DNA of 37,755 nucleotides from an uncultured Bacteroidales bacterium (GTDB lineage: Bacteria > Bacteroidota > Bacteroidia > Bacteroidales > Paludibacteraceae). Positions 1-37,755 of the stretch are shown piece by piece (the first letter of the stretch is position 1; each line of letters opens with the position of its first letter). The position numbers and the translations under genes are program-made. The stretch spans positions 1 to 37,755 of the forward strand of contig ONHW01000022.1 of NCBI GenBank assembly GCA_900317745.1. Direction: 5' to 3'. The notes beneath the pieces were generated by a model, which searched no databases, was not told the origin of the DNA, and saw only the letters and a list, made by a program, of their open reading frames with translations.

Positions 1-752
1 AATTTCTGTTTGCGGACAATGTTAAGCATAAACTTGCAAGCGAAACATCCGGTAGCAAACGCTGCCACGAACCCCACCAGCAGGGGCATCAGCCCAAGAG
101 TGCTTGTCAGTTCTCCCTTCAACAGGTCGAGCAAATCAAGGAATGCCTCGCCCAATATAGGCACAAGAACCATCAGGAACGAGAACTGCGCGACACTCTC
201 CTTTCTCACGCCACAAAGCAAACCTGTTGCTATTGTTGTACCACTTCTGCTCAATCCAGGCAGCACAGCGCATGCCTGTGCCAGACCAATGACAAACGCA
301 TCGCGGTAGGTCACCTCATGTCCTTCACGACCTTTCTGCGCCAAACGTTTGCTCAGCCACTCACTCAGATACAGCAAACATGCTGTAACAAGCAAACAAA
401 TACCTACGAGCAACAGGCCGTTGCCAAAGAAGGCCTCGACCTCGTCCTTAAAGAACATTCCGACTATGAATACAGGAATCATTGACACAAGAATCTTTGC
501 CACATAATCCTTTTCCTGATTCCATTCAATTGTACAGAACGTACCTCTGAGTAACTGCACTATCTCACGCCAGAGAATGACTATTGTCGCCAATACAGTA
601 GCCGTGTGTACGACTATAGCGAATGTAAGATTTTCCTCACTTGCCGTGCCGAATAATGCCTGACCTATCTCAAGATGCCCGGAACTGGATACGGGTAAGA
701 ACTCTGTCAACCCTTGTATAATACCTAAGACTAATGCCTCCCACCAACTCAT
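1..752 (-). CDS. uppP: undecaprenyl-diphosphatase UppP (BacA), 3' end cut by window
   Basis: Membrane phosphatase that converts undecaprenyl diphosphate to the monophosphate, recycling the lipid carrier for peptidoglycan and surface glycans. Reading leftward from the ATG at 752, the product begins [20 protein letters not shown] and shows both family signatures: [14 protein letters not shown] near residue 15 and [13 protein letters not shown] near residue 170, separated by several hydrophobic helices. About 250 codons are visible; family members are about 260-280 residues, so only the C-terminal tail should be missing. It lies 42 bp downstream of the DUF3098 gene and is probably co-transcribed with ftsX. 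The identification is firm. Confidence 0.93.
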
Positions 753-794
753 TCTATTGCGTAATTATCAGTCGATCATTAAAAATTGCGTGTG

Positions 795-1031
795 TTATTG
801 TTTTGCATCGTCATTCTTATCCCCACGCTTGGGAAAGAGTATTGCAACAATCATCAGCACAAATCCTGCCAACGCCATCATAGGACCGACAGTTATGCGG
901 CGGAATGAAAATATATCCGGATTATACTCGGTAGCACCAGAAGGTTCACCCGTCATAAGGGCAAATCCGACAACTATGATGAGTACGCAGCAGGCGATGA
1001 GTATAAGATTGAACTTGGGTAACTGTTTCAT
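795..1031 (-). CDS. DUF3098 small membrane protein
   Basis: A 78-residue protein with two hydrophobic segments (about residues 8-26 and 50-68) joined by a polar loop that contains NPDIFSFRRITVGPM, followed by a lysine/aspartate-rich tail. This is the pattern of DUF3098, a Bacteroidota family of unknown function usually encoded between ftsX and uppP, as here. It starts 9 bp after the ftsX stop, so the two are very likely one operon. A role linked to division or envelope assembly is inferred only from the neighbourhood. Confidence 0.85.
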   Translation of the reverse strand: MKQLPKFNLILIACCVLIIVVGFALMTGEPSGATEYNPDIFSFRRITVGPMMALAGFVLMIVAILFPKRGDKNDDAKQ

Positions 1032-1040
1032 TGTTTCAAA

Positions 1041-1904
1041 TTAAATAGTGTACATTTTTTCGGCATCCATTCGTATGTACCTGTTCACTGCAATCAGCGC
1101 CCCCACCAAGGTAAGCAGTTCGCCGGTAAGCAGGACAACTGCAGCCACCAATGCTACGTTCTGCCAAGTAAGCGGCATAAGTACGATGTTCATGGAGTAT
1201 TGCACATAATAGAACAAAGCCGCCAGCAATCCGAACGCCAGCAGAGCACTCCAACACCCCATACGCATACTGCGAGCCACAAACGGGCGCTTAATGACCC
1301 ACGGAGTAGCGCCCACCAGACGCATTGTATTGATTAAGAAACGCCGGCTGTAAACATGCAATCGAATCGTATTGATAATCAGCACATACGCAATCAGCAA
1401 CAGCATTACCGCCAAGCCCAAAAGTACGATTGTAACTTGACTAACGTTGTGTGCCAACAAATCCACCAAATCTTTCTGGTACATTACCTGCTTTACGTAT
1501 GGCAAATTGCTCAATTGCTGCTCAACAACCGCTATACTATCGGGATTGGCATACGTAGCTGACAGGCTGACCTCATAGGAGGCAGACAGAGGATTATACC
1601 CAAGAAAATGTGAGGGATCATCACCCAATGAGCGAATGTGTTCCTCCAATGCCTCCTGACTGGAAATATACCTGCAGGCATGACTATAGGGTGCAGCCTG
1701 CAGCACAGCGCCACAGCGTGCGACCTGAGCCGAATCGGCATCCGAAGTTAAAACAACGGTAAGCGTGACATTCGTCTTGACCTGCTCAATCATTCGGTGA
1801 GCAGAGAGGGTGACCATCGCTACCAGTCCCACCAAAAACAGCACCAGCGTGATACTGACAGTGGTGGTGACATACATATTCCAAAATCTACGTTTCTTTT
1901 GCAT
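1041..1904 (-). CDS. ftsX: cell division protein FtsX
   Basis: Permease-like partner of the FtsE ATPase; the complex transmits a signal across the inner membrane to septal peptidoglycan hydrolases. The 287-residue product has the FtsX layout: a short basic N-terminus (MQKKRRFWNMY), TM1 at about residues 12-33, a long extracytoplasmic domain to about 155, then three TM segments at about 158-180, 213-240 and 248-272. The stretch TMRLVGATPWVIKRPF, between TM2 and TM3, is the conserved FtsX cytoplasmic loop. ftsE is not adjacent, which is common in Bacteroidota. It heads the unit ftsX, DUF3098, uppP. No convincing promoter was seen in the 45 bp between the upstream terminator and its ATG. Confidence 0.92.
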   Translation of the reverse strand: MQKKRRFWNMYVTTTVSITLVLFLVGLVAMVTLSAHRMIEQVKTNVTLTVVLTSDADSAQVARCGAVLQAAPYSHACRYISSQEALEEHIRSLGDDPSHFLGYNPLSASYEVSLSATYANPDSIAVVEQQLSNLPYVKQVMYQKDLVDLLAHNVSQVTIVLLGLAVMLLLIAYVLIINTIRLHVYSRRFLINTMRLVGATPWVIKRPFVARSMRMGCWSALLAFGLLAALFYYVQYSMNIVLMPLTWQNVALVAAVVLLTGELLTLVGALIAVNRYIRMDAEKMYTI

Positions 1905-1948
1905 GCGAAAAAATTACCAAGGTACTAATACCTTAAATTACCCTAAAA

Positions 1949-1987
1949 GTGCAAACGAGCAGGCGATTAACCTGCTCCTGTTTGCAC
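1949..1987 (-). terminator. terminator hairpin of the T9SS operon
   Basis: Directly after the gldN stop. The outer stem GTGCAAAC/GTTTGCAC (1949-1956 with 1980-1987) and inner stem AGCAGG/CCTGCT (1958-1963 with 1971-1976) enclose a 7-nt loop. On the minus strand it is followed by a short TTTT run. It separates the gld operon from ftsX. Confidence 0.75.
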
Positions 1988-1993
1988 GATAGA

Positions 1994-2953
1994 TTAGTAC
2001 TCCCACAAATCCAGTTCCATGTTCAGCAGTTCGCTCGCTATTCTTTCCTGATCGCGATGGACGAACTCTTCAGTCAATGTTTCCTGACCTTGTACAATCA
2101 TGCGGTCGAACATGTTGTCATCGCCGATGATGTAGGAAGTGTACATGTGCTCGGCAAAGAAATTGTCGAATGTCACACGCTTACTACTGTTGTTGAGAGG
2201 AATCATGTACTTACGAGCCATGAACGGACGCAGATGGTCGAACAAAATCCAGAAACGTACCTGTTCCACAAGATTGTCATACGGGTCGCGCGCCGATGAC
2301 ATAGCAGATTGCAAAGGAGCAATAGCCATGATCTTCTGATAGAAACGAGACGTGTGCTTGTCGAAGAACACAATCTCCATCGTCAGATACTTAATCTGGT
2401 TACGCACATAATTGGAGTAGCCGTACGTATTGATGTCCAAACGATGTCCGATAGAGTCGTCGTAGGTAACGAGATACTCATCACGGTCGTCCGTATCAAT
2501 GATCTCGCTCATCGGTCGAACGGCGAATGCCGTCTGCATCTCCTTAGTGCGGGGGATGATCATTGAATCGGGGAACATCGGCTTAATGCCACGCGGGTTG
2601 GCACTATATAACGGCAGATATTCCTGTTGTCCGTCAAGAGTTGTTCTGCCGTTAACGACAGCATCAAGAATCAGTCGGAACAAGCTCCAATATTTCGGGT
2701 CATCGGGGTTGGTTGGAAAATAGAGTTGGAAGTTCTGTTTGTAACGCATATCGATTACCCTGTAAATCACACGCGACCAGACGATATCATCTGTACGGTG
2801 GAAGATCGTTGCAATCGTGTCGGCGTTTTCATCCAACTCCTGCGTCTCGATACGTACTGTACCCAGTTCGTTAAAGAACGAATTGATGCGGTGTTGCGCC
2901 TGCAATCCAAGCGCAGCACCCACCAAAACGATGATTAAGAGTGTTCTTTTCAT
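1994..2953 (-). CDS. gldN: type IX secretion ring protein GldN/PorN
   Basis: Periplasmic component of the type IX secretion system that, with the lipoprotein GldK/PorK, forms the ring under the outer membrane. The 319-residue product begins with a signal peptide (MKRTLLIIVLVGAALGLQAQ, cleavage probably after QA). Typical GldN features follow: the DDIVWSRVIYRVIDMRYKQN region near residue 52, PTNPDDPKYWSLFRLILDA near residue 80, and a late MYTSYIIGDDNMFDRMI segment. Length matches the family (about 290-350). It is the last gene of the operon, 9 bp after gldM, and ends at a strong hairpin. Confidence 0.93.
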   Translation of the reverse strand: MKRTLLIIVLVGAALGLQAQHRINSFFNELGTVRIETQELDENADTIATIFHRTDDIVWSRVIYRVIDMRYKQNFQLYFPTNPDDPKYWSLFRLILDAVVNGRTTLDGQQEYLPLYSANPRGIKPMFPDSMIIPRTKEMQTAFAVRPMSEIIDTDDRDEYLVTYDDSIGHRLDINTYGYSNYVRNQIKYLTMEIVFFDKHTSRFYQKIMAIAPLQSAMSSARDPYDNLVEQVRFWILFDHLRPFMARKYMIPLNNSSKRVTFDNFFAEHMYTSYIIGDDNMFDRMIVQGQETLTEEFVHRDQERIASELLNMELDLWEY

Positions 2954-2962
2954 AAGAAGTTT

Positions 2963-4537
2963 TTACTTTAATATAAGCGCCAAGTTACCTTGGTACAGCG
3001 TTTCGGCGCCGCCTTTCGTGCGATACTTGATGTTTTGAACAAGAATCATATCGCCACTCTTGAGTTGTCCGATGAGTTTGAGCTGTGCAGCAGAGAACTT
3101 GTTTCCGGTAGATTTACCGGTCTTACGCAGAATATAGGTGTCGAAACTTGTGATTTCGAAAGGCACTTCGAGCAATCCGTCTTCGCCGTAGCCAATCTCC
3201 AGCACAGTATTCTTATTCAAGCTCTTACGCGGCGTACTGCTTGAGTTAACCTGCTTGCCGTTATCGACAAAGTACGGCATAGGTTGCGGCAGGCGCTGAA
3301 CCTTGAATACTTTCTCGCCCATGGTAGCCATACGTCCGTTCATATCAGCCAACACAGTAACTTTAACAGTCTTGGCATCAGCCTTCGGGCGCAGAATGTA
3401 GAACTTGCCACTGCGCTTAACATCAGCACCTACAACGTTAACTTTCAGTTGGTTATCGGTCATACCCGGAGCGGATACGACATAGCGGTTGTCGAAGTCA
3501 CGGTAGATGATATTCAGGTCCTCGTTCATGACAGAGGCAGAAGGCTCACCTACAACGAACGAAGACTCAAACGGCATGCTAACGGTATCACGGCCTTGTT
3601 TGTAGCGAACGATACCGGAGTAGCGCTGCTCGCCTGAGCCACTGGCTGTGCAACGATAGATACCATCTTCACCCAGTTCCACTCCATTAACGAAGTAATC
3701 CGGCTTAGCGGTTGAGTCAACGGCAGCAAGGATAATCTGTGCCTCATACTGGTCGCCACGGATTACGTACGAAGATTTAGGAATCACGTACGCACGTATA
3801 TCATTAGCCTTGAAGTCGTTGGCATCAATTCGCTGATACAGACGGGTCAGAGTACGATTCTCGTAAGCACGGATATCGTTCTGATACTTGGTAAGAATCG
3901 CCATACAAGCGCCTGCAGGCATACCTTCAAACACCGATGCTTCCCATGCAATTGAGTCGCCATCGTTGTTCACGCCCTTGCCGGTATTAAAGATTCCGTT
4001 CAGGATCTGCGCAGGCTTGCCGTTACGTGCACGCGAACTCCAGTGCTGAATGTCCATAAGCGTTGCCTTGTAGGCATCAATCTTCTCGCGCAGGACCTCA
4101 CCATTATGCTTGGTAGGATCATTCTTGTCGAATTCGACCATGGCATACTGGCCCGGTTTGTCGAAGTCAGACTTGTTGATGATAGTGCGTGCAGTTGAGT
4201 CATACTTCTCGCCGTCCACCAACTTAGCAACGTTTACCTTGAAATCCTGAATATAGTTATACAATTCGTCAGATACCTTTCGCAGCGAGTCCGCCTGAAT
4301 GTACAGCTGTCCAACCTTTTGAGGGTTTTCGGCATAAGCACGTTCGAAACGGCGGTACTGCATGGCATTTTGCTCGTCGGTGTTATCCAGCGTGATATGC
4401 AAGCTGTTGTCCACCTTCTCGAAGGCATCAAGCACGTTCGTACTTACGTTCAACGCCAACATGGCGGTAAGCACGAGGTACATCATACCAATCATTTTTT
4501 GTCTCGGGGTTTCCGGACAGTTGGTTGCTCCACTCAT
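2963..4537 (-). CDS. gldM: type IX secretion motor/shaft protein GldM/PorM
   Basis: Inner-membrane-anchored periplasmic shaft of the T9SS; with GldL it forms the proton-driven motor that contacts the GldKN ring. The 524-residue product has the expected single N-terminal TM helix (QKMIGMMYLVLTAMLALNVS, about residues 13-32), an initial SGATNCPETPRQKM, then a long periplasmic region of helical and Ig-like domains. Length is typical (about 515-530). It is separated from gldL by 176 bp, wider than the other gaps in this operon; no promoter matching the local consensus was seen there. No truncation is visible. Confidence 0.95.
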   Translation of the reverse strand: MSGATNCPETPRQKMIGMMYLVLTAMLALNVSTNVLDAFEKVDNSLHITLDNTDEQNAMQYRRFERAYAENPQKVGQLYIQADSLRKVSDELYNYIQDFKVNVAKLVDGEKYDSTARTIINKSDFDKPGQYAMVEFDKNDPTKHNGEVLREKIDAYKATLMDIQHWSSRARNGKPAQILNGIFNTGKGVNNDGDSIAWEASVFEGMPAGACMAILTKYQNDIRAYENRTLTRLYQRIDANDFKANDIRAYVIPKSSYVIRGDQYEAQIILAAVDSTAKPDYFVNGVELGEDGIYRCTASGSGEQRYSGIVRYKQGRDTVSMPFESSFVVGEPSASVMNEDLNIIYRDFDNRYVVSAPGMTDNQLKVNVVGADVKRSGKFYILRPKADAKTVKVTVLADMNGRMATMGEKVFKVQRLPQPMPYFVDNGKQVNSSSTPRKSLNKNTVLEIGYGEDGLLEVPFEITSFDTYILRKTGKSTGNKFSAAQLKLIGQLKSGDMILVQNIKYRTKGGAETLYQGNLALILK

Positions 4538-4713
4538 TTCTGAAATTAGGATTTAGATCCTTGCACTAATCATTGTAAAAAGTTTGTAAAAACTACGACA
4601 AAACCTCGATAAAGTTGGACAAAATTGTTATTTTCGAGATTGTTTTTGTCTTGTTCCGGATTAGTAGCAGCGGATACGTTTATACTTCTGTTGCCTTTTC
4701 GGAAATGAGCTTC

Positions 4714-5574
4714 TTATGCGAGTGCGCTGAGCATATTTCCATAAACCTTGTTGAGGTCAGCTACCTGTGCAGCGAGTTGCTTGGCAGCAGCCTCAAATGA
4801 CTCGCTACTCTTAGCAGCAGCGGAAGTAGCAGCAGCAGCCTTCTTCAAATCTTCAGCCATGAGTTCAACCTGAGCGGTAGCTGCATTGGTTTTGTCAGCC
4901 TGCAGTTTGAGAGCGTCAGCCTGTGCCTGCACGTTCTTGAGTTGGAGCTCATAGATAGCGTTGAGGTTATTGAGGTTGGCGTTAACGGCGTTCAGTCCTT
5001 TCTCGTAAGCCTCGGTTTGACCGGACATGTTCGTAGCGGAAGCAGCAAATTTCTCCATTGCGTTGCCGGCAATCTCCATTTTCTCACCAAGTTTTGCCGT
5101 ACCTTCAGCCACCTTGCCGAGGTCATTGAGTTGTGCAGCTGTTTTGGCGAGTTTCTGAATACCTTCGGAAAGACTTGCCTGATCTTTGTCAGAGAGTGCT
5201 CCGGCAGGCAGGCTAACGCCACCACCATTACCTCCGTTACCGCCCATACCGCCAAGCAGGGTCGGTTTTTCGCGCTTCGAAATCTCAGCATAAAGATTCG
5301 GTTCGCAACCATGCTCAAGCGAAACGAGTTGCGGGAACACCTGCTCCCAAGCATAGGTGGGGTGTGGGGCGTCCAATGTACCAATCAGAAACAGGAATGC
5401 CTCGGTGAACATACCACCCATAAGCACGTAAGAAGCTCCGGGCCAGTGCAGAATCTTAAACAATGCACCGATGATTACGACAGCAGCACCAACAGAATAG
5501 ATGATACCTGTAACACGTTTACCTTTGTAGGACTCATACCATTCCATGAATCCGCTTTTTTCTTTGTGAGCCAT
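4714..5574 (-). CDS. gldL: type IX secretion motor protein GldL/PorL
   Basis: Inner-membrane proton-channel partner of GldM in the T9SS motor. The 286-residue product starts MAHKEKSGFMEWYESYKGKR and has two TM helices (about residues 20-40 and 48-67). The glutamate in GGMFTEAFLFLIG, inside TM2, is at the position of the conserved proton-path glutamate of the family. A glycine-rich linker near residue 115 leads to a long Ala/Lys/Asn-rich coiled-coil tail (about 130-280), the cytoplasmic region. It lies between gldK (49 bp upstream) and gldM. Confidence 0.94.
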   Translation of the reverse strand: MAHKEKSGFMEWYESYKGKRVTGIIYSVGAAVVIIGALFKILHWPGASYVLMGGMFTEAFLFLIGTLDAPHPTYAWEQVFPQLVSLEHGCEPNLYAEISKREKPTLLGGMGGNGGNGGGVSLPAGALSDKDQASLSEGIQKLAKTAAQLNDLGKVAEGTAKLGEKMEIAGNAMEKFAASATNMSGQTEAYEKGLNAVNANLNNLNAIYELQLKNVQAQADALKLQADKTNAATAQVELMAEDLKKAAAATSAAAKSSESFEAAAKQLAAQVADLNKVYGNMLSALA

Positions 5575-5623
5575 TTTTTTGTTTTTTTAAAGTGTATAAC
5601 TTAAGTTAACTATATTTTTAATA

Positions 5624-7009
5624 TTATTCACCGATATACGAACGAACGCAACGGAATCCGATATACGGGCGACTCTCATACTGATATTCGTAGTCGCGTG
5701 CACCGCACTGCAGATAATCCTTTACATCCTTCCAGCTACCTCCCTTGATGACCTTGCGTTTCAGCTGGTCAGGGTCGTTCTTGCGCGCCATGTATGCGTG
5801 GTTAGGGTTGTAGTCGTGGATGATTGCGCTGGCAGTCGGGGTATATGACTCCATTGTCCACTCGGAGACGTTACCTGACATATCGAACAATCCGAAGTCG
5901 TTGGGTCGGTATGAAGCGACCGCCATCGGTCCGTTGCCGGTATCGTCGTTGTATGCGCCGTGATACGGCTTGAAGTTAGCCAGGAAGCATCCTTTGTAGT
6001 CGCGCACATAGTTGCCGCCCCAGGGATAGGTAGCCATTTTTCTGCCACCTCGAGCAGCATACTCCCACTCGCTTTCGGTAGGCAGGCGGTATATTTGAGC
6101 CTCAAGTGTAGTATTATCCTGCATAATCTTGGTACGCCAGTGGCAGAACGCATGTGCCTGCTCCCAGGTAACGCCCACAACAGGATAGTTGGCGTATCCC
6201 TCGTGCGAGAAATACTTGAGCATCTTTGGGTCGTTGTACGCGTACTGGAAGTCACGAATCCAAACCATCGTATCAGGATAGATATTGATGATGCACTCGG
6301 TGTAGAGGTCTTTCGGCTCTACGAGCTTGCGGATGATCGTTGTATCGAAGATCACACCGTTTTCGTCCACCCAGAACGAATCCACACGCGCACGAGCGTT
6401 ATCAGGATATTTACCTTTGGCTACATCGAACTTATTCTGCTGCAGCTTGGCCTGATCATAGTTCTTCCACGAATAATGGTAATGCATACGGTTCGTATTG
6501 AACGTGTGGTCAGAGTAGAACAACGGGCGCAGAGCTGCATGCACCTCTTCGTCGGTCTTGTACTTGTTCCAAGGAATTTTGGAAGTCATCGCCCAGTTCA
6601 GAGCCGTATCAGGAATAATCTCCTCGATAAACTCTTCTTTAGGAGTAACCATGAACTGCAATCCGTCAGCATACTCGTCAGCAGCACCGGCACGCACCAA
6701 CAGGGTCATGGCAATCGAGTCACGCACCCAGAATACGAACTGCTTGTACTCATTGTTGGTGATTTCCGTTTCGTCCATCCAGAATGCGTCAACCGTTGAC
6801 ATAATCTTGTTGTCAGGCATGGTGAAGAGGTTGGACTGTGTATTCTCACCCTTCATGAAACTACCCTTGCGGATAAGCAACATACCAAAGGGATCAGCTT
6901 CCGAGAAATTCTTCGCCTTACCGGCACCTACCAATTCACCGGCGGGTTTGTTACACCCAACAAGCGCTACCAACAGCGTCAAAATCGGCAGAATAGTTTT
7001 AAATTTCAT
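5624..7009 (-). CDS. gldK: type IX secretion lipoprotein GldK/PorK
   Basis: Outer-membrane lipoprotein with a formylglycine-generating-enzyme-like (sulfatase-modifying factor) fold that forms the T9SS periplasmic ring with GldN. I chose the ATG at 7009, giving MKFKTILPILTLLVALVGC with a lipobox and Cys19; an in-frame TTG three codons upstream is less likely. FGE-like hallmarks include NYPVVGVTWEQAHAFCHWR, RLPTESEWEYAARGG, GLFDMSGNVSEW and the C-terminal KGGSWKD...YIGFRCVRS. The domain is structural in GldK, not enzymatic. The 461-residue length fits. It follows the porP-like gene by about 30 bp. Confidence 0.95.
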   Translation of the reverse strand: MKFKTILPILTLLVALVGCNKPAGELVGAGKAKNFSEADPFGMLLIRKGSFMKGENTQSNLFTMPDNKIMSTVDAFWMDETEITNNEYKQFVFWVRDSIAMTLLVRAGAADEYADGLQFMVTPKEEFIEEIIPDTALNWAMTSKIPWNKYKTDEEVHAALRPLFYSDHTFNTNRMHYHYSWKNYDQAKLQQNKFDVAKGKYPDNARARVDSFWVDENGVIFDTTIIRKLVEPKDLYTECIINIYPDTMVWIRDFQYAYNDPKMLKYFSHEGYANYPVVGVTWEQAHAFCHWRTKIMQDNTTLEAQIYRLPTESEWEYAARGGRKMATYPWGGNYVRDYKGCFLANFKPYHGAYNDDTGNGPMAVASYRPNDFGLFDMSGNVSEWTMESYTPTASAIIHDYNPNHAYMARKNDPDQLKRKVIKGGSWKDVKDYLQCGARDYEYQYESRPYIGFRCVRSYIGE

Positions 7010-7039
7010 ATTGATCAATGTTGTTATAATTTCGTGTTA

Positions 7040-8029
7040 TTATAAGTACCTCACGCTTTTGTATCGGTTGGTACGTTTTGGCTTGAGTATATCAAATCCG
7101 TATGCCAGATACAATTCGTGCGAGCCATAGCTCTCGTAAATAAGTTTGGATGTCGGCAGTTCGTAGGTATATCCTATCTGCAAGCCGGCAATAATATCCA
7201 TTCCAAGTATCAGTCCCACATTCCCCAGTATCCTGTAGCTTGCTCCGAAACGGTATCTGTCCTTGAGTTCCGCTATCATGGCAATGTTTATATCCCATTC
7301 GCGGAAGTCAGACATGACAAGCATCGAGGGTTTGAGCACCCAATTTTTGTTGCGCAAGCGCCAGTTGTAACCACCCGCCAGATACATTGTTCCTTTGAGG
7401 TGGAAATCCGATTCATCGCTCCAATGGAGTGTCGGATATGTCAGGTGACTCATACTTGCACTCACCCACCATGTTGGTGCCGAATACCAGATCCCGATTC
7501 CCAAATCAAAAGTCATTCCGTTACCTCCTTGCCCGGTAGGCAGTGCCGGATCGGATGACGAGAAGTAATCGGCATTCAGTTTGCTCAGGTTGACGCTGTC
7601 GTTGGCGAAACTGATATTTACGAAACCCAGATCAGCACCTATCGCCAGATAACCATTACCTAACTTCAATCTGTATGCGTACTGGGCATGTAATGCCTGG
7701 TTGGAGAATAATCCGAACCTGTCGTTCAGGAACCTCACTCCTGCAGCATGTTTTGTTTTGCCTATCACGAACGGCGATGCGAAGGAGAAATATGTGGTCA
7801 TCGGTGCATTCTTTATTCCGGTGAACTGCATGCGGTGCATACCCGCTACCTTCATCAGGTCGTCGTCACCCGCCGCTGCGGGATTGTAGGCTGTGGGCAG
7901 GAACATATATTGGCCTATCTGCGGGTCAAACTGCGCCTGCACGGCAATCACGCCACACACCATCGCCCCCAGCAGCAGAACTAATCGTTTCACGCTCACA
8001 CCAACAGATATTTGCTCGGACAGAGTCAC
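7040..8029 (-). CDS. porP: PorP/SprF family T9SS outer-membrane protein
   Basis: PorP/SprF proteins are outer-membrane barrels of the T9SS; in Porphyromonas porP precedes porKLMN, the same order as here. The product has the family start pattern AQFDPQIGQYMFLPTAYNPAAAG after a signal peptide, then alternating beta strands typical of a 14-strand barrel, and ends with YGFDILKPKRTNRYKSVRYL. Two GTG starts are possible: 8029 (listed, 329 residues, 6 bp after the DUF2795 stop) or 7993, which gives a cleaner signal peptide beginning at KRLVLLLGAM. I cannot settle this from sequence alone. Confidence 0.9.
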   Translation of the reverse strand: MTLSEQISVGVSVKRLVLLLGAMVCGVIAVQAQFDPQIGQYMFLPTAYNPAAAGDDDLMKVAGMHRMQFTGIKNAPMTTYFSFASPFVIGKTKHAAGVRFLNDRFGLFSNQALHAQYAYRLKLGNGYLAIGADLGFVNISFANDSVNLSKLNADYFSSSDPALPTGQGGNGMTFDLGIGIWYSAPTWWVSASMSHLTYPTLHWSDESDFHLKGTMYLAGGYNWRLRNKNWVLKPSMLVMSDFREWDINIAMIAELKDRYRFGASYRILGNVGLILGMDIIAGLQIGYTYELPTSKLIYESYGSHELYLAYGFDILKPKRTNRYKSVRYL

Positions 8030-8035
8030 AAGGGA

Positions 8036-8257
8036 TCAGTACTCCTCCTCGTCGAAGAAAAAGTCATCCTTGGTCGGGAAGTCCGGCCACAAATCCTCTA
8101 TAGACTCAAATTCCTCTTCGTCGTCCTCAATCTCATTGAGATTCTCAATCACTTCCATAGGCGCACCCGTGCGTTGCGCATAGTCAAGCAACTCGTCCCG
8201 CGTTGCAGGCCAAGGTGCATCTTCAAGTTTCGATGCCAATTCCAAATTCCAATACAT
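8036..8257 (-). CDS. DUF2795-type small acidic protein
   Basis: A 73-residue protein starting MYWNLELASKLEDAPWPATR; the ATG at 8257 was chosen because homology-like sequence begins there and an upstream in-frame ATG (8332) adds only leader-like residues. The segment APWPATRDELLDYAQRTGAP matches DUF2795, and the tail is extremely acidic (runs of Asp/Glu ending FFFDEEEY). Function is unknown. It is the first gene of the transcript that continues into the T9SS genes, with about 140 nt of leader. Confidence 0.85.
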   Translation of the reverse strand: MYWNLELASKLEDAPWPATRDELLDYAQRTGAPMEVIENLNEIEDDEEEFESIEDLWPDFPTKDDFFFDEEEY

Positions 8258-8399
8258 ATTCGCAGTGTTATATCGTTTGTTTATACGTGATAAACAGGCC
8301 TTTGGTCCATTAATCCGACTGCCGAAATTCACATACCATCATACGCAAAACGGTGCGCTTTTAGGCGCATTAAACATACGTGGTATACAAAATTTCGCG

Positions 8400-8431
8400 C
8401 AAAGGTACAAAAAAATATCGAAATATGCAAG
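8400..8431 (-). promoter_or_regulatory. promoter of DUF2795-porP-gldKLMN operon
   Basis: Reading the minus strand: CTTG at 8431-8428, exactly 20 bp, then TACCTTTG at 8407-8400, followed by CGC. This fits the Bacteroidota sigma consensus (TTTG, 19-21 bp, TANNTTTG) with one mismatch. Transcription would start near 8395, leaving a leader of about 140 nt with a small GCGC-stem hairpin at about 8354-8369. Confidence 0.7.
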
Positions 8432-8448
8432 TTTTTTTCACTTTTTTT

Positions 8449-9042
8449 TTATTTTTTCCACTCAACTGGCGATTTTTTTTGCAAAATGGTACATTTACGG
8501 GCTAAAACAAAACAATAATCCGACAGTCTGTTTACCCAACGGATGGCGATTGTTGTTTGCGTTTTTTGTTCAGGATCACCGTCTGCATGCTCTTCTGCTT
8601 CCGACAGTCGTACCATCAGGCGCTCGAGACGCCGGGTTACCGTACGGCAGATATGCGCAGCGGCAATCACCTGACTGCCCGCCGGCAGAATAAATGCGTG
8701 TTGCGGCGGCAACTCTGTCTGAATGGCATCAATCCACCGCTCAATCTCCGCTACATCTGCATCGGCAAGCCATTCACCCGGAGCAAGCGATAGTAACGCG
8801 CCAAGGTTGAACAGTTTGTTCTGTATCGTATTCACCTGGCTTATGTGCACCGTGACATCTGTTAGCGGCTCATCGGGAGGCAACTGTTCGCCCCATTCTG
8901 CAAGCAGTGCTCCGAGCCACCCGAAGTATGAATTGAGTTCATCACTGGTGCCGTAGGTTTCTATTCGAAGATCGCTTTTGCGTACACGGTCACCGCTTGC
9001 CAGTGAAGTTGTCCCGTTATCTCCTGTCTTGGTATATATCAT
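8449..9042 (-). CDS. cob(I)alamin adenosyltransferase (PduO type)
   Basis: Transfers the adenosyl group of ATP to cob(I)alamin to make adenosylcobalamin. Start at the ATG at 9042 (MIYTKTGDNGTTSLASGDR); longer in-frame starts would run into the upstream gene. Signature residues: TKTGDNGTTSL (ATP loop), the KSDLRIETYGTSDELNS block near residue 28, ICRTVTRRLERL near 135 and RWVNRLSDYCFVLAR near 170. The 197-residue length is normal for trimeric PduO-type enzymes. It is the last gene of a three-gene minus-strand unit, 47 bp after the methyltransferase; no biosynthetic B12 genes are in the window. Confidence 0.93.
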   Translation of the reverse strand: MIYTKTGDNGTTSLASGDRVRKSDLRIETYGTSDELNSYFGWLGALLAEWGEQLPPDEPLTDVTVHISQVNTIQNKLFNLGALLSLAPGEWLADADVAEIERWIDAIQTELPPQHAFILPAGSQVIAAAHICRTVTRRLERLMVRLSEAEEHADGDPEQKTQTTIAIRWVNRLSDYCFVLARKCTILQKKSPVEWKK

Positions 9043-9089
9043 GAGTTGTTGATAGTTGATATTTTTCTTGCAAGACCTCAAAAGAGAGG

Positions 9090-9914
9090 TTATATGCGGA
9101 TGCGGTAATTCTTCCGCAGGTAATGCCTGTTGAAGAACACCAGTCCCAAATGATAGCAATCGATAGTTGATGTTACCTGCTTCATCGCCTGTATCTCGTG
9201 CCATGCCTGTTCCATTTCCGGGGAGTGATGAATATCATCCAGTACAAATATGCTGTGCTCACGAGCTGCAGGCAGCAACTGCCGGAAATACCGCAAAGTC
9301 GCCTCACGGGTATGATTGGCATCAATATATGCCAGATCTACAACTTTGGGGCAATGGTCACCGAGTGTATCATCAATGTTCCCTATCACAGGCTCAATGT
9401 TCGTCAGTTTCAAAGTCCGCCACACCTCCATTGCCACATCTGCCACTTCTTCGGCGCCCTCGTAGGTCTGCACCGCATTCCTGCTGTCCGGTGCGGCAAG
9501 GTAGGCTGTGGTTATACCCAGCGATGTACCAAGTTCGACTATTGTCAAGGACTTGCCCTGTGCAGCAGTCAGATAGTTGGCCAACCGAAACAGCAACTGC
9601 CCTGCCTTGGGCGACTCGAGATGCGTTCGTGCCACATCCGATACACTGCGCGTTATCACCTTCGGTTGTTGTCCCTCGCTCGCGCGCCCGCCCGTACCAT
9701 AATCATGTTGCTGCAATGTTTCTTTGCTGTGCAGGAGCCGTTTTCGCTGTTGTTCGATATGCGCGTAAGCATAATAGGCGTTTTCGTCATAGATAATCAT
9801 CCGCACGATATAGAACAGGGTTGGCGAGTGTACACCTTCGCCGCCGCTATGCCATGCTGTCAGGTTATGACGGACGTAGCTCCAAACACGATATAAGGCA
9901 TTGTCGAAAGACAC
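9090..9914 (-). CDS. class I SAM-dependent methyltransferase
   Basis: A 274-residue methyltransferase. Motif I is IVELGTSLGITTAYLAA near residue 124, and an acidic stretch AYIDANHTREATLRYFRQLL with FVLDDIHHSPEM resembles the O-methyltransferase (catechol OMT-like) class. The N-terminal HSGGEGVHSPTLFYIV block is typical of a Bacteroidota-specific subgroup; the substrate is unknown. It begins with GTG overlapping the preceding lipoprotein stop region (lipoprotein stop at 9915), implying coupled translation. Confidence 0.82.
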   Translation of the reverse strand: MSFDNALYRVWSYVRHNLTAWHSGGEGVHSPTLFYIVRMIIYDENAYYAYAHIEQQRKRLLHSKETLQQHDYGTGGRASEGQQPKVITRSVSDVARTHLESPKAGQLLFRLANYLTAAQGKSLTIVELGTSLGITTAYLAAPDSRNAVQTYEGAEEVADVAMEVWRTLKLTNIEPVIGNIDDTLGDHCPKVVDLAYIDANHTREATLRYFRQLLPAAREHSIFVLDDIHHSPEMEQAWHEIQAMKQVTSTIDCYHLGLVFFNRHYLRKNYRIRI

Positions 9915-11387
9915 TTATCTGCGTGTGCTGGTGCCGGTAGAACGTGTATCGGTGGTCGAACTGCCACGCGTGCCGGTGCTTGTACCAGACTGGCGTGTGC
10001 TTGTACTCGTTCCCGACGTACGCGTACCGGTGCTACTGCCGGACGAACGCGTGCTGGTGCCGCTACTTTGGGTTGTTGACTTGTTCGAACGTGCCGGCTT
10101 TGTATTCGACGAGCGCGAGGTGCTGGTGGTGCCTGACGTACGTACGCGTGTGGTAGTAGTGGTTGTGCTACGTGCCGGAGTGGATGACGATTGTGTGGAC
10201 GTACTGCGCGTAGAGGTTGACTGTTGAGCCGGTGTTGTTCGCGAACTTGAGGATGTTGTGGTAGCAGAAGATGTCGTAGTACGTGAGGACGACGAAGTAG
10301 TGCTACCTGATGTAGTCGCACTACCGCTGGAGCGTGCAGGCGTAGTCTGCGTTGCTGATGTACCGCTGGTGCGGGTTGATGTAGTGGTGCGGGTGGATGT
10401 ACCGGCAGCGCCTGTTGATGTTGTGGTACGTGTAGCACCCGACTGTTCTACAGCCTGACGCAACTGGCGTGCATTGGTTACGCGTGTAGCCGTCTGACTG
10501 CCGGAAGGCACATACGTAGCCGTTGTGCGGCGTGAGAAAGACTGCTCGGGATATTGCTGCTCATAGTCATCGCGGGAGATAGGACGCGACACTTCCACGT
10601 AGTTGTAATAGTGGTAATGGTCAACGTAATTAACGCTATGGCAATAGTGGTGGTTCTGCATATATGTAGCCACGTATGCCTGATAATGCCCCAGATGATA
10701 AGGCGCATGGTGAGCATAGTGATGCGGGAAATGATCCCAGTAGTACGGCGAACGCCAGTACGTATATGTAGGACGGCCAAAGCGGTCGAACAACGGCGGA
10801 CGTTTGTAGAACACAGGTTCGATAATATAATTCGCACCGTAAACATATGGCGAACCTATAATCTGCACATACGGCGTAGCATAGCCCATCTCCACAACCA
10901 GAGTTGCCACATCCTGATAGATATTGGCGGCGAGTACAGCCTGAATGAGCATCACGTGCGTACGTCCTTCCAAGGTCTCAAGTACGCGCAGGTAGTCGAT
11001 GTAACCATCGTGATTGAGGTCAAGGTTGGAGATGATGTACGACTGTGAGTTCAGGATCATCTCAAACTCTTCTACGCTATATGCCTGTGCAAAAGCCGCA
11101 GCAACGGCTTGCAGATCGAGGTACAGACTGATATCCGAAGTGAGTGGTGTAACCTCGATGGTCGTAGTGCGCGTAGTATTCGTGCGCGGATAGGTGACCG
11201 TCGTGCTTACTGGCTGCGTATAAACCACTTGTGGCTGCTGCTGAGCAACCACTACGGTTTGAGCCGGAGCCGGAGTAACAACTGCTACAGGAACAGGTTC
11301 AGGAGCCGGAGCAACAGTGACAATACGCGTTATTCCGCAAGCGGTTAACAGTAACGGGAGCAAAATTACAGGAATAACTTTTTTCAT
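9915..11387 (-). CDS. Ser/Thr-rich lipoprotein with Ca-loop-like motif
   Basis: A 490-residue lipoprotein of unknown function: MKKVIPVILLPLLLTACG has a lipobox with Cys17. A Pro/Val/Thr-rich spacer (about 22-80) precedes a folded region with NLDLNHDGYIDYLRVLE near residue 125, an EF-hand-like D-x-N-x-D-G loop seen in an uncharacterised Bacteroidota family. Residues about 215-275 are very rich in His and Tyr. From about 300 to the end the protein is almost only Ser, Thr, Arg, Gly and Ala. This tail could be a flexible, possibly O-glycosylated, surface stalk; that is inference. The gene is followed without gap by the methyltransferase. Confidence 0.75.
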   Translation of the reverse strand: MKKVIPVILLPLLLTACGITRIVTVAPAPEPVPVAVVTPAPAQTVVVAQQQPQVVYTQPVSTTVTYPRTNTTRTTTIEVTPLTSDISLYLDLQAVAAAFAQAYSVEEFEMILNSQSYIISNLDLNHDGYIDYLRVLETLEGRTHVMLIQAVLAANIYQDVATLVVEMGYATPYVQIIGSPYVYGANYIIEPVFYKRPPLFDRFGRPTYTYWRSPYYWDHFPHHYAHHAPYHLGHYQAYVATYMQNHHYCHSVNYVDHYHYYNYVEVSRPISRDDYEQQYPEQSFSRRTTATYVPSGSQTATRVTNARQLRQAVEQSGATRTTTSTGAAGTSTRTTTSTRTSGTSATQTTPARSSGSATTSGSTTSSSSRTTTSSATTTSSSSRTTPAQQSTSTRSTSTQSSSTPARSTTTTTTRVRTSGTTSTSRSSNTKPARSNKSTTQSSGTSTRSSGSSTGTRTSGTSTSTRQSGTSTGTRGSSTTDTRSTGTSTRR

Positions 11388-11415
11388 ATCTTCTTGATTT
11401 TATTTTCACCTAAAA

Positions 11416-11438
11416 CGCAGTTAGAGCACCTAACTGCG
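11416..11438 (-). terminator. hairpin after tRNA-Ala
   Basis: Perfect 9-bp stem CGCAGTTAG/CTAACTGCG with a 5-nt loop, 16 nt downstream of the tRNA 3' end on the minus strand and followed by TTTT. It is probably the tRNA terminator, perhaps leaky because no separate promoter for the following lipoprotein gene is obvious. Confidence 0.6.
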
Positions 11439-11453
11439 CATATTGAAACGGTG

Positions 11454-11526
11454 TGGAGTATAGGGGACTCGAACCCCTTACCTTAACATTGCGAACGTTA
11501 CGCTCTACCAGATGAGCTAATACCCC
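11454..11526 (-). tRNA. tRNA-Ala (anticodon CGC)
   Basis: A 73-nt cloverleaf: acceptor GGGGTAT/ATACTCC with discriminator A, D stem GCTC/GAGC, anticodon stem TAACG/TGTTA with loop TTCGCAA (anticodon CGC, decoding GCG), and T stem AGGGG/CCCCT with loop TTCGAGT. The G3:U70 wobble pair, the alanine identity element, is present. CCA is not encoded. Confidence 0.95.
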
Positions 11527-11544
11527 ATGTTTTGAATTTCGGCA

Positions 11545-11576
11545 CAAAGTTACGAAAAAAAAAGTATATTTGCAAA
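11545..11576 (-). promoter_or_regulatory. promoter of tRNA-Ala
   Basis: On the minus strand TTTG (11576-11573), 20 bp, TAACTTTG (11552-11545): an exact match to the Bacteroidota consensus. The predicted start is about 12 nt before the tRNA. Confidence 0.8.
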
Positions 11577-11621
11577 TTTATACAAACTTTTTTCATTATC
11601 AGCATACATTTTTTGAAAAAA

Positions 11622-11653
11622 TTTGCAGATTTCAAAAAAAAGTTGTATATTTG
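11622..11653 (+). promoter_or_regulatory. promoter of TPR/PD40-dCMP deaminase-protease operon
   Basis: TTTG (11622-11625), 20 bp, TATATTTG (11646-11653), both exact. It is divergent from the tRNA-Ala promoter and about 30 nt upstream of the ATG at 11686. A second TATATTTG at 11565-11572 lacks a -33 partner. Confidence 0.8.
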
Positions 11654-11685
11654 CAATCGATTTTTGAGTACTTAAGTTATTCGCA

Positions 11686-13089
11686 ATGCACTATCGTTTG
11701 CTCATCATTCTGCTGCTACTCTCATTCAGTCTGCCCGGCTACAGTCAAAGTGCCAAGACGGCTGACGAATTGTTTGTAGCAGGCGACTATATTCAAGCGC
11801 GCGCACAATACAATGCTTTATTGCGCAAGCAACCTGCCAATCCGCTGTACTTGTACCGTGCGGCTCGTTGTGCCCAAGAGTTGGGCGACTATGCTTTGGC
11901 TGAGGAGTTGTTTATCAAGGCGGGCACCAAGTATCCGCTCCGCAATTTCTTCCTTGGCGAGATCTACTATCAGCAATGGCGTATGCCTGAGGCTATAGCC
12001 TCTTATGAGGCTTTTCTGCCCACTATCGATGAGCAGCACGAGCGCTGGCCCGTTGTACAACAGCGTATTGCTTCCGCTCGGGTTATTGAGCGTTACCTCA
12101 AGCATGTCTCGCGCATGGAAGTTATCAGTACGCAGCGCCTGCCGTACTCCGAGTTATTGAGCGTATATACGGTGAACAGAGATAACGGCATATTGAGCCT
12201 TGACAGTCTGGGCAGCCGCTATACGACGCAGCGTGGCGATCGCCGGTACTTCTCAGTGCGTACGCCGCAGAACAGCGATAGTTCGCGCACCGCACAAACC
12301 GTATTGGTCAGTCAGCAACGGTTGTTGCAACAATGGGAATCGCCTGATACGCTGGACGCATCAGTCAACAGCGGAACGAACAATGTCTATCCCTTCGTTC
12401 TGCCGGACGGAATGACGCTATATTTCGCCTCTGACCGCGAAGGAGGATTAGGCGGACTGGATATCTACATGACACGTTACAACGCGTCCTTAGGGCAATG
12501 GATGCCCGCCGAGAATATCGGTATGCCTTACAACTCACCGGCAGATGACTACCTGTACGTAGCGGATGAGATCAACGGCTATGCATACTTCGCCACCAAC
12601 CGCCACTGCACAGGCAGCGATTCGGTAGAGGTGTACCAGATCGCCCTGCATGACCGTACATACCTGCGCGGACTGCCCGAAGACGAACTGGTGGCTTTGG
12701 CGCGACTGGACAGCCTGATTCCGTTATTGTCAGTCGAAGGGCAGCAGCTTCCTGAGACTCCGGCAGTGGCACCAACAGCTACGGTGAGTGTGGCGGCGGA
12801 CGACTCCATCTTCTTTGTACTCAACGACGATGAGACATACACTCACCTGTCGGATTTCCGCAACGATTCGGCACGCAGCCTGTATATGCAATACATCGAG
12901 ATGGAGCACGTACAGTCGCAAGCCATAGAAATGCTGGATAGCCTGAGGCATCAATACTACGAAGCCGACACTACCACCCGCGCATCGCTGCAGGCGCGTA
13001 TTCCCAGCCTGTCCGATGAGATCAGCAAACGCAAGCGCATACTCCGGCAGACCTTGACCAGGATACGCACGATGGAGACGGCACACTAA
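11686..13089 (+). CDS. secreted TPR and PD40 (WD40-like) repeat protein
   Basis: A 467-residue exported protein: signal peptide to about residue 20 (LLLLSFSLPGYSQS), two or three TPR helices pairs between about 24 and 130 (DELFVAGDYIQARAQYNALL, RAARCAQELGDYALAEELF), then a PD40 beta-propeller blade with the classic FVLPDGMTLYFASDREGGLG near residue 235, and a coiled-coil C-terminus (about 405-465). The TPR-plus-PD40 combination resembles the T9SS-associated protein PorE, but no OmpA peptidoglycan-binding domain is present, so I do not assign that name. It heads an operon with dCMP deaminase (30 bp gap) and an S41 protease. Confidence 0.8.
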   Translation: MHYRLLIILLLLSFSLPGYSQSAKTADELFVAGDYIQARAQYNALLRKQPANPLYLYRAARCAQELGDYALAEELFIKAGTKYPLRNFFLGEIYYQQWRMPEAIASYEAFLPTIDEQHERWPVVQQRIASARVIERYLKHVSRMEVISTQRLPYSELLSVYTVNRDNGILSLDSLGSRYTTQRGDRRYFSVRTPQNSDSSRTAQTVLVSQQRLLQQWESPDTLDASVNSGTNNVYPFVLPDGMTLYFASDREGGLGGLDIYMTRYNASLGQWMPAENIGMPYNSPADDYLYVADEINGYAYFATNRHCTGSDSVEVYQIALHDRTYLRGLPEDELVALARLDSLIPLLSVEGQQLPETPAVAPTATVSVAADDSIFFVLNDDETYTHLSDFRNDSARSLYMQYIEMEHVQSQAIEMLDSLRHQYYEADTTTRASLQARIPSLSDEISKRKRILRQTLTRIRTMETAH

Positions 13090-13119
13090 TATACCATACT
13101 CATCAACACCTACACAATC

Positions 13120-13536
13120 ATGAGCAAACAAGACAAACGTGACCACTTATATATGCGCATGGCGCGCACGTGGGCAGAGAACAGTTACTGCGTCCGCCGC
13201 AAGGTTGGCGCGCTGCTGGTAAAGGACAAAATGATTATCTCCGACGGATACAACGGTACGCCTTCCGGATTCGAGAATGTTTGCGAAGACGACAACAACG
13301 TGAGCAAACCTTATGTACTGCACGCCGAAGCTAATGCTATCACCAAGGTAGCACGGTCGAGCAACAGTTCGGACGGAGCGACACTGTACGTGACAGCTTC
13401 GCCATGTATGGAGTGCTCCAAGTTGATCATCCAGGCCGGCATCAAACGTGTCGTGTACGGCGAGAAGTACCGCCTGATGGACGGAGTCGAACTGCTCGAG
13501 CGCGCAGGCGTGCAGGTAGATTTTATGCCGGATTAG
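13120..13536 (+). CDS. dCMP deaminase (deoxycytidylate deaminase)
   Basis: Zinc enzyme converting dCMP to dUMP for dTTP synthesis. The 138-residue product carries the deaminase signature: His68 and Glu70 in VLHAEANAI, then TASPCMECSKLI with Cys96 and Cys99 as remaining zinc ligands, plus the conserved SDGYNGTPSGFENVCED near residue 41. Length is typical of the ComEB-like family. It sits between the TPR protein and the S41 protease, an arrangement I associate with Bacteroidales. Confidence 0.95.
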   Translation: MSKQDKRDHLYMRMARTWAENSYCVRRKVGALLVKDKMIISDGYNGTPSGFENVCEDDNNVSKPYVLHAEANAITKVARSSNSSDGATLYVTASPCMECSKLIIQAGIKRVVYGEKYRLMDGVELLERAGVQVDFMPD

Positions 13537-13545
13537 TTTTTAATG

Positions 13546-13601
13546 TTGAGAGTTGAGTGTTTAGTGTTGAGTGTTTAGTGTTGAATGTTTAGAGTTTAGC
13601 G
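13546..13601 (+). repeat. eight tandem heptanucleotides before the protease ATG
   Basis: Eight consecutive 7-bp units of the form TT(G/T)A(G/A)NG: TTGAGAG, TTGAGTG, TTTAGTG, TTGAGTG, TTTAGTG, TTGAATG, TTTAGAG, TTTAGCG. The run ends 3 nt before the ATG at 13605 and fills most of the 68-bp gap after the dCMP deaminase gene. Confidence 0.9.
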
Positions 13602-13604
13602 ATT

Positions 13605-15224
13605 ATGAAGAAATATATCTTACCGGGTGTATCTGTATTGTGTATCGTTGTGGGATTCATTATCGGCAATGCCGTTAGCAACAAGGTGAATGCCCAACGC
13701 TTTTATATCCAGAACGGTCAACTCGTGGTGGCTCCGGCGTCCAAGACCGATCAAATGCTGCAACTGATGCAGCGCTCGTACGTTGATTCGCTGGATATCG
13801 ATTCTATTACCGATATTGTACTGGACGATATGGTCAAGCAGCTTGACCCGCACTCGTCCTACATCCCGAAGAAAGATATCGAGTTGGTTAACTCCGAGCT
13901 CTCCGGTTCATTCTCGGGCATTGGCGTACAGTTCACCATCCAGAATGACACCGTGAATATCGTAGCAGTCATCTCCGGTGGTCCGAGTGAGCACGTGGGC
14001 GTATTGGCAGGCGACAAGATCGTGATGGTCAACGACTCCGCTTTCACCGGCAAAGGGACAACCAACGAGCGTGTGATGCACACGCTGCGCGGACCGAAAG
14101 GCACCGAGGTCAAACTCGGCATCATGCGTACCGGCACGCCCGAACTGCTCAGTTTCACTATCGTACGCGGCGATATACCTGTTCACTCCGTGGATGCATC
14201 GTTCATCATTGAGGCGAAGACAAAGAAGATCGGCTTCATTCGTGTAAACAAGTTCGGTGAGACGACGTACAAGGAGTTCATCTCCGCCCTGGCGGAACTG
14301 CGTTCGCAAGGCGCAACGGAGTATATCGTTGACCTGCGCGAGAACAGCGGCGGCTACCTCGACCAGGCAGTGAAGATGGCAAACGAGTTTCTGCAAGCCG
14401 GCGACCTGATAGTCTATTCCGAAGGTCGCGCCTATCCGCGCTACGAGGCACGCGCCAACGGTGGCGGACGGTTCAAGGATGTGCCGCTGGTGGTGCTGAT
14501 CGACAATTTCTCTGCGTCAGCTTCGGAGATCTTTGCCGGTGCCATGCAGGACAACGACCGCGCCACAATCATCGGTCGCCGCTCGTTCGGCAAAGGATTG
14601 GTACAACAGCAGTTCCCGTTTGCCGACGGCAGTGCAGTTCGATTGACAGTAGCCCGTTACTACACCCCGTCAGGACGCTGCATACAGAAACCCTACACCC
14701 TGGGTGACAAAGATACGTACCTGCAGGATCTGGAGGATCGCTTCGAGCATGGCGAGTTCTTCTCGGCGGACAGCATACATTTTGCCGACACTACCACCTA
14801 CCGCACCAAGAAAGGTCGCATCGTGTATGGTGGCGGAGGCATCATGCCCGATATCTTTGTCGGACGCGACACCACGCAGTACAGCCCGTATTTCAACATT
14901 GTCAGCAACCGTGCATATACATACCAGTTTGCCTACCGCTATGCCGACAACCATCGCAAGCAACTGGCTAAATATACCCGCTGGCAGGATCTGGAGAAGC
15001 ACCTGCTGGCTGCCAACTGGGTGCCCGAGTTCGTCAAGTTCTGCCAGGAGAAAGGCGTTGAACCCAACAATGAACAACTGGCCAAATCCCGTCAACTGCT
15101 CGTGCGCATCGTGAACGGATATATAGTTCGCGATATATTGGGCGACAAAGGTTTCTTCCCGCTCTTTGAACGCGATGACGACATCACAAAGCGCGCAATT
15201 GACACCTTAACAAGCAAAGAATAG
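13605..15224 (+). CDS. S41 family C-terminal processing peptidase
   Basis: Periplasmic tail-specific serine protease with a Ser/Lys dyad. The 539-residue product has an N-terminal membrane anchor (about residues 8-24), a PDZ domain (about 95-185, GIGVQF and GPSEHVGVLAGDKIV), and the catalytic core with the nucleophilic serine in NFSASASEIFAG (about residues 305-307) and Lys330 in RSFGKGLVQQ. The usual DLRxNPGG loop reads DLRENSGG, a minor deviation. A Bacteroidota-typical C-terminal extension of about 180 residues follows. The ATG at 13605 directly follows a heptad repeat tract. A 16-bp inverted repeat starts 5 nt after the stop. Confidence 0.94.
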   Translation: MKKYILPGVSVLCIVVGFIIGNAVSNKVNAQRFYIQNGQLVVAPASKTDQMLQLMQRSYVDSLDIDSITDIVLDDMVKQLDPHSSYIPKKDIELVNSELSGSFSGIGVQFTIQNDTVNIVAVISGGPSEHVGVLAGDKIVMVNDSAFTGKGTTNERVMHTLRGPKGTEVKLGIMRTGTPELLSFTIVRGDIPVHSVDASFIIEAKTKKIGFIRVNKFGETTYKEFISALAELRSQGATEYIVDLRENSGGYLDQAVKMANEFLQAGDLIVYSEGRAYPRYEARANGGGRFKDVPLVVLIDNFSASASEIFAGAMQDNDRATIIGRRSFGKGLVQQQFPFADGSAVRLTVARYYTPSGRCIQKPYTLGDKDTYLQDLEDRFEHGEFFSADSIHFADTTTYRTKKGRIVYGGGGIMPDIFVGRDTTQYSPYFNIVSNRAYTYQFAYRYADNHRKQLAKYTRWQDLEKHLLAANWVPEFVKFCQEKGVEPNNEQLAKSRQLLVRIVNGYIVRDILGDKGFFPLFERDDDITKRAIDTLTSKE

Positions 15225-15228
15225 CACG

Positions 15229-15273
15229 AATATGCAAATATTTTACATTTTTTTGCGAAAATATTTGCATATT
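15229..15273. repeat. perfect 16-bp inverted repeat overlapping the tRNA-Cys promoter
   Basis: AATATGCAAATATTTT (15229-15244) and its exact complement AAAATATTTGCATATT (15258-15273) around a 13-nt spacer. The right arm contains the -33 TTTG of the tRNA-Cys promoter. It could end the protease transcript or act as an operator; there is no T run after it. Confidence 0.8.
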
Positions 15274-15295
15274 TCAAAAAAATATTGTACCTTTG
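15264..15295 (+). promoter_or_regulatory. promoter of tRNA-Cys (and probably sufB)
   Basis: TTTG (15264-15267), 20 bp, TACCTTTG (15288-15295): exact consensus. The leader that follows can fold: 15300-15304 pairs with 15353-15357, 15308-15314 (GCAAATC) with 15344-15350 (GATTTGC), and an inner CCAC/GTGG stem forms at 15317-15330. Confidence 0.8.
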
Positions 15296-15360
15296 CACCC
15301 GCGTTTCGCAAATCCTCCACATTTTAGTGGGCTTGGATAACACGATTTGCTGACGCGCCT

Positions 15361-15431
15361 GGTCGGTTGCCCGAGTGGTTAGGGATCGGTCTGCAAAACC
15401 GGGGACAGCAGTTCGAATCTGCTACCGACCT
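15361..15431 (+). tRNA. tRNA-Cys (anticodon GCA)
   Basis: A 71-nt cloverleaf: acceptor GGTCGGT/ACCGACC, D stem CCC/GGG, anticodon stem TCGGT/ACCGG with loop CTGCAAA (GCA), T stem AGCAG/CTGCT. The discriminator base is U73, the cysteine identity base. CCA is not encoded. Confidence 0.96.
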
Positions 15432-15436
15432 CACGA

Positions 15437-15466
15437 AAATGCCGCCATTGAGCGGCATTTTTTATT
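15437..15466 (+). terminator. intrinsic terminator between tRNA-Cys and sufB
   Basis: Stem AAATGCCGC/GCGGCATTT (15437-15445 with 15452-15460), loop CATTGA, then a T-rich run. It ends only about 10 nt before the sufB ATG, so sufB expression appears to depend on read-through. Confidence 0.8.
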
Positions 15467-15476
15467 GAACGATTAC

Positions 15477-16928
15477 ATGGCACAAGACAAGATCATAGAA
15501 GAAGTTACATCCGGCGAGTACAAGTACGGCTTTACCACCGACGTACAGACGGACATCATCGGCAAAGGATTGAACGAGGATGTTATCCGTACCATTTCGA
15601 TGAAGAAAGGCGAACCCGCCTGGCTGCTGGAGTTCCGGCTGAAAGCCTATCGCAAATGGCTCACGATGCCTGTGCCGAAATGGGCGCACCTGGATATACC
15701 CGACATCGACTTTCAGGACATCTCTTACTATGCTGCCCCCAAGGTAAATAACCAAACGGCAAATGACCAAAAGGCAAACGATATCGACCCCGAGATAGCC
15801 AAGACCTTCGACAAACTCGGTATTCCCTTGGAGGAGCGTGCCGCTTTGGCAGGAAACATGGCTGTGGATGCGGTAATGGACTCCGTGTCGGTCAAGACCA
15901 CGTTCCGCGACACACTGGCGGAGAAAGGTATAATCTTCTGCTCCATCTCCGAGGCGGTGCGCGAGCATGAGGATCTTGTGCGCAAGTATCTGGGGTCGGT
16001 TGTTCCCTACTCCGACAATTTCTATGCCGCCCTGAACTCCGCTGTGTTCTCCGACGGTTCGTTCGTATATATCCCCAAAGGCGTACGCTGCCCTATGGAA
16101 CTTTCCACATACTTCCGCATCAATGCGCAGAACACGGGTCAGTTTGAGCGCACGCTGCTCATTGCCGACGAGGGCGCATACCTCTCGTATCTGGAGGGTT
16201 GTACCGCACCGCGGCGTGACGAGAATCAGTTGCATGCCGCTATCGTGGAGATCATCGTGCATGACAATGCTGAAGTCAAATACTCCACCGTGCAGAACTG
16301 GTATCCGGGTGACAAGGACGGCAAAGGCGGCATCTATAACTTCGTTACCAAACGCGGCATAACGCACAACAATGCACGCCTCAGTTGGACGCAGGTTGAG
16401 ACAGGTTCCGCCATCACGTGGAAATATCCGTCATGTATCCTGCGCGGCGACAACTCGTCGGCTGAGTTCTACTCCGTAGCCGTAACGAATAACTACCAGC
16501 AGGCGGACACCGGCACAAAGATGATTCACTTGGGCAAGAACACGCGCTCGCGCATTGTGAGCAAAGGTATATCTGCCGGACAGAGCCAGAACTCCTACCG
16601 CGGACTGGTGAAGGTCAGCAGCAATGCCGACAATGCCCGCAACTATTCGCAGTGCGACTCTCTGCTGATCGGCGATGCATGCGGTGCACACACTTTCCCC
16701 GTCATGCAGCTGGCTAATCCCACAGCCACGGTCGAACATGAGGCTACAACCTCCAAGATCTCCGAGGACCAGCTCTTCTACTGCCAGCAACGCGGCATAG
16801 GCATGGAGGATGCGGTAGGACTGATTGTGAACGGCTATGCCAAGGAGGTGATGGACAAACTGCCTATGGAGTTTGCCGTGGAGGCGCAGAAACTCTTGCA
16901 GATATCTCTTGAAGGTTCGATAGGATAA
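15477..16928 (+). CDS. sufB: Fe-S cluster assembly scaffold SufB
   Basis: Core subunit of the SufBCD complex that assembles iron-sulfur clusters. Start at the ATG at 15477 ([19 protein letters not shown]), because upstream in-frame starts fall inside the tRNA. The 483-residue product has the full SufB sequence, including [20 protein letters not shown], the core beta-helix [20 protein letters not shown] with the conserved cysteine, and the [15 protein letters not shown] histidine region. Length is normal. sufC, sufD and sufS, which usually follow in Bacteroidales, are absent; the next gene is convergent. It lies immediately behind tRNA-Cys and its terminator. Confidence 0.96.
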
Positions 16929-16967
16929 ACAACGTTCGTTAGGATAGCCAAACTACTAAGGAGAAAC

Positions 16968-16998
16968 AAAGCAGCAGGTCGCCCTGCTGCTTTTCTTT
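16968..16998. terminator. bidirectional terminator between sufB and CBM9-like gene
   Basis: Stem AAAGCAGCAGG/CCTGCTGCTTT (16968-16978 with 16983-16993), 4-nt loop TCGC, T-rich on both strands. It serves both convergent transcripts. Confidence 0.85.
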
Positions 16999-17567
16999 TA
17001 CTCCAGCACTATCTCGCCGAAGAACTGCGGACAATGGAAGTCCGGCTTGGGCAACGGTATAGGCTGCCAGCTCAGGAAGTGCGGTTTCTTGGTCTTGTCG
17101 GCGCACTTGTAGAAGTTCACACGGAGCACCTGCGGGAATGCTGGTGCCTGATTGACAAAGATGAGCGACAGCGGAATCTTTATCTCCACCTCCCATTCAA
17201 ATAGTCCGTCTTGCTCGGCAATAGCCTGTCGCGGATAGGTGCAGCGGCGCTCTATCTGTGCCATCTGTTCGGGCGGCAGAGGCTGCACATCCTCGGCGCG
17301 TCCTTTGCGACGCGAGGCAACCATCGCGCCTATACAATTCGTCTCGAAGTTCATGTAATACGGTTCACCCGGCACCTGGCAGAAGAACTCCACACACGAG
17401 TCTTCCCAAACAGGTCCCTGATCCTCGGTGGTCACCGCACGCAACTGCGCACCTCTGACGCGGTAATGCAGCTGCAGATACTCGTGGCTGTTACTTACCT
17501 CCACACTCACTTCGGGCTTCTCGGGGAACGCCTCAGGCCAATTCACCTTATCTATCTTGTATTTCAT
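16998..17567 (-). CDS. CBM9-like (DOMON-type) carbohydrate-binding protein
   Basis: A 189-residue beta-sandwich protein resembling the carbohydrate-binding family 9-like group. Supporting residues: GPVWEDSCVEFFCQVPGEPY with NFETNCIGAMVASRRKGR near residues 72-110, and LRVNFYKCADKTKKPHFLSW near 150. I see no signal peptide with the ATG at 17567 (MKYKIDKVNWPEAF), chosen because it lies 10 bp past the upstream stop. It is the last gene of a four-gene operon with a sugar kinase fusion and two secreted DUF4832 proteins, which supports a glycan-related role; the ligand is unknown. Confidence 0.75.
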   Translation of the reverse strand: MKYKIDKVNWPEAFPEKPEVSVEVSNSHEYLQLHYRVRGAQLRAVTTEDQGPVWEDSCVEFFCQVPGEPYYMNFETNCIGAMVASRRKGRAEDVQPLPPEQMAQIERRCTYPRQAIAEQDGLFEWEVEIKIPLSLIFVNQAPAFPQVLRVNFYKCADKTKKPHFLSWQPIPLPKPDFHCPQFFGEIVLE

Positions 17568-17577
17568 AGGGCATATA

Positions 17578-19290
17578 TCAGCCAAGTTTGGCCGATGTAC
17601 TTATGCGGGTTATAATGTTTGTCATCTGCTCCGCTACTTTCTCTTGCTCCTCTACCAACCGGAGTTGTGCACGTGTGCGCACCAGGTTATGCTCGGGATA
17701 CTGGATCTTGTAGTAGGTGTCTCCGTTCAGGTAGTCGGTAAAGAACCGCACGGTCTGCATATAACTGAGCAGCCGGCAGCCGTACGGCAGCAACTCTTTC
17801 TCGATATCCGTCAGGAACGTAGCCTGCTTGAGGTAACCGCGGGTATATGCCTCGAATATCTCCAGATTGACATGAATATTCTCCAGGTTCGGGTCATCCT
17901 CCGCGCCTGTGTTGGCTGCGGTGCGCATAAAGTCGCCGAAGTCGCTGAGCACGTATCCGGGCATCACCGTGTCCAGATCAACGATGCACATCGGTTTGCC
18001 GGCTTCGTCGAACATGATATTGTTCACCTTCGTGTCGCAGTGGTTGATACGTTTGGGCAGTTTGCCCTCGCGGAACAGACGCTCAGCCAGGCACATCTCT
18101 TCGCGGCGGCTGTTGATGGCATTTACTATATCCATGCAGGCGGCTTTTCTGCCCTTGACATCCGCAGACAGGGCTTCGTCCAACTGTTGCAGACGGAACT
18201 CAATGTTGTGGAAGTTTGGTATCGACTCGCACAGTTCGTCAAACGGCAGGTCGGACAGTTGGCACTGGAATCGTCCGAACGCCTCGCCTGTCAGATAGGC
18301 GGACTCGGGAGTGACACGTTCCTGCGAGGTGGCGCGCTCGATAAGCACATATACGCGCCAGTAATCTCCCGTGGGAGTACGGTAGTATAACTTGCCGTCG
18401 GTGGTCGGCACCAGTTCGAGCACCTTACGCTCGATATCCGTCTCGCCGGCTGCAGCGAGTTTGCGGCGTATGTGATCGGTCACCTTGCTGATGTTCTGCT
18501 GCAGACCTTCCACGTTCTGGAAGATATGGTGGTTGATACGCTGCAGGAAGTACGAGCGTTCGCCTTTCTGCTTGGCGCGCACCACAAACGAGTCGTTGAT
18601 GAAGCCTATCTTCAGCGGTTGCGGTGTTTCAACCTCGTTGGTGATGGCAAAGTGGCTGAGGATCTCTATCATCTGCAGTTCCTCGATCGAGGCGCAGGTA
18701 CGCCAGCCGAGGTAACGCTCGCCGGCTGCACGGTTCTTGTCCAGATCGTCCACATACACGGTGTGTGCGGCATCAATCTGCGCCTCGCGTGCCACGTACT
18801 CGAATATCTCCTTGTTCGGCTTACCCATGTGCAGGTGGTGCGAGGCAAAGATCTTGTCGAAGTACCGGTCAAGGTGATACTGCTCGTATATAGGGTCCCA
18901 GTGCATCTCGTTGGAGTTCGACAGCAGTATCGTTCTGTAGCCTGCCTTGCGCAGCGAGGCTATATAGTCGAGCCGGTATTGCGGCAGTTCGTCCAGCATG
19001 CTCAGCCATGCCTGGCGCACATCGTCAGCAGTCGTGCCGGGATAGCAGTGCTCAACCAGCGTTTGCAGAAAAGCATCGGTAGAGATGTTTCCGTACTCAT
19101 AGTCGTGCATCAGTTGCAGTGTAGCGGCACTCACGGCTGCCACGCCCTCGCCCTCATCGTCGATGCCGAGGATGTTTCGCACATTGTCTTCGCCCATCAG
19201 GCGCTTGAAGTTGGCCACGCAGCGCGGCACATTCAGATTGATTATCACACCGCCCAGGTCAAAGACGATGGTTGTGAACGTATGATTCAT
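17578..19290 (-). CDS. HAD phosphatase fused to NahK-type N-acetylhexosamine kinase
   Basis: A 570-residue two-domain protein. Residues 1-205 are a HAD-IA hydrolase: nucleophile Asp in FDLGGVI, motif II LLSNSN, Lys in GKPNKEIF, motif IV VYVDDLDKN. Residues about 215-560 match the N-acetylhexosamine 1-kinase / mucin-linked MdsC group of aminoglycoside-phosphotransferase-fold kinases: YFLQRINHHIFQ, the catalytic loop NHCDTKVNNIMFD, the metal site IVDLDTVMPG, and YPEHNLVRTRAQLRLVEE. The kinase would phosphorylate GlcNAc or GalNAc at C1; the HAD part may act on a sugar phosphate or tune the kinase (inference). Both active sites look intact. It is third in the DUF4832 operon, 17 bp after the preceding gene. 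Confidence 0.88.
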   Translation of the reverse strand: MNHTFTTIVFDLGGVIINLNVPRCVANFKRLMGEDNVRNILGIDDEGEGVAAVSAATLQLMHDYEYGNISTDAFLQTLVEHCYPGTTADDVRQAWLSMLDELPQYRLDYIASLRKAGYRTILLSNSNEMHWDPIYEQYHLDRYFDKIFASHHLHMGKPNKEIFEYVAREAQIDAAHTVYVDDLDKNRAAGERYLGWRTCASIEELQMIEILSHFAITNEVETPQPLKIGFINDSFVVRAKQKGERSYFLQRINHHIFQNVEGLQQNISKVTDHIRRKLAAAGETDIERKVLELVPTTDGKLYYRTPTGDYWRVYVLIERATSQERVTPESAYLTGEAFGRFQCQLSDLPFDELCESIPNFHNIEFRLQQLDEALSADVKGRKAACMDIVNAINSRREEMCLAERLFREGKLPKRINHCDTKVNNIMFDEAGKPMCIVDLDTVMPGYVLSDFGDFMRTAANTGAEDDPNLENIHVNLEIFEAYTRGYLKQATFLTDIEKELLPYGCRLLSYMQTVRFFTDYLNGDTYYKIQYPEHNLVRTRAQLRLVEEQEKVAEQMTNIITRISTSAKLG

Positions 19291-19307
19291 TATTGTTGAT
19301 GTTTGGA

Positions 19308-20840
19308 TTATTGTATTCTCATTCCGTCAGCCGTATATCGTACGCCGTTACGCAGGATATACATCGCATTGTTTTCCACTATCTTGCGCACGCCTGTCGT
19401 TGCAGCCGTTGTTGTCGTCAGGGCCGTCATCTCCGGCAGTGCGCCCGGATCCAGGGGTGCAGCGTTGGTCACGGTCACTGTGGCGCCGAGGTCGTTCATG
19501 CCCGTAGCGCTGTCCCACACGCCTTCATTCGCCAAACGTATGGCGTAGCGCGGGTCTTGGGCTATCGAGGCGTGTATGTCCGGCAGGTGCAGATAGAGTT
19601 GATAGGTGCCCTCGGGAATGTCGGACGGTATAACCACTTGCTCGTTGATTGCGTTCTTTGCTCCGTTGGGCAACCAGCGGCGCAGGTCGGCAGTCAGGGG
19701 CAGACTGTACGTCTTGCTTCCGTTCTTGAGCACGAGGTACGCCTTGCGCGCATTGTACAGCGGTGCATAGCCGGCGTTACGCACGCGGATGGTCACGTTC
19801 ATCTTTCCGCCCGGTGCCACCTGGTCGGTGTAGTGCCCGTCCAGCAGGTTGTAGCGGTAGCCCATATATACGTTCAGCGTGTCAAACAGTCCGCTGCTGC
19901 GCCAGCGACTGATCACCGGCATGGCGTACGTTGAGCCGCAGAACGACCAATGGTACTTGCTCATCTCCGACGGTGCCTGCGTGTAGCGGCGTTCAGCCAG
20001 CGCATCGTCATCATCGATGTTCGTCTCGCCGCCGTTGGGCACATACAGGGTCTCGGTAGCAATGTATTGCCGCACGGCAGGATCGTCGCTATTGTCATCG
20101 CTGGCATACGTGCCCATGTTGCCCCAGTTGTGCAGGAACGCATCGTTGTGGCAGCCCATACGTGCACGCACGCTTCCGCTGAATCCTTCCGCCGATGTCA
20201 GCGGACGGGAGTCGCCCAGATACTCGGTCTTGATCATCGGGTATCGGAACAGTATGAACATCTCTGCCGGTGCGTTGTCGAACAGGTAACCGATCACTTT
20301 CCTGCGGTTGGCGGTCACGTGTTGCGTCTCGTTGCCGTAGTTCTGCGAATAGTACCACTCGCCCCATACGCCTACAAAACCTGCCTCCAGCACGTATATA
20401 ACATCGGCATTGGCTGCCAGGTGCGGCTTGAGTTGCTCCAGATGACGCTGTACCCACTCGGGCGTGGCGTCCACCTTGTCACTCTCACGCTCGGTGTAGG
20501 CGAAACGCAGCACACACTTCAATCCGAAGTTGCGCAACTCCTGCATATCCTCGTCAAACCCCACCAGAATCTCGTCAGGCAGGTCCTGACTCTTGAAGTT
20601 ACCGAAGTTGTACAGCACTACCGGCATGGTCATGCAGTCTTTCTTACCCCAGTTGCTGTCAATATGGTTCTTGACGCGGTAAGGGCTCTTGACGCTCACT
20701 TTGCCGTTCAACTCTTCGGTAAAGCCGCGTTCGGGGTTCTTGAATACAGTGGTGTTGTCAGGCGTATATACAACGTCTGCAGCATAACCGGCAAGCATCG
20801 TTACTGCGAGCAACAATGCCGAAACAAGGATTCTTTTCAT
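19308..20840 (-). CDS. secreted DUF4874/DUF4832 protein, short paralogue
   Basis: A 510-residue exported protein: signal peptide to about residue 20 (LLLAVTMLAGYAADV), then NPERGFTEEL opening a DUF4874 domain (to about 190, with GFVGVWGEWYYSQNYGN) and a DUF4832 domain (about 205-460, with GYRYNLLDG and the CBM-like NVTIRVRNAGYAPLYNARKA). These domains are predicted TIM-barrel-like glycoside-active proteins of unknown specificity. The C-terminus (MYILRNGVRYTADGMRIQ) resembles the short sorting-type tails of Bacteroidales surface proteins. It is 39 bp after its larger paralogue at 20880-22829 and aligns along most of its length, pointing to a tandem duplication. Confidence 0.85.
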   Translation of the reverse strand: MKRILVSALLLAVTMLAGYAADVVYTPDNTTVFKNPERGFTEELNGKVSVKSPYRVKNHIDSNWGKKDCMTMPVVLYNFGNFKSQDLPDEILVGFDEDMQELRNFGLKCVLRFAYTERESDKVDATPEWVQRHLEQLKPHLAANADVIYVLEAGFVGVWGEWYYSQNYGNETQHVTANRRKVIGYLFDNAPAEMFILFRYPMIKTEYLGDSRPLTSAEGFSGSVRARMGCHNDAFLHNWGNMGTYASDDNSDDPAVRQYIATETLYVPNGGETNIDDDDALAERRYTQAPSEMSKYHWSFCGSTYAMPVISRWRSSGLFDTLNVYMGYRYNLLDGHYTDQVAPGGKMNVTIRVRNAGYAPLYNARKAYLVLKNGSKTYSLPLTADLRRWLPNGAKNAINEQVVIPSDIPEGTYQLYLHLPDIHASIAQDPRYAIRLANEGVWDSATGMNDLGATVTVTNAAPLDPGALPEMTALTTTTAATTGVRKIVENNAMYILRNGVRYTADGMRIQ

Positions 20841-20879
20841 AGTAATATACAGTTGTTTGAGTGCTACGCTGTTTGCGGG

Positions 20880-22829
20880 TTAGCGGATGATCTTCTGTCC
20901 GTTGATGATCACCAGTCCGTGGTAACGGCTGTCCACCAATCGCCCGAGTATGTCGTAGGCGCGGTTGTCGGTGGCGTGCGCGGTGATATTCTGCACGCCG
21001 GAGGGCAGCACGCCGTCGTATTGCAGACTGATGTTCAGCAGTTTGGGTTGTCCCCACTCCATGATGTTCTGCATACGCAGGGTGTATGTGCCTGCCGCCA
21101 GGTTACTCAGATCCCACTTCGCCTCACCGTTTTCGGTCACTTGTCCGCTATCCCACGATGCCGGCAGCTCGTAGGCTGCTGCACCGCTGTTAGGCAGACT
21201 GATTTGCCACTGGTGACCGTTGGGATACGAACCTTTCACGGCTACAAAGTATTTTCCCGGGTACTTCAGTGCCACTTTCCACTCTGCCCAGCGGCCGGTG
21301 TTCAGTCCGTCCTCCGGTCCGAAGTCGAAGTAGTCGGTGTTGTACCATGTCATATCGTCACTATAGGCGTTTACGTTAGCCTTGTTGAGCACGGCAGGCA
21401 GTGCCACGGCGCCATCCTCCGGTTCGGGCGGCGTCTGTCCGCCGCTGACGGTTACAGTCGCACCGAGGTTGTTCATGCCCGTAGCCGACTCCCACACACC
21501 CGTGTTCGCCATACGGACAGCATAGGCGGGGTCAGAGGCGAGTCTGCTGTATGCGTCCGGCATGTACAGGTAGAGTTGATACGTACCCGACGGTACGTTA
21601 GACGGCACGGTCAGTTGCTCGTTGATGGTCGTCACCACTCCGTTGGGCAGCCAGCGGCGCGGGTCGGAGGCAAGCTTGAGCGGATAGGTCTTGTTGCCGT
21701 TCTTCAGCACGATATATGCAGGACGCTCGTTGTACAGCGGAGCGAAGCCTGCGTTACGGATCTGCAGGTTAACCTGCATCTTGCTGCCGGCAGCCACGTT
21801 GTCGCTGTACGTACCGCTCACGAGTTGGTAGCGGTAGCCCATACGGCGGTTCAGTTCGTCAAACGTGCCGTTCTCACGCCAGTAATCGGTGGTCTGCGTG
21901 GCATAACCGCTCTGGATGAACGTCCAGTGCAGACGGCTCATCTCGCCTATGGTCTTGTCGTAGGTCGCCCATTGCTTGGCTTTGTTCACATCGGTGATGT
22001 CCGTCTCGCCGCCTATAGGCACGTACAACGTCTCCTGCGCCAGCCAGGGTTTTTGCTTGGCGGTGTCGGTATAAGTGCCCATGTTGTCGTAGTCGTACAG
22101 GAACGCATCGTTGTGCTGTCCGAGTCGTGCACGCGGTGTGCCGGTGAACGCCTCTTCGGATGTCAGCGCCTTGGTGTCGCCCATGTAACTCGTCTTGAAC
22201 AGCGGCGTACGCAACTGGATCATCCTGTCGGCAGGTACGGCTTCGAGCAGCGCATCCACTACCGCACGACGGGACTCGTTCATACGGTCCTGCTTGTTGC
22301 CGAAGTTATCCGTGTAGTACCACTCGCCCCAAGCACCTACTATACCTGCCTGGAAGCAGAAGATCACATCGGCGTTAGCCTGCCAGTGGCTCTTGTACTG
22401 GTTGATATGCTTCTTCACTATATCCAGCGTGGCATCCTTGGCGGACTCCACACCGCCGCTGGTGTACGTGCCGTTGGCGTACGAGAATCGGATGATAGCT
22501 TTCAGCCCTTTCTGACGCAGCACCTCCATATCCTCGTCAAAGGCGTTAAGCACCTTGTCGGGGATAGTCTCCTTGGTGCGGTAGTTACTCAGGTAGTAGT
22601 GCACCAGCACGATGCTGATCTTGTCCTTCTGCTTGTGGTTGTCCAGATTACTCTCCTGACCCTTGACGCCGTAAGGGTTGCTCTCCGACAGGTTACCGCC
22701 GATCATCGTGATGAATCCGCGTTCGGGATTCGGGAAGATCGACGTGTTGTCGGCTGTGTACGTAACAGTGGCGGCACTAACCACGGCTGCCACACTTACC
22801 ATCATACAGGCTAACAAAATACGTCTCAT
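20880..22829 (-). CDS. secreted DUF4874/DUF4832 protein with extra beta domain and T9SS-like tail
   Basis: A 649-residue exported protein: signal peptide (MRRILLACMMVSVAAVVSAA), DUF4874 start NPERGFITMIGGN, QAGIVGAWGEWYYTDNFGN near residue 160, and DUF4832 region to about 470. Unlike its downstream paralogue it has a Pro/Glu linker (PPEPEDG) and an added beta-sandwich domain (about 490-610, WAEWKVALKYPGKYFVAVKG). It ends in a short C-terminal signal (YDILGRLVDSRYHGLVIING then QKIIR) of the type used for T9SS export, consistent with the gldKLMN genes in the window. It is first in a four-gene operon with a promoter at 22915-22946 and a heptad-repeat leader. Confidence 0.85.
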   Translation of the reverse strand: MRRILLACMMVSVAAVVSAATVTYTADNTSIFPNPERGFITMIGGNLSESNPYGVKGQESNLDNHKQKDKISIVLVHYYLSNYRTKETIPDKVLNAFDEDMEVLRQKGLKAIIRFSYANGTYTSGGVESAKDATLDIVKKHINQYKSHWQANADVIFCFQAGIVGAWGEWYYTDNFGNKQDRMNESRRAVVDALLEAVPADRMIQLRTPLFKTSYMGDTKALTSEEAFTGTPRARLGQHNDAFLYDYDNMGTYTDTAKQKPWLAQETLYVPIGGETDITDVNKAKQWATYDKTIGEMSRLHWTFIQSGYATQTTDYWRENGTFDELNRRMGYRYQLVSGTYSDNVAAGSKMQVNLQIRNAGFAPLYNERPAYIVLKNGNKTYPLKLASDPRRWLPNGVVTTINEQLTVPSNVPSGTYQLYLYMPDAYSRLASDPAYAVRMANTGVWESATGMNNLGATVTVSGGQTPPEPEDGAVALPAVLNKANVNAYSDDMTWYNTDYFDFGPEDGLNTGRWAEWKVALKYPGKYFVAVKGSYPNGHQWQISLPNSGAAAYELPASWDSGQVTENGEAKWDLSNLAAGTYTLRMQNIMEWGQPKLLNISLQYDGVLPSGVQNITAHATDNRAYDILGRLVDSRYHGLVIINGQKIIR

Positions 22830-22831
22830 AT

Positions 22832-22894
22832 CTTTTATGGATTTTGGTTTATCTTTTGTCTTTTATCTTTCGACTTTCGACTTTCGACTTTCGA
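22832..22894 (-). repeat. nine heptanucleotides ending 2 nt before the DUF4832 start codon
   Basis: On the minus strand: four TCGAAAG units (22894-22867), then ATAAAAG, ACAAAAG, ATAAACC, AAAATCC, ATAAAAG, then two bases and the ATG at 22829. The tract makes up most of the 5' leader of the operon. Confidence 0.85.
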
Positions 22895-22914
22895 CTAATC
22901 GACATTTCCGCGTA

Positions 22915-22946
22915 CAAAGTTACTAATTTTTTTCAAAAAATGCAAC
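22915..22946 (-). promoter_or_regulatory. promoter of DUF4832 operon
   Basis: On the minus strand GTTG (22946-22943), 20 bp, TAACTTTG (22922-22915). One mismatch to the Bacteroidota consensus; about 80 nt of leader to the ATG. Confidence 0.7.
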
Positions 22947-23038
22947 TATAATTGTCGTAATAGCGTTTTTTTTCTTCAAAAAATTACGTTTTTAAGCAAG
23001 ATTAGCATTTTTTATTAGGAAATCTCAATATTTTTTTG

Positions 23039-23046
23039 TACTTTTG
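23039..23046 (+). promoter_or_regulatory. possible -7 element for umuD
   Basis: TACTTTTG matches TANNTTTG and is preceded by the T run and G seen in the other promoters here; the -33 position reads TTAG, a weak match. Confidence 0.45.
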
Positions 23047-23079
23047 TGACATCATTTTTAATTTTTAATTCTAAATCGG

Positions 23080-23160
23080 CTTTCGACTCTCAACTCTCCA
23101 TACGGCTTTAGCCGATCGTTCGAGGCTTGCCGAGATAAGAACTCTCAACTCTCAACTTTC
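23080..23160 (+). repeat. heptanucleotide tract interrupted by a 41-bp element, abutting the umuD ATG
   Basis: Heptads CTTTCGA, CTCTCAA, CTCTCCA (23080-23100), a 41-bp insert (23101-23141) with a CGGCT/AGCCG hairpin and two CGAG boxes, then CTCTCAA, CTCTCAA, CTTTC running into the ATG at 23161. The heptads are the complement of the TTGAGAG type at 13546-13601. Confidence 0.8.
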
Positions 23161-23592
23161 ATGTCCTCCCTCACATCCATAACCGAATCCGCCGCCGCCT
23201 CGCAGCCCTTGGAGTTTGCCGAGGCTATCCGTGCAGGCTTTCCTTCACCGGCTTACGACCATGCCGGCGAACGTATAGATATCATCCACGAACTTATCCC
23301 GCATCCCAACACCACGTTCTATGCCCGCGTACAGGGTGACTCCATGCACGACGCAGGTATCATCGACGGTGACATTGTCGTTGTCGATCGCGGACGCAAC
23401 GCACGGAGCGGCAACTTTGTGGTAGCATGTATCGACGGTGAGTTCACTATCAAGGAGTTCCGCCTCGACCCGTCGGGACAATGTGCCTGGCTCATACCGC
23501 ACAACGCGGCCTACAGCCCGATCAAGGTCACCGAGGAAAATTCGTTCCTCGTATGGGGAGTGATCACACACGCCATCCACAAAACTCTCTAA
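23161..23592 (+). CDS. umuD: UmuD-like S24 self-cleaving protein
   Basis: A 143-residue S24 peptidase of the UmuD type. It has the cleavage dipeptide Ala25-Gly26 in RAGFPSPA, the nucleophile Ser61 in QGDSMHDAGI and the general-base Lys98 in GEFTIKEF, all matching E. coli UmuD positions. There is no N-terminal DNA-binding domain, so it is not LexA. UmuD normally activates the UmuC polymerase (Pol V), but no umuC follows; the next gene is a TonB-dependent receptor 5 bp downstream. Its start codon abuts heptad repeats. Confidence 0.9.
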   Translation: MSSLTSITESAAASQPLEFAEAIRAGFPSPAYDHAGERIDIIHELIPHPNTTFYARVQGDSMHDAGIIDGDIVVVDRGRNARSGNFVVACIDGEFTIKEFRLDPSGQCAWLIPHNAAYSPIKVTEENSFLVWGVITHAIHKTL

Positions 23593-23597
23593 CCATT

Positions 23598-25475
23598 ATG
23601 CGGAATCTGCATTTGTCTTTTCTGCTCTTTTCTGTCCTCACCGTATCCGCGCAGGACAGCCTGCGTGTTGTCACTCTCAACGAGGTTGTAGCCACCGGCA
23701 CGCGCAGCGAGACCGACCCGCGGCTGTTGCCGATGACCGTCAGCGTGGTTGGCGACTCCGTCCTCAGCGAACGGCAGGAGACGAATATCCTGCCCACACT
23801 GGTGGATCAGGTGCCCGGACTGTTCGTCACCCAACGCGGCGTGATGGGTTACAGCGTCAGCACCGGCGGCAGCGGAGGTATCAAGGTGCGCGGCATAGGC
23901 GGTGCACCTAACACCGACGTGCTCGTGCTCATCGACGGACTGCCGCAGTATGCCGGCCTGTACGGTCACCCCGTGGCGGACAACTACCAGACGATGATGG
24001 CGGAGCGCGTGGAGGTTGTGCGCGGACCGGCATCGATGATCTACGGCAGCAACGCCCTCGGCGGTGTGGTGAACATCGTCACACGACGCCCGAAGAACGA
24101 CACTATTCTCACATCCGTCCACCTCATGGGCGGCAGTTACGGCACGGTGGACGGCGGACTGACCAACCAACTGCGCCGGGGCAGATTCACCTCTACCGTA
24201 GGTGCGAACTACAGCCGCACAAGCGGACACCGTGCGAACATGGATTTTGCCGAGTACAGCGGTTTCCTGCGTCTGGGCTACGACCTGAGCGACAACTGGC
24301 AACTCAGTGCCACGGGCAACATAGCCTACTTCGACACCCATAACCCGGGCACCGTAACTGCACCTATCCTCGACAGCCGGTTCCGCGTGCTGCGGGGCAT
24401 GGCGGCTCTGTCGGCCGAGAACAACTACACCGACACGCGGTTCCCGACATCCGGCGCCATACGTGCGTACTACAACGGCGGCAGACACCGCATCAACGAC
24501 GGCCACAAGGCGGACGCACCCGCACCCGTTGCCGACTATATGCACACCGACCTCATGGCGGGCGTCAGTGCCTATCAGTCCGTCACGTTCTTCCGGGGCA
24601 ACCGCACAACCTTCGGACTCGACTACCAGCACTTCGGCGGACATGCATGGAACAGATCCGCAACCGGTGACGCGGATATCATACGCAAGACGCTGTTCGA
24701 ACTCGCAGGATACATCGATTTTCGTCAGCAACTCACCGCATGGCTGGTGCTCGATGCCGGATGCCGTATCGACTGGCACAGCGAGGCAGGACTGGCGTAT
24801 GCTCCGCAGGGAGGATTGTCGCTCATTCTGCCCCACGATGCCGAAATCAAGGCTCTGGCTGCACGCGGATTCCGCAACCCTACCATACGCGAGTTATATA
24901 TGTACGCGCCCGCGAACGCCGACCTCAAAGCGGTCAGTATGTGGAACTACGAACTATCCTACCGCCAGCACCTGCTCGACCGCAGACTGCGACTCGGGGC
25001 GAACATCTTCTACCTGCATGCCGACAACAATATCCAGACGCAGATGATCGACGGCAAGCCCCGCAACGTCAACACAGGCGAACTGCGAAATGCCGGCTGC
25101 GAACTCGAGATCAACTACCGCATCTGGCAAGGCTTGCACCTCAATGCCAACTACAGCTACCTGTATATGGCGAAACCCATCCTGGCGGCACCCGAACACA
25201 AACTGAACATCGCCCTGCTCTACCACCACGACCGTTTCCGCGTGGGCACGTCCGTGCAGTATATACACGGTTTGTACACCGTCCTGGCTACGCCTTCCGC
25301 ACCGGCTCAACGGCAGAACTTTGTCCTCTGGGACGCACACGCCGCCGTACGCATCTGGCGCCAACTCTGGGCTACCCTGCGTGCCGACAACCTCCTCGCG
25401 CAGAACTACGAGATCAATGCCGGCTTCCCCATGCCGCCTACCACCGTCCTTGCCGGACTGAACTGGAGTTTCTGA
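23598..25475 (+). CDS. TonB-dependent outer-membrane receptor
   Basis: Outer-membrane barrel that imports a ligand using TonB energy. The ATG at 23598 gives a signal peptide (MRNLHLSFLLFSVLTVSAQD); longer frames overlap umuD. A TonB-box-like VVTLNEVVATGTR leads to the plug domain (about 30-165, with GIKVRGIGGAPNTDVLVLID and ERVEVVRGPASMIYGSNALG), then the beta-barrel, ending in Phe as expected (LAGLNWSF). At 625 residues it is short and lacks the N-terminal CarboxypepD_reg domain of SusC proteins, so it looks more like a metal, siderophore or corrinoid receptor. No SusD partner follows. The 5-bp gap to umuD suggests one transcript. Confidence 0.9.
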   Translation: MRNLHLSFLLFSVLTVSAQDSLRVVTLNEVVATGTRSETDPRLLPMTVSVVGDSVLSERQETNILPTLVDQVPGLFVTQRGVMGYSVSTGGSGGIKVRGIGGAPNTDVLVLIDGLPQYAGLYGHPVADNYQTMMAERVEVVRGPASMIYGSNALGGVVNIVTRRPKNDTILTSVHLMGGSYGTVDGGLTNQLRRGRFTSTVGANYSRTSGHRANMDFAEYSGFLRLGYDLSDNWQLSATGNIAYFDTHNPGTVTAPILDSRFRVLRGMAALSAENNYTDTRFPTSGAIRAYYNGGRHRINDGHKADAPAPVADYMHTDLMAGVSAYQSVTFFRGNRTTFGLDYQHFGGHAWNRSATGDADIIRKTLFELAGYIDFRQQLTAWLVLDAGCRIDWHSEAGLAYAPQGGLSLILPHDAEIKALAARGFRNPTIRELYMYAPANADLKAVSMWNYELSYRQHLLDRRLRLGANIFYLHADNNIQTQMIDGKPRNVNTGELRNAGCELEINYRIWQGLHLNANYSYLYMAKPILAAPEHKLNIALLYHHDRFRVGTSVQYIHGLYTVLATPSAPAQRQNFVLWDAHAAVRIWRQLWATLRADNLLAQNYEINAGFPMPPTTVLAGLNWSF

Positions 25476-25508
25476 CATCGTCGGACAAATTCAACAATTT
25501 GGCTAAAA

Positions 25509-25555
25509 ATGCACATCCTTGCAATTTTTCTTCGGACAGATTTGCAAATGTGCAT
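25509..25555. promoter_or_regulatory. inverted repeat over the hsd promoter
   Basis: ATGCACAT (25509-25516) and ATGTGCAT (25548-25555) lie 31 bp apart; the -33 box falls just inside the right arm. Also nearby are two TCGGACANATT words. It may be an operator for the restriction operon; this is inference. Confidence 0.35.
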
Positions 25556-25572
25556 ATTTTTTTGTAACTTTG
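25541..25572 (+). promoter_or_regulatory. promoter of the hsd operon
   Basis: TTTG (25541-25544), 20 bp, TAACTTTG (25565-25572): exact Bacteroidota consensus, about 65 nt upstream of the hsdR ATG. Confidence 0.82.
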
Positions 25573-25636
25573 CAGGCGCAAAGTTTTGCAGTTCGCAGGA
25601 AGAGTAATTCAATCATGCAAATTGAACAACAGAGTC

Positions 25637-27982
25637 ATGGCTATAGAACAACTTTCCACATTATCCGAGGAGGATATCAAGTTCCAGTTTATCACTCCCG
25701 CAATTGAGCATGCCGGATGGCAAAAGGAGCAGATTCGCATGGAATACTGCTTTACCGACGGCCGTATCATCTCAGTCGGCAGCGAGTATGAGCGTGCGTC
25801 GAAAAAGAAAGCCGACTATCTGCTGCGTATCAATGCGGATAATCCCATAGCGGTGGTCGAAGCCAAGGCTGCCACCAAAGACCTTACCACCGGTTTGCAG
25901 CAAGCTATCGGTTACGCTGAAGCTTTGGATGTGCCGTTTGCGTTTGCATCGAACGGTTTGGCATTTCGCATCCACGACATGATCACCGGAATGGAGAATG
26001 ACTTCCCGATGGATGAGTTCCCATCTTGCGAGATGCTTAAGTGCCGATGGATTCTGGAGAAACGCATGAGCAAGCAGCAGGAGGAAGCACTGGATATTCC
26101 CTATCACTACAGCAAGAACACCCACGAACCGCGCTACTACCAGCGTATAGCCATCAACCGCACGTTGGACGCCGTAGCACGTGGCGACAAACGTCTGTTG
26201 CTCGTCATGGCTACCGGTACGGGTAAGACATTCACTGCCTTCCAGATCATCTGGCGCCTGCGCGAATTAGGCAAAGCGCATCACATCCTCTATCTCGCCG
26301 ACCGTAACATCCTGATTGACCAGACAATGGCGCAGGACTTCAAACCGTTCCAGAAGATTATGACCAAGGTCAAAGGCAAGGAGCTTGACTCGTCCTACGA
26401 ACTGCACATGGCGCTCTATCAGCAACTCGTCACTTACGAGGATAACAAGGAGCAGCCGTATCTGCAGTTCGACCCTAACTTCTTCGACCTGATCATCATC
26501 GACGAGTGCCACCGCGGTAGTGCGAAAGAGAACTCCGCATGGCGTAAGGTGCTCGAATATTTCAGCAGTGCTACGCAGATTGGTCTGACCGCTACGCCCA
26601 AACGCAAGGAGGATGCCGATAACTTCGACTATTTCAACGAACCGATATACACCTATAGCCTCAAGCAGGGAATAGAAGACGGCTTCCTTGCGCCGTATCG
26701 CGTATCGCGTGTGCATCTGAATGTGGATGTCAACGGCTATATAGTCAAGTTAGGCGAGACCGATACGAATGGCGACGCAGTGCCGGTGCGCGTGTATCAG
26801 CGCAGCGATTTCGGGAAGAAGATTGCTATCAACCGCCGCCAAGTGGCAGTAGCAATGGAGATACAGGAGAAACTCGAAAAGATGGGCAAATATACCAAGA
26901 CCATCGTATTCTGTCCGGATCAGGAGGAAGCAGCCAAGATGCGTGATTTGCTCGTGGCGCTCAACCCGAAAGAGATGGGCAAGAGTCCGAACTATATCAT
27001 GCGCATCACCAGCGAGGACAAGGACGGCAAGAAGATGCTAGACCGCTTCATCGATCCCGAATCCAAGTATCCGACTATCGTCACCACTTCCGAACTCCTC
27101 TCCACCGGCGTGGACTGCAAGACCTGCGGACTCATCGTTATCGACAAGGAGGTCAACTCCATGACGCTGTTCAAGCAGATGATCGGTCGCGGTACGCGAA
27201 TCTATATCGACAAAGAGCGGAAGATCAACAAGTGGCACTTCGAGATTCTTGATTTCCGTGATGCTACACGCCTCTTCTTTGATCCTGAGTTTGACGGCGA
27301 ACCGGAACTGAATACCGACAAGTCACGCCGCACATCCAAGGACGGCGACAGCAAACCTGCCAAAGGCACGAAGATTGAGATTGCCGGTGAGGAGATTGAC
27401 GAAGAGAAGTTCTCAAAAATTCACATCGAAGGTAGCAAGCGCGTAGCCAAACTCAACGAGATATACTACGTCATCAGCGATGACGGGCAAGCGCTGGAGA
27501 TTTCCGATTTCCTTGATTATACGCGCAAAGGTATTCTCCGTCGGTTCCCGAAGTTTACGGATTTTGCAAGGCTGTGGACGGACACCGACCGCAAGACGCA
27601 GATCATCGAAGACTTCAAGGATCACGACATATTGATAGAAGAGGTTCGCCGCAGTAATCCGAACCTCGCCAATGCCGATGTGTTCGACATCATCTGTCAC
27701 GTGGCGTACGACATGAAACCGCTCACCCGCGAGGAGCGCGCAAACAACGTGAAGAAGCGCAACTATTTCGGCAAGTACGGCGACCAAGCGCGGCAAGTGT
27801 TGGAAGCCTTGCTTGACAAATATGCCGAACTCGGTGTGCGCAGTCTGGAAGATAGGAATATCCTCAGTCTCGAACCGTTCGCGCATTTCGGCACGCCGGT
27901 GAAGATCACCAAACTGTTTGGCGGCACACAAGGCTACCAAGCCGCTATTCAAGAACTCGAACAACAATTATACTCCGCATAA
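25637..27982 (+). CDS. hsdR: type I restriction enzyme R subunit HsdR (EcoEI-like)
   Basis: ATP-driven translocase and nuclease subunit. The ATG at 25637 (MAIEQLSTLSEEDIKFQFI) gives 781 residues. The N-terminal nuclease site is Asp60...Glu75-x-Lys77 (VVEAK). Helicase motifs follow: Walker A ATGTGKT at about 192-198, DECH at 289-292, motif III GLTATP at about 316, motif VI region MIGRGTRIY near 515. The C-terminus corresponds to the EcoEI R C-terminal domain. It is first in an operon of five tightly spaced genes: hsdM starts 3 bp after its stop. Confidence 0.96.
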   Translation: MAIEQLSTLSEEDIKFQFITPAIEHAGWQKEQIRMEYCFTDGRIISVGSEYERASKKKADYLLRINADNPIAVVEAKAATKDLTTGLQQAIGYAEALDVPFAFASNGLAFRIHDMITGMENDFPMDEFPSCEMLKCRWILEKRMSKQQEEALDIPYHYSKNTHEPRYYQRIAINRTLDAVARGDKRLLLVMATGTGKTFTAFQIIWRLRELGKAHHILYLADRNILIDQTMAQDFKPFQKIMTKVKGKELDSSYELHMALYQQLVTYEDNKEQPYLQFDPNFFDLIIIDECHRGSAKENSAWRKVLEYFSSATQIGLTATPKRKEDADNFDYFNEPIYTYSLKQGIEDGFLAPYRVSRVHLNVDVNGYIVKLGETDTNGDAVPVRVYQRSDFGKKIAINRRQVAVAMEIQEKLEKMGKYTKTIVFCPDQEEAAKMRDLLVALNPKEMGKSPNYIMRITSEDKDGKKMLDRFIDPESKYPTIVTTSELLSTGVDCKTCGLIVIDKEVNSMTLFKQMIGRGTRIYIDKERKINKWHFEILDFRDATRLFFDPEFDGEPELNTDKSRRTSKDGDSKPAKGTKIEIAGEEIDEEKFSKIHIEGSKRVAKLNEIYYVISDDGQALEISDFLDYTRKGILRRFPKFTDFARLWTDTDRKTQIIEDFKDHDILIEEVRRSNPNLANADVFDIICHVAYDMKPLTREERANNVKKRNYFGKYGDQARQVLEALLDKYAELGVRSLEDRNILSLEPFAHFGTPVKITKLFGGTQGYQAAIQELEQQLYSA

Positions 27983-27985
27983 TCT

Positions 27986-29509
27986 ATGGCAGTAAATAAT
28001 CTGGTTAAGCGATTGCAGAATGTGATGCGTCAGGATGCCGGTATATCCGGCGATGCACAGCGTATCGAACAAATGACATGGACGTTCTTCCTCAAGGTCT
28101 ATGACGCACAGGAAGACGAATGGGACTTCAAGAGCAACGGCACGTTTCACTCTATCATTCCCGAACCTATGCGTTGGCGCAACTGGGCAACGGACAAGAA
28201 AGACGGCTCGGCGCTGACAGGCGACGAACTGTTGAACTTTGTCAACAACGAACTGTTCCCCACGCTGCAAAAACTGCCTTTGGTGCCTGATTCGCCGCGT
28301 GCACACTGGATTGTCAAGGAGGTTTTTGCCGACCTCAACCAGTATATGAAGAACGGCGTACTGCTCCGGCAGGTCATCAATATCGTCGATGAGATTGATT
28401 TCACCGATGCCGACGACCGGCACACCTTTGGCGATATCTACGAGGGCATACTCAAGGATCTGCAGTCTGCCGGCAATGCCGGTGAGTTCTATACGCCGCG
28501 TGCGCTGACCGACTTTATCATCCAAACGCTCAATCCGCAATTAGGCGAATCAGTGGCGGACTTCACGTCCGGTACAGGCGGATTCCTTACCTCCGCGCTC
28601 AATTATCTGGCAGCGCAACGTAGGACGCCGCAGGATGAAGAACTATGGCAGCATGCTGTGCACGGTCAGGAGTGGAAACCGCTGCCGTACTTGCTCAGTA
28701 TAACCAACCTGCTGGTGCACGGAGTCGATGAGCCCGACATCCTGCACTGCGATTCGCTCGGCACACCTGTCTCTTCGTTCCGCGACAAGGACCGCGTCAA
28801 CGTTATCGCCATGAATCCGCCATACGGCGGCAGCACCGAGGCGTCGGTCAAGATGAATTTCCCCACGGATATGCGTTCGTCGGAAACGGCTGACCTGTTC
28901 ATGGTACTTATCATGCGCCGGCTGAAGATGGACGGCCGTGCCGGAGTCATCATCCCCGACGGCTTCCTGTTCGGTACCGATGGTGCCAAACTGGCTATCA
29001 AGACGGCACTCTTGCGTGAGTTCAACCTGCACACGATCATTCGTCTGCCGGGATCAATCTTCGCGCCATATACGAGCATCAACACCAATATCGTCTTCTT
29101 CAACAACGAAACCGCAGAAGGTGCCGAAGAAGGCTTCCGCACCAAGGATGTCTGGTTCTATCGTCTCGACATGCCCGAGGGATACAAACATTTCTCCAAA
29201 ACCAAACCCATGCGTCTGGAGCATTGCCGGCCTGTCAGCGAATGGTGGAACAACCGCACGGAACTCATCACAACTGACGACGAAGGCAACATAACCGACG
29301 AGAAAGCACGCCGTTTCACAGCGCAGCAACTCATCGACCTCTCCTGCAATTTCGACCAGTGCAAGTTCCCCAAATCCGAAGAGGAAGTCCTCCCGCCTGC
29401 CGAACTGCTCGCCGACTACCACAAGCGCCGCGAAGCCCTCGACGCGCAGATAGACAAAACACTTGCACAGATACAAAATAAGTTGGGGTTGGACTTAACT
29501 CATAAATAG
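27986..29509 (+). CDS. hsdM: type I DNA methyltransferase subunit HsdM
   Basis: N6-adenine methyltransferase that, with HsdS, methylates and recognises the target. The 507-residue product has the N-terminal helical HsdM domain, motif I DFTSGTGGF (about 192-200) and the catalytic NPPYGG (277-282), plus GEFYTPRALTDFI near 167. No disruption is seen. It lies 3 bp after hsdR and 8 bp before the DUF1016 gene. Confidence 0.96.
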   Translation: MAVNNLVKRLQNVMRQDAGISGDAQRIEQMTWTFFLKVYDAQEDEWDFKSNGTFHSIIPEPMRWRNWATDKKDGSALTGDELLNFVNNELFPTLQKLPLVPDSPRAHWIVKEVFADLNQYMKNGVLLRQVINIVDEIDFTDADDRHTFGDIYEGILKDLQSAGNAGEFYTPRALTDFIIQTLNPQLGESVADFTSGTGGFLTSALNYLAAQRRTPQDEELWQHAVHGQEWKPLPYLLSITNLLVHGVDEPDILHCDSLGTPVSSFRDKDRVNVIAMNPPYGGSTEASVKMNFPTDMRSSETADLFMVLIMRRLKMDGRAGVIIPDGFLFGTDGAKLAIKTALLREFNLHTIIRLPGSIFAPYTSINTNIVFFNNETAEGAEEGFRTKDVWFYRLDMPEGYKHFSKTKPMRLEHCRPVSEWWNNRTELITTDDEGNITDEKARRFTAQQLIDLSCNFDQCKFPKSEEEVLPPAELLADYHKRREALDAQIDKTLAQIQNKLGLDLTHK

Positions 29510-29517
29510 AATAACCT

Positions 29518-30606
29518 ATGAATTGTGATATAGAAATAGTTGCTACTACCGAAGACGCATTATTCAAACAGGTATCCACCTTAATAGAAGAAAGTAGAAA
29601 ACATGTAGCCAAAGCGGTTAATACCGCTATGGTTTATACGTATTATGGCGTAGGGCAATATATAGTGGATTACGAACAAGGAGGCAACTATCGGGCTGCA
29701 TATGGAAAAGGAGTTTTGGCTCGTTTATCAGCCAAACTGACCAATAAGTACGGCAGAGGTTGGTCTGTAGAGACATTAACCAAATGCAGAAAGTTCTACA
29801 ACATCTATGCAATTTCGTCTGCACCGCAGACGGAATCGACAGGTAAGGCAAATTCGTCTGACGGGCAGACGAAATCCGTTCCGGAGTTTACACTATCATG
29901 GAATCATTACCAGATACTGATGCGCATAGAAAATCCCGAAGAAAGACACTTTTACGAGATAGAAGCGCAACGGCAAAACTGGGGATACAAGTGGCTACAG
30001 CGGCAACATGCCAGTAGTTTATATGAACGGATTGCTTTAAGCCAGGACAAAGATAGTGTCCTCCGTCTTGCAGAACAAGGTCAGGTAGTAGAGAAGCCTG
30101 CTGATATCATCAAAAACCCTATTTCTTTGGAGTTCCTCGGACTAAAACCGGATAGTTCCTATAGCGAAAGCGCATTGGAAACAGCAATCATTAGCAAACT
30201 GCAAACATTCCTATTGGAAATGGGAAAAGGTTTTCTGTTTGAAGCAAGGCAAAAGAGGTTCACTTTCAACGAAGATAATTTCTTTGTTGATTTGGTTCTA
30301 TATAATCGAATACTTCAATGCTATGTGCTGGTAGATTTGAAGATAGATAAACTGACGCACCAAGATTTAGGTCAGATGCAGATGTACGTGAACTACTTTG
30401 ACCGGTATGTAAAACTTGATTTTGAAAAGCCGACCATAGGTATATTGCTCTGCAAAGCAAAAGAAGATGCATTGGTAGAACTCACTCTTCCTAAAGAGGC
30501 AAATATCTATGCCTCAGCATATCAACTTTGCTTACCAGACAAAGCATTGCTTCAGGCTAAGGTAAAAGAATGGATTGATGAATTTGAAGATGAGCACGAA
30601 CTATGA
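29518..30606 (+). CDS. DUF1016 (YhcG-like) PDDEXK nuclease-domain protein
   Basis: A 362-residue protein with an N-terminal DUF1016_N domain (about 15-98; YTYYGVGQYIVDYEQ, LARLSAKLTNKYGRGWS) and a C-terminal PDDEXK domain (about 180-350) with Asp258 in FVDLVLYN and Asp273-Leu-Lys275 as nuclease residues. Such proteins often accompany type I restriction operons; their exact job is not settled. The linker (about 98-121) is polar and contains two palindromic DNA elements. The gene is visibly AT-richer than hsdR/hsdM and overlaps hsdS by 4 bp (ATGA). Confidence 0.88.
   Translation: MNCDIEIVATTEDALFKQVSTLIEESRKHVAKAVNTAMVYTYYGVGQYIVDYEQGGNYRAAYGKGVLARLSAKLTNKYGRGWSVETLTKCRKFYNIYAISSAPQTESTGKANSSDGQTKSVPEFTLSWNHYQILMRIENPEERHFYEIEAQRQNWGYKWLQRQHASSLYERIALSQDKDSVLRLAEQGQVVEKPADIIKNPISLEFLGLKPDSSYSESALETAIISKLQTFLLEMGKGFLFEARQKRFTFNEDNFFVDLVLYNRILQCYVLVDLKIDKLTHQDLGQMQMYVNYFDRYVKLDFEKPTIGILLCKAKEDALVELTLPKEANIYASAYQLCLPDKALLQAKVKEWIDEFEDEHEL
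29812..29875 (+). repeat. two related palindromes inside the DUF1016 linker
   Basis: First: ATTTCGTCTGC (29812-29822) pairs with GCAGACGGAAT (29826-29836) around a 3-nt loop. Second: TTCGTCTG (29853-29860) pairs with CAGACGAA (29866-29873) around a 5-nt loop. Both share the TTCGTCTG...CAGACG arms and are read in frame as polar residues. Confidence 0.75.
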
Positions 30607-32054
30607 CCGCAGAACAACTACGTAATAGCATCCTCCAAGAAGCCATCTCCGGCCGCCTCGTTCCGCAAAACCCCAACGACGAACCGGCAAGTGTATTGTT
30701 GGAAAGAATCGTGGCTGAGCAAAATAAGACGCTTCCTCCTAAAAAGAAGAAGTCTGTTTCTCTCATTGCAGAACCAGAAGATATTACTCCTGTTAGTGGA
30801 TGGGCATATTTTTATATCAAAGATTTATTTGACACCACCTCTGGCGGTACGCCGATAAAAGGGCATCCTGAATATTATGATGGTGATATTCCTTGGGTGC
30901 GTAGCGGAGAACTTAATTCTCTATATTTATATGATTCTGAACTGCGCATCACAGAGGCAGGATTGAAGAATTCATCCGCTAAATATTTTCCTGTTGATAC
31001 AGTTGTAATTGCTATGTATGGAGCAACTATCGGAAAGACTTCTATCTTCAAACGCTCCATGACTACTAATCAGGCTATATGTGGAATATTTCCGATTGAT
31101 GGTATCTTGCCCGAGTATATCTACTATTTTTTGCAGAATAAGAAACGGGATTACTGCTCTATTGCTTTTGGTAGCGGGCAACCTAATATTTCACAAGAGA
31201 AGATAAAGAATACTATTTTCCCTCTTCCCCCTCTCGCCGAGCAGAAGCGTATTGTAGCTAAGTTAGAGGAGTTGCTGCCTATTGTGGAGCAATACGGCAA
31301 AGCCCAAAAGGAACTCGACGAACTCAACGCCGCTCTTCCTGCCCGCTTGCGCCAATCCATCCTCCAAGAAGCCATCTCCGGTCACCTCGTTCCGCAAGAC
31401 CCCAACGACGAACCGGCATCTGCTCTTCTCCAGCGTATCCGCGAGGAGAAAGCACGGCGTGTAAAAGAGGGAAAACTTAAAAAGAAAGACCTCGTTGAAA
31501 CTCCAATAACGGATGATGAGAAACCTTTTGAGATACCGAGTAGTTGGATTTGGGTAAGGTATCAGGATATTGCTGATTGTGCTTTAGGGAAAACCAAAAA
31601 TCCGAATCAAACAGATGGCGAGTTATGCCCTTATTTGTGTTCCATCAATGTGTACTGGGATAGCGTACGTTTGAATGTGTTAAAAGAAATGCTCTTTTCT
31701 GATACGGATAAACAAAAGTATTATGTAGAAAAGGGTAATATGCTGATATGCGAAGGTGGCGAGGCTGGAAGAACTGCTATATATGAGGGTAACATTAGTC
31801 CGCTATACTATCAAAATGCACTACACAGAGTTCGTTTCTACGGAGATATTTGTGCGAGGTTTTATTTATATCAAATGGAACTGTATAAAAAAACAGGATT
31901 ACTTACAGAACATATAAAAGGCGAGACTATACAACACTTTGTTTCGGCAAAACTGTTGAATCTCGCCATCCCTCTTCCTCCTCTCGCCGAGCAGCAACGC
32001 ATCGTCGCTAAAATTGAAGAGTTATTAGCAGATATTAACAAGATAAGCAAATGA
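30603..32054 (+). CDS. hsdS: type I restriction specificity subunit HsdS
   Basis: Determines the bipartite DNA target of the HsdRMS complex. The 483-residue product has two target-recognition domains (about 55-200 and 300-450), each followed by a conserved helical spacer ending LPPLAEQKRIVAKLEELLPI or LPPLAEQQRIVAKIEELLAD. Each half begins with a near-identical SILQEAISG(R/H)LVPQ(N/D)PNDEPAS block. TRDs are AT-rich relative to the repeats. It overlaps the DUF1016 gene by 4 bp upstream and the next gene by 4 bp (ATGA). Confidence 0.95.
   Translation: MTAEQLRNSILQEAISGRLVPQNPNDEPASVLLERIVAEQNKTLPPKKKKSVSLIAEPEDITPVSGWAYFYIKDLFDTTSGGTPIKGHPEYYDGDIPWVRSGELNSLYLYDSELRITEAGLKNSSAKYFPVDTVVIAMYGATIGKTSIFKRSMTTNQAICGIFPIDGILPEYIYYFLQNKKRDYCSIAFGSGQPNISQEKIKNTIFPLPPLAEQKRIVAKLEELLPIVEQYGKAQKELDELNAALPARLRQSILQEAISGHLVPQDPNDEPASALLQRIREEKARRVKEGKLKKKDLVETPITDDEKPFEIPSSWIWVRYQDIADCALGKTKNPNQTDGELCPYLCSINVYWDSVRLNVLKEMLFSDTDKQKYYVEKGNMLICEGGEAGRTAIYEGNISPLYYQNALHRVRFYGDICARFYLYQMELYKKTGLLTEHIKGETIQHFVSAKLLNLAIPLPPLAEQQRIVAKIEELLADINKISK
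30629..31418 (+). repeat. 61-bp direct repeats within hsdS
   Basis: 30629-30689 and 31358-31418 are identical at 58 of 61 positions and code for the same conserved block before each target-recognition domain. A second similar pair lies at about 31227-31275 and 31976-32024. Confidence 0.85.
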
Positions 32055-33379
32055 CTTACAATTACGATTATTTCCACAAAACTCTTTTACGCTCAATGAG
32101 TCTGAACTTTGAGTTATATCAGCATGTTACAGAAAAAGATTTGCTGATACAGGCATTATCTGGTGAGGATATAACAGATTATAGCGAGATTGATTGGTAT
32201 TGGTTGTCAGAAGATTTGTATGGTCAGGAGTATACTGACGATGGACAGACTTACTCATTCGATATCAATGGCGAGTTAGAGGAATTTATTAGTCACATCA
32301 TATCACGCGCGGAGCGTGTTCGCATACTGACATATTTGCGTGATCATTGTAAGGAATGTTTGTTCAACAGGTTCTATGATAAAGATTGCGTGGAAAAGTT
32401 TGAAACAGAGTGTGCTCGGCTTATTTCCGCGAATATTGAGGAGAGCAAACGTGACCAGTTCCATGGCGATTTCAGAGAATGGCCCAGACCGAACCTTCGC
32501 GAAATAGCCATGCCACCGCAGAGCAAACCCGTTCATACCGACAAAGAAAAAACTATCCTCAAAGCCATACCTAATTATCCCGCAAGCAATCCTCCGGTCT
32601 CCAAAGATGCACTGCTGCGCGTAGCATACGAGTTTATCGAAGATTTTAGGGCGGCCGTCAAAAACTTTGAGGAAAGTGGCAGGAATGACCGCTATAAGCC
32701 TTGCATGAGTTACAAGCAACATGCCGAGGGCATTTACAACCGGATTATCAAGCGAGCCAACAGATATCTTTATTGGTACCGCGACCCTGTCTATCAGGTA
32801 TTTTTTATTCTCGGTTGCCTGATGGGAGTACCCGACCATCATCGCACTTGGTATGAACAAACGTTTGCCGAGGGAATAGGCGATTATCTGGAAATGACCA
32901 AAAACTTCAAAGGCGCCAAAGCAAACATCCAGAGTGTCATTCGCTCGCTCCTCGCCCTCGGGCAGCAGCAGTTGAACTTTGATGCCGTTGATCCCGATGA
33001 TACCACCAACTCGCCAACTACACAACCCAAGCAAAAGACAAAAAAAGCAGAGGATGAACAATTGCTTAGTCCCGGGCAAGAAGTTGATCCCGATTTCAAT
33101 GCATTCATCAAACTCATCACATATTCTGATCGCGGTGCCGTTTTATCTACTTTACATCAGCGTATAGATGGTCGCAAAGGAAAAGACATCGGCATCGTTT
33201 TAGCGGCTGCTACATATAAGTATAACGTATTATCAAGAACTCCAACCGAATCAGAATTCCGTGAGGAGTTTCCAAATATCAAGGACTGCTCTTGGAGATC
33301 CATTTCTGAATGGCTGAAAAAAGTTGACAAACCCGAACAATTAAGGCCGGACATTAAAGACGTAGAACTGGATTTGTGA
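32051..33379 (+). CDS. uncharacterised 442-residue protein coupled to hsdS
   Basis: I do not recognise this family. The N-terminal part (1-125) is acidic and Tyr/Trp-rich (SEIDWYWLSEDLYGQEY), the middle (about 195-315) is probably helical with KQHAEGIYNRIIKRANRYLY and PDHHRTWYEQTFAEGIGDYL, a Pro/Thr/Lys-rich linker covers about 318-345, and the last 90 residues (DPDFNAFIKLITY onward) look like a separate small helical domain. No signal peptide, TM helix or obvious catalytic motif. It overlaps hsdS by 4 bp and is followed by the operon terminator, so it is very probably made together with the restriction enzyme. Confidence 0.75.
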   Translation: MTYNYDYFHKTLLRSMSLNFELYQHVTEKDLLIQALSGEDITDYSEIDWYWLSEDLYGQEYTDDGQTYSFDINGELEEFISHIISRAERVRILTYLRDHCKECLFNRFYDKDCVEKFETECARLISANIEESKRDQFHGDFREWPRPNLREIAMPPQSKPVHTDKEKTILKAIPNYPASNPPVSKDALLRVAYEFIEDFRAAVKNFEESGRNDRYKPCMSYKQHAEGIYNRIIKRANRYLYWYRDPVYQVFFILGCLMGVPDHHRTWYEQTFAEGIGDYLEMTKNFKGAKANIQSVIRSLLALGQQQLNFDAVDPDDTTNSPTTQPKQKTKKAEDEQLLSPGQEVDPDFNAFIKLITYSDRGAVLSTLHQRIDGRKGKDIGIVLAAATYKYNVLSRTPTESEFREEFPNIKDCSWRSISEWLKKVDKPEQLRPDIKDVELDL

Positions 33380-33407
33380 CAAATCCAACATTTTCCGAAC
33401 TTCCAAG

Positions 33408-33461
33408 ACTTCCAAATTCTTCCAGCACCGCTTCTGGAAGTATTTGGAAGTCTCTTTTTTT
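33408..33461 (+). terminator. strong terminator of the hsd operon
   Basis: An 18-bp stem with one mismatch (33408-33425 pairs with 33434-33451; outer arm ACTTCCAAAT, inner CTTCCAG), 8-nt loop, then CTCTTTTTTT. Confidence 0.9.
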
Positions 33462-33490
33462 GTATATGTATTTATTTTTTCGTAATTTTG
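33459..33490 (+). promoter_or_regulatory. promoter upstream of the small HTH gene
   Basis: TTTG (33459-33462, formed by the end of the terminator T run), 20 bp, TAATTTTG (33483-33490). Exact consensus; about 185 nt leader to the ATG at 33681. Confidence 0.75.
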
Positions 33491-33527
33491 CACCGTCAAA
33501 TCGTTAAGGTTTGGCGGTGTTCTTTTT
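33491..33527 (+). terminator. attenuator-like hairpin directly after the promoter
   Basis: CACCGTCAAA (33491-33500) pairs with TTTGGCGGTG (33510-33519; one T-G pair), 9-nt loop, followed by TTCTTTTT. It lies at the expected transcription start, so most transcripts could end after about 35 nt. Confidence 0.6.
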
Positions 33528-33636
33528 GCTATATCCGCAAAAGTAACCCGATTTCGCACTTTTGCACGTGTAGCAGACACCATACATTATCAAGCATCGG
33601 CGAGCGAGAAGCGCGCATGATACACTCGCACCGATG

Positions 33637-33650
33637 TGACACCGGTGTCA
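33637..33650. promoter_or_regulatory. 14-bp palindrome upstream of HTH gene
   Basis: TGACACC followed by its exact complement GGTGTCA, 30 bp before the ATG at 33681. Its spacing and symmetry suit a dimeric regulator. Confidence 0.5.
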
Positions 33651-33680
33651 TAATGTCTAACTTCAAAATTGTTTAACATT

Positions 33681-33986
33681 ATGACAAACAACCTATCCCC
33701 GCAACAACTCCAGGAGTTGGCGCAACACGCATTGGCTATCTGCATGATCCTTGGGCTGGAACTTCCAATAGCTCAAGCACCTGCTGATGTCTATCCTTCT
33801 GCAACCAAAGCCGAACTGGCTGCGGCTGCAGGTACAACCACGCGGACACTCAACCGATGGCTGCAACCTTACCAATCCCAACTGTCCCAATTGGGCATCT
33901 CACCCAAGTCAAAACAGCTCCCTCCTGTTGCTGTCAAATGTATCTGCAAGTGGTTGGAAATTGACAAATCCGCCTTACAACGCTGA
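33681..33986 (+). CDS. small HTH protein resembling DUF4248
   Basis: A 101-residue protein starting MTNNLSPQQLQELAQHALAI (ATG at 33681; an upstream TTG is unlikely). Its second half, YPSATKAELAAAAGTTTRTL followed by NRWLQPYQSQL, looks like a helix-turn-helix and has the layout of DUF4248, small proteins that often precede VirE/DUF3987 genes in Bacteroidales. The resemblance is from memory of the pattern and is only moderate. It probably regulates the island: palindromes and CACGTGTCGGACA repeats flank it. Confidence 0.65.
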   Translation: MTNNLSPQQLQELAQHALAICMILGLELPIAQAPADVYPSATKAELAAAAGTTTRTLNRWLQPYQSQLSQLGISPKSKQLPPVAVKCICKWLEIDKSALQR

Positions 33987-33994
33987 ATACTTAT

Positions 33995-34040
33995 CGACAC
34001 GTGTCGGACATTTTCTTTGGATGTCTGCACGTGTCGGACA
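33995..34040 (+). promoter_or_regulatory. paired CACGTGTCGGACA boxes
   Basis: CACGTGTCGGACA occurs at 33998-34010 and 34028-34040, exactly 30 bp apart; the first is part of the palindrome CGACACGTGTCG (33995-34006). A degenerate copy (GCACGTGTAGCAGACA) lies at 33564-33579, upstream of the HTH gene. The second box covers the -33 position of the promoter at 34060. Confidence 0.65.
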
Positions 34041-34059
34041 GCGAGTCACGCACTTTCTC

Positions 34060-34067
34060 TACCTTTG
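34060..34067 (+). promoter_or_regulatory. -7 element of the island operon
   Basis: TACCTTTG followed by CA, as in the other promoters of the window, but no TTTG lies 19-21 bp upstream; that position is filled by the second CACGTGTCGGACA box. This suggests an activator-dependent promoter for the genes from 34131. Confidence 0.5.
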
Positions 34068-34130
34068 CATCGTCTTTCGGAACATGGCATCCCGTGTGGG
34101 ATTGTACTTAACCCTCCGAAATTCGAAGCT

Positions 34131-34553
34131 ATGAGAAAGTCTATTTCTCCCGCCAAGGTGGCAAAATCTGCCAACCAGGCAAAAAACGCCTCTCGCGAGG
34201 CAAAAAACACGTTCCTCTGTGTTGACCTCAAGTTCGAAGGCAACAAGACAGTCATCCGACCCAAGCAGACGCGCCAAGGTAGTCTCACATGTATCGACGC
34301 CGACCGCTTCCATTTCGCGGAGCGAAACGTGCCGAGCGTGCCACACCCGCATCTGCACTGGAGGTTGCTCGACCGCACGTTACACGGACGAGCAAGCGTC
34401 AACGCACTGCATGTTAAAGTCGAGTTCTACATCCATCATGACGAGTATCTCAATTCCCGCGACCTCGCGGACATACTCGCATCGGAGATGGAGACCATCG
34501 GCGAGAACCTCTCTGACATCAACCTCGAGGAGGAGGTAGCCAAATGTTACTGA
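34131..34553 (+). CDS. unrecognised 140-residue island protein
   Basis: Start at ATG 34131 (MRKSISPAKVAKSANQAKNA); the first 25 residues are a basic Ala/Lys/Ser-rich tail, then a compact region (FLCVDLKFEGNKTVIRPKQT, a His-rich HPHLHW, VKVEFYIHHDEYL) that could be a small alpha/beta domain. The TTTCGC/GCGAAA palindrome at 34313-34327 lies in frame (residues HFAER). Function unknown; not similar to anything I know. It overlaps the next gene by 10 bp, so both belong to the primase operon. Confidence 0.6.
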   Translation: MRKSISPAKVAKSANQAKNASREAKNTFLCVDLKFEGNKTVIRPKQTRQGSLTCIDADRFHFAERNVPSVPHPHLHWRLLDRTLHGRASVNALHVKVEFYIHHDEYLNSRDLADILASEMETIGENLSDINLEEEVAKCY

Positions 34554-34924
34554 TCGGAATCCGTAAGGGCGGCGCGAAGTGTAGTAGCGCCTGCCCGTTC
34601 TACACCGAGACAGGTGTAGTCAAAGGCGTCAGAGGTGTGCCTCTGACCACACACTGCCGGGCAACGATGCACCCGTGGATGGTCGATTGCGACATCTACA
34701 ATCCTTACCACATCGACAAACTCGAGGTCTCTGAAGAGCAGTGGAAGCAGATGCAGCACGCCGTGCACCGACGAGCCAAACGACAGCAGAAACTTTACCC
34801 CGAAATCAACGACAACGGGCGATCTGTCGGATCAACGTGGACAGAGGACCGCTGGAACGCGCAGAAGAGTGCAACTGCCAAACAAATCACGAATTATCGG
34901 CAAAAAAAAGAAATTGAAAAGTGA
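34544..34924 (+). CDS. unrecognised 126-residue cysteine-containing island protein
   Basis: A 126-residue protein starting MLLIGIRKGGAKCSSACPFY. Cysteines at 13, 17, 38 and 49 (CSSAC, HCRAT, DCDIY) could bind a metal; this is inference. The C-terminal half is basic and polar (HRRAKRQQKLYPEIN, TWTEDRWNAQKSA). It overlaps the upstream gene by 10 bp, and its TGA overlaps the GTG start of the primase gene (GTGA), a sign of coupled translation. Confidence 0.6.
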   Translation: MLLIGIRKGGAKCSSACPFYTETGVVKGVRGVPLTTHCRATMHPWMVDCDIYNPYHIDKLEVSEEQWKQMQHAVHRRAKRQQKLYPEINDNGRSVGSTWTEDRWNAQKSATAKQITNYRQKKEIEK

Positions 34925-37296
34925 AAGGAAAAATGAAAATGAAGACAAGAATCTGTTACCAAGACGGAGTGAGCAAGGGACAACCGTTGCCACTGACGAA
35001 AGAGAAATGGGACGAGTTGATCGATAGTCCCGAAGTGAAGAACATCTGCCAGCGTATAGCAGAGCTGGATGTGGATGCGGCAGACTATAACGACAGGAAA
35101 CAGGCGCTGAAGAAGCGTTTGCCGGTCATCATACCGCATGCCTCGGCTTTTGCTAACGGCAAACGCATCTCCGCCGATGCCACACCTTCAGGCCTCGCCA
35201 TGCTCGACGTCGACCACGTACCCAATCCAAGAGAGTGGTGGGAAAAAATCAAAAATAGCCCGAAGGGCGATCAATCTGACATCATAGATGCCAACCACAT
35301 CTATCTTGTCGCTATCACCGCTTCCGGTCAAGGCATCCGCATCATCGGCGAACGCTTGTCTAACAGTCCGCAGGACGGTCTAACAGCGGAGCGGTCTGTC
35401 AGTGATAACGGTCTGTCAGGCGCAGCCGGTCTCGAAAGCATCGAAGCCGCACAACTCCGCATAGCCACCGCTCTGGGCATAACTGAGTACGATGCTGTCA
35501 CCAAGGATCTTGCACGCGCCTCGTACATCGTCCCGCGCGATTATATCCTGTATATCGATGAGTTCGGCTTACTTTCTTCGCCCGTCACGCCACAGCCGCC
35601 TCATGCAGCAAGTCTGGCAGCCGAAGGCGGTCTCTCTTCTGTCAGCGTCAGCGGTCTGTCAGCCGAAGGCGGTCCGACCTACCGCGGCATCCCTTACAGC
35701 GATATCATCGCACAACTCATGATTGCCACGGGGAACGGCGGCGGAGCGGTACAGGGAGAGCGGAACACGGTGTATTTCGGTTTGGCGAACTACATGCGGT
35801 ACATCTGCGACTTCAACGCCGATCTGCTGCTGCGTGTCATTCCCGATTTCGGTCTTCCCGAACACGAACGACGACAGGCTATCGCCTCTGCCCTCGGACG
35901 ACCGCGTAAGTCCGATATACCGCTCATACTCCAGTCGGCCATCGCTGTCTGTGAACGTGAGTGTTCTGTGCTCGGCGCTTCCAACGCCGAGAGAGCTATC
36001 GATCTCCAGCTGCCCGAACTGCCACGACTGCTACGCATCCTCTGCCGAAGGCTGCCGGAGGATTATCGTCCCGCTATGGTCATCGCAGCGCTGCCCGTGC
36101 TCGGTGCTCTCGCAACACGTGTACGCTTCGAGTATCTCGACCGGCAGATCCAGTCGCTGTCGTTCTTCTCATGTATCACCGCACCCGCCGCTTCCGGCAA
36201 GTCGTTCATACGCAAACCCGTTGACCTACTGCTCACACCTATCAACGAACAGGATGCCATTGAGCGAGAGAAGGAGCAGGCGTACAAGGACAAACTACGT
36301 GCTTCCAAGAACAGCAAGAACCAGCCCGAGGATCCACATGCCTGTCCGAGAAACAACGGTGTCAGCATCTCCGTAGCCAAACTGCTCCAACTCTTAACCT
36401 ACGCCGAGGGCAAGCACCTCATCGGCATCGGCGAGGAGATGGATACGCTCGTCAAGTCCGAACGTGCAGGCGTATGGTCGCAGAAGTCCGACATCTACCG
36501 TCTCGCTTTCGACAATGCCGAGTACGGACAGGCATACATGTCCGATGCTTCGTTCAATGCACATATACCTGTTTTCTACAATCTCCTCCTCACCGGCACA
36601 CCCAACTCCATGCGACGGTTCTTCCGGGATCTCGAGAACGGTCTCGCTACACGTGTCTGTTTCGCACAACTGCCCGACACCTCGTTCACCGATATACCCG
36701 TCTTTGCGCCGTACACCGCTGCCGAACAGGCGGAGATCATCCGCTGGGCACGCCAACTCGATGCCATCGGCAAAACTCCGTCCGTTTCGTCCGAATTCAA
36801 TTCGGACAACAGGGGCATAGTGCGTATCTCATGCCCACAGGTGGGAAACGCCATCTCTGGTTGGCTCGAACGCAAACGCCAGCAGGCCATCGATGCCGAC
36901 TCGCATGCGATGGATACGTTGCGCCGTCGTGCTGCGGTGATAGGATTTCGCGCAGGGATGTTGTGCTACCTGCTGGAGAACAGCAAATGGACGAAGGTGG
37001 TAGGCGAGTTTGCGGAGTGGGTGGCGGAGTACGTGTTCAGGAACCAGATGGAGCTGTGGGGCGATCAGATGGAGCAGTTGCTGACGGGTGCTCTGGATGC
37101 ACAGACGGAGCGCGGAGCTGCCACTTCGCTGCTGGCACTGCTGCCGGAGGAGTTCAGTACGGGCGACCTGATCAAGTTGCGGGCGCGGAAAGGACAATCC
37201 GTCACATCAACTTCCATCAAATCGCTTATTAGTCGTTGGAAGAGCCATCAACGAATTGAGAAGATCGGTGATGCTCGCTGGAAACGCCTTAAGTAA
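34921..37296 (+). CDS. VirE_N / DUF3987 primase-helicase-like protein
   Basis: A 791-residue protein with a BT4734-like VirE N-terminal domain (about 45-215; AMLDVDHVPNPREWWEKI, ITASGQGIRII) and a DUF3987 P-loop domain (about 290-720) with Walker A-like APAASGKS at about 421-428. This pair is typical of Bacteroidales mobile elements and is thought to be a replication primase-helicase. The GTG at 34921 overlaps the previous stop; ATGs at 34933 and 34939 are alternatives. Three in-frame repeat insertions interrupt it: about residues 146-166, 230-251 and 347-357. Later genes of the element, if any, lie outside the window. Confidence 0.88.
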   Translation: MKGKMKMKTRICYQDGVSKGQPLPLTKEKWDELIDSPEVKNICQRIAELDVDAADYNDRKQALKKRLPVIIPHASAFANGKRISADATPSGLAMLDVDHVPNPREWWEKIKNSPKGDQSDIIDANHIYLVAITASGQGIRIIGERLSNSPQDGLTAERSVSDNGLSGAAGLESIEAAQLRIATALGITEYDAVTKDLARASYIVPRDYILYIDEFGLLSSPVTPQPPHAASLAAEGGLSSVSVSGLSAEGGPTYRGIPYSDIIAQLMIATGNGGGAVQGERNTVYFGLANYMRYICDFNADLLLRVIPDFGLPEHERRQAIASALGRPRKSDIPLILQSAIAVCERECSVLGASNAERAIDLQLPELPRLLRILCRRLPEDYRPAMVIAALPVLGALATRVRFEYLDRQIQSLSFFSCITAPAASGKSFIRKPVDLLLTPINEQDAIEREKEQAYKDKLRASKNSKNQPEDPHACPRNNGVSISVAKLLQLLTYAEGKHLIGIGEEMDTLVKSERAGVWSQKSDIYRLAFDNAEYGQAYMSDASFNAHIPVFYNLLLTGTPNSMRRFFRDLENGLATRVCFAQLPDTSFTDIPVFAPYTAAEQAEIIRWARQLDAIGKTPSVSSEFNSDNRGIVRISCPQVGNAISGWLERKRQQAIDADSHAMDTLRRRAAVIGFRAGMLCYLLENSKWTKVVGEFAEWVAEYVFRNQMELWGDQMEQLLTGALDAQTERGAATSLLALLPEEFSTGDLIKLRARKGQSVTSTSIKSLISRWKSHQRIEKIGDARWKRLK
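35358..35419 (+). repeat. in-frame GGTCT(GT/AA)CAG repeats in the primase gene
   Basis: GTCTAACAG at 35358 and 35378, GGTCTGTCAG at 35393 and 35410. They encode a Gly/Ser-rich linker (SNSPQDGLTAERSVSDNGLS) between conserved segments. Confidence 0.75.
35612..35674 (+). repeat. in-frame 42-bp period repeat in the primase gene
   Basis: The 21-bp copies 35612-35632 and 35654-35674 differ at one base (core CAGCCGAAGGCGGTC) and encode LAAEGGL and LSAEGGP. The GGTCTGTCAG word of the preceding cluster recurs here. Confidence 0.8.
35960..35991 (+). repeat. in-frame copy of the right-edge REP-like element
   Basis: Begins AGTGTTCTGTGCTCGG and folds as CTCGGCG/CGCCGAG (35971-35977 with 35985-35991) around loop CTTCCAA. 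It matches the element at 37639-37669 at 28 of 31 positions and encodes ECSVLGASNAE. Confidence 0.85.
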
Positions 37297-37431
37297 GGTC
37301 GCAAGGTTGCATGGTTGCAAGGTTGCACATCTGTGTGGGTTGAAATTTTCCACATTATATATTATATATAATATATAATGAGCATTTTCACCGACATATT
37401 CGGTTGCGCAACTTTGCAACTTTGCAACTTT
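37295..37431. repeat. iteron-like 8-bp repeats flanking a 28-bp AT palindrome
   Basis: Left: four tandem 8-mers AAGGTCGC, AAGGTTGC, ATGGTTGC, AAGGTTGC (37295-37326). Centre: a perfect 28-bp palindrome (37353-37380), all A/T except the outer C and G. Right: three GCAACTTT units (37408-37431), i.e. AAAGTTGC in inverted orientation. The left array begins at the primase stop codon. The layout resembles a replication origin or protein-binding cis site. Confidence 0.7.
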
Positions 37432-37755
37432 TTACCCCGTTTTACCCCATGCTTTTTCTTGGGGTCCCCGCCGTAACCGCAGGTTGCGGTGGGGAGAGCG
37501 GAGGCAGGCGTCGCCTTTATGGCGCAAAGCGCCATCTGATGCGACCGCCTTGCCGAACGCGTAGTGTCCTGTGCTCGGCATCTGCGATGTCGAGTCCCAT
37601 CATCTATGTCCTGTGCTCGGCGCTGTCCCGCCGCCCCAGTGTTCTGTGCTTGGGGCTTCCAACCCCGAGTTGGTAGCGCAGCGGTGTTCAGTTCCCGGCG
37701 GTATTCCGCCGCCCCGGTGTTCTGTGCTCGGGTCTTTTAGCCCCGAGTTAGGTAG
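37297..37755. other. 459-bp non-coding region after the primase gene
   Basis: No convincing gene. After the iteron-like block it contains a nested hairpin (37509-37549: TGGCGC/GCGCCA inside GGCG-TCGC/GCGA-CCGCC) and the REP-like array to the window edge. Confidence 0.7.
37563..37755 (+). repeat. array of five REP-like hairpin elements
   Basis: Units beginning TGT(C/T)C at 37565, 37607, 37640, 37685 and 37718 (spacing 42, 33, 45, 33). Four of five continue CTGTGCT(C/T)GG; each has its own stem, e.g. CTCGGCATC/GATGTCGAG, CTTGGGG/CCCCGAG, CGGCGG/CCGCCG, CTCGGG/CCCGAG. Units 2-3 (37607-37676) and 4-5 (37685-37755) form a duplicated composite of about 70 bp ending GGTAG. The array continues to the window edge. 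Confidence 0.85.

Follow-up and report, generated by a model that had tools for sequence, protein, structure and literature searches.

The locus

The window analysed here, a stretch of 37,755 nucleotides from an uncultured bacterium of the Paludibacteraceae (Bacteroidales), carries at 25586-32054 what looks to be an operon for type I restriction-modification, in which the M and S genes are separated by a gene for a DUF1016-like nuclease. Towards its end lies a primase gene with a small hairpin element inside its reading frame, and an array containing further copies of that element follows the gene (Table 1). BT4734-like proteins are counted among the archaeo-eukaryotic primases, and DUF3987 is described as a predicted helicase of mobile elements (PMC5862659). 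The primase gene probably belongs to a mobile element's replication module.

Table 1. Features of the primase locus (window positions unless marked as residues of the host protein)
Feature	Position	Strand	Description
Host primase gene	34921..37296	+	791 aa; Pfam BT4734-like_N and DUF3987
Hypervariable linkers 0 to 4	residues about 104-124, 144-171, 217-253, 346-363, 615-637		Five linkers of the host protein
Family C units	35357..35431	+	Linker 1, filled; GTCTNNCAG plus mini-hairpin
Family C units	35612..35674	+	Linker 2
Family A element	35960..35991	+	Linker 3; 32 nt; peptide CSVLGASNAE; 11-nt head AGTGTTCTGTG, 7-bp stem, 7-nt loop
Family A stem, 5' arm	35971..35977	+	CTCGGCG
Family A stem, 3' arm	35985..35991	+	CGCCGAG
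Family B hairpin	36780..36807	+	Linker 4; GTCCGTTTCGTCCGAATTCAATTCGGAC
Downstream array	37563..37755	+	Copies of family A mixed with another type of hairpin, GGTGTTCAGTTCCCGGCGGTATTCCGCCG; partly 78-nt period

Some match to the primase gene at E≤0.001, distant DUF3987 proteins included, is present in 81 of the 178 genomes of the genus, while viral contigs gave no relative of it. The relatives that bear the gene are assemblies of Bacteroidales or Paludibacteraceae, many of them ruminant by title. Homologues spanning the site of the element were compared in 63 cases, and 59 of these entered the alignment. In an alignment of ten sequences that share 65-78% overall identity with the window protein, conserved residues disappear at five places, which are the hypervariable linkers of Table 1. 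In an AlphaFold2 model of the host protein (mean pLDDT 59.1, pTM 0.34) the N-terminal part is well modelled apart from linkers 1 and 2, which come out as stretches of low confidence within it. The DUF3987 part is for the most part poorly modelled, so the model says little on linkers 3 and 4.

A dispersed element with a covarying stem

The original prediction was of a REP-like hairpin lying in frame in the primase gene, and the 31-mer GTGTTCTGTGCTCGGCGCTTCCAACGCCGAG (35961-35991) is indeed read within the uninterrupted frame of that gene. With up to three mismatches allowed, it occurs three times in the window; the expectation from 100 shuffles is 0.00. As had also been predicted, the same element makes up part of the array downstream, which runs beyond the end of the window to 37901 of contig C23 and is followed by one more copy at 38493. 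The in-gene copy differs from the one at 37639-37669 at three positions: a C/T difference that turns a T-G pair into C-G, and a compensatory G/C swap on opposite arms of the stem, again as first described. Bordering the array, at about 37457-37562 of the window, is an intergenic repeat of about 100 nt which, by eye, also appears to be in frame in linkers 1 and 2 of one homologue (L050).

A degenerate pattern of this repeat family (family A), with up to three mismatches, matches 12 places in the genome from which the window comes, and its reversed control matches none. We then used 26 family A copies from this source genome (2.6 Mb) to build a covariance model, R1, which finds 45 places there at E<1e-3, rising to 58 when the limit is relaxed to E≤1; some of the copies are arrayed with 42-nt or 78-nt periods. 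Absence of the element from the rest of the genome had been named in advance as evidence against the prediction, and the search returned the opposite. In the alignment of the 26 copies, 86.8% of the stem cells are paired, and the covariation score of the stem is 0.448 versus a shuffle mean of 0.217, with none of 500 shuffles reaching 0.448 and slid partners scoring at most 0.156. Two of the five covariation measures, namely the pairs with a double change and the number of pair types, are not above the shuffles. The family A stem keeps its pairing while its sequence changes, as the single pair of copies had indicated. Openness in all six frames as a design feature of the element was considered and set aside, the signal being weak (7 of 26 copies open, versus 14% of shuffles).

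Across the genus, 54 of the 178 genomes have R1 matches at E≤1e-4, with fewer copies per genome in the relatives than in the source genome. In a sample of 295 genomes from the order, searched at E≤1e-5 with stricter filters, the source genome alone was matched; the listing of that sample held one other genome of the same genus, which had no R1 match. The Rfam collection, run against 34500-37755, gave a single match at 19.5 bits versus a gathering score of 153, so no Rfam family fits this region. At the foot of family A, TGTG is found in 24 of the 26 copies, and GTAG, GTGG or CGTC in none (0/26).

Could the element be a chance similarity or an artefact of assembly? The relatives examined are nearly all metagenome assemblies, which speaks for an artefact. 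Against either explanation stand the expected number of places (0.00), the empty control, the covariation of the stem, and the fact that similar in-gene repeats occur in homologues from many separate assemblies. We reject both.

Gain and turnover of repeats in the linkers

Linker 1 is 35 aa long in the window and 12 aa in 30 of 53 homologues; the 12-aa form is also that of nine of the ten distant homologues (45-53% identity) which span this linker. Linker 4 measures 39 aa in the window and 23 aa in 47 of 57 homologues. Linkers 1 and 4 are clean in-frame gains over a short site, with the window gene filled at both: family C units at linker 1 and a family B hairpin at linker 4. Linker 3 is different. 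It is 27 aa long in the window and 26-34 aa across the 59 homologues, with no shorter site known, and since its length falls in the normal range, family A either occupies this linker or has replaced earlier content. The predicted insertion of a repeat is therefore borne out at linkers 1 and 4, but not at linker 3, for which it was made. The residues of linker 3 are not conserved among homologues; their conservation in homologues without the element had been proposed as a finding that would tell against the prediction.

The repeats in the linkers are of several kinds. Outside the linkers, the family B pattern occurs at nine places in the source genome, each with three mismatches, and the family C pattern at three, with no control matches for either; linkers 1 and 2 of the window also match further stretches of this genome. 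In linker 3, the homologue L030 carries family A with the same hairpin as the window, while L031, L037, L039, L040, L041 and L059 carry an A-like unit with another hairpin (R1 scores of 16-20 bits). Elsewhere the same linker holds CAAAT-type repeats, CTCCC/GGGAG palindromes, a GGGTTA repeat (L043), family E hairpins or plain sequence. At linker 4 the outer flanks (AIG...LVHIS) are kept, and the middle is either a family B hairpin or an A-like and E pair. Evidently, the five linkers of this primase family host several repeat families, and the element in the window is no isolated event.

This pattern is also seen when the linkers are taken as a whole. When linker segments of 40 nt or more are searched for matches in DNA beyond the gene itself, 57 of 161 have one at E≤1e-3 (11 of 48 for linker 3 alone), versus none of 483 length-matched core controls; at E≤0.01 the figures are 68/161 and 5/483. 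Windows with a strong hairpin, defined as at least 4 kcal/mol below their own shuffles, make up 6-17% of the five linkers versus 1.2% of the rest of the gene in 48 homologues. Such a concentration at the linkers is what would be expected if the hairpins were kept for a function within the gene, for instance slowing of the ribosome between domains or a DNA signal of the mobile element. We regard this as very improbable, given that many homologues are empty at a given linker, as the counts of short sites at linkers 1 and 4 attest, and that some linkers consist of non-palindromic repeats or plain sequence.

On a tree of the core sequences of 57 genes, the class of linker-3 content, assigned by eye, changes at least 18 times, versus a mean of 28.7 and a minimum of 24 for shuffled labels; the smaller number of changes in the real tree shows that there is some inheritance too. 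The sister of the window gene, L067 (support 0.83), has a different repeat in linker 3, and the remaining family A genes sit on the tree amid genes whose linker 3 is filled otherwise, for which reason the two family A occupants look independent. The protein core of L043 is nearly the same as those of L037, L039, L040 and L041, yet its linker 3 differs from theirs.

These observations bear on a rival explanation, in which linker cassettes are exchanged between gene copies by recombination (gene conversion or template switching), with new transposition of REPs being rare. It accounts for the tight cluster of genes around L043, whose pairwise core DNA identity is 91.5-94% while linkers 0, 2 and 3 are strongly different in several pairs, for the preserved flanks of linker 4 around a swapped middle, and for the constant length of linker 3. 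It does not by itself account for the plain gains of sequence at linkers 1 and 4. We consider it a serious alternative, albeit one that we lean against, and return to it with the reading phases.

Association of family A with one RAYT subfamily

Protein queries found in the source genome at least four genes resembling REP-associated tyrosine transposases (RAYTs); the Pfam model PF01797 found a single one, below its cut-off. One of these lies on contig C33 with a family A array to its 5' side, and its open frame extends back through the array; the true start of the gene may lie further downstream. The same RAYT gene also has a five-unit tandem repeat (KLWEEGNNDR-like, L019:5850-5990) between its HUH and Y motifs. 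In another RAYT gene, on contig C13, the palindrome ATCAGCCAAATTTGGCTGAT is found both within the gene and just downstream (L125:3439-3464 and 4189-4208), and is perhaps that RAYT's own REP.

Relatives of the C33-type RAYT at E≤1e-40 are present in 62 of the 178 genomes of the genus. Among the matches listed, 9 of 30 C33-type loci have family A (R1 at E≤0.1), the source genome included, and 21 have no family A match; of the nine, L205 is weak and some have copies on both sides. The listed loci contain 36 R1 matches in 115 kb, about 24 of them at 31 bits or more, while a near-equal threshold gives 226 matches across all 178 genomes (1.2-2.9 Mb each). By coordinates, the same neighbourhood of RAYT and family A is found on contig 3 of G041 and contig 341 of G025. 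R1 and a C33-type RAYT co-occur in 26 of the 178 genomes (Fisher p=0.017), and 28 of the 54 R1-positive genomes have no C33-type match at E≤1e-40. Around RAYT genes of other types no family A was found, the 10 sources examined representing only 6 distinct loci (33 kb without overlaps).

Family A also occurs inside RAYT genes, between the HUH and Y motifs and with the frame kept, in L177, L178, L179, L180, L196 and L197. The motifs DH[LV]H and YIxDNP are present in the eight loci with such an open reading frame, and the REP_Tyr_transpos model NF047646 scores the RAYTs at 38.1 and 29.7 bits, below the NCBIfam cut-off of 80. Because family A lies both beside and in frame inside one RAYT subfamily, we read it as a RAYT-associated REP with an unusual head.

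The explanation that we favour, and consider fairly probable, is that the element in the primase gene is a family A REP copy dispersed by a RAYT-like HUH transposase, with the primase linkers acting as sinks for repeats. The transposase, presumably the C33-type RAYT, would act on single-stranded DNA, recognising the hairpin together with the conserved head, and would then copy or move the unit, leaving the stem free to change so long as pairing holds. Most copies lie outside recognisable genes, and those landing in protein linkers would survive if the frame stayed open and the peptide was tolerable. In-gene copies would thus persist only as tolerated linker, and the five linkers of the primase would be places where small repeats, REPs among them, are gained and lost.

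Reading phase of the in-frame copies

Family A is in frame in other genes as well. A weakly HTH-like gene (L019:2793-3803; Pfam below cut-off) contains six in-frame copies at C33:46158-46399, where the array forms a 14-aa repeat between the HTH and C-terminal parts. A second DUF3987 gene, on contig C29, has a family A copy (L106:473-504, E 7.8e-4) read as VSCARDFDERVF, in a frame that differs from that of the window gene.

In the primase linkers, the family A matches examined agree in phase in 10 of 10 sense cases, and in another phase in 6 of 6 antisense cases, one of which (L066) is weak. Family B hairpins are in a single phase in 25 of 25 cases and family E in 6 of 6, while family C is found in two phases (11 and 5 of 16 short-pattern matches). 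In RAYT genes, antisense family A copies share the phase of the antisense copies of the primase (10/10), and sense copies have a phase different from that of its sense copies (3/3). Judged by eye from the tree, there were about four sense and about three antisense family A events in the primase. A simple hydropathy score fails to explain the agreement, the frames used not being the most hydrophilic ones.

The agreement for A, B and E is more than we expected from tolerance alone, and could be caused either by selection on the peptide or by copying from linker to linker. Exchange of cassettes between gene copies would preserve both phase and linker length, so the agreement speaks for it. Against this, the counts are not independent: they are inflated by shared descent, and of the ten sense matches six are weak (16-20 bits) and almost identical to one another. 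Moreover, family C is in two phases, and family A is in frame in the RAYT and HTH-like genes too. A broader version, which we find doubtful, holds that the linkers of primases and RAYTs are in-frame cassette sites where unrelated repeats are exchanged at a high rate and mostly in a fixed phase, so that REPs would travel between genomes in a mobile gene and pass by copying from one linker into another, as coding sequence, with the protein core conserved.

Comparison with known systems

Like a REP, family A is a palindrome of 20-40 bp with many copies and a paired stem, and it flanks a RAYT; the tetranucleotide foot by which REPs are classified (GTAG/GTGG or CGTC) was looked for and is absent, and family A is therefore left out of the published classes. 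It nevertheless appears to work like a REP mobilised by a RAYT.

The closest published parallel is RAYT subclass 2.4, which PMC6006769 describes as abundant in Bacteroidetes and Cyanobacteria, with REPs inside RAYT genes and the motifs NH[IFV]H and YIxNNP. Both have a small hairpin next to a Y1/HUH gene, with copies dispersed through the genome, and a REP between HUH and Y with the frame kept. Family A differs in having no GT[AG]G foot in 26 copies and a longer head, TGTYCTGTG; its RAYTs carry the motifs given above instead of the published ones; and here an unrelated family of primase genes has several repeat families in its linkers. The same paper ascribes 'atypical secondary structures' to subclass 2.6 TnpAREP of Bacteroidetes (motifs NH[LIV]H and YIH[QN]NP), which resembles our case in its phylum and in a RAYT flanked by unusual hairpins with genome copies elsewhere; the two are set apart here by the motifs (DH[LV]H and YIxDNP in our loci).

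The original prediction likened the element to the Rickettsia palindromic elements. This holds insofar as both are palindromic repeats within protein genes, in frame in our case; RAYT-associated REPs, including those inside RAYT genes (PMC6006769), are the better comparison. According to PMC3733652, RPE-4 and RPE-6 of Rickettsia are CGTC REPs, CGTC REPs are also reported for Bacteroidetes, and in various species REPs are carried by many genes with roles in DNA replication and repair. Unlike RPE-4 and RPE-6, family A has no CGTC foot and belongs to another phylum, and one gene family has several repeat families in the same linkers. The further claim that no such family had been described for Bacteroidales survives only narrowly, in view of those CGTC REPs in Bacteroidetes. 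The open-licence literature that we searched gave nothing direct tying DUF3987 to repeats, or REPs and RPEs to Bacteroidales, and no case of a gene family whose linkers are shared by several families of repeats. On the whole, what was first observed at this site is confirmed and the interpretation placed on it is partly supported.

REPs within genes are already known from RPE-4/6 and subclass 2.4. What is striking here is that several repeat families are common to the linkers of one gene, three of them keeping to one reading phase and a fourth not.

REPs are named as extragenic elements, and little is understood of the way in which RAYTs spread them. With two linkers that exist in short and filled forms, and a third whose content is inferred to have changed at least 18 times, the primase family offers natural junctions of a kind that intergenic REPs seldom give. 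It shows how small mobile repeats can turn into protein linkers. If the fixed phase reflects copying from gene to gene, it would be a new route by which REPs spread.
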